DNA from: an uncultured Flavobacteriaceae bacterium
GTDB lineage: Bacteria > Bacteroidota > Bacteroidia > Flavobacteriales > Flavobacteriaceae
Reading direction: 5' to 3'
DNA length: 64,000 nucleotides
Assembly (NCBI GenBank): GCA_943789365.1
Contig: CALSTV010000001.1
Span: forward strand, 1,674,001 to 1,738,000
Within the stretch, counting starts at the first letter, position 1, and every line of letters begins with the position of its first letter. Both the position numbers and the translations under genes were made by a program. Positions 1 through 64,000 of the stretch are shown one piece after another. The notes below the pieces were generated by a model, which made no database searches, was not told where the DNA came from, and saw nothing but the letters and a program-made list of their open reading frames with translations.

Positions 1-2779
1 TTGGAATCATGATACGTTTTAAGGGTTGTCTCACTTTAATCATTTCCTTTTTTCGCAAGGATAGTACCATTGAGGCTATTTGTTGCGCCTTTTGCATTTT
101 ACGTTCCAAATTAGCGTCGATACTTGTTTCATCGCAAACAGGGAAATCGGTCAAATGTACAGATTCTTCGTGCGTATCTGATACTGCATTTGTCAAATCT
201 TTATATAAATTATCCATAAAGAACGGTGCAATAGGGGCTCCTAATTTGGCAACTGTAAGCATACAGGTATACAAAGTTTGATACGCAGAAATTTTATCTT
301 CCGCATAGTCTCCTTTCCAAAAACGTCTTCTACTCAAACGCACAAACCAGTTACTCAAATTCTCTGAAACAAAATCTTGAATTCCTCTTGCTGCCTTTGT
401 AGGTTCGTATGCTGCATAGAATTTATCCACATTTTTCACCAAAGTATTCAATTCAGAAAGAATCCAACGGTCAATTTCCGGGCGCTTTTCAATCGCGATT
501 TCTTCTTCTGCAAAACAGAAATTATCTAAGTTGGCATACAATGAAAAGAACGAATAGGTATTGTACAGCGTTCCGAAGAATTTTCTACGTACTTCGTCAA
601 TTCCATCGATATCGAACTTTAAATTATCCCACGGATTTGCATTGGAAATCATATACCAACGCGTAGCATCAGGACCATAGGTGTCCATGGTTTCAAATGG
701 ATCGATTCCATTTCCTAATCGCTTGGACATTTTTTTACCATGCTTGTCTAGCACCAATCCATTCGACACCACATTTTTGTAGGCCACAGAATCAAACACC
801 AAGCTACTAATAGCGTGTAAGGTATAAAACCACCCTCGAGTTTGATCTACTCCCTCCGCAATAAAGTCGGCCGGATAGAATTTTTGATCATCAATCAAGG
901 CTTTATTTTCAAAAGGATAATGCCATTGAGCGTAAGGCATCGATCCTGAATCGAACCAAACATCAATCAAATCAGATTCGCGTTTCATCGGTTTTCCCGA
1001 AGGAGAAACCAAGGTAATCTGATCTACAATATTTTTGTGCAAATCGATTTTATCATAATTTTCTTCCGACATATCACCTACTTTAAAATCGGCAAATATA
1101 TCTTCTGAAGCTACTCCAGCCTCGATAGCTTTTTGAATTTCATTTTTCAATTCCTCAACAGAACCAATAATTGTTTCTTCAGTTCCGTCATCTGATCTCC
1201 AAATTGGAAGCGGGATTCCCCAGTAACGAGAACGCGATAGGTTCCAATCGTTGGCATTCTTTAACCAGTTTCCAAAACGTCCTTCACCCGTAGATTTCGG
1301 CTTCCAGTTGATAGATTCGTTCAGGTCGAACATTTTATCTCTTTGCTCGGTTACTTTTACAAACCAAGAATCTAGAGGATAGTAAAGAATAGGCTTATCT
1401 GTTCTCCAACAATGCGGGTAACTGTGCTTGTATTTCTCAACATGAAATGCTTTGTTTTCTTCTTTTAACTGAATAGCAATCTCTACGTCAACCGATCTTT
1501 CCGGAACTTCGCCTTCGTTGTAATATTCATTTTTCACATATTTACCTGCATAGGGGCCCACATGCTCCGTAAATTTACCTTGCAAGTCAACCAATGGAAT
1601 TGGATTATCGTTTTTGTCTAAAACCAACATTGGCGGTACTTCTGGATCTGCTTGTTTAGCAACTTGTGCATCATCGGCTCCAAAGGTTGGTGCCGTATGT
1701 ACAATTCCAGTACCATCTTCAGTAGTTACAAAATCACCAGAAATTACTCTAAAAGCGTTTTCAGGGTTTTCATAAGGCAATGCAAATGGCAACAACTGTT
1801 CAAATTTTGCACCTACCAATTCTGTTCCTTTGTAGGCATCTACCGTAATAAATGGTATTTTTTTATCTCCGGCTGTATAGTCTTTGAGAGCAGCTTCATT
1901 TTCAACTTCAAAGAATTTTTTCCCAAATTGCTTTCCTACCAAAGCTTTTGCCAAAATAACGGTTATCGACTCAAACGTATATTGGTTGAAAGATTTAACC
2001 GCTACATATTCAATTTTAGGTCCAACTGTCAAGGCTGTATTCGATGGCAATGTCCAAGGCGTTGTTGTCCATGCCAAGAAATGTACATCCCCTTGAAGTT
2101 CTTGCAAACGGGCAGGTAAGGTTTCTTTAATAGCCTTAAACTGCGCAACAATGGTGGTATCCGTTACATCTTGATACGCTCCGGGTTGGTTGATTTCATG
2201 TGAGCTCAATCCAGTACCTGCTTTTGGAGAATAGGGTTGAATGGTGTAGCCTTTGTACAATAAATTTTTCTTGTACATCTGTGAAAGCAACCACCATACA
2301 GATTCCATATATTTAGGTTTGTAGGTAACATAAGGATCTTCCATATCTACCCAGTATCCGATACGTTCGGTAAGATTATTCCATACGTCGGTGTATTTCA
2401 TCACCGCTTTTCTACAGGCATCATTGTACTCTTCAATCGAAATTTTTGTACCAATATCTTCTTTGGTAATTCCAAGTTCTTTTTCAACGCCAAGCTCTAC
2501 TGGCAATCCATGGGTATCCCATCCTGCTTTACGTTCTACTTTAAAACCTTTCATGGTTTTATAGCGAGGAAAGATATCTTTAATGGTACGTCCAATTACA
2601 TGGTGAATTCCAGGCAATCCGTTTGCTGAAGGTGGTCCTTCAAAAAACACATAAGGATCTTTTCCTTCTCTGCTTCGAATACTCTTTTGAAAGATGTCAT
2701 TATCCTTCCAAAATTGCAACGTCTCTGCCGCTATGTTCGTCAAACTTAAGCCTTTGTGTTCTCTAAATTTTGCACTCAT
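1..2779 (-). CDS. ileS: Isoleucyl-tRNA synthetase, C-terminus beyond window edge
   Basis: Charges tRNA-Ile with isoleucine in the cytosol. Reading the minus strand from the ATG at 2779 gives about 926 residues, then runs off the left edge. The class I signature appears as GIHHVIG at residues 57-63 and the second signature KMSKR near residues 683-687, with the long editing insertion (TTTPWTLPSN region) between them. Enzymes of this length class have about 1100 residues or more, so roughly the last fifth is outside the window. The start MSAKFREH is well placed, with an AT-rich leader upstream. The gene stands alone here; the next gene upstream, at 2955-4100, is on the same strand. Confidence 0.97.
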   Translation of the reverse strand, partial: MSAKFREHKGLSLTNIAAETLQFWKDNDIFQKSIRSREGKDPYVFFEGPPSANGLPGIHHVIGRTIKDIFPRYKTMKGFKVERKAGWDTHGLPVELGVEKELGITKEDIGTKISIEEYNDACRKAVMKYTDVWNNLTERIGYWVDMEDPYVTYKPKYMESVWWLLSQMYKKNLLYKGYTIQPYSPKAGTGLSSHEINQPGAYQDVTDTTIVAQFKAIKETLPARLQELQGDVHFLAWTTTPWTLPSNTALTVGPKIEYVAVKSFNQYTFESITVILAKALVGKQFGKKFFEVENEAALKDYTAGDKKIPFITVDAYKGTELVGAKFEQLLPFALPYENPENAFRVISGDFVTTEDGTGIVHTAPTFGADDAQVAKQADPEVPPMLVLDKNDNPIPLVDLQGKFTEHVGPYAGKYVKNEYYNEGEVPERSVDVEIAIQLKEENKAFHVEKYKHSYPHCWRTDKPILYYPLDSWFVKVTEQRDKMFDLNESINWKPKSTGEGRFGNWLKNANDWNLSRSRYWGIPLPIWRSDDGTEETIIGSVEELKNEIQKAIEAGVASEDIFADFKVGDMSEENYDKIDLHKNIVDQITLVSPSGKPMKRESDLIDVWFDSGSMPYAQWHYPFENKALIDDQKFYPADFIAEGVDQTRGWFYTLHAISSLVFDSVAYKNVVSNGLVLDKHGKKMSKRLGNGIDPFETMDTYGPDATRWYMISNANPWDNLKFDIDGIDEVRRKFFGTLYNTYSFFSLYANLDNFCFAEEEIAIEKRPEIDRWILSELNTLVKNVDKFYAAYEPTKAARGIQDFVSENLSNWFVRLSRRRFWKGDYAEDKISAYQTLYTCMLTVAKLGAPIAPFFMDNLYKDLTNAVSDTHEESVHLTDFPVCDETSIDANLERKMQKAQQIASMVLSLRKKEMIKVRQPLKRIMIP

Positions 2780-2954
2780 TTTACCCTGTATTCAATTGAG
2801 TTGCGAAATTACATATTTTCTGTCTATTGAGAAACATGATTTTAAGAAAAATAAAACAGCCATTATAAGTGACTCAAGGTCTGTGAATGAATAATTTATA
2901 TCGCTAATAAATAATAATTCCTTGCTGCGCTTAAAATCAAAAGCTAGGCGGTTC

Positions 2955-4100
2955 TTATTTGTTTTGATATTTAATTTTACGCAGTACCCTTAAGGCTTCT
3001 TTGTATTTGATATATGCCGTTTTATCTATCAAGTTTTTTAAAAAGGGACTGGCTGTTATCAATTTTTCCTTTGCCTTATGAAATCCATTGATAGAGCATA
3101 TCAGGTAGGTTGTTGGAAAATTTTGCAAGGTTTTTTCATCTGCTTTAGAAAGTTTTCTTGCGGACAAACACTTTTCTAATACGCTATTATTTGTTGTATA
3201 AATATCTTGCAAATGGGCACTATCAAACTGAGGAGATTCAAATAAAAACAATGAGGAAATATGATATTTTCCATTGTCCTTAAAATGGATAACTGTTTTT
3301 TCTAAAGGATAATATTGATAGGTATCGAAAATCCCAAGAAACACATATTCTGTAATGATAAAGGATTCTTCGTTAATTTGAATCTTTACACGATCCAATG
3401 CAGAGTAGAACAGTCGGACTTGTTCTTTTATCAATTCAATATCTACCCTAGAGTAGTATATTGAATTCCGCTCTTTTTGTTTTTCTCCTGCCCAACACAA
3501 TACGAACGATTCTTTAAACACTAGGTATTGTGGATTTAGGTTTTTAGGATGTTGCTCCATAAAGTCGAAAACTCCATTGAGCGTCAACGACAAGGTATTG
3601 CTCGAAGATTTTTCGAGTTTTTCGACAAGGGCTTTGTTGCTGTTTTTAAGTACAAATCCGGTTTGAGTTGGGCTCGAACTACTACCTTTCCTAAAAAAAG
3701 CCATTCCTGTGGTATATTTCCAATAATTCTTTTTGAGCGAAGTGAGTTTGTTTATGGGTAGTATGGTGACCAATGCAACCACTTTGTGTCGTTGCAATTT
3801 TGGAAAAGAAATGTTTTCGTACCGAATACTTGGCGGGTTTATTAAGCAGGAGTTTATCAGGTCTTGAATTCTGCTATCATCAAAAAAATCGACCCCTACA
3901 ATTCTATTTGAATTGTCTTCAACACCAATTACTATGTAGGAATTGTTTTCGGGATTGGAGTTTGACAAGGCGCAAATATGCTTTAAAAATTTTGCTTTTC
4001 CTTCTTTTGAATCCAAATCAATTTTTAACTTTTTATCATAGAAACTATTTTCATCGTTGTGATTGAGCAAGTTTCTGATAAGAAGACGTTTATTGATCAT
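2955..4100 (-). CDS. AlbA_2 (Schlafen-type) domain protein
   Basis: A protein of 381 residues. The N-terminal about 150 residues look like an AlbA_2/Schlafen domain: acidic start, a KFLKHICALSNS-type helix, then a YIVIGVEDN strand-turn and a stretch ending FFRKGSSSSPT, as in the family. The C-terminal about 200 residues have no motif I recognise. AlbA_2 proteins are often called putative nucleic-acid-binding or transcriptional regulators; the actual role here is unknown. It starts 1 base after the stop of the dehydrogenase gene at 4102-4857, so the two are probably co-transcribed from upstream of 4857. No signal peptide or membrane segment is visible. Confidence 0.75.
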   Translation of the reverse strand: MINKRLLIRNLLNHNDENSFYDKKLKIDLDSKEGKAKFLKHICALSNSNPENNSYIVIGVEDNSNRIVGVDFFDDSRIQDLINSCLINPPSIRYENISFPKLQRHKVVALVTILPINKLTSLKKNYWKYTTGMAFFRKGSSSSPTQTGFVLKNSNKALVEKLEKSSSNTLSLTLNGVFDFMEQHPKNLNPQYLVFKESFVLCWAGEKQKERNSIYYSRVDIELIKEQVRLFYSALDRVKIQINEESFIITEYVFLGIFDTYQYYPLEKTVIHFKDNGKYHISSLFLFESPQFDSAHLQDIYTTNNSVLEKCLSARKLSKADEKTLQNFPTTYLICSINGFHKAKEKLITASPFLKNLIDKTAYIKYKEALRVLRKIKYQNK

Positions 4101-4101
4101 T

Positions 4102-4857
4102 TTAAAATTCTTTATGAATCTGTGTACCTGAAGCTTGCGCTGTTGGTAGCACTAGTAAATCTGTGACATTTACATGTTGTGGTCTTGTCACAACAAAATG
4201 AATAATTTCTGCAATATCCTGGGCGGCAAGGGGTGTAAATCCCTTATAAACATTATCTGCTCTTTCTACATCTCCTTTAAAACGAACTGTAGAAAATTCA
4301 GTATCAACCAAACCTGGATGTACTGCGGCTACACGAATTCCATAGGCGCTCAAATCCATTCGCATGCCTTTATTCAGGGCGTCTACGGCGTGTTTGGTCG
4401 CACAATATACATTGCCACCTCCATATACATCTTTTGCAGAAATGGATCCGATATTGATGATCTGTCCTTGCTTCCTCTCAACCATATTGGGGCTAATGGC
4501 TTTAGTAACATATAATAGTCCTTTAATATTGATATCTATCATTGCGTCCCAATCCTCGGTATTTCCTTTATGAACGGGATCTAGTCCATGGGCATTACCG
4601 GCGTTGTTTATAAGAATATCAATGTTTCTAAACGTTTCTGGTAAGCCTTGAATTTTGGAGAATACGGTTGCTTTGTCTCTTACATCAAATTCCAACACGT
4701 GCACATCAGTATCTTTAGCTAATGTTTTTTGCAAGTCTAAAAGACGCTCTTTTCTTCTTCCACAAATAACAAGTTTGATCTTGTTTTTAGCGAAAATTTC
4801 TGCTGTAGCCTTTCCAATTCCTGAAGTTGCTCCTGTAATGAATGCTGTTTTGCTCAA
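4102..4857 (-). CDS. SDR-family NAD(P)-dependent oxidoreductase (YdfG-like)
   Basis: Short-chain dehydrogenase of 251 residues, the normal length for a classical SDR. The cofactor-binding motif TGATSGIG is at residues 8-15, NNAG at 84-87, the likely catalytic serine at 138 and YxxxK at Y151/K155, so all catalytic residues are present. The sequence is closest in feel to the YdfG group, which oxidises 3-hydroxy acids and L-allo-threonine, but the substrate cannot be told from the sequence. A terminator hairpin at 4887-4914 separates it from the lipoprotein gene upstream, so it needs its own promoter. It is probably transcribed with the AlbA_2 gene that follows after 1 base. Confidence 0.9.
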   Translation of the reverse strand: MSKTAFITGATSGIGKATAEIFAKNKIKLVICGRRKERLLDLQKTLAKDTDVHVLEFDVRDKATVFSKIQGLPETFRNIDILINNAGNAHGLDPVHKGNTEDWDAMIDINIKGLLYVTKAISPNMVERKQGQIINIGSISAKDVYGGGNVYCATKHAVDALNKGMRMDLSAYGIRVAAVHPGLVDTEFSTVRFKGDVERADNVYKGFTPLAAQDIAEIIHFVVTRPQHVNVTDLLVLPTAQASGTQIHKEF

Positions 4858-4879
4858 TGTGATTAAGTTTTAGTTAAAG

Positions 4880-4914
4880 GTATAAAAAAAACCGTCTCGA
4901 GAGAGACGGTTTTT
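4880..4914 (-). terminator. Rho-independent terminator of the lipoprotein gene
   Basis: Stem ACCGTCTC (4891-4898) pairs with GAGACGGT (4903-4910) around a 4-base loop and is extended by A/T pairs. Read on the minus strand it is followed by a run of T, as expected for the end of the transcript from 4962-5876. Confidence 0.85.
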
Positions 4915-4961
4915 ATTTGATTGGATAACCACAACCAATCAAAATTAACTAACCAAACTTA

Positions 4962-5876
4962 CTATGAAATCTTATTATATATTTTTCTTTTAATTTTTGT
5001 TCTTTCTCTGCTGTCTCTTTTTGTTTTCTTTTTGCTACCGTCTTTTAAATATTGAATAAAGTAACTTCCTTCAAATCTATAGGTAGTTTCAGAATCTATG
5101 TGAAACAACTCTACAATACTATCATTTATAACGACCAATTCAAAGGTTTCTGTATCATGGGAATCATAACTTAATGTTAAAATCTTTAAATTTTCAAAGC
5201 CTTCTACATCAAAAACCTCATATGCGCCACTATAATTCCAGTTTATAAAATCAATATTCGTGCCAAAAAGGCTTTTAGAAGCATAAAATGTAGCATCGAA
5301 TTCTGGTGTAAACTTTAAAAAATTTTCATTATCGAATTCATTGAACCGTCCGTGGTTGCTTCGAAATATCTTTGTCCAGATTTCATAGTCTTGTAGGAGG
5401 TATTCTATATTTTCGTAAAACAGTTTGTCATAATCAAATTCATCTACCCCATAACCTATTAAATAATATGAGGTACGTGTAGCAGGATGGTACATTTCTA
5501 TTTCGTTTTGCGAAATTTGCTTTATTTCATAGGAGTCAATTCCATCCAACTCATGATTGGTGACCAAAGTATCTCCAGCCCATGAATAACTACCCACTTG
5601 AATACCATAACCGTTGCCTATATAGCCAATTTCGGAAATATTATTATTTGCAAATAATGCGCCCCGATCGAAAGAAAGTGTAAATGCTAATTTCATATAA
5701 GGAATTGCATCTTGACCTTGTGTTTGGTGATAATCTACATACCAGAGATCGTAGTCTTCAACAAAAGCAGCCTCCGCTACTTTTGGATAGTACACTTCTT
5801 CTACATAGACATCTGTACACGAAGTACCCATTGACAATAAACCGATAAAAACGAAATATAAAGTAGTTTTCTTCAT
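4962..5876 (-). CDS. Secreted lipoprotein of unknown function
   Basis: A protein of 304 residues with a signal peptide and lipobox ending SMGTSC (Cys20), so it should be a membrane-anchored lipoprotein. The body is rich in Tyr, Asp and Phe and has a tract DYDLWYVDYHQTQG early on, a pattern I remember from a flavobacterial lipoprotein family sometimes labelled nicotinic acid mononucleotide adenylyltransferase. I see no nucleotide-transfer motif that would support that label. The C-terminus is a basic tail (KKKTKRDSRERTK), odd for an exported protein. It is a single gene followed by a strong terminator. Confidence 0.75.
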   Translation of the reverse strand: MKKTTLYFVFIGLLSMGTSCTDVYVEEVYYPKVAEAAFVEDYDLWYVDYHQTQGQDAIPYMKLAFTLSFDRGALFANNNISEIGYIGNGYGIQVGSYSWAGDTLVTNHELDGIDSYEIKQISQNEIEMYHPATRTSYYLIGYGVDEFDYDKLFYENIEYLLQDYEIWTKIFRSNHGRFNEFDNENFLKFTPEFDATFYASKSLFGTNIDFINWNYSGAYEVFDVEGFENLKILTLSYDSHDTETFELVVINDSIVELFHIDSETTYRFEGSYFIQYLKDGSKKKTKRDSRERTKIKRKIYNKIS

Positions 5877-6007
5877 AGTGATAGGGATTAGCTAGCAATA
5901 CCTATTCAAAGTCTGTGCCAAAAAACCATTAAGTCCTATAACGGCTGTCCCAAATCACTGTATTTGGTATTCCTAAAAAAATTACTTTCCTCCATCCTCC
6001 TCCTTGT

Positions 6008-6739
6008 TTATTTTGCCATTTGCTCCTCTAATTTCAAAGCCTTGGGATGCAGTATATTATTTTCCAAATGAATGTGAAGATGCAGATCTTCTTCAAACTC
6101 TTGGAGTGCTGTATAGAACGCCTTTAAAGTAGTACAAGCCGTATTTGGAGGCGTATAATTTTTGGCAAGAGCCGAGATTCTTTTGAAAAGATTTCCTGCA
6201 TTTTCGTGCGCTGCTTCCATTAATTGGATAGGATTTTCGATGGCTTCAAAACCTGTAGTTACCAGTGCTTCCTTTTGTTTTTGAACCGCTACCAAGTGCT
6301 TAATATAAGGAAACAACACCTGTTCTTCTTCTTTCATATGCGTCACTAACGCTTCGGAAACTTCTCTGAAAAGAGATTTTATTTCTAGCAATTCTGGATA
6401 ATGAATTCCATGTACATTGGCTACCTTGTTAGCATATTGTTGGATCTTCTCAATATTGGCTGTAACATAAGCATGATGAATATGAACAATATGATCCATC
6501 AAAAAATTCACATCCCAGCTCACATAGTCATAAACCTTATTTTTTAACTGAGAAATATTTTGCAATGCCCATTGCAATTCTTTATACATCAATCCTTTCT
6601 CGTCACATATTTTTCGGAGCGACACATCTCCTCCACAACAAAAATCAATTTCATACTTTTTAAACACATCAATCGTTTCGATGTTATAGGAAACGATTTC
6701 TGCAACACTACTATTCTCTGTTATGGTCAACATAGGCAA
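6008..6739 (-). CDS. ric: Iron-sulfur cluster repair di-iron protein (RIC/ScdA/YtfE family)
   Basis: Repairs iron-sulfur clusters damaged by nitric oxide or oxidants, using a di-iron site. The protein has 243 residues. The short N-terminal ScdA domain carries the CCGG motif at residues 34-37, and the rest is a hemerythrin-like helical bundle with His/Glu ligands in DHIVHIHHAY, THMKEEE, HENAGN and HLHIHLENN. Length and layout match the family. It could start at Met1 or Met3. A TATATTTG box lies 39 bases upstream, and the gene is separated from ssb by a terminator, so it is probably a single stress-response gene. I found no clear FNR/NO-responsive dyad. Confidence 0.92.
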   Translation of the reverse strand: MPMLTITENSSVAEIVSYNIETIDVFKKYEIDFCCGGDVSLRKICDEKGLMYKELQWALQNISQLKNKVYDYVSWDVNFLMDHIVHIHHAYVTANIEKIQQYANKVANVHGIHYPELLEIKSLFREVSEALVTHMKEEEQVLFPYIKHLVAVQKQKEALVTTGFEAIENPIQLMEAAHENAGNLFKRISALAKNYTPPNTACTTLKAFYTALQEFEEDLHLHIHLENNILHPKALKLEEQMAK

Positions 6740-6777
6740 AAATTAAATTTTTAAAAGACTATTTTATCTTTTTTTTA

Positions 6778-6785
6778 CAAATATA
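6778..6785 (-). promoter_or_regulatory. Candidate -7 box for ric
   Basis: On the minus strand the sequence reads TATATTTG, matching the Bacteroidetes TAnnTTTG -7 element, 39 bases before the ric start codon. No convincing -33 partner was seen. Confidence 0.4.
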
Positions 6786-6840
6786 GATAATTGCCGCTCA
6801 TAATGATCTTTTTTTTATATAATTCTCTCTAGAACACAAA

Positions 6841-6870
6841 AAAGGTCACTTCTTAAGAAGTGACCCTTTT
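6841..6870 (-). terminator. Rho-independent terminator of ssb
   Basis: Near-perfect palindrome with arms GGTCACTTCTT (6844-6854) and AAGAAGTGACC (6855-6865), flanked by A and T runs. On the minus strand it ends in a T run just after the ssb stop codon. It could also act on the opposite strand. Confidence 0.85.
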
Positions 6871-6894
6871 TCAACTAATACACAAAGATCAAAA

Positions 6895-7236
6895 TCAAGT
6901 ACTTTTGTTTCCGAAGAGCTGAATATCGTGAACTATTATCTCGGTGGTATAACGATTGATACCTTCTTTATCTTCGTATTTCTGATGTGTCAATTTGCCT
7001 TCAACTGCAATTTCTTTTCCTTTCTTCACATACTTATCTACAACATCTGTAAGTTTACCCCAAACCACAATTCTATGCCACTGGGTGTCTTCTATTTTCT
7101 CCCCAGCAGCATTTGTATAAGCTTCACTTGTGGCCATAGCAAATTTTGCCAATTTCTTACCAGAATCTAACTCAATAATCTCAGGATCGACTCCTAAACG
7201 CCCAATCAATTGGACTTTGTTTCTCAAATTACTCAT
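6895..7236 (-). CDS. ssb: Single-stranded DNA-binding protein
   Basis: OB-fold protein that coats single-stranded DNA. From the ATG at 7236 it has 113 residues beginning MSNLRNKVQLIGRLG, the usual SSB start; the open frame continues 17 codons further upstream but that extension resembles nothing in the family. The strands NKVQLIGRLG, FAMATSE and WHRIVVWGKL, and the later VEGKLTHQKYEDKEG, are all recognisable. It is shorter than the main replicative SSBs because it lacks the flexible tail and acidic DDDLPF-like tip, so it may be an accessory SSB. It is a monocistronic gene ended by a terminator. Confidence 0.93.
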   Translation of the reverse strand: MSNLRNKVQLIGRLGVDPEIIELDSGKKLAKFAMATSEAYTNAAGEKIEDTQWHRIVVWGKLTDVVDKYVKKGKEIAVEGKLTHQKYEDKEGINRYTTEIIVHDIQLFGNKST

Positions 7237-7404
7237 AACATTTTTTTTAATTAGTATTATTTCGTTAGTGTAACATAACTCACACAACGATACCGTAAAA
7301 CAACAACTAATTCAATTCAAAACAGAGTTTTAAACATTTATTGTCGAATATAATTGATTAAAAACAACTATCTTTATATACTTTTATATTTTAGCTTATG
7401 TTAA

Positions 7405-7779
7405 ATGTATTCAGCTATGGAAAGAAAATGCTTAGAGTGCAATACTATTATTTACGGAAGATCAGACAAGAAGTATTGTTCGGATTCGTGTAGAAATTCT
7501 AGAAACAATAGATTGAATTCCGAAGTCAATAAAACGATTAGAAAAACAAATCAAAAACTAAGAAAAAATTACAGCATCCTATTGGAATTACGTTCCGAAG
7601 GAATTAATAACATAAAGAAAAATGATTTGCTTGAGCTCGGATTTTATCTAAACTATTTCACACATACTCAAATTGATGAAAACAAAAAGGCTTGTTTTTA
7701 CATCTATGATCTCGGGTACTTTAAACAAAACAACATGTATTTTATCATAGAAAAAGAAACTTCTACAAAATTGCTTTAA
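7405..7779 (+). CDS. Small zinc-finger-like protein
   Basis: A protein of 124 residues of unknown function. Four cysteines at positions 9, 12, 25 and 29 (CLEC...KYCSDSC) form a small zinc-ribbon-like knuckle followed by a basic, asparagine-rich helix (RNSRNNRLNSEVNK). I recall similar DUF2116-like proteins as conserved in Flavobacteriia. The conserved start is probably Met5 (7417), since the first four residues are not part of the pattern. It lies divergent from ssb with about 170 bases between them. Nucleic acid binding is only a guess from the zinc knuckle and charge. Confidence 0.7.
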   Translation: MYSAMERKCLECNTIIYGRSDKKYCSDSCRNSRNNRLNSEVNKTIRKTNQKLRKNYSILLELRSEGINNIKKNDLLELGFYLNYFTHTQIDENKKACFYIYDLGYFKQNNMYFIIEKETSTKLL

Positions 7780-7783
7780 TTAT

Positions 7784-8239
7784 CTATTTATCCTTTAACG
7801 AAAGTGCTGCTTTTAAAATATCTCTTCGACTAATTTGCCCCACAAGTTTTCCATTTTCCATCACCGGAAATCTTTTTCTTTTGGAGGTATAAAACAAGTG
7901 AGCAACTTCAAAAATGGTCATGTCTGGAGCAATGGTATCGACATCTTTTACCATGTGATGATCCACTTTCACATCATTCATTGGCATATTATAATACCTG
8001 CTTTCGGCAATCTGTTTCATGCAATCACCTTCTGATATAATACCTAAGACTTCACCAGAATTACCAATTACCGGGCCACCAGAAATATTGTTCTTTAGTA
8101 AAATTTCCATAACCTCTAAAACTGTCTGACCTGGTTTAAAAGTAATCAGTTTGGTAGTCATATATTTCGAAACAAGAATTTTATCGGAATCTGACTTTTC
8201 TACTTTATTTACCGGTGCTTTGAAGTTTTTAATGGCCAT
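7784..8239 (-). CDS. Tandem CBS-domain protein
   Basis: A stand-alone pair of CBS domains in 151 residues. The first covers about residues 24-80 (VSKYMTTKLITFKPGQTVLEVMEILLKNNISGGPVI) and the second about 90-148, ending GKLVGQISRRDILKA. CBS pairs bind adenine nucleotides and sense energy state or act as regulatory subunits; the partner protein is not evident here. It is transcribed toward the small zinc-finger gene, ending 4 bases after that gene's stop. It is a single gene with no linked operon partner. Confidence 0.9.
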   Translation of the reverse strand: MAIKNFKAPVNKVEKSDSDKILVSKYMTTKLITFKPGQTVLEVMEILLKNNISGGPVIGNSGEVLGIISEGDCMKQIAESRYYNMPMNDVKVDHHMVKDVDTIAPDMTIFEVAHLFYTSKRKRFPVMENGKLVGQISRRDILKAALSLKDK

Positions 8240-8391
8240 AGTTTAAGTTTTAGAGAATTTTAAAGATACTTAATTTTTTTAATTTTCGACATACTCCGGT
8301 TATAATCTTCCAAAAAGAAGGTTCTATGACTAACTTTTATAGGGTTATTTTTTTCAAAAAACAGCCGGTACATTCACCCACCACCTCCTAC

Positions 8392-8423
8392 AAAAAACCC
8401 TCTCATACAAAGTATAAGAGGGT
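8392..8423 (-). terminator. Rho-independent terminator of pyk
   Basis: Arms ACCCTCTCATAC (8397-8408) and GTATAAGAGGGT (8412-8423) pair with one wobble around AAA. The minus-strand product ends in a T run. It lies 24 bases after the pyk stop codon. Confidence 0.85.
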
Positions 8424-8446
8424 GTATTCAATTTGGTATGAGCGCT

Positions 8447-9889
8447 CTAATCTACTTGAGTTACACGTAATGTGTTCACCATTCCTTTTTCTTTTACAGG
8501 AGTTGAGTTAAGATTTACTATGTACTCTCCTTTCCCTACAACACCTCTTTTGATTGCCAAAGCATTTACTTCTTCTATGGTTCTACGGGTAGATACATCA
8601 TTATTGTAATACGTAGCCTTTACACCCCAAAATAAGTTTAGCATAGCTAACACTCTTTTATTTGGTGAGAACACAAGAATATGAGAATGAGGTCGCCATG
8701 CAGAAATCTGAAAAGCAGTATAACCAGAATACGTCAATGTAGAAATTACTTTTGCATTGATATTATCTGCTAGAATTGCTGCTTGATGACATACTGCATC
8801 CGAAACAAATCGTTTCGGGTCTTTCATTTTTGGCGCATTTCTTGGCACTTCGATCAATGGTGAGTGTTCTACACTTCGAATGATCTCTCTCATCTTCTTG
8901 ATCACTTCATTTGGAAAAGCTCCAACAGAAGTTTCACCTGAAAGCATTACAGCGTCTGCTCCATCCATAATTGAATTGGCAACATCGTTCACCTCAGCTC
9001 TTGTAGGCACCTGATTGTCAATCATGGTTTCCATCATTTGGGTAGCAATAATTACAGGAATTTTAGCTTCCTTAGCTTTTCTAACCAAGGTTTTTTGCAC
9101 CAAAGGAACTTCGGCCATCGGAATTTCTACACCTAAATCTCCACGTGCCACCATTAAGGCATCACAAAACGGAATGATTTCATCGATATTATCAACAGCT
9201 TCTGGTTTTTCTATCTTGGCTATAACCGGTGTTCTAAATTCAGATACATCTGAATTTTCACGAATTAATTTGTGAATATCTTCTAAATCTTGAGGGTTTC
9301 TTACGAATGATAAAGCGATCCAGTCAACCTGAAGTGATAAGGCAAAAATGGCATCTTTGATATCTTTTTCCGTTAACGCAGGTAAGGATATTGCAGTATT
9401 AGGCAAGTTTACACCTTTCTTGGATTTCAAAGGTCCTCCACGTAATACTTTTGTTGTTACGTTCGCAGCACCGTCTGTTGCTGTAACCTCAAAAAGCAAC
9501 TTCCCATCATCCACCAATATTTGTTCTCCAACTTTCACATCTCTTGGAAAGTCTTTATAGGTCATAAATGCCTTTTCCTGTGTTCCAATCTCTAATGCCT
9601 CTGTAGTAAATGTAAAGACATCTCCTAGCGCTAATTCTACACCTTCAGCCATTACACCTACACGCAATTTAGGTCCTTGTAAATCGGCCAAACACGCAAC
9701 GTGATATCCCATTTCGTCATTCAATTCTCTAATTACTTTTACGATTTCAGTTACGTTGTCGTAATCAGCATGAGAAAAGTTAATTCTAAACACATTCACA
9801 CCCGAGATCATCAATTCTCTAAGCGTTTCTCTATTGTTAATTGCAGGGCCTAAGGTCGCAACAATTTTAGTTTTTTTAGTATTTGGCAT
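8447..9889 (-). CDS. pyk: Pyruvate kinase
   Basis: Converts phosphoenolpyruvate and ADP to pyruvate and ATP, the last step of glycolysis. The protein has 480 residues, the normal length. The N-terminus TKIVATLGPA, the active-site strand FRINFSHAD, IEKPEAV, the MVARGDLGVEIP magnesium/substrate loop and ATQMMETM are all present. The start codon lies 2 bases after the stop of the IPExxxVDY gene, so both sit in one operon downstream of acpP-fabF-rnc. A terminator closes the unit at 8392-8423. Confidence 0.98.
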   Translation of the reverse strand: MPNTKKTKIVATLGPAINNRETLRELMISGVNVFRINFSHADYDNVTEIVKVIRELNDEMGYHVACLADLQGPKLRVGVMAEGVELALGDVFTFTTEALEIGTQEKAFMTYKDFPRDVKVGEQILVDDGKLLFEVTATDGAANVTTKVLRGGPLKSKKGVNLPNTAISLPALTEKDIKDAIFALSLQVDWIALSFVRNPQDLEDIHKLIRENSDVSEFRTPVIAKIEKPEAVDNIDEIIPFCDALMVARGDLGVEIPMAEVPLVQKTLVRKAKEAKIPVIIATQMMETMIDNQVPTRAEVNDVANSIMDGADAVMLSGETSVGAFPNEVIKKMREIIRSVEHSPLIEVPRNAPKMKDPKRFVSDAVCHQAAILADNINAKVISTLTYSGYTAFQISAWRPHSHILVFSPNKRVLAMLNLFWGVKATYYNNDVSTRRTIEEVNALAIKRGVVGKGEYIVNLNSTPVKEKGMVNTLRVTQVD

Positions 9890-9891
9890 AA

Positions 9892-10377
9892 TTATAAAAT
9901 TAAAAAGTCTTTAGATTTTAAGGTGTCAATATCGATCGTATACGAAGTTATTACTTGTTCCATATCTTTTATGGATTGAATGGTCTTATGTACTAAATAC
10001 GGATCAAAATCTCCTTCTATTTTCACTAAAAAATCCGTTTTTTTCTTTTCGGGGATTAAATAGCTAGTTCTGTTTACTGTTTCGTTAATGGTTCCAAATA
10101 AGCCATTTGCAATAGGCACTTTTGAAACACCGTGGTATTTATTTGCAATCAAATACCAATTAATAAATTGCGACTCGTCTTCATAGTTGTACACCGAAAA
10201 GGTAGCATTTTGCACCTCATCCTCTACTACTAATGAATCTTTCTCCCTTTTAAACGAAGTTTGTAATGTTCTATTCAAAAGGTACGCCAGTTTGTAGTCA
10301 GACAAACTAGTATGTATACTAATTAGTGTAAAGTTCGAATCTTCAAAATCATCTATTTCTAAAGCGTGTACTTGCAT
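9892..10377 (-). CDS. IPExxxVDY-family protein
   Basis: A protein of 161 residues of unknown biochemical role. It carries the family hallmark near its centre as IPEKKKTDFLVKI, a slight variant of IPExxxVDY. The family is confined to Bacteroidetes, and I recall this genomic place, between rnc and pyk, as conserved. No signal peptide or membrane segment is seen, so it is probably cytosolic. It starts 136 bases after the rnc stop and ends 2 bases before pyk. Linkage to RNase III and pyruvate kinase does not by itself point to a function. Confidence 0.85.
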   Translation of the reverse strand: MQVHALEIDDFEDSNFTLISIHTSLSDYKLAYLLNRTLQTSFKREKDSLVVEDEVQNATFSVYNYEDESQFINWYLIANKYHGVSKVPIANGLFGTINETVNRTSYLIPEKKKTDFLVKIEGDFDPYLVHKTIQSIKDMEQVITSYTIDIDTLKSKDFLIL

Positions 10378-10513
10378 ATATACAATCTTTTATAAAGATA
10401 AAATCATTAAAATAGTCCAACTAAAAACACCTCTTTTGGATACACAAAAGTTTGGCTAAGTTACTCATTATTTAGAGTACACTAAAAAAAACATACGAAA
10501 ACGTTGTAGGGAA

Positions 10514-11254
10514 CTAGAGGATATCCTTAATTTCTTCCTGATAAATAAAGTAAACTCTCCGCGATGCAATTTCCTCCGCTTTCTTTTTAGCGGTCGCTCT
10601 TCCTTTCGAGATTACTTGACCATCAATACTTAATTTCACACTGTAATGCCTAACAGCTTCATTACCCGAATCCTCGTAGGTATCAAATTTTAAGGCTTTC
10701 TTGGTCTTTTGACACCATTCAATAATAATCCCTTTGTAACTAGTAATTTTATTCTCTAAAGCAGGTATATCGACGTAATTATCGATGACTCGCTTGTCTA
10801 TAAATTTTTCACAATAGACATAGCCTCTATCTAAATATACGGCTCCAATAAGGGCTTCAAATATATTTCCATAAATATTGGGGCCCATCCTATTTCTTGA
10901 AATGGTACTTTTTACAAATCGAATCAGGTCTAAATCTTTTCCTAAAGCATTCAAATGGGATCTACTTACAATCTTGGAACGCATTTGAGTCAAATAACCT
11001 TCATTTCCGTCGGGCACCATTTTAAAGAGAAAAGCTGCCACAATAGAACCTAACATGGCATCGCCTAAGAATTCTAGACGTTCGTAGTTCACCCGATTTC
11101 CTTTTGCATCCAAAACTTTTACAGAACGATGAATAAACGCCGTTTTATAGTAGTCTAGGTTCTTTGGTTTAAACCCTAATAATTGTTTCAATTCTCCATA
11201 AAACACCTCGTCGTCTTCGTCTTGAGGTTTTATTATTTTACGGATGAATTTCAA
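10514..11254 (-). CDS. rnc: Ribonuclease III
   Basis: Double-strand-specific endoribonuclease that matures rRNA and cleaves structured RNAs. The protein has 246 residues. The catalytic signature NYERLEFLGDAMLG is near residues 58-71, the second acidic site FEALIGAVYLD follows near 130-145, and a double-stranded RNA-binding domain with AEEIASRRV fills the C-terminus. The start ATG at 11254 overlaps the last 17 bases of fabF, which implies translational coupling within the acpP-fabF-rnc operon. This gene order is widespread in bacteria. Confidence 0.96.
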   Translation of the reverse strand: MKFIRKIIKPQDEDDEVFYGELKQLLGFKPKNLDYYKTAFIHRSVKVLDAKGNRVNYERLEFLGDAMLGSIVAAFLFKMVPDGNEGYLTQMRSKIVSRSHLNALGKDLDLIRFVKSTISRNRMGPNIYGNIFEALIGAVYLDRGYVYCEKFIDKRVIDNYVDIPALENKITSYKGIIIEWCQKTKKALKFDTYEDSGNEAVRHYSVKLSIDGQVISKGRATAKKKAEEIASRRVYFIYQEEIKDIL

Positions 11255-12512
11255 AAGCTATTTCATCGATTTTCTTGAATAATACACAAGCATTGTGACC
11301 TCCAAAACCAAATGTATTACTCATTGCGACTTTGATATCTCTTTTTTGTGCTTTGTTTAAAGTAAGATTTAGTTTGTTATCTATGAGATCATCATTAGTA
11401 ACATGATTGATCGTTGGAGGAATTACACCATTTTTCATGGCTAAAATAGAAGCAATCGCTTCAATAGCTCCAGCGGCACCCAAAAGGTGTCCTGTCATAG
11501 ATTTTGTTGAATTGACATTAATGCCATACGCATGTTCACCAAACACATCCTTAATTGCCTTTGTCTCAGCGACATCTCCGAGGGGAGTAGATGTTCCATG
11601 AACATTGATAGCATCGACATCTGCCAGTTCCACACCAGCATCTTTTAAGCAGTTCAACATCACGTTTTTAGCCCCTAATCCATCAGGATGTGGTGCTGTC
11701 AAATGATGTGCATCAGCAGAAAGTCCTGCTCCGCTTACTTCTGCGTAAATTTTTGCGCCACGCGCTTTCGCATGCTCATATTCTTCTAAAATCAACGCAC
11801 CAGCACCTTCTCCCATCACAAAACCATCACGATCATTATCGAAAGGTCTTGAAGCAGATTGTGGGTCATCATTTCTAGTAGATAGCGCATGCAATGCATT
11901 AAATCCACCCATTCCTGCTTCTGTAATTGCTGCTTCAGAACCTCCTGAAACAATAACATCGGCATACCCTAGACGAATATAGTTTAATGCATCAATAATT
12001 GCATTTGCCGAAGAGGCACATGCAGACATCGTTGTAAAGTTAGGTCCTCTATAACCGTGTTTGATAGAAATCATTCCTGGTGCTATATCAGCAATCATTT
12101 TAGGAATGAAAAATGGATTGAATTTTGGAGTTCCGTCACCGTTAGCAAAGTCCATTACCTGTTGTTGGAAAGTATCAATTCCTCCAATTCCAGCACCCCA
12201 AATTACACCCACTCTGTCAACATCAATATTCTCAGAAGTTAAACCAGCGTCTGCAATAGCTTCGTCAGATGCCACCATGGCATACTGCGTAAACTTATCC
12301 ATCTTTCTAGCCTCTTTTCTGTGAATAAAATCATTGACATTGAAGTCTTTTAGTTCACAAGCAAAACGAGTTTTGAACTTGGCGGCATCAAAATGCGTAA
12401 TTGGCGCAGCTCCGCTAACACCGTTTACCAGTCCATTCCAATATTCTTCAATATTATTACCAATTGGTGTTAATGCACCAAGTCCAGTTACTACTACCCG
12501 TTTTAATTCCAT
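11238..12512 (-). CDS. fabF: Beta-ketoacyl-ACP synthase II
   Basis: Condenses malonyl-ACP with acyl-ACP in fatty acid elongation. From the ATG at 12512 it has 424 residues starting MELKRVVVTGLGALTPIG; nine codons further upstream would overlap acpP and are not conserved. The catalytic set is complete: Cys165 in TMSACASSAN, His305 in VHGTSTPLGD, Lys337 and His342 in KSMTGHLLGA. It lies 7 bases after acpP and overlaps rnc, forming a tight operon with its own carrier protein. Confidence 0.98.
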   Translation of the reverse strand: MELKRVVVTGLGALTPIGNNIEEYWNGLVNGVSGAAPITHFDAAKFKTRFACELKDFNVNDFIHRKEARKMDKFTQYAMVASDEAIADAGLTSENIDVDRVGVIWGAGIGGIDTFQQQVMDFANGDGTPKFNPFFIPKMIADIAPGMISIKHGYRGPNFTTMSACASSANAIIDALNYIRLGYADVIVSGGSEAAITEAGMGGFNALHALSTRNDDPQSASRPFDNDRDGFVMGEGAGALILEEYEHAKARGAKIYAEVSGAGLSADAHHLTAPHPDGLGAKNVMLNCLKDAGVELADVDAINVHGTSTPLGDVAETKAIKDVFGEHAYGINVNSTKSMTGHLLGAAGAIEAIASILAMKNGVIPPTINHVTNDDLIDNKLNLTLNKAQKRDIKVAMSNTFGFGGHNACVLFKKIDEIAFEIHP

Positions 12513-12519
12513 AAAAGTA

Positions 12520-12756
12520 TTACTTTTTTGCTTCTTCAATATAGCTTACTGCTTGACCAACAGTTCCAATGTTTTCTGCTTGATCGTCTGGAATTTGAAT
12601 ATCAAATTCTTTTTCGAATTCCATAATCAATTCAACAGTATCCAATGAATCTGCTCCTAAGTCGTTTGTGAAGCTTGCTTCAGTAGTTACTTCATTTTCG
12701 TCAACGCCTAATTTATCAACGATGATCGCTTTTACTCTTGATGCAATGTCTGACAT
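12520..12756 (-). CDS. acpP: Acyl carrier protein
   Basis: Carries growing acyl chains on a phosphopantetheine arm. It has 78 residues, acidic, four-helix layout. The arm attaches to Ser37 in the motif [11 protein letters not shown]. It is the first gene of acpP-fabF-rnc and divergent from purN, with 175 AT-rich bases between the two start codons that must hold both promoters. Confidence 0.98.
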
Positions 12757-12931
12757 AATTTCTTATTTTAAATTTTAAATCGTGGCAAAAATAACAAACT
12801 TTCAATTAAAAAAAGGATTTACCACAAAAATGTGTTCACTAATGTAAAAAAATATCTTCAATATTTTGATTATCTTGCTCAAATATTAATAATATTTATT
12901 TCTTTTGCAGCTCATTATTCAATAATACAAC

Positions 12932-13498
12932 ATGATAAAAATTGCCATTTTTGCTTCTGGATCAGGCACAAACGCTGAAAACATCATCAAACACTTTCAA
13001 AACCATTCGAAAATATCTGTTGCTGCCGTTTTGAGCAACAGAAAAAATGCCAAAGTTTTGGAACGTGCAAAAAATTTAAACATTCCGCATCGCTATTTTA
13101 GCAAATCTGCTTTCTTAGAAACCGAAAATGTAGTCGATTATTTAAAGGAAAACGCAGATTTTATCGTTCTAGCCGGTTTTTTATTAAAAGTTCCTGAAAA
13201 TATTCTCAAAGCTTTTCCAAATAAAATCATCAATATTCACCCTGCACTTCTCCCAAAATTTGGCGGAAAAGGGATGTATGGCATGCATGTTCACAATGCT
13301 GTAAAGGCGCAAAATGAAACCGAAACAGGTATCACTATTCATTATGTAAATGAAAATTACGACGAAGGTGCTATTATTTTCCAAGCAAGCACTGCTGTGC
13401 TCACTTCTGATACACCCGATGCTATTGCCGCAAATATTCACCAATTAGAACAAAAACATTTTCCTAAAGTAATTGAAGAAACTCTTTTGAAGAACTGA
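12932..13498 (+). CDS. purN: Phosphoribosylglycinamide formyltransferase
   Basis: Third step of purine synthesis: transfers a formyl group from 10-formyltetrahydrofolate to GAR. The protein has 188 residues. The phosphate-binding loop FASGSGTNAENI is at the N-terminus, and the catalytic residues Asn101 and His103 (NIHPALLPKFGG) and Asp144 (NYDEGAII) are in place. The divergent arrangement with acpP is one I recall from other flavobacteria. rnhA follows 39 bases downstream on the same strand. Confidence 0.97.
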   Translation: MIKIAIFASGSGTNAENIIKHFQNHSKISVAAVLSNRKNAKVLERAKNLNIPHRYFSKSAFLETENVVDYLKENADFIVLAGFLLKVPENILKAFPNKIINIHPALLPKFGGKGMYGMHVHNAVKAQNETETGITIHYVNENYDEGAIIFQASTAVLTSDTPDAIAANIHQLEQKHFPKVIEETLLKN

Positions 13499-13537
13499 AA
13501 AGAGAAAGTTGTGAGTTAACAAACGTACTTGAATTTT

Positions 13538-14173
13538 ATGTCTAAAAAAAAATACTACGTCGTCTGGGAAGGAAAAAAAAGAGGCATCTTTACTTCTTGG
13601 GCTGCTTGTAAAAAAAGTATTGACGGCCATCCGGGTGCCCAATACAAATCATTTGCCGATAAGGACATTGCCGAAAAAGCCTTTAAAGGAAATTACGAAG
13701 ATTTTAAAGGAGTAAGTACAAAGAAAAAAGAACTAACTGCAAAAGAAAAGGAAGCCTATGGAAAACCCATACTGAATAGCATTGCGGTCGATGCTGCTTG
13801 TAGTGGAAATCCAGGACTTATGGAATATAGAGGCGTTGCCACAAGTACGAGTACACAACTTTTTATTCAGGGGCCTTACAAATCTGGAACCAACAACGTG
13901 GGTGAGTTTCTAGCTTTGGTTCATGGACTCGCTTGGCTCAAAAACAAAAAACAACCTACTTTGCCAATTTATTCAGATTCGAGAATTGCTATTTCTTGGG
14001 TACGCCAGCGAAAATGCAAAACAAAATTACCTGTCAATTCTGAAACTGAAATACTCTTCGACCTTATTAAAAGAGCTGAACTCTGGCTAAAAAACAACCC
14101 ATTCCAAAACCCTATACTCAAATGGGAAACCAAAGCTTGGGGTGAAATTCCTGCAGATTTCGGAAGAAAGTAG
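13538..14173 (+). CDS. rnhA: Ribonuclease H with N-terminal hybrid-binding domain
   Basis: Degrades RNA in RNA-DNA hybrids. From the ATG at 13538 it has 211 residues; an upstream TTG at 13529 is less likely. Residues 1-45 form the viroplasmin-like hybrid-binding domain (YYVVWEGKKRGIFTSW, then GAQYKSF), followed by a charged linker and the RNase H fold. In this fold AVDAACSGNPG, VGEFLALVHGL and YSDSRIAISWV supply the Asp-Glu-Asp carboxylates. This two-domain form is common in Bacteroidetes. A palindromic terminator overlaps the stop codon. Confidence 0.93.
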   Translation: MSKKKYYVVWEGKKRGIFTSWAACKKSIDGHPGAQYKSFADKDIAEKAFKGNYEDFKGVSTKKKELTAKEKEAYGKPILNSIAVDAACSGNPGLMEYRGVATSTSTQLFIQGPYKSGTNNVGEFLALVHGLAWLKNKKQPTLPIYSDSRIAISWVRQRKCKTKLPVNSETEILFDLIKRAELWLKNNPFQNPILKWETKAWGEIPADFGRK

Positions 14174-14189
14174 CAACGCGTTGCTTTTT
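14172..14189 (+). terminator. Terminator after rnhA
   Basis: Perfect palindrome AGCAACGCGTTGCT (14172-14185) immediately followed by a T run, overlapping the rnhA stop codon. Confidence 0.65.
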
Positions 14190-14348
14190 GCATCTCTCTC
14201 AGTTGAAAAACTCACATCCCCCTTTGTTTGTGCAATTACACAGTGCTTCCTTTCAAATTTTGCGTATCTCTGCAACTTTTCTAAATTTTATTTTCCTACC
14301 TTTTAACTTTCATTTTGACATAAAACAATCGTTTTAGAAGAAGCACTT

Positions 14349-15332
14349 ATGAAATCCATACAGCACTATATATTTAAAAACGCGCTTGTATTCCTACTTA
14401 TACTAATTTTTAACGCCTGTAAAGCACCCAAAAACACTGTTATGGAAACTTCACAATGGAATTATCCCGCGTTTAGAGAACAACAACACGCTTTTAAGTC
14501 TGAAGATGGTACGCTTACATACATAGACCAAGGCGAAGGCCCCGTGATTTTATTATTGCACGGTATTCCCACCTCTTCTTGGCTATATAGAAAAATGATT
14601 CCCGGATTGGTCGCAGCTGGATACCGTGTCATTGCCCCCGACATGTTAGGTTTTGGAAGTAGCGACAACCCTAAAGGCTACGAAGTGTACACACCCGAGA
14701 ATCATGCAAAACGTCTTTTGGAACTTATGGATTCGTTGCATATAAAATCATGGTCACATGTTACACACGATGCAGGTGGTTTATGGACCTGGGAGTTGTT
14801 AAAAACAAATCCAGAACGTGTAAGCCATCTCATCCTACTCAATACTATAATTTACACTGAAGGTTTTCATCCTCCCATCAAAATGAAAGAAGGAGTCTTT
14901 GCTAAATTCAGTATGTGGCTCTATAAAAATAAAAGCACCACTAATATACTATTGAGTCAACTCTTTAAAAAAGGGCTCAAGGAGAACGAATTGAGCAAAG
15001 ACGAAATTGCAGGATATAAGATTCCATTAAACGAAGGGAAAACTCGTGCCATGTACCAGTTCTTTAGCAATACCTGCAATACATTACCTAATTATGAAGA
15101 AACACTAAGAACCTGTAACATTCCAAGCCTTGTTGTTTGGGGCAAACACGATGACATGTTGCAATGGACACCTCAACAAGACAAGGTGCGCAAAGATTTA
15201 CAAATTACCCCAGAAAACATCCACCTCATAGACGCTAAACATTTTATCCAAGAGGAAAAACCGAATTTGATTAATGATTATATCGTCAATTTTTTGCAAC
15301 ACCTAAAAAACCAAAAGATTCATGAAAATTAA
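14349..15332 (+). CDS. Lipoprotein alpha/beta hydrolase, haloalkane dehalogenase-like
   Basis: A protein of 327 residues with a signal peptide and lipobox LIFNAC (Cys24), so probably a cell-surface or periplasmic lipoprotein. The core is an alpha/beta-hydrolase: oxyanion loop LLHGIPTSSW, nucleophile elbow VTHDAGG with Asp instead of Ser, acid near WGKHDDM and catalytic His in AKHFIQEEKP. An Asp nucleophile fits haloalkane dehalogenases and epoxide hydrolases; which of these, or another activity, cannot be decided. The last 11 bases overlap the PAP2 gene, suggesting co-expression. Confidence 0.85.
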   Translation: MKSIQHYIFKNALVFLLILIFNACKAPKNTVMETSQWNYPAFREQQHAFKSEDGTLTYIDQGEGPVILLLHGIPTSSWLYRKMIPGLVAAGYRVIAPDMLGFGSSDNPKGYEVYTPENHAKRLLELMDSLHIKSWSHVTHDAGGLWTWELLKTNPERVSHLILLNTIIYTEGFHPPIKMKEGVFAKFSMWLYKNKSTTNILLSQLFKKGLKENELSKDEIAGYKIPLNEGKTRAMYQFFSNTCNTLPNYEETLRTCNIPSLVVWGKHDDMLQWTPQQDKVRKDLQITPENIHLIDAKHFIQEEKPNLINDYIVNFLQHLKNQKIHEN

Positions 15333-16050
15333 ATGTGTATTCTTACTTGTACTTTGCACACTATATCTCCAAGCCCAAAATCAGGCAGTAGATAGTATCC
15401 CTTCGAAAAAGTTCGATTTCAAACCTTTGATTCTTCCCTCACTCTTTGTGGGGTATGGTTTTGTGGCTCTGAACAATCCAACCTTATTTTCTATAGATAC
15501 TGACATTCAAGAGTCATTTGACACTACTAAAAGTACGCGCATCGATGATGTTACGATGTTTTTGCCTGCTGCTTCCGTATATGGTCTCAATATGATTGGG
15601 ATTAAAGGAAAGAATAATTTAAAAGACAGATCTATTGTGTTCGGAACGGCTTCTATTCTTGTTTTGAGCACCGTTTTTGCAACGAAATCTCTCACCAAAA
15701 GAGAACGTCCTAACGGAGCCTCAGAAGATTCCTTTCCTTCAGGACATACGGCGGTTTCTTTTATGGGCGCTGAGTTTTTATACCAAGAATACAAACATAT
15801 TTCGCCTTGGTATGGCATTGTTGGCTATGGAGTGGCAGCGACAACCGGTTATTTGAGAATGCATAACAACAAGCATTGGTTTTCAGATGTGGTTGCCGGC
15901 GCTGGTTTCGGAATTTTAAGTACCAAAGCGGCATACCTCCTGCAACCCTATTTACAAAAAACACTTTTCAAAGAGGACAAAACGACTTCCTTTTTAAGTC
16001 CTTTTTACAACGGTGAACAATTGGGACTTTCTTTCGTTCGAAGTTTTTAA
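15322..16050 (+). CDS. PAP2-family phosphatase, exported
   Basis: Acid-phosphatase-type enzyme that usually acts on lipid phosphates such as phosphatidic acid or undecaprenyl diphosphate. The protein has 242 residues with a signal peptide ending near YLQAQNQA. The three PAP2 motifs are present: KSLTKRERP, FPSGHTAVSF and LRMHNNKHWFSDVVAG with its catalytic His. The start overlaps the end of the hydrolase gene by 11 bases, so translation is probably coupled. Hydrophobic segments are few, which fits a periplasmic or membrane-peripheral form. Confidence 0.9.
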   Translation: MKIKCVFLLVLCTLYLQAQNQAVDSIPSKKFDFKPLILPSLFVGYGFVALNNPTLFSIDTDIQESFDTTKSTRIDDVTMFLPAASVYGLNMIGIKGKNNLKDRSIVFGTASILVLSTVFATKSLTKRERPNGASEDSFPSGHTAVSFMGAEFLYQEYKHISPWYGIVGYGVAATTGYLRMHNNKHWFSDVVAGAGFGILSTKAAYLLQPYLQKTLFKEDKTTSFLSPFYNGEQLGLSFVRSF

Positions 16051-16209
16051 AATATCCGAAATCTCGCTTCAAATTACATTTTCTCACACTTATTCGTTGA
16101 GACTTCTGTATACCTATGCTTCTTTTCTCTCTTTATTGTTATGAGCAAATAAATTGAAAACCTTTCATTTAACAACACTACACATTTTTTTAATGTTTAC
16201 AATTAAACA

Positions 16210-16240
16210 TTTGTTATTTTATAAATATTTACTATGTTTG
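16210..16240 (+). promoter_or_regulatory. Bacteroidetes-type promoter for the Ig-repeat lipoprotein
   Basis: TTTG at 16210-16213 and TATGTTTG at 16233-16240, spaced 19 bases, match the -33 TTTG / -7 TAnnTTTG pattern. The start codon follows 39 bases later in a very AT-rich leader. Confidence 0.6.
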
Positions 16241-16279
16241 CAAACTATAAACATTTATTAATTAATTAATTATACCAAA

Positions 16280-17479
16280 ATGAAAAATTTAAAAAAGAGT
16301 GTATTAGGAAAAAGAATGAAACTAGCAAGCTACTTAAGCGTGGTTTTTGCTTTTGTATTGACAACTTCGTGCAAAGACGACAACCATGGCCCTGTTGTCA
16401 ATCTTACGGCTTCTGATGAAAACATTGTTGGAGAAGAAACTTCGATATTGACAGCAGATGCATCAGATGAAGACGGAGATGAACTCACCTATGAATGGTA
16501 TCTTGTTGAAGAGAGTGGAGAAACAAAAATCAGTGATGCGACGGGTACTACCTATACAACCCCGCAAGCAAAAGATTTGACAGAAAACGTAACCTACGCA
16601 GTTGTGGTAAGTGACCATGAATATTCTGACAGAGGAACAGTCACCATAACTGTAAACCACAATTTTGAAGTAAGCGTAACGGCTTCAGAAACTGTAATTT
16701 TAGATGTAGGTTCGGTTGTACTTACAGCAATCGGTTGCGATTCTAACGATTCCGAGCTAAGTTATTCGTGGTACCAAGTAGTAACAGAAGGTGACGATTC
16801 CCCTATAGATGGAGCCAATGGGGTTAGCTATACGACCGAGGAAATCACCGAAACCACTTCCTTCTATGTAGTCGTAAATAACGGAATAGAGGATCTTACC
16901 AGCGAACCTATCGAAATTATTGTAAACCAAGCACCTATAGTAACGGTCACGGCAGATCAGACAGAAATTTCAGGTTCTGAACAAGTACTACTTACAGCTA
17001 CTGCCGAAGATGGTGACAATACTGAATTTACTTATCAATGGTATTTAGTGGGAGAATCAGAAGACACGTTAATAGAAGGAGCAACCGAAGCTACTTACAC
17101 AACTCCGATAGCCAACGACAATGTAGGTACTTCTATTTATTATGTCGTTGTGAGCGATGCATACCATGAAACTCAAAGTGAAGCTATTGAAATAGTAGCT
17201 ACGCACGCAGTTGAAGTAACATTAGCAGCTGATGTACTCACAATTACAACAGCTGAATCAGTAACACTTACCGCTACAACTTTGGGAGCTTCACACGACA
17301 ACCTCACTTACACCTGGTATCAGGATGAGGGGAACATAACTGACGGGGCTAATGAGTCAACTCTTTCTGTTGCTAACTTAGAAGTAGGTGAATACAATTA
17401 TTATGTAATCGTAACTGATGACAGTGGAGACACAACAAGTAATACAATTACCATTACGGTAACCGAAGTTGCCATATAA
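16280..17479 (+). CDS. Lipoprotein with four Ig/PKD-like repeats
   Basis: A protein of 399 residues with a basic N-terminus and lipobox ending LTTSC (Cys31). After an acidic KDDN linker come four tandem beta-sandwich repeats of about 90 residues, each with a TYxWY or SYSWYQ core, an ISDATGTTYTT-like turn and a YYVVV strand. The pattern is that of PKD/Ig-like surface modules. No T9SS sorting domain or catalytic region is present, so it is probably a structural or adhesive surface lipoprotein. It has its own promoter and a strong terminator. Confidence 0.8.
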   Translation: MKNLKKSVLGKRMKLASYLSVVFAFVLTTSCKDDNHGPVVNLTASDENIVGEETSILTADASDEDGDELTYEWYLVEESGETKISDATGTTYTTPQAKDLTENVTYAVVVSDHEYSDRGTVTITVNHNFEVSVTASETVILDVGSVVLTAIGCDSNDSELSYSWYQVVTEGDDSPIDGANGVSYTTEEITETTSFYVVVNNGIEDLTSEPIEIIVNQAPIVTVTADQTEISGSEQVLLTATAEDGDNTEFTYQWYLVGESEDTLIEGATEATYTTPIANDNVGTSIYYVVVSDAYHETQSEAIEIVATHAVEVTLAADVLTITTAESVTLTATTLGASHDNLTYTWYQDEGNITDGANESTLSVANLEVGEYNYYVIVTDDSGDTTSNTITITVTEVAI

Positions 17480-17506
17480 AACCATAGTGGCATTTTATTC
17501 ATTGAA

Positions 17507-17546
17507 CAAAAAACCATCCATAGAATAATTTCTATGGATGGTTTTT
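17507..17546. terminator. Bidirectional terminator between convergent genes
   Basis: Arms AAACCATCCATAGA (17511-17524) and TCTATGGATGGTTT (17531-17544) around a 6-base loop, with A and T runs on the two sides. It serves the Ig-repeat gene on the plus strand and sufS on the minus strand. Confidence 0.9.
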
Positions 17547-17585
17547 CTGTTTAGTATTTTACTAATATACGGTTTCTTTGCTAAT

Positions 17586-18800
17586 TTAAGACAACATCAT
17601 TTGTGCTTTCTTAACCGCGGCCACCAATACATCTATTTCCTCTTTGGTGTTGTAAAAAGAAAAAGAAGCACGTACGGTTCCTGGAATTCCATAGGTATTC
17701 ATAATAGGTTGTGCACAATGGTGCCCTGTTCGAACAGCTACACCTAACTTATCTAAAATAGAACCAATATCAAACGGGTGAATGTCGCCAATATTAAAAG
17801 AGATTACAGATGCTTTGTTTTTTGATGTTCCATAGATACGGAGCCCTTCAATTTGAGACAATTGTTCAGTTCCGTAGTCCAATAACTCTTGCTCATAGGC
17901 TCCGATTTTGTCAAAACCTATCCCATTCATATAATCTAAGGCAACCCCAAAAGCAATACCTCCACAGATATTTGGTGTTCCTGCCTCAAACTTATGTGGC
18001 AAGCCTGCATAGGTCGTTTTTTCAAAAGTTACCGTTTCAATCATCTCTCCTCCTCCTTGGTAGGGAGGCAATTTGTTCAGCCATTCCTCTTTTCCGTATA
18101 AAAGACCAACACCAGTAGGTCCACACAATTTATGCGCAGAAGCAACGTAGAAGTCCACATCCAACTCCTGAACATCGGGTTTGATATGAGGACAAGCCTG
18201 TGCACCATCAATCAAAACCGCTGCGCCTACTGCATGCGCTTTGTCAATAATTTCTTTGATAGGATTGATCGTACCCAAGGCATTGGAAATATGATTGGTA
18301 AATACCAGTTTCGTTTTATCTGAAAGCAAGGTATCATATACATCCATCTGCAATTCACCGGCTTCATTAAAAGGAATTACCTTTAATACAGCGCCTACAC
18401 GTTCACACAACATTTGCCATGGTACTATATTGGAATGATGTTCTAAGGCAGAAACAATAATCTCATCTCCTTCTTTTAACAAGGCCGTAAAACCGGTTGC
18501 CACAATATTGATGCTATGCGTAGTTCCAGCTGTGAGTATAACCTCGTATGATTTTTTGGCGTTGAAATGCTTTTGAACTTTCAAACGCGCTTGTTCATAG
18601 GCGTCGGTTGCCACTTGACTTAATGTATGGACACCGCGATGAATATTTGCATTGTATTTTGAATAATATTCAACAATCGCATCAATCACGACTTGGGGGG
18701 TCTGACTGGTAGCTGCATTGTCGAAATACACCAAAGGCTTTCCATTTACTTCTTCGTTGAGAATGGGAAAATCTGCTCTTATTTTCTGGATGTCTAACAT
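17586..18800 (-). CDS. sufS: Cysteine desulfurase of the SUF system
   Basis: PLP enzyme that takes sulfur from cysteine for iron-sulfur cluster assembly. From the ATG at 18800 it has 404 residues starting MLDIQKIRADFPIL; an upstream extension of 15 codons lacks family similarity. The PLP lysine is Lys224 (SAHKLCGPTG) and the active-site cysteine is Cys362 (RTGHHCAQP), the group II pattern. In many relatives sufS directly follows sufD; here the sufABCD genes lie at 32.3-36.8 kb, 13.5 kb upstream in the same orientation. No sufE was found. Confidence 0.95.
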   Translation of the reverse strand: MLDIQKIRADFPILNEEVNGKPLVYFDNAATSQTPQVVIDAIVEYYSKYNANIHRGVHTLSQVATDAYEQARLKVQKHFNAKKSYEVILTAGTTHSINIVATGFTALLKEGDEIIVSALEHHSNIVPWQMLCERVGAVLKVIPFNEAGELQMDVYDTLLSDKTKLVFTNHISNALGTINPIKEIIDKAHAVGAAVLIDGAQACPHIKPDVQELDVDFYVASAHKLCGPTGVGLLYGKEEWLNKLPPYQGGGEMIETVTFEKTTYAGLPHKFEAGTPNICGGIAFGVALDYMNGIGFDKIGAYEQELLDYGTEQLSQIEGLRIYGTSKNKASVISFNIGDIHPFDIGSILDKLGVAVRTGHHCAQPIMNTYGIPGTVRASFSFYNTKEEIDVLVAAVKKAQMMLS

Positions 18801-18869
18801 ACGTAATGATTTGAATTGCAAAAATACTATTTGTATCATTAACAATCCTTTGTAATTGCGAAAAATAGC

Positions 18870-20125
18870 TTATTGAAGTACTATTTTACGGTGTATTGCT
18901 TTCTCTTTTGAAAAAACACCTAAAATATAAATCCCTTTTGAAAGGCCGGAAACATCCAAGCTTGCTCTGTTTACTGTAGTAAATGATTTTTGCAAACGAA
19001 TTTTTCCGCTTAAGTCGTAAAACACAAGCTTTTGAAAGTTACCTCCGGAAATTGTGATTTTATCATCTCGAGTAGGATTTGGATGAATATAGAAATCGGA
19101 AGTGGGGTTTGCATTGTTGACCAATAAAGCACAGCTAAAAGCATTTTCTAAGGCTGTCGACAATTTCTGCCATCCCGTCGCATCCTGCCTTAATTTTGAT
19201 TTTTCTTGTTCGAGATGCACAAAATTTCCATCAGAAGTAGTCGCTGCGTCATCACAGGGATCTACACTTCCGTTCAAATACCTCCCTTGCGTGTTGGTAG
19301 TTCCCAAAAGTCGGTCCCAAGCCAAATCAATATGCCCTAGCTTAAAAGTCAACGTATTGTCTACTGCAAATAATGCGGTCTTTATTGCTAGCGCGTGGTC
19401 ATTAGCAGGTGTATCCTGAGTTCCATTCCCAATAATTACATAGGGATCCGTTTCTTTTTTGAGAATCCATGCAATTGGACAAAAACGGCATTATTATCTG
19501 CTGTATAGAGTTTTTTGGTAGCCCTTTGAAATGGCGTATCGTCGTTATGTGCGACATCTGAAATCCGATAGGCAGTAGTTGCTTCTGAACATACTGAGGT
19601 TGTTCCATCGCAACTCGAAAAGGAACTGTGGTTGCAGCGATTTGTACCTGAGATAAAAAGTGCTTTGGCATTCAACCGAACAAAACAATAGGCCCCCTGT
19701 TTTCCCGTATTAAAATCTTCATCGGGGTGTGGCGCTTGAATAATCAATGTTTCACGACAAGGGGTTGGATTGAATACATAACTGCCCCAATATTTTGATT
19801 GTGGTGCTTTTTCTTCTAAGATATAATAATCGTGATCCGGAGAAGCATCTGTGTCTGTATATTCCTTTACTTGGTAATTATAAGTGTCTGCCTCTGCTCT
19901 GGCCGACACCAGATCGTCATTTAACAAATAACCGATAGTGAGCTCCCAATCGTCTAGTTCCTGAGTAGTTGGACTCGTATAATCGTTACCCGAATCGCCC
20001 GGCATGGCCGCTAAGTAATTGTTCGAGTAGGTTTCTAAACTTCCGGATTCGGTTTGCGCATAGAGTGATATAGCACTACAAACAAAACACAAAAACAGTA
20101 GATTTTTCAATTTAATTAGCTGCAT
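18870..20125 (-). pseudogene. T9SS-exported protein, frameshifted
   Basis: Two reading frames join into one protein of about 418 residues: a signal-peptide part (20125 to about 19450) and a C-terminal part ending in a type A sorting domain (STDFYIHPNP-like start, KGIYILGVF, RKIVLQ end). The break is in a six-A run near 19456; with seven A the sequence reads on as SKKETDPYVIIGNGTQ. The middle has APHPDED, NTGKQG, SDVAHNDD and QLHG, which could be metal ligands of a hydrolase, but this is not established. It could be a true frameshift or a sequencing error in a homopolymer. Confidence 0.7.
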
Positions 20126-20166
20126 GCCTTAAAAATACAAAAATTAATACACTCATTATAAGAAAT

Positions 20167-20199
20167 AAAAAACCCATGCTCAAAAAGAACATGGGTTTT
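20167..20199 (-). terminator. Rho-independent terminator of metG
   Basis: Arms AAAACCCATG (20169-20178) and CATGGGTTTT (20190-20199) with a T run on the minus strand, 21 bases after the metG stop codon. Confidence 0.85.
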
Positions 20200-20219
20200 C
20201 AAATCATTTTATAAATTGA

Positions 20220-22394
20220 CTAGCTCACTTGAGATCCGTTCGCTACATTTTCTGTCGATGGTTGCACAAAGGCCAACTTTCCGTCTTTGGTATCGGTCAT
20301 CAAAATCATTCCCTGACTTTCTACCCCTCTCAACTTACGAGGTGCCAAATTCACCAAAACAGACACTTGTTGCCCAATGATATCCTCGGCATTAAAGCTT
20401 TCTGCAATTCCCGAAACGATGGTTCTTACATCAATCCCTGTATCGACTTTTAAGACCAATAGCTTTTTGGCTTTCGGCATTTTTTCCGCTTCAATTATAG
20501 TTCCCGTACGGATGTCCATTTTTCCAAAGTCTTCAAATGAAATGGTTTCTTTTTGAGGTTCCGCTACTTTTGCTTCCGCCTCGTTTGCTTGTTTTGTCGC
20601 TTCCAATTTATCCAATTGTTTTTGTATTTCTGCGTCTTCTATTTTTGCGAACAATAACTCTGCCTTTCCAATGGTATGACCCGATGGGAGTAATTCTTCT
20701 TTTAAGGAAATGTCTTCCCAACTGTTCTCGATACGATGCGCTGTTGTTGCATCACTCGAACTGTTCTCGATACGATGCTCCTTCGTCGCATCACTCGAAC
20801 TGACGTTATTTACAACTTGAGCCTGTGCCGAGCCTGTCGAGGTGCTCGAACTGACGTTGAGAATTCCTTTTAATTTTTTTGAAGTAAAAGGCAAAAACGG
20901 TTCACTTAACACAGAAAGGCCTGTGGCAATTTGAAGCGCTACATACATCACTGTTTGTACACGTTCAGGATCTGTTTTTATCAATTTCCACGGTTCTTGA
21001 TCGGCCAGGTATTTGTTTCCTAATCGGGCAAAGTTCATCAATTCACTCAAGGCTTCTCTAAAACGGTAACGCTCTATCGATTTTGAAATGATTTGTGGAA
21101 ACGCTCTTAGTTGCTCTAATGTTTCTTCGTCAATCTGAGTAAATTCTCCTGGAGCAGGAACCACTCCGTCGTAGTATTTGTTTGTCAACACCACCACTCT
21201 ATTGATGAAATTTCCAAAAATAGCCACCAACTCATTGTTGTTTCTGGCTTGAAAATCTTTCCAAGTAAAGTCGTTGTCTTTCGTTTCAGGTGCACTAGCC
21301 GTCAAAGCATAACGCAATACATCTTGCTTGTCTGGAAATTCTTCCAAATATTCATGCAGCCAAACCGCCCAATTTTTTGAAGTAGACAATTTGTTCCCTT
21401 CCAAATTTAAAAATTCATTGGCAGGTACATTGTCTGGCAATATATATTCTCCTTGTGCTTTTAACATGGCTGGAAAAATAATACAATGAAATACAATATT
21501 GTCTTTTCCTATAAAATGTACCAGTTTGGTGTCTTTGTCTTTCCAATAGGGCTCCCAATCTTTTCCTTCACGAGCTGCCCATTCTTTGGTAGATGAAATA
21601 TAACCGATAGGCGCATCGAACCAAACATAGAGTACTTTTCCTTCTCCTCCTTCTGCTGGAACTGGAATTCCCCAGTCCAAATCGCGGGTTACGGCTCTGG
21701 GTCGTAAACCGTCGTCAATCCACGATTTTACTTGTCCGTATACATTCGATTTCCAATCGTCTTTATGTCCTTCTAAAATCCATTCTTTCAAAAAGGCTTC
21801 GTGCTTGTCTAAGGGTAAAAACCAGTGTTTGGTTTCTTTTAAAGTAGGTACATTTCCAGTGATCGCCGATTTGGGATTGATAAGATCCGTTGCGTTATGC
21901 GACGTACCACATTTTTCGCATTGATCGCCATAACTTTCTTCGTTACCACATTTCGGACAGGTTCCTATCACAAAACGATCTGCCAAAAACTGTTTGGCTT
22001 CTGCGTCATATAATTGCTGTTCTACTTTTTCAATAAATTCTCCTTTAGCATCCAATTCCTTGAAATACTGAGAAGCGGTTTCGTGGTGAATCGGTGCCGA
22101 AGTTCTGGAGTAATTGTCAAAGGTAATTCCAAAATCGGCAAAGGACTTTTTTATAATGGCGTGGTATTTATCAACCACATCTTGTGGAGATACTCCTTCT
22201 TTTTTAGCGGTTATGGTAATCGGCACCCCGTGCTCATCGGAACCACAAACAAAAGCCACATCTTTTCCTTTTCCTCGTAAATAGCGTGCATATATATCTG
22301 CTGGTACATACACCCCTGCCAAATGTCCTATATGTACAGGTCCGTTGGTATAAGGCAATGCTGCCGTAATGGTAATTCTCTTTGGATCGTTCAT
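20220..22394 (-). CDS. metG: Methionyl-tRNA synthetase with repeat-derived linker
   Basis: Charges tRNA-Met. The protein has 724 residues: Rossmann core with HIGH at 21-24, a zinc knuckle CPKCGN...CEKCG, the signature KLSTS in [10 protein letters not shown], the helical anticodon-binding domain, and a C-terminal EMAP/Trbp111 tRNA-binding domain ([11 protein letters not shown] to the end). Between the last two domains, about residues 513-558, lies a Ser/Thr-rich insert containing the 13-residue unit SSSDATxxHRIEN twice. At DNA level this insert is a dispersed intergenic repeat kept in frame (20722-20860). The enzyme otherwise looks intact and should be essential. Confidence 0.97.
20722..20799 (-). 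repeat. Two 39-bp palindromic repeat units inside metG
   Basis: Units 20722-20760 and 20761-20799 are nearly identical tandem copies, each with CTGTTCTCGATACGATGC at one end and GCATCACTCGAA at the other, so GATGC/GCATC can pair. The length of 39 is a multiple of 3, keeping the metG frame. A related copy with a different inner stem lies at 51647-51696. A further fragment (CCTGTCGAGGTGCTCGAACTG) follows at about 20831-20853. Confidence 0.85.
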
Positions 22395-22578
22395 CGTAAA
22401 ATTTTATCAGGGGCAAAGTTAATCATAAAATGTTTATTTATGGAGTATGTGACTTGCTTTTAAAAACGTCATAATGTCTTGATTTTAAACAAAATTAGAA
22501 CTACAAAATTCTATAAAACCCCGAAACCTGTAAATGTTTTTAAATATTTTGTACCTTGAAAACAAAAAATTCATCTCT

Positions 22579-23691
22579 ATGAACAACTGCTTTTTTAACA
22601 AGGAAAACCTATTTTTTTGTTTTTATCTAACCTTTATTTTTTCCCTAAATGCCCAATGGAAAACAGAAAAAGCGAACAAAATTTACAATGAAATAACGAT
22701 TTCTTATGATGTTATTTACGAGAAAGAATTGACTGCTGAGCAAAAGAAAGACCCCTATTTAATAACAGATATCAGCGTCACATTTAATAAAAACAAATTG
22801 ATAAAGCGACGATTTTATAACGATCTTAAATTAAACAGGTACCTCTTGCTAGACTATGAAAACCTTCAAATGTACAGTTGCACAGTTTCTAAAACTTACA
22901 AATCTGCTATTTCCTCTGAGTTTCGAAATCCTAAGACTCCTGTACTACAGACAGATGAAACCAAAGAAATTCTAGGCTTTCCTTGCAATAAGACGCTTGC
23001 AAATATTAAAGGAAAGGAAGTTGAAATATACACCACCCCTAAATTTGGATTGCGTCAAGTTGACAATTATGATACAGACGGGTTTTTATTGGAATATACG
23101 GATCGCGATAAGTTTGGTTATTATAAAGTGATTGCAAGAAATATCCAATACCACAGCATGCCGGAGGCCTTCTTCTCCTTAGATGGGTTTAGAATAACAA
23201 CCCGTGAAGCATACAAAGAATCTTTGGCAGCATCAAAAAAGAAAACCGAAGAACGAAACAAGAAAAATCGTGAAAGGATAGATACAAAGGCACCATCATT
23301 CAAAGCCCGAACAATGGATAACCATAAACTTTCTACGAAAAATTTAAAAGGAAAAGTAATTGTTATGAATTTCTGGTTTACAGGCTGTAGTCCTTGTAGA
23401 CAAGAAATCCCTCAACTCAACAAGCTTCAAAAGAAATACAAAGACAAGGAGGTTGTTTTCGTTGCAGTTGCACTTGATGCAGAATACAAACTAGATGCCT
23501 TTCTTAAAGAAACCCCATTTGAATATCAAATGATCGCAGATGGAAGATACATCGCTAATAAATTTGAAGTAACTTCCTATCCAACAAATATTGTCCTTGA
23601 CACAGAGGGTAATATTCAAACCTATGAAGTAGGGTACAAACACGACATTATTGAAAGATTATCTTATAAAATAGACAAATTTTTAGAATAA
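22579..23691 (+). CDS. Exported TlpA-like thioredoxin with GLPGLI-like N-domain
   Basis: A protein of 370 residues from the ATG at 22579; the open frame reaches back 15 codons but the downstream start gives a proper signal peptide ending SLNAQ. Residues about 20-230 resemble GLPGLI-family proteins (NEITISYDVIYE, ILGFPCNKTLANI, EIYTTPKFGL). A charged linker then leads to a TlpA/redoxin domain with the redox pair CSPC in FTGCSPCRQEIPQL and a cis-Pro region VTSYPTNIVLD. It probably works in the periplasm as a disulfide reductase, partner unknown. It is transcribed toward the LD-carboxypeptidase region. Confidence 0.85.
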   Translation: MNNCFFNKENLFFCFYLTFIFSLNAQWKTEKANKIYNEITISYDVIYEKELTAEQKKDPYLITDISVTFNKNKLIKRRFYNDLKLNRYLLLDYENLQMYSCTVSKTYKSAISSEFRNPKTPVLQTDETKEILGFPCNKTLANIKGKEVEIYTTPKFGLRQVDNYDTDGFLLEYTDRDKFGYYKVIARNIQYHSMPEAFFSLDGFRITTREAYKESLAASKKKTEERNKKNRERIDTKAPSFKARTMDNHKLSTKNLKGKVIVMNFWFTGCSPCRQEIPQLNKLQKKYKDKEVVFVAVALDAEYKLDAFLKETPFEYQMIADGRYIANKFEVTSYPTNIVLDTEGNIQTYEVGYKHDIIERLSYKIDKFLE

Positions 23692-23760
23692 GGTTTAGCT
23701 TTGATTACTACCCCTCTTTTCTGCAATAAATCGTATTTTTGGTAATTAAACCGTAAAAAT

Positions 23761-23910
23761 TTGAGAACTTTTATCCTCTTTTGTTGCTGTATACAAGCAC
23801 TATTTGCACAAACGACCACCATGAAAAGACCTGCCACTTTACAAAAAGGAGACACTCTGGCCATTATGGCTCCTGCCGGAATCATCAAGAATCAGGAAGC
23901 CATTCACCAG
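23761..23910 (+). pseudogene. 5' fragment of an LD-carboxypeptidase gene
   Basis: A TTG start (23761), a signal peptide and the first 30 codons of the mature part (MKRPATLQKGDTLAIMAPAG) match the intact gene at 25344-26312. Over 90 bases (23821-23910 against 25401-25490) identity is 81/90, with the last 39 bases identical. The match ends exactly where a 199-bp inverted-repeat element begins at 23911. A TATTTTTG box lies upstream, so the fragment may still be transcribed. Reading on gives a 73-residue nonsense fusion. Confidence 0.8.
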
Positions 23911-24109
23911 CTGCCGCACGAATCCTTTCGTGTGGTTCGGAATCTTATGGATAAATGGCATTTTAAATTGATTCGGGATTAGATATAGGTCAAGGTTTTG
24001 TGTTTTTACTTCAGAAATGTAAACTATTTTAGAAGAGCGCGAATATTGTTTTAGAATTTCGTTTATAAGTGGTCAGTTCATTGCGCACACGAAGGGATTC
24101 GTGCGGCAG
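23911..24109. mobile_element. MITE-like 199-bp element with 24-bp inverted ends
   Basis: The left end CTGCCGCACGAATCC (23911 on) and the reverse complement of the right end (to 24109) match over 24 bases with one mismatch. Each end is itself nearly palindromic (CACACGAA / TTCGTGCG). No protein is encoded between them and no clear target duplication is visible. It separates the carboxypeptidase fragment from the DUF6973-like gene. Confidence 0.55.
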
Positions 24110-24130
24110 CGGGGGTTAGAAAATCCAATT

Positions 24131-24538
24131 ATGGCTTCTGATTTTTACATTAATGGTGAAATTGCCCAGATAGCTGTGGATGACTATCCAGGATTAACTG
24201 ATGGATACGGTGATGCTTTTAGGCATGCTTACTGGATGGCTCTAAATTCAGAAATGCATGGTAAAGATTCAGCTTTAGAATTTGGGCTTCTTCATGAAAC
24301 CTCACATGTGAATTCTTCAGCTAGTTTTAACATGGATATGAATAATAATACATGGGGAGCTACTTGGGGGGCATCAGATTTGAATAATGCTTTTAATTTT
24401 AGTTCTTTTTATCATGCTTTTAACTCTTCTATTTCAACTGGGGAAATATCAATAATTAATGAGGATTCTATACCCGAAGAATTTGATGACTATGATCCTG
24501 AAGATGATGGTTCTGGAGGTGATTACACTGAATATTAA
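24131..24538 (+). CDS. DUF6973-like putative toxin domain, N-terminally short
   Basis: About 135 residues from the ATG at 24131 (a GTG at 24101 is also possible). The conserved core GDAFRHAYWMALNS, LLHETSH and MDMNNNTWG matches my memory of the DUF6973 domain, with its RHA-W, HE and MDxxNN pattern, found at the C-terminus of large toxins in Bacteroidetes and Firmicutes. The C-terminal tail is strongly acidic. There is no signal peptide or carrier domain, so this looks like a detached effector tip or a remnant. The next gene may be its immunity partner. Confidence 0.5.
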   Translation: MASDFYINGEIAQIAVDDYPGLTDGYGDAFRHAYWMALNSEMHGKDSALEFGLLHETSHVNSSASFNMDMNNNTWGATWGASDLNNAFNFSSFYHAFNSSISTGEISIINEDSIPEEFDDYDPEDDGSGGDYTEY

Positions 24539-24556
24539 CACTTAAACTAAAACATT

Positions 24557-24994
24557 ATGAAAAAAATACTTTTATCATTATTAATAATATCAATTTTATG
24601 TATATTTTTTATAACACCTCCAATATTCTCAAATGAAATATTTGTTAAAGTTGAAAATAATTCTAGATCTGACATAGAGAATATCAAAATATATGTCTCT
24701 TCATCAATTGAAGAGTCCAAAAGACTAAAAATTGATGTATCAGACACATTATATTACAGGAAATTAAAATCAAAAGACTCATTTAAATATTTTCAAAATA
24801 TGAAAAATATTACTGCTGATGGTAGCTATATTATAGAGTTTGAAAGAGAAAGTGGGAAAGTTGAAACTATAAAACATGGTTATTATAGTAATGGAGCTCC
24901 GTCAGATAAAGGAATTAGGTATTCTATTGAAAACGACACAATTATTGTATATCAAAGACATCTTTTGTTTTATAAAAGGGTTTCTATTAAATAA
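24557..24994 (+). CDS. Small exported or membrane-anchored protein, possible immunity protein
   Basis: A protein of 145 residues with a hydrophobic N-terminus (LLSLLIISILCIFFITPPIF) that could be a signal peptide or anchor, followed by a beta-rich domain (VKVENNSRSDIENIKIYVSSS) of no recognised family. It starts 18 bases after the DUF6973-like gene, on the same strand, and is followed by a terminator. Base composition is very AT-rich compared with neighbours, a sign of recent acquisition. An immunity role is inferred only from position. Confidence 0.55.
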   Translation: MKKILLSLLIISILCIFFITPPIFSNEIFVKVENNSRSDIENIKIYVSSSIEESKRLKIDVSDTLYYRKLKSKDSFKYFQNMKNITADGSYIIEFERESGKVETIKHGYYSNGAPSDKGIRYSIENDTIIVYQRHLLFYKRVSIK

Positions 24995-25203
24995 TACTAA
25001 AAGTTTTAATTTTAAATTCAATGGCTAGGTTTTCTATTAACTAATTGAGGTAGTTTTGTTACATCCTCAAAATATAACAAATATGAATGCAATCATCGAT
25101 TCCCATCCGTTGTTAACAACCATAACACTACCGATCAATTAGTTAATAATATTTTTTTACTATTCAAATGAATAAAAAGGGCTTTAATTAAGTGAATAAG
25201 GTA

Positions 25204-25238
25204 AAAAAACCGAAATGTTAAAATATTTCGGCTTTTTT
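25204..25238 (+). terminator. Terminator downstream of the toxin-like cassette
   Basis: Arms CCGAAAT (25210-25216) and ATTTCGG (25225-25231), followed by a T run. It closes the 24131-24994 transcription unit; the 210 bases between 24994 and the hairpin hold nothing recognisable. Confidence 0.75.
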
Positions 25239-25343
25239 ATGCTTGATATAAGCATCTAATTTTCTCCTTACCTAGAAAAATATTCTTCTTTACATCCAAT
25301 AAAAATAAATTGTATGTTTGTATACATTCAAAATAGGAAACTC

Positions 25344-26312
25344 TTGAGATATTTATTCTTCTTTTGTTGTACTTTTCTTACGACAGCACAACACACAACT
25401 ATGAAAAGACCTACATCTTTACAAGAGGGAGACACCCTGGCCATTTTAGCCCCTGCCGGAATCATCAAGAATCAGGAAGCCATTCACCAGGCAAAAGCAC
25501 TTGCAGAAAGTTGGGGGTTGCATGTTATTATGGGCAAACATGTCTTTGCAAAAAACCATCATTTTGCCGGAACCGACACCCAGCGTTTGGAAGATTTTCA
25601 AGCCGCTTTAGACAACCCCACTGTCAAAGCCATCTGGTGCGCGCGAGGAGGTTATGGAACAGCACGTATCATAGACGATTTAAATTTTGAAGTTTTTCAA
25701 AAACATCCGAAATGGATCATCGGCTATTCTGATGTTACCGTATTGCACAATAAAGTAAATCGATTAGGTATAGAAACCTTACACGCCATGATGCCTTCCA
25801 ACATGGAATTTGCAGCAGAAAGCAGAAAAGAAAGTGTGGCAACACTACAAAAAGCACTTTTTGGAAAAGGGCTAGTTTATAGCATTCCCTCTTCAAACTA
25901 TAACCGACAAGGAAACGCAACAGGACTACTAGTTGGAGGAAACCTGACGCTGGTCGCCAATCAATTGGGAAGCAATTCGGCACTCGAAACAGAAGGAAAA
26001 ATCTTATTTCTAGAAGAAATCGGAGAATACAAATACCATATCGACCGTATGTTGCGTGCACTTCAGAGAAACGGTTATTTCGATAATTGCAACGGTTTGA
26101 TTATTGGCGGAATGAGCCATATCAAGAAAAACACGACCGTTTGGGGACAATCCATTGAAGCACTGATCTTAGAGATTGTAAAAGACTACGATTTTCCGGT
26201 GCTATTCGATTTTCCGGCAGGTCACGATCCCGAAAACCGCGCTTTGTTTATGGGGCGACAAGTTGAACTTATTGTTTCTGAAACAAATTCGGAAGTAAAA
26301 TTTGTAAACTAA
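25344..26312 (+). CDS. LD-carboxypeptidase (peptidase family S66), exported
   Basis: Cuts the L,D bond of peptidoglycan tetrapeptides during cell-wall recycling. The frame is open from 25314, but that ATG overlaps a TATGTTTG promoter box. The TTG at 25344 starts a signal peptide and matches the TTG of the truncated copy at 23761, giving 322 residues. The S66 pieces are present: CARGGYGTARIID, the serine in IIGYSDVTVLH, FLEEIGEYKYHIDR and the histidine in PAGHDPENRAL. Family enzymes are often cytosolic, so the signal peptide is notable. The MBL hydrolase follows 26 bases later. Confidence 0.92.
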   Translation: MRYLFFFCCTFLTTAQHTTMKRPTSLQEGDTLAILAPAGIIKNQEAIHQAKALAESWGLHVIMGKHVFAKNHHFAGTDTQRLEDFQAALDNPTVKAIWCARGGYGTARIIDDLNFEVFQKHPKWIIGYSDVTVLHNKVNRLGIETLHAMMPSNMEFAAESRKESVATLQKALFGKGLVYSIPSSNYNRQGNATGLLVGGNLTLVANQLGSNSALETEGKILFLEEIGEYKYHIDRMLRALQRNGYFDNCNGLIIGGMSHIKKNTTVWGQSIEALILEIVKDYDFPVLFDFPAGHDPENRALFMGRQVELIVSETNSEVKFVN

Positions 26313-26338
26313 CTCCGCCCGACGCGACTTCTTAAACC

Positions 26339-27460
26339 ATGATAAAAGCCCTTAAAATGATCGGAATTTCTTTGCTCGTAGTACTTGCAATTGTTGTACT
26401 TGTAACTACTTTATTTTTAAATCTTAGTCCACAATTTGGAAAAGCTGCCACAGCTGAGCAAAAGAAAACCTATCGAAAATCGGGCCATTTTAAAGATAAG
26501 ATATTCGTCAACGAGTCTGAAACAGTGCTTGACGTGAACGCTATTAAATTTCTAAAAGAAACTATTAAAGGATCACCCAACAGGCGTCCCAAAAAAGACA
26601 TTCCAGTACAAAAGTTAGATTCACTCTCCATTGCAAACAACTCAGAGAACACGTTGCTCACTTGGTTTGGACATTCCGCATTTTTATTGGAAATCGATGG
26701 CAAAAAAATACTAATCGACCCAATGTTTGGGGAATCACCTGCACCACATCCCGCTTTGGGAACCAAGCGTTATTCAAAAGAATTGCCTATACCCATAGAA
26801 AAATTACCTTTTATCGATGCAGTTATCATTTCTCACGATCATTACGACCACCTCGACTATGAATCCATTCAAAAATTAAAAGGAAAGGTAGGACAGTATT
26901 TTACACCGTTGGCTGTAGGTAACCATCTTACTTCCTGGGGAATTCCAAAGGAAAACATCCATGAAATGAACTGGTGGGACGAAACAAACTTTCAAGGCTT
27001 GCAACTCACCTGTACCCCCGCGCGACATTTTTCCGGAAGAGGCCTTTTCGATAGAGCTACCACACTTTGGTCTTCCTGGGTCATCAAAGGAGAAAAAGAG
27101 AATCTCTTTTTTAGTGGTGATAGTGGATACGACAGTCATTTTAAGGAGATTGGAGAAAAATATGGTCCTTTCGACATCGCACTCATGGAATGCGGACAGT
27201 ACAATGAAGATTGGAAAGCCATACATATGATGCCAGAAGAAACCATACAAGCTGCTTTAGACGTGAAGAGTAAACTCGTGCTCCCAATCCATTGGGGCGC
27301 CTTTACTTTGGCATTACACGATTGGACCGACCCAATTGAAAGAGCTGCCAAAAAAGCATTGGAAGTTAACCTTCCTATTGCTACTCCTAAAATAGGTGAG
27401 ACTTTCGGTATTGCTGCCGAGAACTATCCACAAAAACAATGGTGGAAAACTGTTGAATAA
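26339..27460 (+). CDS. MBL-fold metallohydrolase, NAPE-PLD-like
   Basis: A protein of 373 residues with one N-terminal membrane helix (ISLLVVLAIVVLVTTLFL). The metallo-beta-lactamase fold is complete: TWFGHSAFLLEIDG, SHDHYDHLD with the metal ligands, TPARHFSGRGLF, FSGDSGYD and LPIHWGAF. This arrangement matches the N-acyl-phosphatidylethanolamine phospholipase D-like group, often annotated UlaG-like in bacteria. It is probably anchored in the inner membrane with the active domain outside. It follows the LD-carboxypeptidase closely. Confidence 0.9.
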   Translation: MIKALKMIGISLLVVLAIVVLVTTLFLNLSPQFGKAATAEQKKTYRKSGHFKDKIFVNESETVLDVNAIKFLKETIKGSPNRRPKKDIPVQKLDSLSIANNSENTLLTWFGHSAFLLEIDGKKILIDPMFGESPAPHPALGTKRYSKELPIPIEKLPFIDAVIISHDHYDHLDYESIQKLKGKVGQYFTPLAVGNHLTSWGIPKENIHEMNWWDETNFQGLQLTCTPARHFSGRGLFDRATTLWSSWVIKGEKENLFFSGDSGYDSHFKEIGEKYGPFDIALMECGQYNEDWKAIHMMPEETIQAALDVKSKLVLPIHWGAFTLALHDWTDPIERAAKKALEVNLPIATPKIGETFGIAAENYPQKQWWKTVE

Positions 27461-27561
27461 CACAGTAGGTGTTGTGGTAAGTAAAATTCCAACAGTGATT
27501 TAATATAGACGTCTAGACAAGTATTGCGCTTCTTATTTCCGTTTCGTAACTTTCCATAAAA

Positions 27562-27924
27562 ATGGCTAGTCACAACGAACTTGGGAAAGAAGGGGAGGAA
27601 ATTGCAGTCGATTTTCTTTTAAAAAAAGGCTATACAATACGCGAACGCAATTGGCGGTATTTGAAGGCGGAAATCGATATCATTGCGCAATTTGAGAATA
27701 CCTTGGTGATTGTTGAGGTAAAAACACGTTCCACCAAAGATTTTGGCGATCCTCAAGATTTTATCAAACGCAAACAAATACAATTATTGGTAATGGCAGC
27801 CAATGAATATGTCGTGAACAGGGATTTAGCCATGGAGGTTCGTTTTGATATCATCGCCGTGGTTCTCTCAAAAAACACCCCCGTGGAAATTGAGCATTTG
27901 GAAGATGGTTTCCTACATTTTTAA
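27562..27924 (+). CDS. YraN family protein (UPF0102)
   Basis: A protein of 120 residues with the family pattern GKEGEEIAVDFLLKKGY, ERNWRYLKAEIDIIA, LVIVEVKTRS and the QLLVMAANEYV helix. The E-D-EVK set resembles a PD-(D/E)xK nuclease fold, and the family is suspected to process DNA or Holliday-junction-like structures; the role is not settled. It is the normal length for the family. The acyltransferase gene starts 73 bases downstream. Confidence 0.92.
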   Translation: MASHNELGKEGEEIAVDFLLKKGYTIRERNWRYLKAEIDIIAQFENTLVIVEVKTRSTKDFGDPQDFIKRKQIQLLVMAANEYVVNRDLAMEVRFDIIAVVLSKNTPVEIEHLEDGFLHF

Positions 27925-27997
27925 CTGAGTTATTGCCAATACATTCACTAATAAAAATAAATTGTATCTTTAATTGCACCGCTAATGGAATTGACCA

Positions 27998-29332
27998 ATG
28001 TTATACAAACTGTTCAAATGGCTGTTTTACTTTACCACTAAAGCGTACTTTCGATCGCTTTATATTCAAGGCAAACACTTAGTACCCAAAAAAGGCCCCG
28101 TTCTTTTTGTTGCCAATCATTCCAGCGCTTTTATGGACCCCATTTTATTGGCAGTACACATTCAAAGATCTTTGTATTTTTTAGCAAGAGGTGACGTTTT
28201 TAAAAACAAAATTGCCAGCGCTTTATTTAACAAATTACATATGATTCCGGTGTACAAACCTGATGTTTCACCAGACGACATGCACAAAAATGAGGCGGTT
28301 TTTGAAAAGTGCTATGAACATCTTGAAAACCAAAAAACCATTTTGCTTTTTCCGGAAGGTGTGAGTAAAACGGAACGCAGGCTTCGAAAAATTAAAACCG
28401 GTGTGGCAAGAATTGCACTCGAAGCTGAACATAAAAACAATTTTGAACTCAAAACAACCATCGTTCCTATCGGCATCAATTATTCGAATACTCACCATTT
28501 TAAAAGCGATGTGTTTGTGAATTTTGGCCCACCCATTGATGTCAACTCTTTTCAAGAAAGCTATCTTAACAATCCTAAAGAAGGAGTGCTAGAACTCACC
28601 AATGCGGTAAAGGAAGCACTGGAGGGAAGAATGGTCATTGTAGAAGATGACCGTTTGGATAAGATTATCAAACAAATTGAAATTTTGTACCGTAGCAAAC
28701 TCCGCGATGAAAATAGCCAACGCGACAAAGCGCCTCAGGATTTCTATTTGTCAAAAGACATTGTAAAGGCCGTAAGTTACTTTTCTAAAACAGACCCAAA
28801 AAAGCTAGCCACCTTTGAAACAAAAATAACCCAATATTTAGCGCATTTAAAAAAGTTGAAAATTAGGGATACGCAAGTACGATCTTCCAAAACAAAACTC
28901 AATCTATTGTCGAGAATGCTTTATTTTATCATCGGTTTTCCTTCCTTTATGCTAGGCTATCTTACCAACATCATTCCTTATAAATTAACTGCTTTCCTAA
29001 GCTCCAAAATTCTTGTTAGGAAAGATTTTATAGGCTCTTTAAAATTGGCACTAGGCATGTTTATCTTTCTTTTTATCTATCTTATTGAAGCCAGTCTTTT
29101 TGGGGCCTATACAAGCACGATTTGGGGTGTCATTTTCTTTGTGTTTTTATATCCGTTCGGTTTGTTTACAATCAATTACAGAAAAGAATATTATCTCACT
29201 CGAGGCAATTTAAAATACTTACTTCTTTTTATGCGTAAGGGAACCATAATTGATGAATTAAAAAGCACACGAGCAGCACTGGTGGCTGAATTAGAAGAGA
29301 GTAAAGAAACCTACCTAAAAACAATTGCTTAA
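27998..29332 (+). CDS. Lysophospholipid acyltransferase-family protein with C-terminal membrane segments
   Basis: A protein of 444 residues. The N-terminal half is a PlsC-type acyltransferase with NHSSAFMDPI (HX4D), LFPEGVSKTE and an IVPIGINYSN strand. The C-terminal half has three or four hydrophobic segments (MLYFIIGFPSFMLGYL, LALGMFIFLFIYLIEASLF, GVIFFVFLYPFGLF), longer than a simple PlsC. It probably acylates a lysophospholipid or glycerol phosphate at the inner membrane. Its stop codon directly abuts the next open frame, so it is co-transcribed with the porin gene. Confidence 0.88.
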   Translation: MLYKLFKWLFYFTTKAYFRSLYIQGKHLVPKKGPVLFVANHSSAFMDPILLAVHIQRSLYFLARGDVFKNKIASALFNKLHMIPVYKPDVSPDDMHKNEAVFEKCYEHLENQKTILLFPEGVSKTERRLRKIKTGVARIALEAEHKNNFELKTTIVPIGINYSNTHHFKSDVFVNFGPPIDVNSFQESYLNNPKEGVLELTNAVKEALEGRMVIVEDDRLDKIIKQIEILYRSKLRDENSQRDKAPQDFYLSKDIVKAVSYFSKTDPKKLATFETKITQYLAHLKKLKIRDTQVRSSKTKLNLLSRMLYFIIGFPSFMLGYLTNIIPYKLTAFLSSKILVRKDFIGSLKLALGMFIFLFIYLIEASLFGAYTSTIWGVIFFVFLYPFGLFTINYRKEYYLTRGNLKYLLLFMRKGTIIDELKSTRAALVAELEESKETYLKTIA

Positions 29333-29341
29333 ATGTTAGGT

Positions 29342-30364
29342 ATGAAAAAATGGATACACATAGTTACGCTATTTATTGCGGTCATCGGCATTGCTAGTTC
29401 CTTGAATGCTCAAGATAAAAAGCAAAGCTCCTATACTTTAGGAGGGCTCCTTTTTGGTGACCTTTACCATGTACAGAAACACCATTTGGAGGAAGGTGAT
29501 GGAGCGACAGGAGCTGTTATGAGAAGGGCCTATCTTACTTTCGATGCCAAAATAAACAAAAACTGGTTCGGTAGGGCACGTTTGGAAATGAACCAAAGCG
29601 GCGAATTTGAAACGTATGCATTTGAAACCGAGGTAAAGGATTTGTTTATTGGTTATACCCGAAATGATCATAAAATACTGCTAGGGCTTTCTCCTAGCAA
29701 AACTTTCGACCTTATAGAATCGATTTGGGATTTGCGCTATTTGGTGAGGACACCAATGGATTTACAAGGGGTTGCCAGTCGCGATTTTGGTTTGGCCTTA
29801 GCTGGTCCTTTGAACAAAAAACAAACGTTCCGTTATCGCTTTATGTATGGTAATGGTATTGAGTTTGGAAACGAGGTGGGTGACGGACAAAAAACCATGG
29901 CTGCCATAAGTTATCACCCTACCGACAAATTGGTTTTCGACTTTTATGCCGATTATGAAAAGCTTGCCGGGGAAACAGACCGATCGACACTACAATTTTT
30001 CACAGGGTATAAATCGGATAAAACACGTTGGGGACTACAGTATTCCTATCAAGACCGACAGGAAGATCCTACACTGGAATTGTTCTCTGCTTTTTACATT
30101 CGAAAACTATTTCAAAAGTACGATCTTATTACAAGGGTAGATAGAATTCTAGAACCTAGCCCAAGAGGAAACAACATCTCCTATTTGCCTTTTGACCCCA
30201 ATGCAAAAGCTACTTTTTTTGTTGTGGGAATGGAATTCCCATTGTATAAATATTTGAGTTTAACACCCAACGTAGTGCTAACAACGTATGACAAACAAAG
30301 CGGTGTTCCCACACCGAGCAACGATTTACATTACCGATTGACGGTCTTTCTAAATTTAGAATAG
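29342..30364 (+). CDS. Outer-membrane porin-like beta-barrel protein
   Basis: About 340 residues from the ATG at 29342, with a signal peptide ending LNAQDKK. The body shows repeated amphipathic strands with aromatic girdles (TFRYRFMYGNGIEFG, RWGLQYSYQD, LTVFLNLE) and a C-terminus ending in LNLE. It resembles phosphate-selective porin O/P-like proteins of Bacteroidetes. An alternative start at 29333 directly abuts the previous stop. It is convergent with the TlpA-like gene, 2 bases apart. Confidence 0.75.
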   Translation: MKKWIHIVTLFIAVIGIASSLNAQDKKQSSYTLGGLLFGDLYHVQKHHLEEGDGATGAVMRRAYLTFDAKINKNWFGRARLEMNQSGEFETYAFETEVKDLFIGYTRNDHKILLGLSPSKTFDLIESIWDLRYLVRTPMDLQGVASRDFGLALAGPLNKKQTFRYRFMYGNGIEFGNEVGDGQKTMAAISYHPTDKLVFDFYADYEKLAGETDRSTLQFFTGYKSDKTRWGLQYSYQDRQEDPTLELFSAFYIRKLFQKYDLITRVDRILEPSPRGNNISYLPFDPNAKATFFVVGMEFPLYKYLSLTPNVVLTTYDKQSGVPTPSNDLHYRLTVFLNLE

Positions 30365-30366
30365 GC

Positions 30367-31707
30367 TTATAGCTTGCGCAATGCTTTTTCCAAATCTCTA
30401 AAATTCTCTGGCTTTGCAAGGATTACTTTATTCGCATCCAACACAAAATAGGTGGGGGTTCCAGTAACATCGTAGGATCGTGCAGTTTCATTTTCCCATT
30501 TTTTTTCTCCTAACACATGATGCCATCCTTCAAAATTAGGGATTACCTTTTTCCATTCTTTGGCATTCTTTTCTAAAGCTACTGCTATTACTTGAATGTC
30601 CTTTTTAGTACTTATTAATTGGTACATTTCCGGCATTTGTTTTTTACAATGCGAACAACCCGTACTCCAGAACACCACCACATAGTTTTTATGCGTATTC
30701 AGTTCTGAAAGTTTTTTCGTAGTATTTTCTTCTTCCCAAACAATCTCAGGCGCTATTGCTCCAACAACTACTTTTAATTTTGCCCTTGTCTCTTTCGGAT
30801 ACGCGCTTTTTTGAAGATCTATAGGAAGTCGCGCATAATGCTCGTCTAAGAGGTAGTTTACCAATTCTATGTTTTCCAGTACCACAAATTCATCGATGAG
30901 AATTTCAATCAAATCCTTTTGTAAACTGTCACTTTTCTCAATAGAAAACACATTTTCCAGCGCCTCTTTATATAGGCTTTGTTGCATTTTCGTGTTTTTT
31001 GAAGTATTGATATAAAACACATAATCTATCACGCGGTCCACTAAAAACGAAGAACCTATCAACACTTCATCCTGAAAATTGATATGCTGAAAAAAGTTGG
31101 CCTTGATATTTTTCAAATAAATTTGTGGTACGGGTACTATTTCCGGCGCATTGTAACGCTTCGTTGCTTTTATAAAATGCAACGCCAATTTGTCCTTGTT
31201 CAAGTCTTCATGTTTTTCTTGTACGTTATTTAAAGTACTTATTGCGTCTTTATACAAGCTTTTGGAGGCCGAATCTGTATTTCTAAAATAGGCAACCTGT
31301 AAGGAGTCCACTACTTGTTGCGCTGATGTAATTTCGTTTAAATAGCTTTGGTAGTTTTTATTTTCAATGGAGGTTTGGTAAACCGTTGTCACCTCTGCAT
31401 AATCTGGGTTAAAAGTAAAGACAACATTTTCTTTATTGAATAAAAAATCGACAAAGCCTTCGTCTTTTAAACGATATACAACACGGTACATACCAACCTC
31501 AGCGGTATCGTTCAATTCAAATTTAAACCGTTGGTCTTTAATTTTTGTATTCTTTATATAGTGCTGCCTTCCTTCTTTAATCTGATACAGCATGGCCCAT
31601 GTCAACTTCTTGTCTTCAGGTTCTAAAGTACCTTCTATACTGAATTGTGCATGCAATTGCAGTGCGTAAAAAAAGAGGATGGAAATTAAAAAATGCTTAA
31701 ACGTCAT
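30367..31707 (-). CDS. Exported TlpA-like thioredoxin with DUF4369-like N-domain
   Basis: A protein of 446 residues with a signal peptide ending LQLHAQ. The first half looks like the DUF4369 domain (FSIEGTLEPEDKKLTWAML, YRVVYRLKDEGFVDFLFN), followed by an alpha-helical middle. The C-terminal redoxin domain has CSHC in STGCSHCKKQMPEM and the cis-Pro stretch VTGTPTYFVLD. This architecture is typical of Bacteroidetes periplasmic thioredoxin-like proteins. The promoter must lie in the array-rich gap 31708-31958. Confidence 0.88.
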   Translation of the reverse strand: MTFKHFLISILFFYALQLHAQFSIEGTLEPEDKKLTWAMLYQIKEGRQHYIKNTKIKDQRFKFELNDTAEVGMYRVVYRLKDEGFVDFLFNKENVVFTFNPDYAEVTTVYQTSIENKNYQSYLNEITSAQQVVDSLQVAYFRNTDSASKSLYKDAISTLNNVQEKHEDLNKDKLALHFIKATKRYNAPEIVPVPQIYLKNIKANFFQHINFQDEVLIGSSFLVDRVIDYVFYINTSKNTKMQQSLYKEALENVFSIEKSDSLQKDLIEILIDEFVVLENIELVNYLLDEHYARLPIDLQKSAYPKETRAKLKVVVGAIAPEIVWEEENTTKKLSELNTHKNYVVVFWSTGCSHCKKQMPEMYQLISTKKDIQVIAVALEKNAKEWKKVIPNFEGWHHVLGEKKWENETARSYDVTGTPTYFVLDANKVILAKPENFRDLEKALRKL

Positions 31708-31738
31708 GTTTTGGCTATTAACTTATTCGCCAGAGGCG

Positions 31739-31786
31739 GGTTGTTGGGTTCTTTAGTTGTTCGGTTATTTGGTTTTCGGGTTATTT
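31739..31786 (+). repeat. Octamer array, consensus GGTTNTTN, six units
   Basis: GGTT (once AGTT) recurs at 31739, 31747, 31755, 31763, 31771 and 31779, exactly 8 bases apart, each followed by four variable, T-rich bases. The units are not identical, so it is a degenerate, not a slippage-fresh, array. Confidence 0.75.
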
Positions 31787-31793
31787 TCCATTG

Positions 31794-31828
31794 CTACCTG
31801 CTACCTGCTACCTGCTACCTGCTACCTG
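31794..31828 (+). repeat. Heptamer array CTACCTG, five perfect units
   Basis: Five perfect copies of CTACCTG head to tail (31794-31828), starting 7 bases after the octamer array. The reverse complement is CAGGTAG, which shares CAGG with arrays at 34123 and 49713. Confidence 0.95.
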
Positions 31829-31900
31829 CTAAATTAAAAAATCGGTTAGCAAACACCAAACCGCTGATAAATGTTTGAAAGTAAAAGGTCAAAAATCTAC

Positions 31901-31954
31901 GTCAGAGAATAAGTCAGCGTCAAAGTCAAAGCCTACGTCAGCGACAAAGTCCTC
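31901..31954 (+). repeat. Hexamer array, consensus GTCARM, nine units
   Basis: From 31901 to 31954 the sequence can be cut into nine hexamers all starting with G; six start GTC and the commonest are GTCAGC and GTCAAA. It ends 4 bases before the stop codon of the gene at 31959-32309. Confidence 0.7.
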
Positions 31955-31958
31955 ATCT

Positions 31959-32309
31959 TCACACTTCTTCCGAGCTAAAATACTTTACAATGGCTTCCTT
32001 CATCAAAATAGTTTGTTCTCCTGGTTTTAAAGTGGGGAGTTCTTCCAACACTTTAAAATGTGGCCAGCCGTCGGGGTCTACAAAATCGAACTCATAATAA
32101 CCATAGGGTTCCAATAAACGACAAATAGCAATATGCATCAGGTTGACTTTCTCGTCTTTTTTAAAGCTCTGAAAACCTTTTCCAAGCTCCTGTACACCTA
32201 TCAAATAGATAATAGAATCAAGATCCAATGGATCTCCATCTGAGAATTTGTCGGAAAGAAATTTTACAACCGATTCCCATTCTTCTTTTAAGTGTATATC
32301 TCTTGACAT
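31959..32309 (-). CDS. Conserved hypothetical protein next to sufD
   Basis: A protein of 116 residues, acidic, with the stretch LDLDSIIYLIGVQELGKG, LMHIAICRLLEPYGYYEF and DPDGWPHFKVLEELP. I do not recognise a named family but recall similar small proteins beside suf genes in flavobacteria. No signal peptide or cysteine motif is present. It starts 40 bases after the sufD stop on the same strand and may belong to the suf transcript; a link to cluster assembly is only suggested by position. Confidence 0.75.
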   Translation of the reverse strand: MSRDIHLKEEWESVVKFLSDKFSDGDPLDLDSIIYLIGVQELGKGFQSFKKDEKVNLMHIAICRLLEPYGYYEFDFVDPDGWPHFKVLEELPTLKPGEQTILMKEAIVKYFSSEEV

Positions 32310-32349
32310 CTTGTTTTATCTAATTGCTGATTTCCTTTTAAGACAAAAT

Positions 32350-33672
32350 CTAGAGATCGAAACCTATTTTAACGTCCAATTTCTTCGCTATTATGGCGTT
32401 AATTCTTGTTTTCAATTCCGGAATTTTTACATCTTTCAATGCGTCATTTGAAAACGCATACATCAACAAAGCTTTCGCTTCTTTTTTAGGGATTCCTCTT
32501 TGTTGCATATAGAACAAAGCACTTTCATCTAACTGCCCAATTGTACAACCATGTGAACATTTTACATCGTCTGCAAAAATTTCCAATTGTGGTTTTGAGT
32601 TTACGGAAGCTTTATCCCCCACAATCACGTTGTTGTTTTGTTGGTAGGCATTAATCTTCTGCGCCGCTTGCTCAACAATTACTTTCCCGTTGAAAACACC
32701 GGTAGATTTCTCATCGTAAATTCCTTTGTACATTTCATGCGACTCACAGTTAGGAGCTTTGTGTTGTACCAAGGTATGATTGTCTACATGTTGCTTTCCG
32801 TTTAAGATGGAAATACCATTCATATGAGATACACAGTGCTCACCATTTTGATAAAATTCTAAGTTGTTACGTGTGAGTTTCCCTCCAAAAGAAAAAGTAT
32901 GTACTGATGCAACACTATCTTTTTGTTGAGACACAAAGGTTCCGTCTATCAATGATGCACTTTCCACATCGTTCTGCATTTTATAAAAATCCACAATACC
33001 TCTTTTGTTGACAAATATTTCTGTTACCGAATTTGTCAACGTAGTATTGGAAGTCAAACTCTGATGACGTTCTATGATTTGAACATGCGCATTCTCTCCA
33101 ACTACGACAAGATTTCGAGGCTGTATCAACAATTCTTGTTCATTTCCCGTAGAGAAATTCAATATTTGAATAGGTTTTGGAACGACTTTATTCTTTGGAA
33201 TATTTATAAAAGCTCCTTCATTTGAAAAGGCCGTATTTAAGTCGGAAAGGCTGTTATTTTCTTTTGCCAATTTGTTGAAATAAGCGTCAACCACCATTTT
33301 GTATTTGGGTTTTGTCAATGCCGATGACATGACACAAACATCCAATCCATCATGGGTTGTTTCCGACAAAAAGGAACTGAATTTACCATCGATAAAAACC
33401 AAATTATAGCAATCAGTTTCGTTGACAAAATACTTTTTAATGTCTTTATACGCCAAAGAGGTTTCGGCCTTAGGAAAAACATTGTAATCGTGACTTAAAA
33501 CTGCGTTTAAGCTGGTATATTTCCATTCCTCGTCTTTCCTTGTTGGAAATCCTTTGTTTTCAAAATCGCTAAACGCTTTTGAACGTATATCGTGTACATT
33601 CGAATCTATGTCTACATCAACTTTGTTTTCAAAGGCTAAAAACGAGGATACTAATTTTTCTTTTAATTCCAT
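32350..33672 (-). CDS. sufD: Fe-S cluster assembly scaffold SufD
   Basis: Part of the SufBC2D scaffold that builds iron-sulfur clusters. The protein has 440 residues with the C-terminal SUFBD beta-helix core (FNGKVIVEQAAQKINAYQQN, then AQLEIFADDVKCSHGCTIGQ-like region and QQRGIPKKEAKALLMYAF). The conserved HG/Cys region KCSHGCT fits SufD. The order on the minus strand is sufA-sufB-sufC-(four-helix gene)-sufD; in relatives sufD directly follows sufC, so about 510 bases have been inserted upstream of it. Confidence 0.96.
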   Translation of the reverse strand: MELKEKLVSSFLAFENKVDVDIDSNVHDIRSKAFSDFENKGFPTRKDEEWKYTSLNAVLSHDYNVFPKAETSLAYKDIKKYFVNETDCYNLVFIDGKFSSFLSETTHDGLDVCVMSSALTKPKYKMVVDAYFNKLAKENNSLSDLNTAFSNEGAFINIPKNKVVPKPIQILNFSTGNEQELLIQPRNLVVVGENAHVQIIERHQSLTSNTTLTNSVTEIFVNKRGIVDFYKMQNDVESASLIDGTFVSQQKDSVASVHTFSFGGKLTRNNLEFYQNGEHCVSHMNGISILNGKQHVDNHTLVQHKAPNCESHEMYKGIYDEKSTGVFNGKVIVEQAAQKINAYQQNNNVIVGDKASVNSKPQLEIFADDVKCSHGCTIGQLDESALFYMQQRGIPKKEAKALLMYAFSNDALKDVKIPELKTRINAIIAKKLDVKIGFDL

Positions 33673-33693
33673 TAATTCGTTATGTTTTAAAAG

Positions 33694-33714
33694 TTTCGGG
33701 TTTAAAGTTTCGGG
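33694..33714 (+). repeat. Heptamer array TTTCGGG/TTTAAAG next to the four-helix gene
   Basis: Three heptamers, TTTCGGG, TTTAAAG, TTTCGGG, end at 33714, directly against the stop codon of the gene at 33715-34104. A TTTTAAAAG stretch precedes them. On this strand they point the opposite way to the related TTTCAGG heptamers at 34123-34150. Confidence 0.8.
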
Positions 33715-34104
33715 TTATTTAAACTTACTTCCTTTAAAATCCTTTTTATTTAGATAAAAAATAAAACTCGCAATTCTTTTACTCAATTGCTCGTATGCTT
33801 CCTTTAATTTATTTAATTGTTGTTCTGAAATATAACCAGAATCAAATACTCTATACAATTGGGATCTTGTTTCTCCAGCCGACCCTTTTGCAATAGATAG
33901 AAATTGTCTGAATTCTAAATTCCCATCTCTCTCAAATCCTTCTGCTATATTATCCATAACGGAACCAGCAGCACTTTTTATTTGATCTTTTAACCTAAAA
34001 TCTTTATTTAAATCTGTAGATTTCGAAATCAAAATAATTTCATTGGATAGTTTTCTTGCTTCCTGCCAAATTTCCAGATCTTCAAACTTATGAATTGTTG
34101 CCAT
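33715..34104 (-). CDS. Four-helix-bundle protein (23S rRNA intervening-sequence protein / bAvd family)
   Basis: A protein of 129 residues from the ATG at 34104 (MATIHKFEDLEIWQEARKL). The family pattern is clear: FEDLEIWQ-A, LKDQIKSAAGSVMDNIAEGFER, FRQFLSIAKGSAGETRSQL and a last helix LSKRIASFIFYL. Relatives are encoded in intervening sequences of 23S rRNA genes and resemble Avd of diversity-generating retroelements; the function is not settled. Reading upstream of the start translates the heptamer array as FQVSGFRFQV, which is not part of the protein. It interrupts the suf operon between sufC and sufD, same strand, and is bracketed by heptamer arrays. Confidence 0.92.
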   Translation of the reverse strand: MATIHKFEDLEIWQEARKLSNEIILISKSTDLNKDFRLKDQIKSAAGSVMDNIAEGFERDGNLEFRQFLSIAKGSAGETRSQLYRVFDSGYISEQQLNKLKEAYEQLSKRIASFIFYLNKKDFKGSKFK

Positions 34105-34122
34105 AGATATTACTATATTTTC

Positions 34123-34180
34123 AACCTGAAACCTGAAACCTGAAACTTGAAACCCACCAAAGGCGGACAAACCTGAAACT
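34123..34180 (-). repeat. Heptamer array AACCTGA and conserved right-end motif
   Basis: Units AACCTGA (three), AACTTGA and AACCCAC run from 34123 to 34157, period 7, starting 18 bases upstream of the four-helix start codon. The next part, CCACCAAAGGCGG then ACAAACCTGAAACTAA, recurs upstream of sufC at 34979-35014. On the minus strand the unit reads TTTCAGG. Confidence 0.9.
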
Positions 34181-34183
34181 AAA

Positions 34184-34927
34184 CTACAATTCTTTAATCC
34201 AGTCGTATCCTTTTTCTTCTAATTCTAGCGCCAATTCTTTGGTTCCAGATTTTACAATCTTACCGTCGTGTAATACATGTACAAAATCGGGAACTATATA
34301 GTCTAACAAACGTTGGTAATGCGTAATAACAATAACCGCGTTGTCTTTAGATTTTAATTTATTGACACCATTGGCAACAATTCTCAAGGCATCGATATCC
34401 AAGCCAGAATCTGTTTCGTCCAAAATTGCCAATTTAGGTTCTAGCATGGCCATTTGGAAAATTTCATTTCGCTTCTTTTCTCCTCCAGAAAAACCTTCAT
34501 TTAAAGAACGTGATAAGAACTTTCGGTCAATTTCTAACAACTGTGATTTTTCGCGAATTTTCTTTAACAAATCTTTAGCAGGCATCTCTTCCAAACCTTG
34601 TGCTTTTCTAGATTCATTGATTGATGATTTGATAAAGTTCGTTACCGTTACACCAGGAATCTCAACCGGGTATTGGAATGATAAAAACACCCCTGCATGT
34701 GCTCTTTCTTCTGGAGCCAATTCGCTAATATCTTCTCCGTTCAATTCAATGGTTCCACCAGTTACTTCATATTCCTCCTTACCGGCAATTACAGAAGCCA
34801 TCGTACTTTTACCCGCTCCATTAGGTCCCATGATAGCATGCACCTCACCTGCTTTTACTTCAATATTCAATCCTTTTAGAATCTCTTTATCTTCAATTTG
34901 GGCTTGTAAATTCTCAATCTTTAACAT
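34184..34927 (-). CDS. sufC: Fe-S cluster assembly ATPase SufC
   Basis: ABC-type ATPase that drives the SufBC2D scaffold. The protein has 247 residues with Walker A GPNGAGKST, the signature GFSGGEKKRNEIFQ, Walker B LAILDETDSGLD and the switch histidine VITHYQRLL. All parts are intact. Both ends of the gene are bordered by the same repeat tract (34144-34180 and 34979-35014), so it sits between two copies of an array end. It follows sufB on the same strand after 92 bases. Confidence 0.98.
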   Translation of the reverse strand: MLKIENLQAQIEDKEILKGLNIEVKAGEVHAIMGPNGAGKSTMASVIAGKEEYEVTGGTIELNGEDISELAPEERAHAGVFLSFQYPVEIPGVTVTNFIKSSINESRKAQGLEEMPAKDLLKKIREKSQLLEIDRKFLSRSLNEGFSGGEKKRNEIFQMAMLEPKLAILDETDSGLDIDALRIVANGVNKLKSKDNAVIVITHYQRLLDYIVPDFVHVLHDGKIVKSGTKELALELEEKGYDWIKEL

Positions 34928-34978
34928 TGTCTTTATATTTTTGATTTATTGTTTCTTGTTTCTAGTTATTAGACAAAC

Positions 34979-35014
34979 AACTTGAAACCCACCAAGGGTG
35001 GCAAAACCTGAAAC
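34979..35014 (-). repeat. Second copy of the array end motif, upstream of sufC
   Basis: CTTGAAACCCACCAAGGG then TGGCAAAACCTGAAACTAA closely matches 34144-34180, with a small CCACC/GGTGG inverted pair. It lies between the sufB stop and the sufC start, so it is part of the operon mRNA. Confidence 0.85.
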
Positions 35015-35019
35015 TAATT

Positions 35020-36468
35020 CTATCCTACAGATCCTTCTAAACTAATTTCTAATAATTTTTGTGCTTCTACAGCAAATTCCATTGGTAACTTATTCAATAC
35101 ATCTTTACTAAATCCATTCACAATCAGTGCAATGGCTTTTTCTGTATCGATTCCTCTTTGGTTACAATAGAACAGTTGGTCTTCACCAATTTTACTAGTG
35201 GTTGCTTCGTGTTCTATTTGTGCTGTTGTGTTTTTTGCTTCTATATATGGAAAGGTATGCGCACCACATTGATCGCCCATCAATAGCGAATCGCATTGTG
35301 AGAAATTACGTGCATTCTCTGCTCGTGCGTTAATTTGCACCAATCCTCTATAGCTGTTTTGTGATTTACCTGCTGAGATTCCTTTAGAAATAATCGTACT
35401 CTTGGTATTCTTTCCAAGATGAATCATTTTAGTACCTGTGTCTGCCTGCTGGAAGTTATTGGTTACGGCAATCGAATAAAACTCTCCAACGGAATTGTTT
35501 CCTTTCAAAATACATGAAGGATACTTCCAAGTCACTGCCGATCCAGTTTCTACCTGTGTCCATGAAATTTTTGCATTGGTTTCGCAGATCCCTCTTTTCG
35601 TTACAAAATTGTATACACCTCCTTGTCCCTCTTTGTCTCCTGGGAACCAGTTCTGAACGGTAGAGTATTTAATTTCAGCAGCATCCATGGCAATCAACTC
35701 AACTACTGCTGCATGCAACTGATTCTCATCTCTTGCTGGTGCTGTACACCCTTCAAGGTAACTTACATAACTGCTTTCATCAGCAATTAATAATGTACGC
35801 TCGAACTGACCAGTACCACCTTCGTTGATTCTAAAATAAGTCGACAGTTCCATTGGGCATTTTACGCCTTTTGGAATGTAACAAAAAGAACCATCCGTAA
35901 ATACGGCAGAATTCAATGCTGCGTAGAAATTATCTGTTTTAGGAACTACGGTTCCCATATATTTTTTTACCAATTCAGGATGTTCCTGTATGGCTTCAGA
36001 AATAGGCATAAAAATAATTCCTTTTTCTGCTAAGGTCTTTTTAAAAGTCGTTGCCACTGAAACAGAATCGACAACGATATCTACGGCAACCCCCTGTAAT
36101 TTCTTTTGTTCGTCTACAGAAATCCCTAGTTTTTTGTACATCTCCAAAAGCTCAGGATCTACATCGTCCAAAGATTTGTTAGGATCTGCTTTTTTAGGCG
36201 CAGAATAGTAACTGATTGCCTGAAAATCTGGCTTTTCATAGTTTACATTTGCCCATTCCGGTTCCTCCATTTGCTCCCAAATACGAAAAGCATCTAGGCG
36301 CCATTCAGTCATCCATTCCGGCTCATTTTTCTTTTTAGAAATGGCACGTACAATGTCTTCGTTCAACCCTTTAGGAAAGGTATCCGACTCTATATCTGTA
36401 TAAAAACCATACTCATATTCTTGAGTTTCTAGTTCTTTTTTTAAATCGTCTTCTGTATATTTTGACAT
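35020..36468 (-). CDS. sufB: Fe-S cluster assembly scaffold SufB
   Basis: Main scaffold subunit on which new clusters form. The protein has 482 residues with [37 protein letters not shown]-like entry, [18 protein letters not shown], and the C-terminal [20 protein letters not shown] and [22 protein letters not shown] conserved cysteine (CNQRG) is in place. It starts 43 bases after the sufA stop and leads into sufC. Confidence 0.98.
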
Positions 36469-36511
36469 CTCTACAATTTTTCAATCATTCAATTCTACAA
36501 TCATTTAATTT

Positions 36512-36841
36512 TTAGAGTGAAAACGACTCTCCACAACCACATGTTCTGCTTGCATTGGGATTGTTAAAAACAAAACCGGTTCCGTTTAAACCTCCAGAAT
36601 ACTCTAAAGTAGTACCCACCAAATACAGAAAACTCTTTTTGTCGACCACGATTCTCACGCCATTGTCTTCAAAAACTTTATCTTCTTCTTTGGTGTTTTT
36701 ATCAAAATCTAAATCGTAAGACAAACCTGAACACCCACCACTCTTTACACCTACTCGTACAAAGTCTACAGCGGTATCATACCCATCTTCCGTCATCAAT
36801 TCAATGACTTTCTTTTTAGCTACGTCAGAAACTTTTATCAT
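36512..36841 (-). CDS. sufA: A-type Fe-S carrier (HesB/IscA/SufA)
   Basis: Carries assembled clusters to target proteins. The protein has 109 residues with the three conserved cysteines: one in GGCSGLSY and two in RTCGCGESFSL at the C-terminus. It is the first gene of the operon sufA-sufB-sufC-(IVP)-sufD. The 180 bases upstream are AT-rich and hold its promoter; I saw no Rrf2/IscR gene near by and no clear operator. Confidence 0.93.
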   Translation of the reverse strand: MIKVSDVAKKKVIELMTEDGYDTAVDFVRVGVKSGGCSGLSYDLDFDKNTKEEDKVFEDNGVRIVVDKKSFLYLVGTTLEYSGGLNGTGFVFNNPNASRTCGCGESFSL

Positions 36842-37020
36842 ATCATTAGGTCACCTGTCTTTGGACAAGTGACTGCAAAGATACGACATGTATTGGTATT
36901 TAGAACAAATCTAAGTTGGATTTATTTATATAAGTATAGAAGTTCTTTATACATAAATAACTCCTGTTTATACATCTATTGAAACCTTTAAAATTAGGAA
37001 GCTTTTTTACTGTTCCTGGA

Positions 37021-37545
37021 TTACCATCGATAAATCAAGCCAAAGAATGCGCTCAAACGCCAAGGGTCATCCTCTTCGTATTCCACCACTAAATCAGTTC
37101 GATACTTAAGGTTCCCCATCAACTGAACGCCTAAGTGATTGTTAAAATAATAGCGCGTATCTCCGTTGAACTCAATGATATCTTCATAGACTTCCAGTTC
37201 TTCCCGGATGACAGCTCCATAACCTGGTCCCACTGCAAACTCCCAACGATTGAATTGTTTGTTTTTTTCCAGAATCTCAAAAACATAGTTTATATTAATT
37301 CCAACCGCTCCATAGCTAATGGCATCAAAACCTTCAATAAACAATCCGTATTCAAAATGATTTCGCTTATAGAATCCTCGTAGCAATAAATTCCATTCGC
37401 CACTTGTGCTGTAGTCATATGGACCGTATATTTTCATTTTAGGGTCAAACGACAAAGCGACTCTAAAGTCGCTCTCTTTTTGCGAAAAACTCTTTACACT
37501 AATAAAAAAAATTAGAAAAACAACTACTCTTAAAGATCTATTCAT
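37021..37545 (-). CDS. Small outer-membrane beta-barrel protein, paralogue 1
   Basis: A protein of 174 residues with a signal peptide ending KSFSQK. The rest is alternating strands with aromatic residues and a C-terminal GLIYRW, fitting a small eight-stranded barrel. It is a paralogue of 47162-47692: both share a FDPKMxIxGPYxxST motif after the signal, a YYFxxHLGV or YYFSKHWGV motif and the YRW end. Function unknown. It stands alone on the minus strand between sufA and thiL. Confidence 0.75.
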   Translation of the reverse strand: MNRSLRVVVFLIFFISVKSFSQKESDFRVALSFDPKMKIYGPYDYSTSGEWNLLLRGFYKRNHFEYGLFIEGFDAISYGAVGININYVFEILEKNKQFNRWEFAVGPGYGAVIREELEVYEDIIEFNGDTRYYFNNHLGVQLMGNLKYRTDLVVEYEEDDPWRLSAFFGLIYRW

Positions 37546-37755
37546 AGGGGGATTTTAATTGGTTGGATAAAACGGACAAAAAACAACGACCCACAGCATC
37601 TTCTTCTGATTCTAAATATACACAATTCTCTCCACAATTAAATCGAACCTTTAATCCAATTCACGAGAATACAAACCTGAATTGGTCTTTTGCTGTATAA
37701 AATTGGGTCAACTCGAAAAAAAGCAAGATTTTTGCAAAATAAAATTTAGGTAGAT

Positions 37756-38814
37756 ATGTTAGAAGATAAGACACCGAACAAAACAAGCCTTGCCGAATTG
37801 GGAGAGTTTGGATTGATAAACCATTTGACACAACATTTTAAATGTGAACAAGATTCAACGGAAGTTGGTGTAGGAGATGATGCTGCTGTGATAGACAACA
37901 AGGATAAAAAAACCTTAGTTACTACAGATATGTTGGTGGAAGGAATTCATTTTAACCTGAGCTATATGCCTTTAAAGCATTTGGGGTATAAAGCTGTAAT
38001 GGTAAACTTATCTGACATCTATGCAATGAATGGTACGGCCAATCAAATTACCGTTTCTATCGCACTTTCTAACCGCTTTCCGCTAGAAGCAATTGAAGAG
38101 TTGTATGCCGGTATTCAACTCGCATGCAATACGTACAAAGTGGATTTAATTGGAGGAGATACGACGTCTTCTCAAAAAGGACTCATCCTAAGTATTACTG
38201 CTATTGGCACTGCGAATGAAGAAGATATTGTCTACCGAAATGGAGCCAAAGAAAACGATCTTTTGGTTGTTACCGGTGACTTAGGGGCCGCTTATTTAGG
38301 CTTACAAGTTTTGGAAAGAGAACGTCAGGTATTTAGTGCCAACCCAAATGCACAACCAGATTTGGATACTTACACTTATTTGGTAGAACGCCAGTTAAAA
38401 CCAGAGGCACGTAAAGACCTTTCAGGTTTGTTGAAAGAACTCGATGTAAAACCAACAAGTATGATTGATATTTCGGACGGGCTTTCTTCGGAAGTTATCC
38501 ATTTGTCAAAAAATTCAGGGGTTGGATGTAATGTTTTTGAAGACAAACTTCCACTAGACCCTCAGGTAATTTCCACCTGTGAAGAATTTAATATGAACAG
38601 TACGGTTGTGGCTTTGAATGGTGGTGAAGATTACGAGCAATTGTTTACTGTAGCGCAATCGGATTTTGAAAAAATAAAGGGCAATCCTAATTTTTCTATC
38701 ATAGGACATATGACCGACAAAAACGAAGGCGTTAATTTGATTACCCGAGCGAGTCAAAAAATGGAACTAACTGCGCAAGGTTGGGATGCTTTATTGAAAA
38801 AAGAAAAAGAATAA
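37756..38814 (+). CDS. thiL: Thiamine-monophosphate kinase
   Basis: Phosphorylates thiamine monophosphate to the active diphosphate. The protein has 352 residues: GVGDDAAVID, VTTDMLVEGIHFNL, HLGYKAVMVNLSDIYAMNG, VDLIGGDTTSS, TGDLGAAYLGLQ and DISDGLSSEV are all family marks. The 3' end (38722-38814) is present a second time in diverged form at 44121-44210, followed there by a terminator that this copy lacks. So the stop-proximal part may have been replaced during insertion of the 38815-44120 segment. Confidence 0.96.
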   Translation: MLEDKTPNKTSLAELGEFGLINHLTQHFKCEQDSTEVGVGDDAAVIDNKDKKTLVTTDMLVEGIHFNLSYMPLKHLGYKAVMVNLSDIYAMNGTANQITVSIALSNRFPLEAIEELYAGIQLACNTYKVDLIGGDTTSSQKGLILSITAIGTANEEDIVYRNGAKENDLLVVTGDLGAAYLGLQVLERERQVFSANPNAQPDLDTYTYLVERQLKPEARKDLSGLLKELDVKPTSMIDISDGLSSEVIHLSKNSGVGCNVFEDKLPLDPQVISTCEEFNMNSTVVALNGGEDYEQLFTVAQSDFEKIKGNPNFSIIGHMTDKNEGVNLITRASQKMELTAQGWDALLKKEKE

Positions 38815-38954
38815 TTACTGAATTCGATCATATTCCGCCCTTAAAGACGCTTATACGGATTACCCAGAAGAATCAAAATTTCACCTAGTAATATCTTATT
38901 CAAGATATTAAATTCATAAATTTGTTTTATTAATGGACCTCAATCCCCCCCCTA

Positions 38955-41900
38955 ATGAAAGCAATTTTACCTGTAGTACTACTATGTTTTGTAGTCAATT
39001 CTTATTCCCAAAAATTTACCCTTGATGGTGTAACAAATATTGAATTTGAAGAAACCGACAGTGATTATTCCGTTGCTATTTCTGATAATTTCATTACCTA
39101 TGGTGTCGAAGTCGGCCCATCTTCCCTGACCTTAGATTATACTGTAGCAGATAATACTTTTGTTATTTCAGGTTTGGTAAACACCTCCTTCGATGGAGAG
39201 TCTATTGCTGCAAATATCAATTTTGAAATTGTCGACAAGGTTGTCACCTCCTTAAGCTTTGACGTCAGCACTAATTTTAATCTATAAGGAATAACCTTCT
39301 CTCCAAACACTCTTGGATTTGACTGGGACGTCTCCAACAACTATTTTGAAATTTACGGATCTGTAGATAGCACAATAGACAGCAATGCCATTTCTTTTTC
39401 ACTTGGAGATGCAAATTCGCCAGGAATTTTAATTCAAAACGGAATCCTTACGACTTTTAAAATGGGTGTCTCTGCCGATTTCAACTTAAAAAATATTACT
39501 TTCAAACCAACAGATTTGACTTTCGCCTACAGTCATTCTGATGCACAATTTGAAATGTATGGCACACTCGAAGTTGCATTTGACGGAGAAAGTGTTACTG
39601 CCGTTTTGGGTGACGAAAGTAATGCGGGACTACACTACAAAAACAACACAGTTGAAAAAATAAACTTTGCGGTTTCTGCCGATTTCGACCTGAGAGGAAT
39701 TAGCTTCACTCCGAATACCCTTGGTTTTGATTGGGACAAAGCCAACAACTATTACGAAATCTACGGAACCTTAGATAGTGAAATTGACGGCAATACTATT
39801 TCTCTATCACTTGGAAATCATAACGACCCAGGGCTGTTGATTCAAAATGGTACTCTTGAAGATTTTAACATGGGTGTTACAGCAGATTTTCATTTGAAAG
39901 GATTTGAATTCAAGCCCACCGATCTTACTTTTCAATACAAACACGATACAAGTCAATATAAAATGTATGGCGACTTACAAGTGACCTTTGATGGAGAAAC
40001 CGTAAATGTAAATTTAGGTTCAGAAAGTACACCTGGACTTCGTTATAAAAACAAAGTTGTGGAAGAAATAAACTTCGGAGTTACCGAAAATTTCAAACTT
40101 AAAAACCTAACCATCACGGCAGACGATTTGACCTTCCAATACAAAAAATCTGGAAATCAATTTGAAATGTATGGAGATGTCAAAATTACTTTTTCTGGGA
40201 ATATTGTAGAAGCCGATATGGGAAATGTTCACGATCCTGGATTTATTTTTAAAAATTCGAAAATAACACAAGTAAATATTGGTATTACAGAAACTTTTAA
40301 AATGTCTGGGCTAAAAATTGAGGCCAAAGATTTAGGAGTGGAATGGCAAAGTAGCAATACTTATCATGTTTTTGGGGATGCTGATTTAAGTGTCGCTAAC
40401 GAATCTATCGATGCCGATTTTGGAACTTCATCGGACCCTGGGTTTATTATTCGAGACGATCATTGGCATTATTTTAATGTCGATATAAACGGCGATTTGA
40501 AATTTGGAAATCTAGAAGTAGAAGCCAAAGACCTCGATATAAAATACGATGGGATATTTGAAGTTACAGGAGAACTAAAGGTAAAAGAAGTCTTTACACT
40601 TGGGGTTACTTTAGGAAAAAGCGGACAGTCTGGATTGGAGATTGACGTAAGTGGAAGTGAGCCAAAATTCAAACTAGAAGATTTCACCATAGACATAGAA
40701 CATGCGAATTTAGGAGCTATTGACCTCAAACAAATCAAGCTTGAATTCAACTCTCATGGTATAGTAGAATCGGATGTAAAAGTTCTTTTTCCTGAAGGAT
40801 GGGAAGTCGATGCCGATTTAAAATTCGCAGGAAACCCCGCTAAATTAGATGCCATAGATATTGCCTATAGGGCTGATAACTTGGCAGAAGCCATAGAAAT
40901 TTTCGAAGGAGTACAATTGACCTTACTAGAAGGTTCTGTAAAAAACATTACGCACCCTTCGAAACTAGAAGTTGGAGGAAAAATTGGAACTATTTATGGA
41001 GGTGGATTCACCTTGGCAGGAAAATCGGCAACTTTTATAGAAATGACCGATGAAGTCACGGTAACGAAAAGTTCTCTCGATATAAAAGGAGATGTAAATG
41101 TTGGTGCCTATAGAACAGGGACCAATTCATGGCATTCCATTTTAGGACATGGAGATATTGATTTTTATGCAAAATTCGGACATTATGTAAAAGTAAAAGC
41201 CGATGCAAAATACCCTGGAAACCCTTTAATCGAAGCTGATGTAAGTGCCTATTTAGACAATCACGGTCACTTTGACGCCTTGCTCGATGTAGAGTTTATA
41301 GTACCACACTGGGTGCCTTTTATTGGAGGAAAACATTATGGAAGTATCGACGGAGCCGTACGATACAAAAAAGGTTATTTACACGATAGTTTCGGTGCGG
41401 CTTGGATTCGAATTCATACTTTTTGGCATACCTATCACGAAGGTGCAAAATTCAACTTTGGCTCCAGACATATCGGATCTATTGGAAGTGGCTCCATTAG
41501 CAGTATTCAAAATACCATTCATAACGACGAAAGAAAAGCCATAGGAAAAAATGCAACCTCTATAAATCATACCGTGCATACGTTTGAAGTGGTCGAACCT
41601 GCTCCCAACGCCATGCTGGTAGATATAGATTGGGATGGAGAAGTATCGGATGCTGTTGTTACTGTTATGGGACCAGAAGGAACCTACGAACTTACGAAAG
41701 CAGTTGTGACAGATCATGGTGCTGAAGATGAAATTCCAACCATGACCTACGAAGAAAACATGACCACAATTGAAAATGACACAGTAACTACTTTTTTGTT
41801 TAAAACACCAGTGGCTTTCAGCCAAGAAAACGTGGTTCACCCAAATTTATTAAGTGGTCGTTATCAATTGGTTCTTTCTTTTCCTGAGGCGACTACAGTA

Positions 41901-42563
41901 ATAGACACCATCCAATTTCAACCAATGTGGCAGGAACCTACCTCAAGTATCGTAGCCGTAAAAAATGATGTTAACAAATACGAACTAGACATTGACTATT
42001 GGTCGGCATTACCAGATTCAACATATGTTTCGTTTTATGTAAACAACACTGATAGTTATGAGGACTCTCGTTTGATTGAGCATATCCTTGCCAACAACTT
42101 TGACGAAAACGGTTTTGGTTCAGAAAGCCTTACTTATACACCTCATTATTTTGATTCCACTTCTTCACAAACTTTGTATTTCTATTCAGTTATTGAAGAT
42201 GGAGTAAACCCCCCACTGACTTCCCCTATTTCGCAAGCTTTTACACACAATCCTGACTTTTATGGAACGGTAAACTTTTCATCTGTCATTACAGAATTAG
42301 AAAAAGACGGATTGCGAATATTTATCGACCTAGACGATGATGGAAATTTTGATACAGAATCGACAGGTGGATTGGAACCTTTTAACCTTGTAAACAACAC
42401 CGGAGGCTTTGCTTTTAGAGACCTCGATACTGGCAATTATAACGTAAGAATTGTACTCCCCGAAGGCTATAGACTGGTTGGTGGAATGGATAGATATTCT
42501 GCCGCTTCAATAACTTTTGACGGTACCCCAGTAGAATTAAATTTGGAAATTGAAACTTACTAA
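38955..42563 (+). pseudogene. Large exported repeat protein, interrupted by one in-frame stop
   Basis: One reading frame of about 1200 codons with a signal peptide (MKAILPVVLLCFVVNSYSQ) and a single TAA at 39285-39287. At the same place in sister repeats the codon is for Arg or Lys (DLRGISF, NLKNITF), so it is a nonsense mutation. The N-terminal half is at least six tandem repeats of about 58 residues with FKPTDLTFxY or FTPNTLGFDW, MYGDLxVTFDGE and DPGLxxKN. A second part (about 450-750) has amphipathic strands, and the end has SCP-like DLDDDGNFDTES and a carboxypeptidase-regulatory-like fold. No family recognised. The next gene starts 1 base after. Confidence 0.75.
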
Positions 42564-42564
42564 G

Positions 42565-44106
42565 ATGAAGACACAACTATTTATATATACAATCGCACTT
42601 TTTAGCTTGAACCTTTCTTTTTCTCAAAGTATTATAGAAAAAGAAGACATCAATCCAACAGAACATGCTTTGCATGGATTTAGCACGGCCCTTTCAAATG
42701 GTTGGGCATTGGCTAGTTCTCACCAAAAAGATATTGAAGGTAAACAAAGTATGGGATCGGTAACTTTTTACAAACAATCCGATGGAAGATGGCTCAATTA
42801 CCAAGAAATTATAGCGCCCAATGCTGAGAATTTTGCCAATTTTGGAATGAGTCTGGCTATCGATGGAACTACCGCGGTAATCAGTGCCATAGGAGATCAT
42901 GAAAAAGGCGTCTTCTCTGGAGCTGCTTATATATATCATTTCAACTATAGTAGCAACCTTTGGGAATTTGACACTAAACTAACAGCTTCTGACGGAGCCA
43001 CAGGTCACCGATTCGGACAAACAGTGGCTATTAATGAAGGCTTGATTCTGGTAGGCACACATTTAGCCGATGGAAATGCCAGCAAATCAGGTGCCGCTTA
43101 TGTTTTTGAAAAGATAAACGATACTTGGACCGAAACACAAAAAATTTGGGCCAAAAATGGAAAAACCAACGATTATTTTGCACATAAAATTCACATCCTA
43201 GACGCCAATACTCTTGCTATAGGTGCGTATAATGCCGACGGTCAAGAAGAACGTTCTGGTGTAGTATATGTTTTCACCAAAGACACCCAGTGGGCAGAAA
43301 ATAGTGTGCTAAGCGCCTCAGATGGAAAATCGAGTGACTTATTTGGATTTAGCCTAACCTCTGGCGCCTCTGAAGGTTCACTCATCGATGATATTTTATT
43401 TATTGGTGCTCCTGGAACCAATAATGACAATGGTCAAACAGGTTCTGTGTTTTTATTTCACAAATCCGAAAATACCTGGAGTGAGAACTATGAATTGATA
43501 GAAAATACCGCTTCACATAACGATCATTTTGGAACCTCTATTTCCTATAACAAAAAAGGAAACCTATTTGTGAGTGCTAGTCGCGCAAAAAAGAACGAAT
43601 TAAAAGGCTCTGGCAAGGTCTATATCTATGAAAACATCTCTTTAGACGACAGCAGTATCAAATCCGGAACAGAATTTAAATTTGCTGACAGTGCTACCTA
43701 TGATCATTTTGGGACAAGTATTTCTTCAGATTATGAAAATTTAATTGTGGCTTCTCCTTATGCCACGGAAGATGACAAAACCAACTCTGGAAACGTTCAT
43801 TTTTTCAGATACACTTCCGTCATTGAAGGAGTTGATGTAGAACAACTCTACTCCGTCAAGCAAAACTTCCCGAATCCGTTTACCAAAAGCACGGTTATTG
43901 AATACACTATTAAAAAAACAGGGCGTGTAAAAATCAATCTATACAATACGGTGGGTCTTTTGGTTAACGAAATAGTGAATGAAGTAAAAGACTTCGGAAC
44001 TTATACTGTAACCTTTAAAGGAGCTGGATTGCGGCCTGGGATCTATTTTTACAAATTCGAAATCAATGGGTATAGCTCAAACAAAAGAATGATATTTGTA
44101 AAATAA
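42565..44106 (+). CDS. T9SS-exported FG-GAP-like beta-propeller protein
   Basis: About 513 residues from the ATG at 42565 with a signal peptide ending NLSFSQ. Six or seven blades of about 55-60 residues share FGxSLAIDG, VIGAPGTNNDNG-like loops and SGxVYVF strands, the FG-GAP/integrin-like propeller pattern. The C-terminus is a type A sorting domain (NFPNPFTKSTVIEYTI to RMIFVK), so it should be exported by the type IX system and attached to the surface. It starts 1 base after the repeat-protein stop and belongs to the same acquired segment. Confidence 0.85.
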   Translation: MKTQLFIYTIALFSLNLSFSQSIIEKEDINPTEHALHGFSTALSNGWALASSHQKDIEGKQSMGSVTFYKQSDGRWLNYQEIIAPNAENFANFGMSLAIDGTTAVISAIGDHEKGVFSGAAYIYHFNYSSNLWEFDTKLTASDGATGHRFGQTVAINEGLILVGTHLADGNASKSGAAYVFEKINDTWTETQKIWAKNGKTNDYFAHKIHILDANTLAIGAYNADGQEERSGVVYVFTKDTQWAENSVLSASDGKSSDLFGFSLTSGASEGSLIDDILFIGAPGTNNDNGQTGSVFLFHKSENTWSENYELIENTASHNDHFGTSISYNKKGNLFVSASRAKKNELKGSGKVYIYENISLDDSSIKSGTEFKFADSATYDHFGTSISSDYENLIVASPYATEDDKTNSGNVHFFRYTSVIEGVDVEQLYSVKQNFPNPFTKSTVIEYTIKKTGRVKINLYNTVGLLVNEIVNEVKDFGTYTVTFKGAGLRPGIYFYKFEINGYSSNKRMIFVK

Positions 44107-44120
44107 GTAGCAATTCAAAA

Positions 44121-44210
44121 AACGAAGGAATCAATCTCGTAACTAAAGCCAATCAAAAAATGGAACTAACTGCACAAGGTTGGGATGCTTTATTGAAAAA
44201 AGAGGGGTAA
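44121..44210 (+). pseudogene. Detached 3' end of a thiL allele
   Basis: Thirty codons including a stop that match the end of ThiL: NEGINLVTKANQKMELTAQ then GWDALLKKEG, against NEGVNLITRASQKMELTAQ then GWDALLKKEKE in the intact gene. Over 84 aligned bases about 14 differ, mostly synonymous or conservative, so both copies evolved as coding sequence. It has no start and lies 14 bases after the T9SS gene. Confidence 0.85.
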
Positions 44211-44252
44211 ACTTTTATGTCTCTTAAAAATACTAGAGACAATGCGCTCATC

Positions 44253-44289
44253 AAAAGACTGCCTATGCTTATAAGCAGTCTTTTTTTTT
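44253..44289 (+). terminator. Rho-independent terminator after the thiL fragment
   Basis: Arms AAAAGACTGC (44253-44262) and GCAGTCTTTT (44275-44284) followed by a long T run. Probably the original terminator of thiL. Confidence 0.85.
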
Positions 44290-44338
44290 AACTTCATTTC
44301 GCAAAACACCTAATAATACTCATTTACTAGTTGATCGT

Positions 44339-45394
44339 ATGGAAAAATATGTCCTTCAAAGCTTAGTCCTTGTACTTTTTATATCTTGTACCAACCAAAA
44401 ACCTCAACCTGTACTCTCGAAAGACCAGACCATTTCTAAAATTGCAATTGGTTCTTGTGCGCAGCAGTGGTTACCGCAACCCATATGGGAACAGATTGGT
44501 CAACAAAAACCCGATGCCTTTTTATTTATCGGAGATGCCATCTATGGCGATTGGGACGGTACCGATGTGTTTGAAATTTCGGAAGCAACTTTAGACAGAG
44601 ATTATGCACGTCTGCAAAGCATTCCAGAATTTGCCGATTTTAGATCTAAAATTCCAATATTGGCCACCTGGGACAATCACGATTATGGTAAGCACAACGG
44701 AGGGGCCGAGTTTAAACACAAAGAACTCAGCAAAAGAAAATTCCTAGATTTTTTTAAAGAACCTCAAAACTCGGAAAGAAGATATACACCGGGAATTTAC
44801 GATGCAACTATTTATGGTCCTCCTGGTAAACGCGCGCAAATTATCTTACTCGACACACGTTGGTTTAAAGGACCCTTTCTGTTGGATACATTAGATACAA
44901 AAGCCAGAAAAAAGATTGGAAAAGTAGGGAAATACATTGGCAATCCAAATGCCAGTTTGCTGGGAGAACAACAATGGAAATGGCTTGAACAAGAACTTCG
45001 TAAACCTGCAGAAATTAGATGTATTGTCTCTAGTACGCAAATCATTCCAGACCAAAAAGGAATGGATGAATGGGGCAATTACCCAAACGACCGAAATCGA
45101 TTATTTAACTATATCGCCAACAGCTCTGGTACGTCTATCTTGCTTTCCGGAAATGTTCATTTTGGTGAAATTTCAACATTGACATACCATAACAAACCGA
45201 TTTATGAATTGACATCTAGCGGACTTACCCATATCAATGAGACCTATGGAAATGCGGAAAACAAATACCGTGTTGGTAAACCTCTCATCGATTTAAATTT
45301 CGGATGTGTACAAATTGATTGGCAAAAGAAGAACATCGCCCTACAACTTATGAATTCAGAAGGGCTTGCTTTTGAGCATATATTAAATTTTTAA
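44339..45394 (+). CDS. PhoD-like alkaline phosphatase-family lipoprotein
   Basis: Predicted metal-dependent phosphoesterase exposed outside the cytoplasm. The protein has 351 residues with a lipobox LVLFISC (Cys17). The PhoD-like motifs are IGSCAQQW, FLFIGDAIYGDWDGT, ILATWDNHDYG, LLDTRWFKG, SSTQIIPDQKG and SGNVHFGEIS, which carry the metal ligands. The substrate is unknown; relatives hydrolyse phosphodiesters or phospholipids. It is a single gene between the thiL-fragment terminator and the TetR pair. Confidence 0.9.
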   Translation: MEKYVLQSLVLVLFISCTNQKPQPVLSKDQTISKIAIGSCAQQWLPQPIWEQIGQQKPDAFLFIGDAIYGDWDGTDVFEISEATLDRDYARLQSIPEFADFRSKIPILATWDNHDYGKHNGGAEFKHKELSKRKFLDFFKEPQNSERRYTPGIYDATIYGPPGKRAQIILLDTRWFKGPFLLDTLDTKARKKIGKVGKYIGNPNASLLGEQQWKWLEQELRKPAEIRCIVSSTQIIPDQKGMDEWGNYPNDRNRLFNYIANSSGTSILLSGNVHFGEISTLTYHNKPIYELTSSGLTHINETYGNAENKYRVGKPLIDLNFGCVQIDWQKKNIALQLMNSEGLAFEHILNF

Positions 45395-45470
45395 AGCCTC
45401 TTTTCATCAAAACATTTAAAAAATAAAGTATTTTTGGGTGAATCCTATTAAAACTAAATAAGTTCCCATC

Positions 45471-46022
45471 ATGCGACACAAGGAATTTAATTCAAACAAG
45501 GTATTAGAAGATGTCATAGGGCTGTTTTGGAGAAATGGCATTACCGCTTGTTCTATCAAAGATATTGTCGCCGAAACCAATGTGAACCGGTTTTCGCTCT
45601 ATAAAGAGTTCGAAAACAAAGAGGGTATTCTTTTGAAAGCTTTGGAATTGTACTACAGCAGGTACACTAGCAAGCAAATAGCTATTTTAAATCAAGACAA
45701 GCCTTCTAAAGACGTGCTGAAGGAATTTTATTTCAGTTACTTAATTGAAAACTCCAAGCATCCTGCAGGATGTTTTATGATTCATACCGCTTCAGAACTC
45801 GCAGATCACAACACAGTAATCAAACAACAGCTAGACAACTATATCAAAGAAATAGAAGACGGCATTCAAGGGCTCCTCGAAAGAAACAATGAAAACAATA
45901 GCAAAACCAATACTATCCGACTTTCCGGTTTGTTTTGCAGCAGCATGTGTTTTTGCCTAATTCAAAGTCCTAAAGAACGACTCGATTATTTAAATACCAG
46001 TATTGATTTAATTTTAAACTAA
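45471..46022 (+). CDS. TetR-family transcriptional regulator (first of a pair)
   Basis: A protein of 183 residues. The N-terminal helix-turn-helix is IGLFWRNGITACSIKDIVAETNVNRFSLYKEFENKEGILLKAL in outline, and the C-terminus is a ligand-binding helical domain resembling the TetR_C group with CFMIHTASELADHN. The second TetR gene starts 5 bases after its stop, an operon of two repressors. The ligand is unknown. No dyad was resolved in the 76 bases upstream. Confidence 0.88.
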   Translation: MRHKEFNSNKVLEDVIGLFWRNGITACSIKDIVAETNVNRFSLYKEFENKEGILLKALELYYSRYTSKQIAILNQDKPSKDVLKEFYFSYLIENSKHPAGCFMIHTASELADHNTVIKQQLDNYIKEIEDGIQGLLERNNENNSKTNTIRLSGLFCSSMCFCLIQSPKERLDYLNTSIDLILN

Positions 46023-46027
46023 AAGCT

Positions 46028-46603
46028 ATGGCACATACGCTTAAAAGTACCTATCCTGAATTGGTTCAAAAGGCACAACACCTCTTTTGGGTAAAAGGTT
46101 ACAAATCGGTTTCAAATGAAGATTTGGCAAAACACCTAAATGTTAGTGTCTCTACCATCTATAACAAATACACGAAAGAAATGCTCTTTCTCGACGCCTT
46201 GGACAGTTATGTGGTTTCTTTATCAGACCCTATCATGTGCCAGATTCGAGCATCTAAAAACGGACTCCAATCCCTCAAAGATTTTTTCTATATGTTGATT
46301 GAAGCGCTGCTTGACAAAACTTTTCCTCGCAGTTGTATCATGGTAAACACAGTAGTAGAACTGCGCAAAGAGAACCGTGAAGTTTCCGATATCTATGACC
46401 GCTATTTTTCCAATATGAGAAATAGCTATATAGCTGTTTTAAAAAGAGCCGTTGACATGGGAGAAATCATACACCCTGAAAAAATAGAACAATACGCCGA
46501 CTATATCGTGGGAATGATTTTTGGAATTAGTATTTATTACAAAATCAAATCCAAAGAAGAATTGTTCCAATATATAGATGGACATCTAGCCTTGATTCAA
46601 TAG
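46028..46603 (+). CDS. TetR-family transcriptional regulator (second of a pair)
   Basis: A protein of 191 residues with the TetR pattern AQHLFWVKGYKSVSNEDLAKHLNVSVSTIYNKY and a C-terminal domain SCIMVNTVVELRKEN. It resembles its upstream neighbour in layout (FW.KG/FWRNG, NTVxEL/HTASEL) and may be an old duplicate. The SRPBCC gene follows 84 bases later and could be its target, but this is inference. Confidence 0.88.
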   Translation: MAHTLKSTYPELVQKAQHLFWVKGYKSVSNEDLAKHLNVSVSTIYNKYTKEMLFLDALDSYVVSLSDPIMCQIRASKNGLQSLKDFFYMLIEALLDKTFPRSCIMVNTVVELRKENREVSDIYDRYFSNMRNSYIAVLKRAVDMGEIIHPEKIEQYADYIVGMIFGISIYYKIKSKEELFQYIDGHLALIQ

Positions 46604-46687
46604 TTTCTGAACGGTATTTTTTTTTGAGTTAACCATTCATTCTAAGTTTGTAGTAGAAAATTATTAACTACTATAAAACTTATAAAA

Positions 46688-47107
46688 ATGGCAACAGTAT
46701 CTGTAACAAAATCAATCAACGTATCCGCAAACGACGCATGGTCTAAACTCGCTGCTTTTGGAGGTATCGAAAACTATTCTCCTATCGCAAAATCTGTCGT
46801 AAAAGGTGAAGGTGAAGGCGCAAAAAGAACGTGTACCATGCCTGATGGTGCTGAAATCAATGAAGTATTGAACACTTTAGACAACTCAAAAAAACATTTG
46901 CAATATGCAATCTTATCAGGACCTTTTCCAATTACTGATTATGTGAGCAATGTAAACGTAAAAGAAATCGATCTTGGAAATTGTGAAATTACTTGGGACT
47001 GTTCTTTCAACTCGGCTCCGGAAGCTGAAGGCGATATGAAAGGTCTTTTTGAAGGGTTCTACAAGGTAATTATTGAAAACTTGGAGGAGTACATTCAAAA
47101 AAATTAA
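46688..47107 (+). CDS. SRPBCC-family (START/Bet v1-like) protein
   Basis: A protein of 139 residues with the polyketide-cyclase-like fold: ATVSVTKSINVSANDAWSKLAAFGGIENY at the start, VVKGEGEGAKRTCTMPDG, and a long C-terminal helix FEGFYKVIIENLEEYI. These proteins bind small hydrophobic ligands. It is cytosolic, with no signal. It has its own leader with a TTGnnAG-like AT-rich region and a strong terminator shared with the convergent barrel gene. Confidence 0.88.
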   Translation: MATVSVTKSINVSANDAWSKLAAFGGIENYSPIAKSVVKGEGEGAKRTCTMPDGAEINEVLNTLDNSKKHLQYAILSGPFPITDYVSNVNVKEIDLGNCEITWDCSFNSAPEAEGDMKGLFEGFYKVIIENLEEYIQKN

Positions 47108-47123
47108 TGTTTTTCGTCCATCG

Positions 47124-47164
47124 AAAAAGGCTGTTGCATGTTTGTGCAGCAGCCTTTCTTTTTA
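47124..47164. terminator. Terminator between convergent genes
   Basis: Arms AAAGGCTGTTGCA and TGCAGCAGCCTTT (47126-47156, one mismatch) followed by T runs. The T run overlaps the stop codon of the minus-strand gene at 47162. Confidence 0.8.
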
Positions 47165-47692
47165 CCAGCGATATTGCAAACCTGTATAAAAATTAAACTT
47201 CATCTTATTATTCGCTTCATACATCTCATAAAAATCACTTCTATATCGATAACTCGACAAGCACTCAACCCCCCAATGTTTTGAAAAGTAATATCGCAAT
47301 GCACCATTTAGCGCAAAACTAAATTCAAATATTTGATTATTTCGTGTTCGAGTAATAAAACCAACATCTGCTCCAATGGGTAGTTCCCAACGTATATAGT
47401 CTTTTGTTTTCGCTTTTAAAAAGAATTTGTAGTTGTAAAACATCCCATACCCGTGGTAATGAATGGCCTGAAACTGCTCTGTAAATATACCTACTTCATA
47501 GCGATCGGTACCACATGCAACACGAATGATATAATCCAATTCTCCATTTGTACTATGTTCATAAGGACCATGAATGGCCATTTTTGGATCGAGCACAAAA
47601 GAAACCATTCCCTTTTTTTGAGCATGACTATACGTACAGTTCAAAATAAAAGAGACGAGCATACTACAGAGAATGTATTGCTTAGTACACAA
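47162..47692 (-). CDS. Small outer-membrane beta-barrel protein, paralogue 2
   Basis: A protein of 176 residues with a signal peptide ending YSHAQKK. It shares with 37021-37545 the motif VLDPKMAIHGPYEHSTNGE after the signal, WELPIGADVGFI against WEFAVGPGYGAVI, YYFSKHWGVE, and the YRW end. An eight-strand barrel is likely. Function unknown. It is a single gene on the minus strand. Confidence 0.75.
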   Translation of the reverse strand: MCTKQYILCSMLVSFILNCTYSHAQKKGMVSFVLDPKMAIHGPYEHSTNGELDYIIRVACGTDRYEVGIFTEQFQAIHYHGYGMFYNYKFFLKAKTKDYIRWELPIGADVGFITRTRNNQIFEFSFALNGALRYYFSKHWGVECLSSYRYRSDFYEMYEANNKMKFNFYTGLQYRW

Positions 47693-47779
47693 ACCGACAG
47701 GTATTAAAAATAAATAATTAGGGGGGAATCTCTCTAAAGATACTACTTATTCTTTTAACAATACCTGAATATCAAGTTT

Positions 47780-49642
47780 TTAACCTTCTAGTTTTGAAGA
47801 GAGTTCAAACCAACGGTCCTCTTTTTGTGCAATTTCATCTATGATCTTTTGAAGCTTGATAGACACCTCATTGATGTCGGAATCTGCCACTTCTCCATTG
47901 GAAAATTGCTCTTCAATTTTTGACTTTTGTTTTTCTAACTTGGCAATGTCGGACTCCAGCGATCCGTATTCTCTTTTTTCGTTGTAACTGAGTTGTACCT
48001 TCGGTTTGGCAACCTCTTGTACCTTTTCCTCAACTACTTTTTTAACCTTTGCTTCTTTTGGTTTTGAATCTTCATAAGCTCTATAGTCTGAATAATTTCC
48101 AGGAAAATTTTCCACCACTCCATGTCCTCTAAAGACAAATAAAGAGTCAACAATTTTATCCATAAAGTAACGGTCGTGCGACACCACAATCAAATTCCCT
48201 GGAAAATCCAATAAAAAGGCTTCCAACACATTTAGGGTTACAATATCTAAATCGTTTGTGGGCTCATCTAAAATCAGAAAATTAGGATTTTGAATCAACA
48301 CAGCACACAGAAATAAACGTTTTCGTTCGCCTCCACTCAATTTTTCTACAAAGTCGTACTGACGTTTTCTACTAAATAAAAAGCGTTCTAACAACTGACC
48401 TGCAGAAATCTTGTTTCCTTTTGCCAATGGTATATACTCTCCAAATTCCTTGATGACTTCAATAACCTTCTGACCTTCTTTTACGGTAATACCACTCTGC
48501 GTATAATAACCGTATTTCACAGTTTCACCCAAAACCACCTTTCCTTGGTCTACAGGTTCTTTATGCGTAATTAGGTTTAAAAAACTCGACTTCCCAGTTC
48601 CGTTTTTCCCAATAATTCCAATACGTTCGCCTCTTTTAAAAACATATTCAAAACCTTCTAATATTTTTAAATCTCCAAAGGACTTGTGCACCTTATGCAA
48701 TTCTAAAATCTTAGACCCCAAGCGTTCCATATTGATTTCCAATTGCACTTTGTGTTCTATACGTCTGTTATGGGCTTTTTCTTTGATCTCATAAAAATCA
48801 TCTATCCTCGATTTGGATTTGGTGGTTCTCGCTTTTGGCTGTCTGCGCATCCAATCCAACTCTTTTTTAAACAGGTTTTTTGCCTTTTCTTGCACCACCT
48901 GTTCCAAAGCAATACGTTCTTCTTTCTTTTGTAAAAAATAAGAATAGTTTCCTTTGTAGCTATACAACTCCCCGCCGTCCAATTCAATAATTTCATTACA
49001 CACACGTTCTAAAAAATAGCGGTCGTGTGTAACCATAAACAAGGTAATTTTCTCTTTTTGAAAAAACGCTTCTAGCCACTCTATCATTTCCAAATCCAAG
49101 TGGTTGGTAGGCTCGTCTAAAATCAGTAAATCAGGCTTGTTTATCAACACCGTAGCCAGTCCAAGACGCTTTTTTTGTCCACCCGAAAGTCCTCCTACCT
49201 TTTGGTGAATATCATCAAACTTTAATTTTGATAAAATCTGTTTGTATTGCGTTTCAAAATCCCAGGCATCATGCTGATCCATCAAATCAAATGCCTTTTG
49301 GTAGGCATCACCATCTTCTGGGTTTTCTAGTGCTTTTTCATATTGCTGAATGACTTTTAATGTAGGGTTATCAGAACTAAAGATAACCTCTTCAATGGTC
49401 AATTTCGAATCAAAAACATCGTCTTGTGCCAGGTAAGCAACTTGTAAATCTTTTCTACAAACCACTTGTCCCGTATCCGAAGTATCTCTACCCGTAATAA
49501 TATTTAAAATGGATGTTTTTCCAGTACCATTTTTTGCGACAAAAGCAATTTTTTGCCCTTTATTAATTCCAAAGGAAATATTATCAAACAATACGCGCTC
49601 TCCATATGCTTTGGAGATATTTTCTACAGATAGGTAATTCAT
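47780..49642 (-). CDS. ABC-F family ATPase (ribosome-associated type)
   Basis: From the ATG at 49642 it has 620 residues starting MNYLSVENISKAYGERVLF; the 44 codons upstream translate the heptamer array and are not part of the gene. Two ABC cassettes are present: Walker A FVAKNGTGKTS and GKNGTGKSSF, signatures GLSGGQKKRLGLA and KLSGGERKRLFLC, Walker B LLILDEPTNHLD and FLILDEPTNDLD. There is no membrane segment and a charged C-terminal coiled coil, as in Uup-like ABC-F proteins, which act on ribosomes. The sub-group cannot be assigned with certainty. Confidence 0.93.
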   Translation of the reverse strand: MNYLSVENISKAYGERVLFDNISFGINKGQKIAFVAKNGTGKTSILNIITGRDTSDTGQVVCRKDLQVAYLAQDDVFDSKLTIEEVIFSSDNPTLKVIQQYEKALENPEDGDAYQKAFDLMDQHDAWDFETQYKQILSKLKFDDIHQKVGGLSGGQKKRLGLATVLINKPDLLILDEPTNHLDLEMIEWLEAFFQKEKITLFMVTHDRYFLERVCNEIIELDGGELYSYKGNYSYFLQKKEERIALEQVVQEKAKNLFKKELDWMRRQPKARTTKSKSRIDDFYEIKEKAHNRRIEHKVQLEINMERLGSKILELHKVHKSFGDLKILEGFEYVFKRGERIGIIGKNGTGKSSFLNLITHKEPVDQGKVVLGETVKYGYYTQSGITVKEGQKVIEVIKEFGEYIPLAKGNKISAGQLLERFLFSRKRQYDFVEKLSGGERKRLFLCAVLIQNPNFLILDEPTNDLDIVTLNVLEAFLLDFPGNLIVVSHDRYFMDKIVDSLFVFRGHGVVENFPGNYSDYRAYEDSKPKEAKVKKVVEEKVQEVAKPKVQLSYNEKREYGSLESDIAKLEKQKSKIEEQFSNGEVADSDINEVSIKLQKIIDEIAQKEDRWFELSSKLEG

Positions 49643-49712
49643 ACAAATGATTTTCGAAGGCCAAAGATAGTACAATTGTTTGAGGAGTGAGGTGTTTTGT
49701 GTTTTGAGTACT

Positions 49713-49740
49713 GGCGGCAGGCGGCAGGTGGCAGGTGGCT
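49713..49740 (+). repeat. Heptamer array GGCGGCA/GGTGGCA, four units
   Basis: GGCGGCA, GGCGGCA, GGTGGCA, GGTGGCT from 49713 to 49740, period exactly 7, upstream of the ABC-F start codon. Shifted, the unit is CAGGYGG, related to CAGGTAG of the array at 31794. Confidence 0.9.
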
Positions 49741-49899
49741 GAAGGAAAACGATTGTTTCACTGAGCAACAACACATTTGAAAAAGACCATACAACTGCAT
49801 GACAGTAAGACCCACTGACAATTATGTCGGCAAGGACGTATTAAGCATACCTATATGAATAAAAGCGTTACCTTAGCTGCTAAGGAGAATACCACAAGC

Positions 49900-51591
49900 A
49901 TGAGCACAACACCTTTGATACAACTGACCGACCTCAGCATTTCTTTTCCCTCAAAAGAACAAAAGAACCAAATGGTACACGGCGTATCTTTTGACATTCA
50001 CAAAAACGAAATATTAGGAATTGTAGGGGAATCTGGAAGTGGAAAGTCCATCTCTTCGCTTGCCCTCATGGGATTGTTAGACTCGAAAAGTTCTAAAGTT
50101 CAAGGTTCAGCACTGTTTGAAAACCAAGACCTCCTAACATTAAAAGAAAAAGAATTTCGAAAGATTCGTGGTGCTCAGATTTCCATGATTTTTCAGGAGC
50201 CTATGAGTTCCTTAAATCCAAGTCTGAGCTGTGGCTATCAGGTATTGGAAATTATCTTACAACATCAAAAAGTTTCCAAATCGGAAGCGAAACAACAGGT
50301 AATTTCTCTATTCGAAAAGGTAAAGCTCCCACGCGCCGAAGCGATGTACGACCAATACCCGCATCAAATTTCCGGAGGACAAAAACAGCGGGTGATGATT
50401 GCCATGGCGATTGCCTGCAAACCCCAATTGTTGATTGCCGATGAGCCCACGACGGCCCTGGATGTAACCGTTCAAAAAGAAATCATAAAACTGCTTAAGG
50501 AATTGCAGCAAGAAACGGGAATGAGCATTTTGTTTATCTCACACGACCTTTCCCTAATTTCAGAGATTTGCGACCGTGTGGTGGTCATGTACCAAGGCAA
50601 TATTGTGGAGCAGGGCAATGCTTTAGATGTATTTCAAAATCCTCAGGAAGACTATACCAAGGCTTTGATACGTTCGAAGCCTAGCATTTCAAAACGCTTA
50701 AAAAAACTACCATCTGTAAAAGATTTTATTGAAAAAACCGTAGATGAAACTTTATATACCGATAAGGAACGTGCTGTTTTTCACAAAGAACTCTATGCCA
50801 AAAAACCATTGTTGGAAATTGTAGATTTAAAAAAACACTACCTCAGCACCAAGAAATGGTGGTTTCAAAAAGACCAATACATTAAAGCGGTAGACGGAGT
50901 TTCCTTTCAGCTCTATGACGGTGAAACTTTGGGCTTGGTAGGTGAGTCCGGCTGTGGAAAGTCTACCTTGGGAAGAACCTTGCTGCATTTGGAAAAGGCC
51001 ACTTCAGGAACGGTGTTTTACAAAGGCAAAGACATCACCAAACTGTCCAATAGGGAAGTAAAAAAACTGAGCAAGGACATACAAATCATCTTTCAAGATC
51101 CATTTTCTTCGCTCAACCCAAGAATTCCGGTTGGGGAGGCTATTTTGGAACCTATGCAGGTACATGGCATTTTAAACTCAAAGTCAGAACGCAAGGAAAA
51201 AGTACTTTCCATATTGGAAAAAGTAGGCTTGTTACCAGAACATTACAACCGCTATCCCCATGAGTTTTCCGGTGGTCAAAGACAGCGTATTGGTATTGCC
51301 AGAACCATTGCGCTACAACCCAAACTGATTGTCTGTGACGAGAGTGTTTCCGCGTTGGATGTTTCGGTACAAGCCCAAGTACTGAACCTGTTAAACGACC
51401 TAAAAAAGGACTTTGGTTTTAGCTATATTTTTATTTCTCACGATTTGTCGGTGGTCAAATATATGTCGGACCAGTTGGTCGTGATGAACGCCGGTAAAAT
51501 CGAAGAAATCGGAGATGCGGATGCCATTTACGCAGATCCAAAATCGGAGTATACGCAGCAGTTGATTGCGGCGATTCCGAAGGGGAAGTGA
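49900..51591 (+). CDS. ABC transporter ATPase fusion, oligopeptide (DppDF-like) type
   Basis: Two ATPase domains fused in about 563 residues; ATG at 49900 ([16 protein letters not shown]) fits the family better than the ATG at 49855. Domain 1 has [10 protein letters not shown] and [27 protein letters not shown]. Domain 2 has [25 protein letters not shown] and [12 protein letters not shown]. Each is followed by the oligopeptide-transporter C-terminal part ([18 protein letters not shown]). It should power uptake of peptides or nickel; the permeases and binding protein are not in this window. It is transcribed away from the ABC-F gene, from the array-rich gap. Confidence 0.92.
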
Positions 51592-51602
51592 AGCGGTTAA
51601 CT

Positions 51603-51654
51603 GGTCTTCGAGTCGGCTGGTGTACATGTCTTCTGGTTCTTTTAGTGTCAGGTC
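51603..51654 (+). repeat. Degenerate octamer array, NGTCNNNN
   Basis: GGTC or near variants recur every 8 bases at 51603, 51611, 51619, 51627, 51635, 51643 and 51651 (GGTC, AGTC, GGTG, TGTC, GGTT, TAGT, GGTC). It starts 12 bases after the ABC transporter stop codon. The phasing matches the arrays at 62210 and 63806. Confidence 0.6.
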
Positions 51655-51696
51655 GAGTGATTTTCGTAGCGTAGCGAAGAAAATCGTATCGAGAAC
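51647..51696 (+). repeat. Dispersed palindromic repeat, family 1
   Basis: GTCAGGTCGAGTG at the left and CGTATCGAGAAC at the right enclose an inner stem GATTTTC/GAAAATC. The outer ends match the two units within metG, where the inner stem is GATGC/GCATC instead. Confidence 0.8.
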
Positions 51697-51717
51697 GGCT
51701 TTCCTCCTCCACTACCA

Positions 51718-51820
51718 GTAATTCCGAGGCGGTACAACGAATCCTGCCTGTCGGCAGACATGGGAATCTCGTTGAGATTGGTCAATCGTACTTAAAAAGA
51801 ATTCGAGCTTCTTGTTATTT
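51718..51820 (+). repeat. Dispersed repeat, family 2, copy A
   Basis: ATTCCGAGGCGGTACAACGA, then GAATC and, about 60 bases on, AAAGAATTCGAGCTT. The same order of elements occurs at 55861-55935. Confidence 0.7.
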
Positions 51821-51871
51821 TTTCTATATTAGATCCGCTTTCTTTTTCTTTAGAAACTAAACCATTCTGCT

Positions 51872-52823
51872 ATGAACAAAATATTTGCTTTCGTTTTTCT
51901 TTTAAGTATGGGACTATCAGCTCAAAACGGATTTGAAGATTGGGACAAAAATTACCCACTCAAAAACCCAAGTCAAATCATAAAAGAAGAGCTCACCTAT
52001 GCTCAAAAAACAGAACAACAAACCATAAATTCACAGTATTATTTGAATGCCACGAAATACCGTTTTATAGCGACGTTTACTGGGAATGTGCGTACCCTAA
52101 GTGCAGAAAGGCTCGAATCTATGTCGCGTGTGATTGCTGTTAAATTTGGAAAAAAAGATTTTATCTCACGCGAAATTGTCAACTCCGAATATGAGTTTGA
52201 AGTTGGCAATCAAAAAATATGGATGCCTATTCAAAAGGTGTTAGAAGCATCTTTTAAGGAAGAAATCGAGGCAAATAAAAAGGTGTTATTGTATACTCTT
52301 TTTCTAAACGAACACACCGACGCAAAGGAACTATACAACCTCTTTTTTATCTCTGAGTTTACAAACCACTGGACCATGCCTAAAAAACAACTTTGGGCAA
52401 AGTCTTTTTTCAATAAAAAAGCACCTGAGTTGGTAGTTGAAAAATGGCTCTCGGAAAAACCCGAGACTTCAGGAAAATATGTACTTATAGATTTTTGGGC
52501 TACCTGGTGTGGTCCGTGTCGTAAAGCCATTCCTGAACTAAACGAATTCCAAAAGCAGTTTAAAGATCAATTGGTTGTTATCGGCATTAGCGATGAGTCG
52601 AAACGAACTGTACATAAAATGAAAAGTCCAGATAATAGAATATTACAGTGCTATCGATACCAAAAAGCGTTTGAAGTCTATTTATAAGGTCACCGGTGTC
52701 CCGCATTGTGTACTTATCGATCCGAATGGTATTGTACGGTGGGAAGGGTTTCCTCTGTTAAAAAACTATGAATTGACCACAGAGGTACTTGCAGAAATTA
52801 TAAACTCCAAAGTCATACAATAG
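51872..52823 (+). pseudogene. TlpA-like thioredoxin, frameshifted near its end
   Basis: Residues 1-250 read as an exported protein (signal ending LSAQNG) with a redoxin domain and CGPC in WATWCGPCRKAIPEL. Near 52640 the frame breaks; the other frame continues YSAIDTKKRLKSIYKVTGVP then HCVLIDPNGIVRWEGFPLL and stops at 52823, completing the cis-Pro strand and last helix. One missing base near 52643 explains it. Whole length would be about 317 residues. It could be a sequencing error, but no long homopolymer is present here. Confidence 0.75.
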
Positions 52824-53259
52824 CAAAACAGGTCTTATTGTTTTCTATCAATGGTGCTAATTTAATTTCCTATGTGTCTCCCCAAATAAAATTGTCACAA
52901 TAAATATCTATTCAATCCTCACCTTGAACATAAATAGATAAAATCTTTGATCTATTGAGTAAAGGATAAAAAGCAAATGAAGGATATAAAGAATCCAATG
53001 AATTCACCAAATCACTCAAAATAAGATTGTAAACTTACTACAATTACTTAAATAGTATTCTCATTCGCTAATGTTTTGTATAGATTCACTCAATTCCCGG
53101 GTCCACCCACTAACTAACTTGTTAAAAAACAGTTGTTTAGGTGTTTTTTTGTATTTTTAAAAACTCTAAAAGACACCTAATCTAGGTTTCTGCAATAATG
53201 TAAAATAATTTGTAGGACTCTGGCAACTCCAATTAATTACTTCTTGATGTAAATGAACT
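52824..53259. other. Gene-free 436-bp stretch
   Basis: No open frame worth calling. It contains the 25-base sequence starting GTTTAGGTGTTTTT at 53135-53159, which recurs at 56537-56561 with 23 of 25 bases identical. The rest is AT-rich with no clear repeat. Confidence 0.5.
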
Positions 53260-53563
53260 ATGAAATTAAAAGAACAAATATCGATTATTATTTCAATTAT
53301 AGCTCTTATATTATCTAGCCTGGCCGTTTATGATGACTACAAGCCTGCAAATATTGATATTGAGTTTAAAGAATCCATAGGCTATCTTAACTCTCCTAAT
53401 GATAATGATTCCTTTAACGAAAGTATAACACTTCCTATTTTATTCACAAACGATTCTAAAAATGTAAGCTTCCCTTAATTAGAACTGTTTGATTTTCCAA
53501 ATATATACTTTTTTACGTTTTAAAATAAATTGGTTTATCTTCATTATAAATATTTAAACCAAT

Positions 53564-54409
53564 CTATTTTAAAATGAGCCCAGCGGCAGCGACGCGTTTT
53601 TTTTCGGCGTACTTAATTGGTGGTATTTTACCTAAAGCATCATGTGGGCGGTAATGATTATAGTCATTCATCCAAATTTGAGTTTGCGCTCTTACTTGAT
53701 CTAAATTTTCAAAAATGTATTTATTCAAAACACCTCGCCTATAACTTCCATTAAATCTTTCTATAAAAGCATTTTGAGTGGGTTTACCTGGTTGTATATA
53801 TTTAAAGTCTATTTCGTGCATAGTACTCCATTGAGATGTTATGTTTGCTATGAATTCTGGTCCGTTATCCATTCTGATGCGCTTTGGCTTACCTCTTTTA
53901 TGTATCAAATGATTCAGGACCCAAAGGATGCGATTACTAGGCAAAGAATAATCTATCTCTATAAAAAGGATTTCTCTATTATAATCATCAATAACATTAA
54001 AACCTCTAAAGCGTCTACTGTTGTCTAATACATCGGTAACAAAATCCATACTCCATGTATGGTTTAATTCTTTAGGAACCTCCAAAGGTTCTTTTACGCG
54101 TGCTGGCAGTCTCTTTTTTGCCTTTCTACGCAAAGACAACCCTAAGGATTTATAAACTCGGTATACTCGTTTATGATTCCATGGCTTTCCTTCATTGCGC
54201 AAACGATTATAAGCTTTCCAAAACCCTTCTTCTGAGTGTTGTTCTGCCTTTTCTTTTAAAGCCGATTCAATTTCTGAATCCTCTTTGACTAATGGCTGGT
54301 AATAATAAACACTTTTACTCAGATTTAAAATACGGCACGCCCTACTTATGCCATAATCAATAAACTCTTTGACCAGAAGCCGTTTCAGGTAGGGCTTTAT
54401 AGCTTTTTT
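53564..54409 (-). CDS. IS3-family transposase OrfB (DDE integrase core)
   Basis: Open from 54409, without an early start codon, so it is made as an OrfAB fusion by -1 frameshifting at the A7G at 54404-54410. The HTH_21 region (ISRACRILNLSKSVYYYQP) is followed by the rve core: Asp in WSMDFVTDVL, Asp in RMDNGPEF and Glu in FIERFNGSYRRG. The end is HDALGKIPPIKYAEKK. About 282 residues, normal for the family. Confidence 0.93.
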   Translation of the reverse strand, partial: KKAIKPYLKRLLVKEFIDYGISRACRILNLSKSVYYYQPLVKEDSEIESALKEKAEQHSEEGFWKAYNRLRNEGKPWNHKRVYRVYKSLGLSLRRKAKKRLPARVKEPLEVPKELNHTWSMDFVTDVLDNSRRFRGFNVIDDYNREILFIEIDYSLPSNRILWVLNHLIHKRGKPKRIRMDNGPEFIANITSQWSTMHEIDFKYIQPGKPTQNAFIERFNGSYRRGVLNKYIFENLDQVRAQTQIWMNDYNHYRPHDALGKIPPIKYAEKKRVAAAGLILK

Positions 54410-54663
54410 TCAATGATCTCTTTTGCTAGCTGATGATCTAAAGCCAAACTTGAATACATTTGTTTGAGTCTACGATTCTCCTCTTCTAAAGTTTTTAGCT
54501 TTTTAAGCTCTTTAGAATTCATACCTGCATACTTAGAACGCCACTTATAAAAGGTAGCAGAACTAATACCATGCGCTCTGGAAATATCTGAAATAGATTT
54601 CCCGTGATCAAACTCCTTTAGAATAGAAGCTATTTGTTGTGGACTAAATTTACTTTTTCTCAT
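54397..54663 (-). CDS. IS3-family transposase OrfA (helix-turn-helix)
   Basis: A protein of 88 residues starting MRKSKFSPQQIASILKEF. A helix-turn-helix (ISDISRAHGISSATFYKWR) binds the IS ends, followed by a leucine-zipper-like coiled coil (LKKLKTLEEENRRLKQMY). It ends 4 codons after the slippery A7G; ribosomes that slip by -1 go on into OrfB. Confidence 0.95.
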   Translation of the reverse strand: MRKSKFSPQQIASILKEFDHGKSISDISRAHGISSATFYKWRSKYAGMNSKELKKLKTLEEENRRLKQMYSSLALDHQLAKEIIEKKL

Positions 54664-55060
54664 AATTACTGTTTAAAGTTAAGATTATTTTTCTACTTAT
54701 AAACAGTTCGGTTTTTGGGGAAGCTTACAAAAACATGGGAGTCATTAGAAATGTTAGTTTATTAAATTCAAATCAAGAAGTAATTAATTGGAAAAAATTT
54801 TCCACTAAAGCTGTGAATAATTTTCATAGAGACATGAACTACTGTCACCCTTTTTCAATTAAAGGTCAAAGCGACAAATATTACTCCGTTCAGTTTGATT
54901 ACTCCGAAAGAAATGGATTTTTTGGTGTCAATAGCCAATACATTCTAATTATTAACACGAATAATAAAACGCTTAGGAATAAAATAATCATCACCCCCCA
55001 AAACGAGAACTGGGAAGGTAATGGTAGTAATCTAATATTAAATTAAAAAATCAATCAATT

Positions 55061-55567
55061 ATGGTAACAATTAATGAATTATCGGAAGAGCAATTTAAAG
55101 GTTTATTAGACGAGTATTTTGCACCTGCAGAAAAGCGTTCTAAAATGACTGATGAAGAAGTTAAAGAATTGGCAAAAAGATTGAATGAAAAAATCAATGT
55201 CCCAATAATAAATGAAACAGGTGAAGAGAAAATACTTATTAAAATTGTAATTAAGATTGATCGATTTCTATATGACAATTTACCAAATGAGTTTTACGAT
55301 TTGGTAAGAAGTATGGACAATGGAATTGATGATGATGAAGCCAAACGATTGATAAAAAGGTTATCAAAACTTGCCAATAATCATATCGACATCCCATACA
55401 TACCAGAATCTGTTGAATATGTTGCGATACGACTAATCATAGTTGTAATAATTAACGCAGCCAGAAAACAATGGGACATGCAAAAAGCAAGACAAAATGC
55501 TCTTTCAATGAATATTCCAACTAGCAAAAATGCTTCAGACCAAGAGCTTGAAGATATGATTTCATAA
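55061..55567 (+). CDS. Hypothetical helical protein
   Basis: A protein of 168 residues, rich in Glu, Lys and Ile. The first part has two similar helical segments (SKMTDEEVKELAKRLNEKINVPIINETGEE and IDDDEAKRLIKRLSKLANNHIDIPYIPES), which suggests an internal duplication of about 60 residues. A hydrophobic stretch (VAIRLIIVVIINAA) may be membrane-associated. I do not recognise the family. It lies 14 bases downstream of the IS-split gene and is probably its operon partner; such two-gene AT-rich units at islands are often toxin/immunity pairs, but nothing here shows it. Confidence 0.6.
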   Translation: MVTINELSEEQFKGLLDEYFAPAEKRSKMTDEEVKELAKRLNEKINVPIINETGEEKILIKIVIKIDRFLYDNLPNEFYDLVRSMDNGIDDDEAKRLIKRLSKLANNHIDIPYIPESVEYVAIRLIIVVIINAARKQWDMQKARQNALSMNIPTSKNASDQELEDMIS

Positions 55568-55720
55568 GGTTCTAAACAAAATAATTATAACATTGAACGA
55601 CAGTTATTTTTTGGTAACATTCCTTTTTCTTAAACGAAAGTTAGAGAGCTTATGTCTTAAATTTAACTCCAAACATCGTAGGTGTTTAAAATAATCCACC
55701 TTCTAATAAAACTAATTCTA

Positions 55721-55756
55721 AAAGCCCTATAAGAAATATATTTCCTACTGGGCTTT
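55721..55756. other. Long hairpin near a gene remnant
   Basis: AAAGCCC (55721-55727) pairs with GGGCTTT (55750-55756), and the inside TAAGAAATA/TATTTCCTA pairs too, giving a long stem. It lacks a good T run. The plus frame across 55705-55818 reads NSKSPIRNIFPTGLYNAV then NITEMLDADFEVDSGF and a stop, which may be the C-terminal remnant of a gene. Confidence 0.4.
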
Positions 55757-55860
55757 ATAATGCTGTTAACATTACAGAAATGCTAGACGCTGACTTTGAA
55801 GTAGACTCAGGCTTTTGACTATTGACAATTGCTATTTTAATTCTCGATGAATACCCCCAG

Positions 55861-55935
55861 TCATTCCGAGGAGGTACGACAAAGGAATCCCGGTCCGCTA
55901 GGAAAAGTTCATTTGAAAAAGAATTCGAGCTTTGG
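55861..55935 (+). repeat. Dispersed repeat, family 2, copy B
   Basis: TCATTCCGAGGAGGTACGAC, GGAATC and AAAGAATTCGAGCTT occur in the same order as at 51718-51820. Confidence 0.7.
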
Positions 55936-55952
55936 GAGTTTTTCCTCCTAGC

Positions 55953-56165
55953 CTATCCCTTTTTTCTCAAACTCGCTCCAAGTCCTTTCCCCGAATACAA
56001 TTTCTCCTTTACGCCTTTGATCTCGTCACTTAATTTTTTATTGGCATTGGTTATCAGTTCGTTTTGATGCCTCATGATACTTAGTAAATCGTGAATAGCA
56101 TTGAGGTTTTGGTACTGCATGGAAACTATTTGTTCTAAATCTGCTTTGGTGTATCTTCTGCTCAT
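55953..56165 (-). CDS. Small coiled-coil protein divergent from an XRE regulator
   Basis: A protein of 70 residues (MSRRYTKADLEQIVSMQYQN), mostly helical with heptad-like LSIMRHQNELITNANKKLSDEIKGVKEKL. No known family. It is divergent from the XRE gene with 114 bases between, a typical arrangement for a regulator and a gene under its control. Confidence 0.55.
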   Translation of the reverse strand: MSRRYTKADLEQIVSMQYQNLNAIHDLLSIMRHQNELITNANKKLSDEIKGVKEKLYSGKGLGASLRKKG

Positions 56166-56247
56166 AACATGTTTTTATATTGAATTACAATACAAATATA
56201 TGTTATTTTATAATATTTCACAATACATTTTTATATTATAATTTAGT

Positions 56248-56262
56248 ATGATAATATATCAT
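56248..56262. promoter_or_regulatory. Palindromic operator candidate for the XRE regulator
   Basis: Perfect 15-base palindrome ATGATA-ATA-TATCAT located 17 bases before the XRE start codon, in the divergent promoter region. Self-binding would repress both genes. Confidence 0.45.
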
Positions 56263-56279
56263 GTCTAAAATCCCCCTGG

Positions 56280-56495
56280 ATGACGCAACAAAAAGTCAAA
56301 ATGAATCGTATAAAAGAGGTACTTAAGGAACAAGGGAGAACCCAGACTTGGCTAGCTGAAAAAATTGAGAAAAGTTATGTTGTCGTTACCAATTATTGCA
56401 ACAATAATAAGCAGCCCAGTATAGAAGTACTTCGAAAAATTGCTAAAGTGTTGGATGTTGATGTGAGAGTCTTGCTACATAAAACCAAGGGTTGA
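56280..56495 (+). CDS. XRE-family helix-turn-helix regulator
   Basis: A protein of 71 residues; Met8 (56301, MNRIKEVLKEQGRTQTWLA) is the more conserved start. The lambda-repressor-like fold is RTQTWLAEKIEKSYVVVTNYCNNNKQPSIEVLRKIAKVLDV in outline. Such small XRE proteins act as controllers of restriction-modification or other accessory genes. It lies upstream of a DUF262-HEPN pair and a methyltransferase locus, though not immediately next to them. Confidence 0.85.
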   Translation: MTQQKVKMNRIKEVLKEQGRTQTWLAEKIEKSYVVVTNYCNNNKQPSIEVLRKIAKVLDVDVRVLLHKTKG

Positions 56496-56660
56496 TTTCC
56501 TGGTTTCTTTAGATTTTTACGGGTTTCCGTATGGGGGTTTAGGTGTTTTTCTTTATTTTTAGGAAATGTTACACTATGATGTAATTTAGAATTATAACTA
56601 TTATAGGTAGTGATGAAGTAATATTTATATAATCGTTATCTGTAAGAAATAAAATATTAA

Positions 56661-57767
56661 ATGGGAGAAAAAATAGACGATTTTGAAGACAAACAATTAG
56701 ATGAAGAAATCATAGAAATTCCTTCGAAATTAAGAAAAATTACAACTCAAGCTTATGATAAAAGTGTAGCAGATTTAATCAGAATGATTGGTGAAGGTGA
56801 TATTAATCTCAATCCAGAGTATCAAAGAAATTATGTTTGGGACAACAAAAAAGCCTCTTTATTAATTGAATCCATAATACTAAATGTACCTATTCCAGTC
56901 GTTTATGTTGCGCAAGAAGAGGATGATTCATGGACGGTTATCGATGGTTTACAAAGACTAAATACTTTAAAAAGATTTTTTGAAAGAGATTTTAAACTAA
57001 GTGGTCTTCAAGTTCTTAATGAATTAAATAAGTCTGATTATAAATCTTTAAACCCAAAAGCTTTAAGAGTTCTTAAAAATGGTTTAATTAGAGTAATTGT
57101 TGTTGGTGCAGATTCTCATCCAGAAATTAAATATGATGTCTTCATGAGGTTAAACACAGGGAGCGTTAAGCTAAATGAACAAGAACTGAGAAATTGTCTA
57201 TACAGAGGGAATCTCAATACTGCGTTAAAAGAATTCTGTGGATATCCAAGTTTCATGAAATTATTAAACCTCACAGCACCACATAAAAGAATGGTTGATG
57301 CAGAATTAATTTTAAGATTTTTAGCTTTGACCAGAAACTGGGACCATGACTCAAACCTAATAACAAATTATAAAGGACAAATGAAAGTCTTTTTAAATGA
57401 ATTCATGAATAGAAATAAATCAATTAGTGAATCTAAAACTGAAGAATATAGAAATGAATTCTATAGCACCGTAGAGAAAGTTCTGCTAGTATTCGGTAAT
57501 CAAGCTTTCAGAAGAATAAATGAAAATGGTGAATATGAAAACTCCTTAAATCGAGCAATTATGGATGTTCTAATGTTAGTTTTTAACCGAATAAATATTG
57601 AGGAATTGAATTCTAAAAAAGAAGAAATAAAAGAGCATTTCAAATTACTTGTAACAGTTGACCAAGATTTTAGAGATTCTGTAACTATTGGTACGTCTGA
57701 CACCAAAGTTCTCAATTATCGCTTAAAAAGATGGTTTAATGAGGTAAAAGAATTGTTAAATGATTGA
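56661..57767 (+). CDS. DUF262 (ParB/sulfiredoxin-like) domain protein
   Basis: A protein of 368 residues. The N-terminal DUF262 region carries NPEYQRNYVW (51-60), IIESIILNVPIPVVY and the hallmark VIDGLQRL (D95, Q98, R99), a fold shared with ParB and with the GmrS subunit of type IV systems, where it binds or cleaves nucleotides/DNA. The C-terminal half is helical with no recognised nuclease. It overlaps the next gene by 8 bases, so the two proteins are made together. The base composition is very AT-rich, consistent with transfer. Confidence 0.9.
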   Translation: MGEKIDDFEDKQLDEEIIEIPSKLRKITTQAYDKSVADLIRMIGEGDINLNPEYQRNYVWDNKKASLLIESIILNVPIPVVYVAQEEDDSWTVIDGLQRLNTLKRFFERDFKLSGLQVLNELNKSDYKSLNPKALRVLKNGLIRVIVVGADSHPEIKYDVFMRLNTGSVKLNEQELRNCLYRGNLNTALKEFCGYPSFMKLLNLTAPHKRMVDAELILRFLALTRNWDHDSNLITNYKGQMKVFLNEFMNRNKSISESKTEEYRNEFYSTVEKVLLVFGNQAFRRINENGEYENSLNRAIMDVLMLVFNRINIEELNSKKEEIKEHFKLLVTVDQDFRDSVTIGTSDTKVLNYRLKRWFNEVKELLND

Positions 57768-58410
57768 TAGTTTCGAAGCTACAACAGATTTTACAGATGC
57801 TATTGTTGAAATTGAAATGTTGATAGATTATGCAAAGGAAAATACAAACACATTTTCAAAATACGCCTTGTTCAATAAGTCATCCATAATTCTTTTATGT
57901 ACGAAGTTTGAAACGTTCTTAGAAAACTTCCTACAAGAATACGCCTACATTAACTTAAAAACCTTTGATAATAAAACATTGGACACACACATTTATGAAC
58001 ATATCTTAAAAAATCAAATAGAACGATTAAAATTAGACTTTACAAACAAAGAGAATAGAGACATTCACCTTGAAAATGTTATCAACTTATGTGGTAGTCA
58101 TACTTTTCAAGACATTCAAAATTTTAATATTAATTCAAAATTTAACTATGGTAAACACGGCCAAAAGGAAATTGAAAAACTACTTAGGGAATTTGGGTTA
58201 AATACCGAACTCAGTACTGAAATTAAATCTAGGTTTTTCAATAATTTTAATGCCCTAAATGCAATAAGAAATAATATTATACACGAAGACGCAACTCCTT
58301 CACTAACTCATCAAGATGTTGAATTTCACCTAAATGAAATAAAAACATTTATTTTCGAACTAAACGATAAAGCCATGAGTAAATACAATTCTGCATACTT
58401 AAATGTATAA
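57760..58410 (+). CDS. HEPN-like RNase, MAE_28990/MAE_18760-type
   Basis: A protein of 216 residues, all helical. Near the C-terminus lies R170-x4-H175 (AIRNNIIHED), the HEPN RNase motif, preceded by LLCTKFETFLENFLQEYAY, typical of RiboL-PSP/HEPN proteins. I recall this family as encoded next to DUF262 proteins and annotated as putative defence RNases. The ATG overlaps the DUF262 gene by 8 bases. Likely role: RNA cleavage when the DUF262 partner senses invading DNA; this is inference. Confidence 0.82.
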   Translation: MIDSFEATTDFTDAIVEIEMLIDYAKENTNTFSKYALFNKSSIILLCTKFETFLENFLQEYAYINLKTFDNKTLDTHIYEHILKNQIERLKLDFTNKENRDIHLENVINLCGSHTFQDIQNFNINSKFNYGKHGQKEIEKLLREFGLNTELSTEIKSRFFNNFNALNAIRNNIIHEDATPSLTHQDVEFHLNEIKTFIFELNDKAMSKYNSAYLNV

Positions 58411-58898
58411 AGTGATTAAAACACAATTTAACTCTCGCAACAATGTTAACCATTGTACAAGTCAACACAACAAAAAACAACAACTAAAAACCTAGTTTTC
58501 ACAAAAGAGAAGAGCTCAATTAAAAATGGTTACAAGATGTAAAGTAAGCGTGTCATAGTGATATGAATTTTAGAATTGAACACTAATTGATTAGTTAAAA
58601 TTCACCACTTAAATATACATTTTTACATAATTCCCCGTTTCATTATAGACTTTCTTAAGTCTTTTATTAGATTATCGAATTATCAAACATCTACACGACT
58701 TGATTAACTTTTGAAACCTATCTTTATTTCATTTTTACTTTGCAGTATGGTTAAAAGTAACAACACTTCAATACTATGCACCAATCCCCCTATATCTTAT
58801 TAAAAACCAACCAAACTACGATTTGAGTATTCCATTCTTTTACAGCGTTGAATGAGATTTTTTTCATAACTTGCAAGAATAAATTCAAACCAAAATAA
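58411..58898. other. Gene-free 488-bp stretch
   Basis: No credible open frame. It is strongly AT-rich with small inverted pairs such as ACAATGTTAACCATTGT near 58441-58457 and ACTAATTGATTAGTT near 58580. It must hold the promoter of the methyltransferase gene. Confidence 0.45.
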
Positions 58899-60164
58899 GT
58901 GCTTGTAAAAGAAAAAATATCCATTGAAAATTTTGAAGATAAAAAATTCAAAATCAGACTCATAGAATCTAACAAAGATACTGAAGCTGCTTTTACACAT
59001 TATTTACATAATTCAAGAAATGGTGTTTCCCAATTTTATAAACCGGATGCAATACAGCACGTAAAGAACCTATTTGAATATAAGTTCCCCGAAAAAGAAA
59101 TTACCAATTCTGCGGCAGAAGAAGCGCTTCAATATTTAATCTTTCAACAAGAAAACATTCCTTTCACTGCGCCTCAAAATCCAGAATTTAAGTTTATCGA
59201 CCTTTTTGCAGGTATCGGTGGCTTTCGATTGGCATTCCAAAATCTAAAAGGGAAATGCGTATTTACAAGTGAATGGGACAAATACTCCAAACAAACTTAT
59301 CGCGCAAATTTTGGTGAAGTTCCTTTTGGAGACATTACAAAAAAAGCTACTAAAGATTATATTCCTGATGACTTTGATGTCTTGTGTGCAGGATTCCCAT
59401 GTCAATCGTTCTCAATAGCAGGAAAAAGAGGTGGATTTGAAGATACCAGAGGCACCCTGTTTTTTGACGTTGCTGAAATTATTAAAAATAAGCAGCCCAA
59501 AGCCTTTTTCTTAGAAAATGTAAAAGGATTAAGAAATCACGATAAAGGGAAAACATTGAAAACAATTCTAAACACTTTAAGAGAAGATTTAGGATATTTT
59601 GTTCCTGAACCACAAATTATAAATGCGAAAGAATACGGGGTACCTCAAAATAGGGAGAGAATATTTATTGTGGGGTTCAGAAAAGATTTAGGTATTGACA
59701 ATTTCGAATACCCAATTGGAACAAATAAAAATGTTGCGATTGAAGACATTTTAGAAAAAAAAGAAGTTTCGGTTAAATATTATTTATCCACTACCTATGT
59801 AGATACGCTTAGAAAGCACAAAGCGCGACACGCAAGTAAAGGGAATGGGTTTGGCTACGAGATAATTCCCAATGACGGAACCGCAAACGCTGTTGTCTGT
59901 GGAGGAATGGGTAGAGAAAGAAATTTAGTCCTCGATGACAAACTAACTAATTTCGTTCCCGTTACTCATATTTCAGGAGAAGTAAATCGTGAAGGTATTC
60001 GGAAAATGACTCCTCGGGAATGGGCGAGATTACAAGGATTCCCAGAAGATTTTAAAATTGTTGTTTCTGATGCCCAAGCCTATAAACAATTTGGAAATTC
60101 GGTGGCAGTTCCTGCAATTCAAGCAACGGCTAAAAAAATTATTGAAAATTTAAAAAATGCTTAA
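58899..60164 (+). CDS. DNA (cytosine-5) methyltransferase
   Basis: A protein of 421 residues from a GTG at 58899; an in-frame TAA lies just before it. It methylates cytosine in a specific DNA site. Motif I is FIDLFAGIGGFRLA (99-112), the catalytic PC is in GFPCQSFS (Cys168), motif VI is FLENVKGL, motif VIII is QNRERIFIVGF and motif X is QFGNSVAVPAI. The N-terminal 95 residues are an extra domain, and the target domain lies between VIII and X. The next gene, a broken endonuclease, overlaps its end by 8 bases. The target sequence cannot be read off. Confidence 0.95.
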   Translation: MLVKEKISIENFEDKKFKIRLIESNKDTEAAFTHYLHNSRNGVSQFYKPDAIQHVKNLFEYKFPEKEITNSAAEEALQYLIFQQENIPFTAPQNPEFKFIDLFAGIGGFRLAFQNLKGKCVFTSEWDKYSKQTYRANFGEVPFGDITKKATKDYIPDDFDVLCAGFPCQSFSIAGKRGGFEDTRGTLFFDVAEIIKNKQPKAFFLENVKGLRNHDKGKTLKTILNTLREDLGYFVPEPQIINAKEYGVPQNRERIFIVGFRKDLGIDNFEYPIGTNKNVAIEDILEKKEVSVKYYLSTTYVDTLRKHKARHASKGNGFGYEIIPNDGTANAVVCGGMGRERNLVLDDKLTNFVPVTHISGEVNREGIRKMTPREWARLQGFPEDFKIVVSDAQAYKQFGNSVAVPAIQATAKKIIENLKNA

Positions 60165-60787
60165 ACAATTAGGAATTGTCATTGGAAATGACACAAAAGC
60201 CGGTAATTTATTTGAAGAACTTTTTTCTGATTTTTTTGAAATTGAATATGAATCCCCTTCCGAATACATAAAATTGTTTTGGGGGTAGATATGAATCATA
60301 TCCTGAACGAAATTCAAACTTAAATGGTAAAATGTTCGAATATATTTTGGCTTCTCTATGTATTAGAGAAAATATTTTACCTATCTACATGAGTGCAAAA
60401 GTTGCTTTTGTTCCGAATGTAGTGTACGACTTAATGTTTTATTCAACTGAACGAGGCCCAATATGTTGGAGTGTAAAAACAAGCTTAAGAGAACGGTATA
60501 AACAAGCTGATTTAGAATCAATTGCATTGAAATATGTTCATAGAAAAGCTTTAAGTTTTTTAATCACTTTAAACGAAACTGAAGCAAAAAGTGTAAAAGG
60601 AAAAATTAAAACTGGAGATGTTATTGGGCTTGACGATGTTATTGTTGCTACAAAACCTGAATTCGATGATTTTATAGTTAAAGAATTAAAAACATTTAAG
60701 TTTGAAGAACCACCTACAGTAAAAGTAATAGAGTCAAACCAAGTTGTAACAATTGAAAGAGTGAAATCTGTATTTCCACCTACCTAG
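60157..60787 (+). pseudogene. Type II restriction endonuclease, frameshifted
   Basis: The ATG at 60157 overlaps the methyltransferase end by 8 bases and opens MLKQLGIVIGNDTKAGNLF; it stops at a TAG at 60286. Deleting one T near 60277 makes the frame run on as LFGGRYESYPERNSNLNG into the later part (ATG at 60332) up to 60787, for about 209 residues. A PD-(D/E)xK-like core is visible: Asp in VVYDLMFYS and SVK in CWSVKTSLRERY. The enzyme is likely inactive, leaving the methyltransferase alone. Confidence 0.75.
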
Positions 60788-60903
60788 AAAAAACTAAGAT
60801 TTAAAATTCGAATTAGCAAACACTAATATCAAACAACAATCACATAAATAGAAAACCTACGTAAAGTGATTTGAAAACCGCTACGAAACAACCAACACCC
60901 CCG

Positions 60904-62139
60904 CTAAAAATAAAACATCAACCCAAAACTAATTCGCATAGCGTCTCTTGTTTGCGATTCGACTATGGGAACACCTTCCGCAGTACCATTTAAATCGAGC
61001 ATTTTTTGTCCGTAGTCGAGTTCAATTCCGTAGGTCATCCGGTTGAAGTGATCGTACATGACATTGACGATGCCATAGGTATGTACATGGTCTATATCCC
61101 CACTCACCACAATCGGATTGTTTGGATCGCCTTCGTCTACCAAAAACCGCTGGACATCGTCGGTATAAAAACGGGTATAACCCACTACAAAATTACTGTG
61201 CAGCTTGGGAGTCCAAAAATGTTCATAGGAAGCCCAACCTCCATAGGATGGTGTTGCGTCTAAATCTCCTGCTATGGTAGGGAAACCATCGTAACCAAAA
61301 CCGGCAATACTCGTAATATAGGCGGTGATTCCTTTTCCAACGGTTCCCTGAAACTGAAAGTTGTTTTGGTTCTTTTTTAATTTTCCTGAAAACGAGAGTC
61401 CATAGCCACGAAACGAACCGGATTCGTCGTTGTATTTATAATTGATATTTCTAAAAATGGTCGACATTCTAAGATGTCCCCAACCTTCTTCATGCTTTAC
61501 TCCTACAATCAAATCGGGCGTGGTTTGATGTGCTTGTTCCAAGAGTGGTTCAATTTCACCATAACGATTGTAATCTGCCAAGGGAGCATCCAGAGCAATA
61601 ATATAGCGCCAATCGGGATCGCCGGCTATGGTGTTGAAATATTTGATATGCGGCGAACGTACCCATACACCAGAAGGTGGTCCTTCCCATTCCATGATAT
61701 TGGGCCATAAAGCCTCGTCGCCAAAAGAAGCCCATCCCTGCCCTATTTGCCAGTGATCGAATTCTACATAGGCCTTTCGTAAACGCATAGCACCGTTACC
61801 TCCCCAAAAATCGAACTCCACTACGGCATATACCTTTTCGCCTCCATCAGTCATGATAAAGGACTCAAATTTTAGCTGTGTCTGATACATATCCATCTTA
61901 AAACTACCGGAGTCATCAGTGTCAAAAACATTGATTTTTCCAATATTAAACGTCTCGCTGTCTTGTAATCCTCCAAAAACATCGTAATAACCGTTGAGCT
62001 TTATATTGGCGCCAAAACTCCCTTTGAATTTAGGGGCACCATGTACCGAGTCTTTCGAAGCATAACTTAAAAATCGGTCTTGTGCATGTACAGCCGTTGC
62101 ACAAACCATACCGAGCATTAGGAGGATTGCTTTTTTCAT
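60904..62139 (-). CDS. DcaP-like outer-membrane porin
   Basis: About 411 residues from the ATG at 62139 (MKKAILLMLGMVCATAVHAQ) with a signal peptide; an upstream start adds 13 unlikely residues. The barrel carries FGANIKLNGYYDV, AVVEFDFWGGNGAMRLRKAYVEF, WQIGQGWASFGDEALWPNIMEW and a C-terminus GLMFYF ending in Phe, as recognised by the BAM machinery. The order fits DcaP-type trimeric porins that take up dicarboxylates or small negatively charged solutes. It is a single gene. Confidence 0.85.
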   Translation of the reverse strand: MKKAILLMLGMVCATAVHAQDRFLSYASKDSVHGAPKFKGSFGANIKLNGYYDVFGGLQDSETFNIGKINVFDTDDSGSFKMDMYQTQLKFESFIMTDGGEKVYAVVEFDFWGGNGAMRLRKAYVEFDHWQIGQGWASFGDEALWPNIMEWEGPPSGVWVRSPHIKYFNTIAGDPDWRYIIALDAPLADYNRYGEIEPLLEQAHQTTPDLIVGVKHEEGWGHLRMSTIFRNINYKYNDESGSFRGYGLSFSGKLKKNQNNFQFQGTVGKGITAYITSIAGFGYDGFPTIAGDLDATPSYGGWASYEHFWTPKLHSNFVVGYTRFYTDDVQRFLVDEGDPNNPIVVSGDIDHVHTYGIVNVMYDHFNRMTYGIELDYGQKMLDLNGTAEGVPIVESQTRDAMRISFGLMFYF

Positions 62140-62209
62140 AGGTTTCGTTATTTGAAGGTAAATGAGTGGTTTACACAAATATAACGAAAAGTAAACTATG
62201 GTGTTTTTG

Positions 62210-62281
62210 GGTCATGCAGTCGTGCGGTCTGTTGGTCTGCTGGTCTGCTGGTCTTATCGTCGTGCCGTCATGCAGTCTTGA
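62210..62281 (+). repeat. Octamer array NGTCNNNN, nine units
   Basis: From 62210 to 62281 the sequence divides into nine octamers, each starting GGTC, AGTC or CGTC: variable parts are ATGC, GTGC, TGTT, TGCT, TGCT, TTAT, GTGC, ATGC and TTGA. A 43-base stretch (62240-62282) is identical to 63828-63870. Confidence 0.92.
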
Positions 62282-62364
62282 ACTGATAAAAAAAGGAACA
62301 GAGGGACAGAGGCGCAAAGGGTTTCGATTTATCCTACTTTTGCCTCCTGCCTATTCCCCGATGG

Positions 62365-63684
62365 CTACATAGAAGTCTTTGGAGCGCCATATCGAGCGAA
62401 AGAATTGACAAAATATAGTGGTAAAAAAAGAAGATTTTCTGTGTTTAAAAAACGCATCTCACCAGCGTAAAACACAACAGAGAAATCGGGGTGATAAGTT
62501 GAACGATAAAGATGCAGGCTTCTCAATTTTCCAGAAGGCCCGTCCTTTACCTCTATTGGAATCAAGCTTCCAGCACTAGTGACCAAATAATCTATTTCAG
62601 CATTGCTGCTTTTTGCCGCTCTTGCCCAATAATAGTGCTGTTGTTGCATAGCTACAGCAAGTTCTTGACCAACAAATTGCTCGGCGAGCTGCCCTTTATA
62701 AATCGCTACTAAATTTTTATGATTCAAGGCTTCATTATAGTCCAACTCCATCAATTGATTCATCAAACCAATATCGAGAAATACATTTTTGAATTTTTTA
62801 TCCGATGCTTGTGCCTCTAAAGGTATACCCGGACTGCTAACTGCTTTTACTTTTTTAATCAGTCTGGCTAGTAAAAGACTTTCATAGGCTTTTTTTGTTG
62901 TCGGAATTGTAAAATCTTTTGACAAACTAGTGTATTTCGTTTGCTGTCCGATACTGGCAGCAACTTTTGAAAATACCGATTTCAAACATTGAATATCTGT
63001 CTGTGGTTTGTATTTGTTAAAATCCAATTGATAGGTCTCAATCAGTTCTTTTTGAACTTCAACAGCTTGTTTGATTGATAAACTGTCTCTATAGGTTTTT
63101 ACACATTCCGGCATCCCTCCAATCAACCAATAGATACGCAATTGATCTAATAGAAATTCATGCGTGGGTTTGGAAACTTCAATGATTGGTGCAGAGCATA
63201 TTTCTGCCGCTTTTTTATAATTTAAAGCTGTTAAAAACTCAGAATACGACATAGGAAAAACTTCCAAAGATTGTATTCTACCCACTGGAAAAGAAATCTC
63301 TTTAAAAGCAAATTCTAAAAGTGAACCTGTTGCAATTACATGGATTTCAGGCATTTTTTCAAGAAAGTACCTAAGTGATAGGATGGCACGAGGGCATTCC
63401 TGAATTTCATCAAAAAACAATAGTGTTTTTCCGGGTACAATAGAAATTCCTGTTCTCAGCTCTAATTCGGAACAAATTTTTAGCGGACTCAAATCTCCTT
63501 CAAACAAAAGACCATAGTCACTGTTTTCTTCAAAATCAACTTTTACCATGGAAGAAAATTGCTCTCTTGCCAATTTCTCCACCAACCAAGTCTTTCCAAC
63601 TTGCCTTGCTCCCCTCAATAACAATGGCTTTCTTCTTGCTTTTGTCTTCCATTTAACCAGGTCTGAAAACGCATGTCTTTCCAT
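62365..63684 (-). CDS. AAA ATPase with DUF4143 domain
   Basis: A protein of 439 residues. The N-terminal AAA domain has Walker A GARQVGKT (25-32), Walker B LLFFDEIQECPR and sensor-like IATGSLL. The C-terminal DUF4143 domain has IYWLIGGMPECV and an EIDYLV/PIEVK nuclease-like end. These proteins are common and mobile in Bacteroidetes, with an unproven function. The gene is flanked by octamer arrays of the same sequence and preceded by three 33-bp iterons. Confidence 0.92.
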   Translation of the reverse strand: MERHAFSDLVKWKTKARRKPLLLRGARQVGKTWLVEKLAREQFSSMVKVDFEENSDYGLLFEGDLSPLKICSELELRTGISIVPGKTLLFFDEIQECPRAILSLRYFLEKMPEIHVIATGSLLEFAFKEISFPVGRIQSLEVFPMSYSEFLTALNYKKAAEICSAPIIEVSKPTHEFLLDQLRIYWLIGGMPECVKTYRDSLSIKQAVEVQKELIETYQLDFNKYKPQTDIQCLKSVFSKVAASIGQQTKYTSLSKDFTIPTTKKAYESLLLARLIKKVKAVSSPGIPLEAQASDKKFKNVFLDIGLMNQLMELDYNEALNHKNLVAIYKGQLAEQFVGQELAVAMQQQHYYWARAAKSSNAEIDYLVTSAGSLIPIEVKDGPSGKLRSLHLYRSTYHPDFSVVFYAGEMRFLNTENLLFLPLYFVNSFARYGAPKTSM

Positions 63685-63701
63685 GAGCTAATCTATCATA
63701 A

Positions 63702-63790
63702 ATTTAGTTTTACAACCCAAATATACTATAATATATTTAGTTTTACAACCCAAATAACCTGTTATAGATTTAGTTTTACAACCCAAATAC
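63702..63790 (-). promoter_or_regulatory. Three 33-bp iterons over the ATPase promoter
   Basis: The 22-base block starting ATTTAGTTTTACAACCC begins at 63702, 63735 and 63768, exactly 33 bases apart, with 11 variable bases between. On the minus strand TATATTTG (-7) lies where units 1 and 2 join and TTG (-33), 20 bases further upstream, lies in unit 2. So the repeats overlap the core promoter and may be operator sites. The first block ends 18 bases from the start codon. Confidence 0.7.
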
Positions 63791-63805
63791 CTTGTTTTGT
63801 ATTTG

Positions 63806-63869
63806 GGTCGTGCAGTCGAGAGGTCGGCTGGTCTGCTGGTCTTATCGTCGTGCCGTCATGCAGTCTTGA
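63806..63869 (+). repeat. Octamer array NGTCNNNN, eight units
   Basis: Same octamer phase as at 62210-62281 with one unit fewer. The two arrays differ in the first units, and then 43 bases are identical. A looser run with CTA spaced about 7 bases (63896-63924) follows, also seen near 62343-62367. Confidence 0.92.
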
Positions 63870-64000
63870 AGGGTTGAATTACTCTAAAAATCTAACTACT
63901 GCCTATTGTCTAATCCCCTATGGCTACAACAACACCTTCTTTTTAAAGTTGTTCAACGAGCGATAACAAACGAATAAACTCCGATCGATAACCAAAACTA

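Follow-up and report, generated by a model that had tools for sequence, protein, structure and literature searches.

We describe what is probably a minimal mobile element of about 0.45-0.5 kb, organized as an array, an IVP gene and an inverted array, in which degenerate heptamer or octamer arrays would form the two ends. The paired arrays are read as element ends because homology between copies stops at the arrays, sites are empty in relatives, and the array motif tracks the IVP. One copy lies within the window, a 64,000-nucleotide stretch of DNA from an uncultured Flavobacteriaceae bacterium (GCA_943789365.1, contig CALSTV010000001.1, positions 1,674,001 to 1,738,000). A sequence-only reading of this stretch had proposed that the gene and its arrays are one small mobile or array-making unit of about 500 bp; the mobile half of this proposal is supported, most strongly by cyanobacterial plasmids and less so by the window site itself.

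The IVP locus within the suf operon

The features of the locus are as follows.
32350..33672, minus strand: sufD, the host gene downstream of the element (Pfam)
33686..33714, minus strand: downstream end, CCCGAAA CTTTAAA CCCGAAA on the coding strand (33694-33714), with a few flanking bases
33715..34104, minus strand: IVP gene (PF05635, four-helix bundle, 129 aa), sense to the suf operon (profile search and fold)
34121..34179, minus strand: upstream end, coding-strand heptamers GTTTCAG/GTTTCAA (repeat reading and period scan)
34184..34927, minus strand: sufC, the host gene upstream of the element (ABC_tran in Pfam; named for its position next to sufB and sufD)
34932..35016, minus strand: pair of inverted arrays from this heptamer family, lacking a gene, between sufB and sufC (pairing by eye)
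35020-36468: sufB (Pfam)

Pfam matches on the neighbors confirm that the IVP gene sits between sufC and sufD. The full-length protein scores 120.2 bits against a cut-off of 33.8 for PF05635 and 108.4 against 24 for TIGR02436; PF05635 is its sole Pfam match, and IVP is the sole gene of the window's element. A search of positions 32000-37000 against Rfam at the gathering threshold gave no match. The upstream array, beginning about 18 bases ahead of the IVP start, consists of CCTGAAA-type units (plus strand) that are contiguous at 34123-34153, followed by a 16-bp interruption (34154-34169) and one further unit at 34170-34179. The downstream array, TTTCGGG-TTTAAAG-TTTCGGG at 33694-33714, directly adjoins the IVP stop codon with its last base. 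Heptamer arrays facing each other around 33715-34104, as first read from the letters, are thereby confirmed in position and by an inverted-arm score of 18. A TTG-started mechanical ORF at 33715-34170 begins MSAFGGFQVSGFRFQVENIV..., which is the upstream array in translation, and this is the local counterpart of the FQVSSFKFQV-like N-terminus that the first reading mentioned for database entries of the family.

The period-7 score of the upstream array, 21.3, is by itself far beyond chance, given that a score of 12 is reached by 1/166 shuffled flanks and 0/120 segments of GreA loci. The three downstream units alone are not significant (best flank score 7.3, at period 9). Against the window's upstream arm, none of 82 other downstream arms matches the score of 18; against its downstream arm, 1/82 other upstream arms reaches that score; and block shuffles match the score of the trimmed arm pair once in 2,000. 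Only when paired, in inverted orientation, with the upstream arm do the window's downstream units become significant.

The gene-less pair between sufB and sufC comprises a GTTTCTTG-type array at 34932-34972 and CTTGAAAC/CCTGAAAC units at about 34979-35016, and carries an interruption near-identical to that of the IVP upstream array; it is possibly a non-autonomous relative of the IVP element. Elsewhere in the window's genome, PF05635 matches bring the total to 10: six genes are intact and full length, and relics lie at three further places (one stopped early, one in two pieces, and one a 29-residue fragment). The six intact genes and two of the relics have array-like flanks by eye, with a different motif at each (for example CGAACAT, TTGTTGG, AGCCGAA, AATTACG and TAGGCAA). 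Of the six intact copies, four have one or both flanks scoring at least 12 (L001, L003, the window's own L004, and L005), and the other two, L002 and L006, fall below 12 on both sides.

Arrays as a general property of PF05635 genes

Within the family, PF05635 is present in 95/120 genomes. The family set comprised 94 loci picked by HMM score, some of them overlapping, of which 93 had an HMM match and 83 were full length; 250-bp flanks were scanned for periods 5-12 with a threshold score of 12. This threshold was reached by 28/83 upstream and 33/83 downstream flanks, at periods 7 (46), 8 (14) and 9 (1), as against 3/83 and 0/83 at 800-1050 bp, 0/120 segments of 30 GreA loci, 1/166 shuffles and 5/255 tiles of the window. 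A broad set, drawn from 13 plasmid records of 31 matched and the best 80 of 585 confirmed genome contigs, spans Cyanobacteria, Acidobacteriota, Omnitrophota, Planctomycetales, Acetothermia, Hydrogenedentota, Clostridia, Proteobacteria and Gemmatimonadota; here 48 and 53 of 85 flanks reached 12, chiefly at period 7 (or 14) and 8, with 6/82 in the far control.

Because the GreA-locus and far-flank controls are mostly coding DNA, an intergenic control of 200-bp segments was added. The pooled sample comprised 168 copies from a wide range of phyla, chosen by HMM score or from best-of lists and thus non-random; it was reached from 173 full copies by removing a duplicate and four copies whose flanks were short. 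At the same threshold, 168/336 IVP flanks scored as arrays, compared with 5/296 intergenic segments in IVP-free genomes, 16/329 in IVP-rich genomes and 11/155 in the window's own genome. A score of 10 was reached on at least one side by 138/168 copies and on neither side by 30/168. The first reading would have been contradicted by arrays no more frequent beside these genes than elsewhere; instead they are strongly enriched over intergenic DNA, and PF05635 genes in general carry arrays of degenerate 7-mers, less often 8-mers.

The two arms of one element belong together. Inverted arm similarity is 16.5 within a locus and 10.1 between loci (83 loci; 0/10,000 permutations), while in the same orientation the values are 11.4 and 9.7. 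Where both arrays pass, unit length (with 7 or 8 offered) is equal in both arms at 61/61 loci, 54 of which have inverted and 7 direct arms. The match holds at orthologous sites, with an own-partner arm score of 16.5 vs 13.1 (six sites, 73 loci; 0/5,000), and is significant at five of the six homology-based sites taken singly, the remaining one having n=5. With hand-made site lists, the met site (10 loci) gave p=0.009 and the fad site (15 loci) was not significant (15.40 vs 15.21). At any one fixed site, the two ends show concerted evolution. Copying of one arm into the other, with variant units in the same order as after template switching, was unsupported (47 loci, p=0.92); there being no common order of variant units, the arms are therefore not mere copies, and something holds both to one unit.

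The motif of the arrays follows the protein. Among closely related IVPs whose flanks are not homologous (116 pairs), the arrays overlap in 5-mers at 0.244, as opposed to 0.084 when permuted (0/5,000), and different IVPs within one genome overlap at 0.090 (23 pairs). Changes between unit lengths 7 and 8 on the IVP tree number 11 vs 17.9 when shuffled (0/1,000). An AGCT-type unit is common to L033, from the window's family, and to L126/L127 on cyanobacterial plasmids, across phyla. Other elements have their own types, such as GAGTCAG on Trichormus variabilis plasmid C and GGGAACA in Nostoc C052, next to GTTTCAG in the window. Motif and unit length go with the IVP lineage, and not with the genome or the site.

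These results bear on the idea that the repeats are passive, with polymerase slippage generating intergenic heptamer arrays beside which IVP genes merely happen to be located. Tandem degenerate 7-mers in intergenic DNA have the form of long simple-sequence (heptanucleotide) repeats, heptanucleotides top the long simple repeats in most surveyed genomes, and 7-nt slippage has been proposed (work cited in PMC4679880). Adjacent units also resemble each other more than remote ones (0.774 vs 0.723), and free arrays exist. Against slippage stand the enrichment beside IVP genes even over intergenic controls, the motif and unit length common to both arms, and the tracking of the motif with the IVP protein. 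Free period-7/8 arrays, furthermore, occur at 2 per 800 kb in IVP-free and 9 in IVP-rich genomes. We regard passive repeats as decidedly improbable.

The same counts (17 and 14 per 800 kb for other periods) suggest, and no more than suggest, that free arrays are commoner where IVP is present, as the difference is slight and one genome, the window's, is an outlier with 14 period-7/8 arrays in 400 kb. Sought as inverted pairs, free arrays proved mostly partnerless. The array-making half of the earlier proposal, in which IVP would make the arrays, draws only slight support from this excess.

Insertion sites, empty sites and gene-less forms

The clearest evidence for mobility comes from cyanobacterial plasmids. 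One element is found at three sites, on Trichormus plasmid C (L132), Aulosira plasmid2 (L133) and Nostoc pNsp_a (L136), with homology that runs from the first upstream units to about the last downstream unit and with unrelated flanks. Homology is thus limited to array, gene and array, and L129 and L131 give a comparable picture. For five plasmid insertions, empty counterparts were found on related plasmids whose flanks are 88-99% alike. Three records carry the element at site 1, and six with flanks 97.6-98.4% alike are empty there by coverage; in the three of these six that were read (L273-L275), comparison shows AAAAAGTAATTAAC becoming AAAAAGTAAT, the element and GTAATTAAC, a 5-bp duplication. 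A seventh plasmid (L277) retains an array and part of the gene at this site. At site 3, TTCTA is duplicated (L136 and L284 vs L281-L283). One gene further on, at site 4, a different IVP has ATG duplicated at a TAATG stop-start overlap (L285 vs L284 and L281), and its element bears a 36-bp non-array tail on the right side. Sites 2 (L133 vs L278-L280) and 5 (L384 vs L387 and L388) have no clean duplication, about 8 bp and about 20 bp of target respectively being lost or replaced. Short duplications (GTAAT, TTCTA and ATG; 5, 5 and 3 bp) are present at three of the five insertions and absent from the other two, and so uneven a pattern may speak against a transposase that cuts with a strictly fixed stagger. 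The pair L381 and L407 was set aside as an insertion pair on account of a rearranged right flank, and a search with L382 gave no usable empty site.

A sixth site, at TraM, is seen in occupied (L131/L221), empty (L219) and gene-less (L220) states. The IVP genes of L131 and L221 are 99.7% alike, compared with 82.6% and 88.3% for their flanks, and the empty L219 is closer to L131 (flanks 92.9% and 96.7%). Since gene identity exceeds flank identity, the element there is younger than the split of its surroundings, which by sequence comparison points to a recent arrival or exchange. Arrays of related copies differ in length by whole units: 7 bp, exactly one unit, between L131 and L221, and 14 bp, two units, between L132 and L276. 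Some empty sites may represent loss by deletion instead of absence before gain.

Gene-less versions with ends like those of IVP elements exist. In Nostocales plasmids, an AATTGCG terminus family forms the ends of the IVP element L381 and also of four inverted pairs that lack a gene (L406, L408, L409 and L410), which are about 140-190 bp long with unrelated flanks and weakly similar interiors. At sufC-sufD, gene-less inverted CAGTNNN arrays were seen by eye at 5/27 IVP-free loci (L246, L254, L257, L258 and L260).

Occupancy of the sufC-sufD junction is sporadic: among the best 30 of 100 loci, IVP is present in 3 and absent from 27. The sequence-only reading would have been contradicted by a gene order fixed throughout the clade with no empty sites; instead, empty sites occur. 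The nearest empty relative is a same-genus genome with a gap of 83 bp and no IVP, too diverged to define the insertion junction; in G028 and G029 the IVP adjoins sufD, judged by coordinates. This pattern weighs on the alternative that IVP is a domesticated host gene, kept at conserved sites to regulate the surrounding operon with the arrays as its operator. Many genera do retain orthologous copies at one site (components of 29 and 21 loci), and the gene is under purifying selection, with dN/dS of 0.03-0.25 in 10/12 ortholog pairs and the other two not computable. At these Bacteroidota sites, the best sampled, the element is old and stationary, which weakens the case for present-day mobility there. 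The sporadic sufC-sufD occupancy, the several copies per genome with different arrays, and the spread over 82 sites that have no common flanks, among them nrdB-nrdA, cas6-cas4, cas10-cmr3 and a TraM junction, nonetheless make domestication improbable, if a shade less so than slippage.

The elements insert at gene junctions, mainly sense to the operon. From our own ORF calls, which leave out 3/168 copies without a near neighbor, both neighbors are sense to the IVP gene for 147 of 165 copies, with 10 in the +>- arrangement, 5 in ->+ and 3 with both antisense; collapsed to sites (79 evaluable of the 82), the counts are 63, 8, 5 and 3.

The 63 sense against 3 antisense sites would also suit an intervening sequence acting at the RNA level, whose arms pair into an RNA stem for RNase III to excise from the operon mRNA as in 23S rRNA, any mobility then proceeding through RNA and a trans-acting reverse transcriptase. 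In keeping with this, arm duplex energy is -40.5 kcal/mol for a locus's own arms and -27.2 kcal/mol across loci (167 loci), and arm lengths correlate within a locus (rho 0.40). Selection for a sense-RNA stem is nevertheless unsupported: sense G-U pairs are not enriched among transition mismatches between arms, and the test has the opposite sign, with 139 compatible vs 200 not (126 loci, p=0.001). Host-operon expression would account for the sense bias without RNA excision, and the sole reverse transcriptase match in the window's genome is partial and by eye group II intron-like. RNA-level excision is accordingly an unlikely account, although the least unlikely of the rivals to a mobile element with arrays as its ends.

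The IVP protein, a possible mechanism and known systems

The window's IVP is predicted by AlphaFold2 to be a four-helix bundle (pLDDT 92.4). Foldseek matches it to 2gsc (E 1.8e-5) and 2rld, each with five chains, then to Avd (4dwl), and also to Avd in ribonucleoproteins of diversity-generating retroelements (DGRs). Structures of S23/IVP proteins were released in 2006-2007. The resemblance to Avd pointed out at the start is therefore upheld by the fold, with no diversity-generating signature seen; homology of PF05635 and Avd is noted in PMC10053308. Residues Q41, N52, E55 and E78 of IVP are invariant. No recognized catalytic domain was found in IVP, nor any DDE, HUH or recombinase gene in the window's element.

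An Avd-like fold, together with variation at some unit positions, might suggest that IVP and a reverse transcriptase diversify the arrays as Avd and its reverse transcriptase do in DGRs. While the four-helix-bundle fold is indeed like that of DGR Avd (PDB 4dwl, 8ub7), the arrays differ from DGR targets in that changes among units are not adenine-specific (A 0.144, C 0.184, G 0.125, T 0.146), and DGR-like adenine mutagenesis is rejected on this absence. No reverse transcriptase or template repeat was seen with the window's copy, whose genome has the one partial match mentioned above, and none is among the annotated neighbors in 11 plasmid regions. A diversity generator is extremely improbable.

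For the mobile element, we propose a model in which IVP, as an Avd-like pentameric ring, would bind its own end repeat as a single strand, with one unit per protomer. Binding of this kind would set the 7-8-nt ruler and make both ends follow IVP specificity; it would explain a ruler that is independent of sequence, inheritance of the motif with the protein, and concerted evolution of the ends without a common unit order. The element may be promoterless and expressed from the host operon, and dependence on host transcription would underlie the sense bias. Cutting and joining could be supplied by host enzymes, by a trans-acting reverse transcriptase or by an unrecognized activity of IVP itself.

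A familiar precedent is the REP/REPIN and RAYT system, in which a gene lies between inverted short repeats and the repeat is also dispersed without the gene. IVP elements are similar in both respects, and by analogy with REP units and RAYTs, gene-less array pairs might be mobilized in trans. Unlike RAYTs, IVP is not a Y1 HUH enzyme (its fold is all-helical and Avd-like, with no Y1 Pfam match); the ends of IVP elements are tandem 7-8-mers instead of palindromes, and gene and arrays are inserted together.

Among bacterial heptanucleotide repeats are the STRRs of cyanobacteria. TAACTGA heptamers are described in Beggiatoaceae, Cyanobacteria and Bacteroidetes (PMC4679880). Both are like IVP arrays in being intergenic tandem heptamers, partly in the same phyla. 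PMC4679880 suggests that a repeat-binding protein could be the mobile element, and its main text does not contain '23S', 'four helix' or 'IVP'.

Also among the closest known systems are the intervening sequences (IVSs) of 23S rRNA genes. In Coxiella, heptamers (GACAGAT) precede the S23p start in a copy number that varies between strains, and a 28-bp terminal stem and RNase III excision are reported, mobility being a hypothesis there (PMC4990558). Such IVSs share with IVP elements the protein family, a size of about 430 nt, inverted ends and heptamers before the start codon; they differ in sitting within rRNA helices and in that their heptamers are a local detail, whereas IVP elements lie between protein genes and have arrays as both ends (PMC4990558). 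The window locus likewise has complementary ends bracketing an S23 ORF, but lies between sufC and sufD and not inside a 23S rRNA gene. The 23S rRNA IVSs with S23 ORFs could be such elements inside rRNA operons.

In the open-access literature we found no general link of IVP genes with heptamer arrays, and one may exist beyond it. The relevant passages of PMC4990558, PMC4679880, PMC10053308 and PMC5524665 do not link IVP genes with arrays as element ends, PMC5524665 merely listing four helix bundle genes. The 23S IVSs look like the earliest recognized members of the IVP-array class. As a tentative generalization, possible but less probable than the element itself, we suggest a pan-bacterial class of miniature mobile elements, each with a single Avd-like ring protein that would read, and perhaps help build, a private 7-8-nt end repeat, by a mechanism that would match no known transposition chemistry; its members, derivatives or debris would then include 23S rRNA IVSs, the STRRs of cyanobacteria and a large part of the unexplained intergenic heptamer load of bacteria.

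Such a class would offer a candidate owner for two old puzzles, the role of the S23/IVP protein and the origin of degenerate bacterial heptamer repeats, many of which may derive from IVP elements. Should its chemistry prove independent of known transposases, it would constitute a new mode of DNA mobility. Because each element holds a candidate reader beside its own repeat, array swaps between elements would serve as natural specificity assays. At about 0.5 kb, these elements slip largely unnoticed into operons (suf, nrd, cas and conjugation), where they can mislead start-codon calls.

A gene-less heptamer pair and other arrays of the window

Within the suf operon, an array pair lacking an intervening gene occurs in addition to the array-flanked IVP (PF05635 four-helix-bundle) gene:

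34932-35016, between sufB and sufC: gene-less inverted heptamer pair of the GTTTC family, as at the window IVP

This pair and the array of the window IVP carry a near-identical interruption, CCCACCAARGGYGG, and our pattern for interruptions of this type matched at just these two places in 464 kb of the window's genome. Further arrays are found elsewhere in the window:

31738-31831, intergenic: octamer array of the GGGTTGTT type, adjoining a perfect heptamer array of TGCTACC
49681-49739: mixed heptamer array with units GGCGGCA and GGTGGCA
62211-62320 and 63807-63878, near the window end: two related octamer arrays (GTCGTGCAGTC...) separated by about 1.6 kb

The scan for free arrays across 400 kb of this genome also returned a 50-bp composite heptamer array in three identical copies inside 0.9 kb (L238, 5525-6432), which may belong to a larger direct repeat, and a 6-bp repeat running for 636 bp (L240, 6530-7165).

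Neighboring IVP genes and a reverse transcriptase in the same genome

Two different IVP genes are separated by about 2.5 kb on contig C1 of the window's genome (L001, C1:2294388; L005, C1:2291615), and a period scan of their flanks showed that their arrays differ, with period 7 at one and period 8 at the other. The sole reverse transcriptase match in this genome (L026) is partial and, on inspection by eye, resembles the reverse transcriptases of group II introns.

IVP elements on cyanobacterial plasmids

At the TraM site occupied in two plasmids (L131 and L221), the IVP genes are 99.7% alike whereas the flanks are 83-88% alike, and this disparity argues that the element was exchanged or re-acquired at that place. 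Among related plasmids, two different IVP elements occupy adjacent gene junctions of one operon (L285 versus L284 and L136, the latter Nostoc pNsp_a). CRISPR operons of cyanobacterial plasmids also host IVP elements (L126, L135 and L134), twice at cas6-cas4 and once at cas10-cmr3. On pNsp_b of Nostoc ATCC 53789 (290780-291395), an IVP gene is apparently in two pieces (L377 and L385) with about 300 bp between them, a split possibly caused by another insertion.
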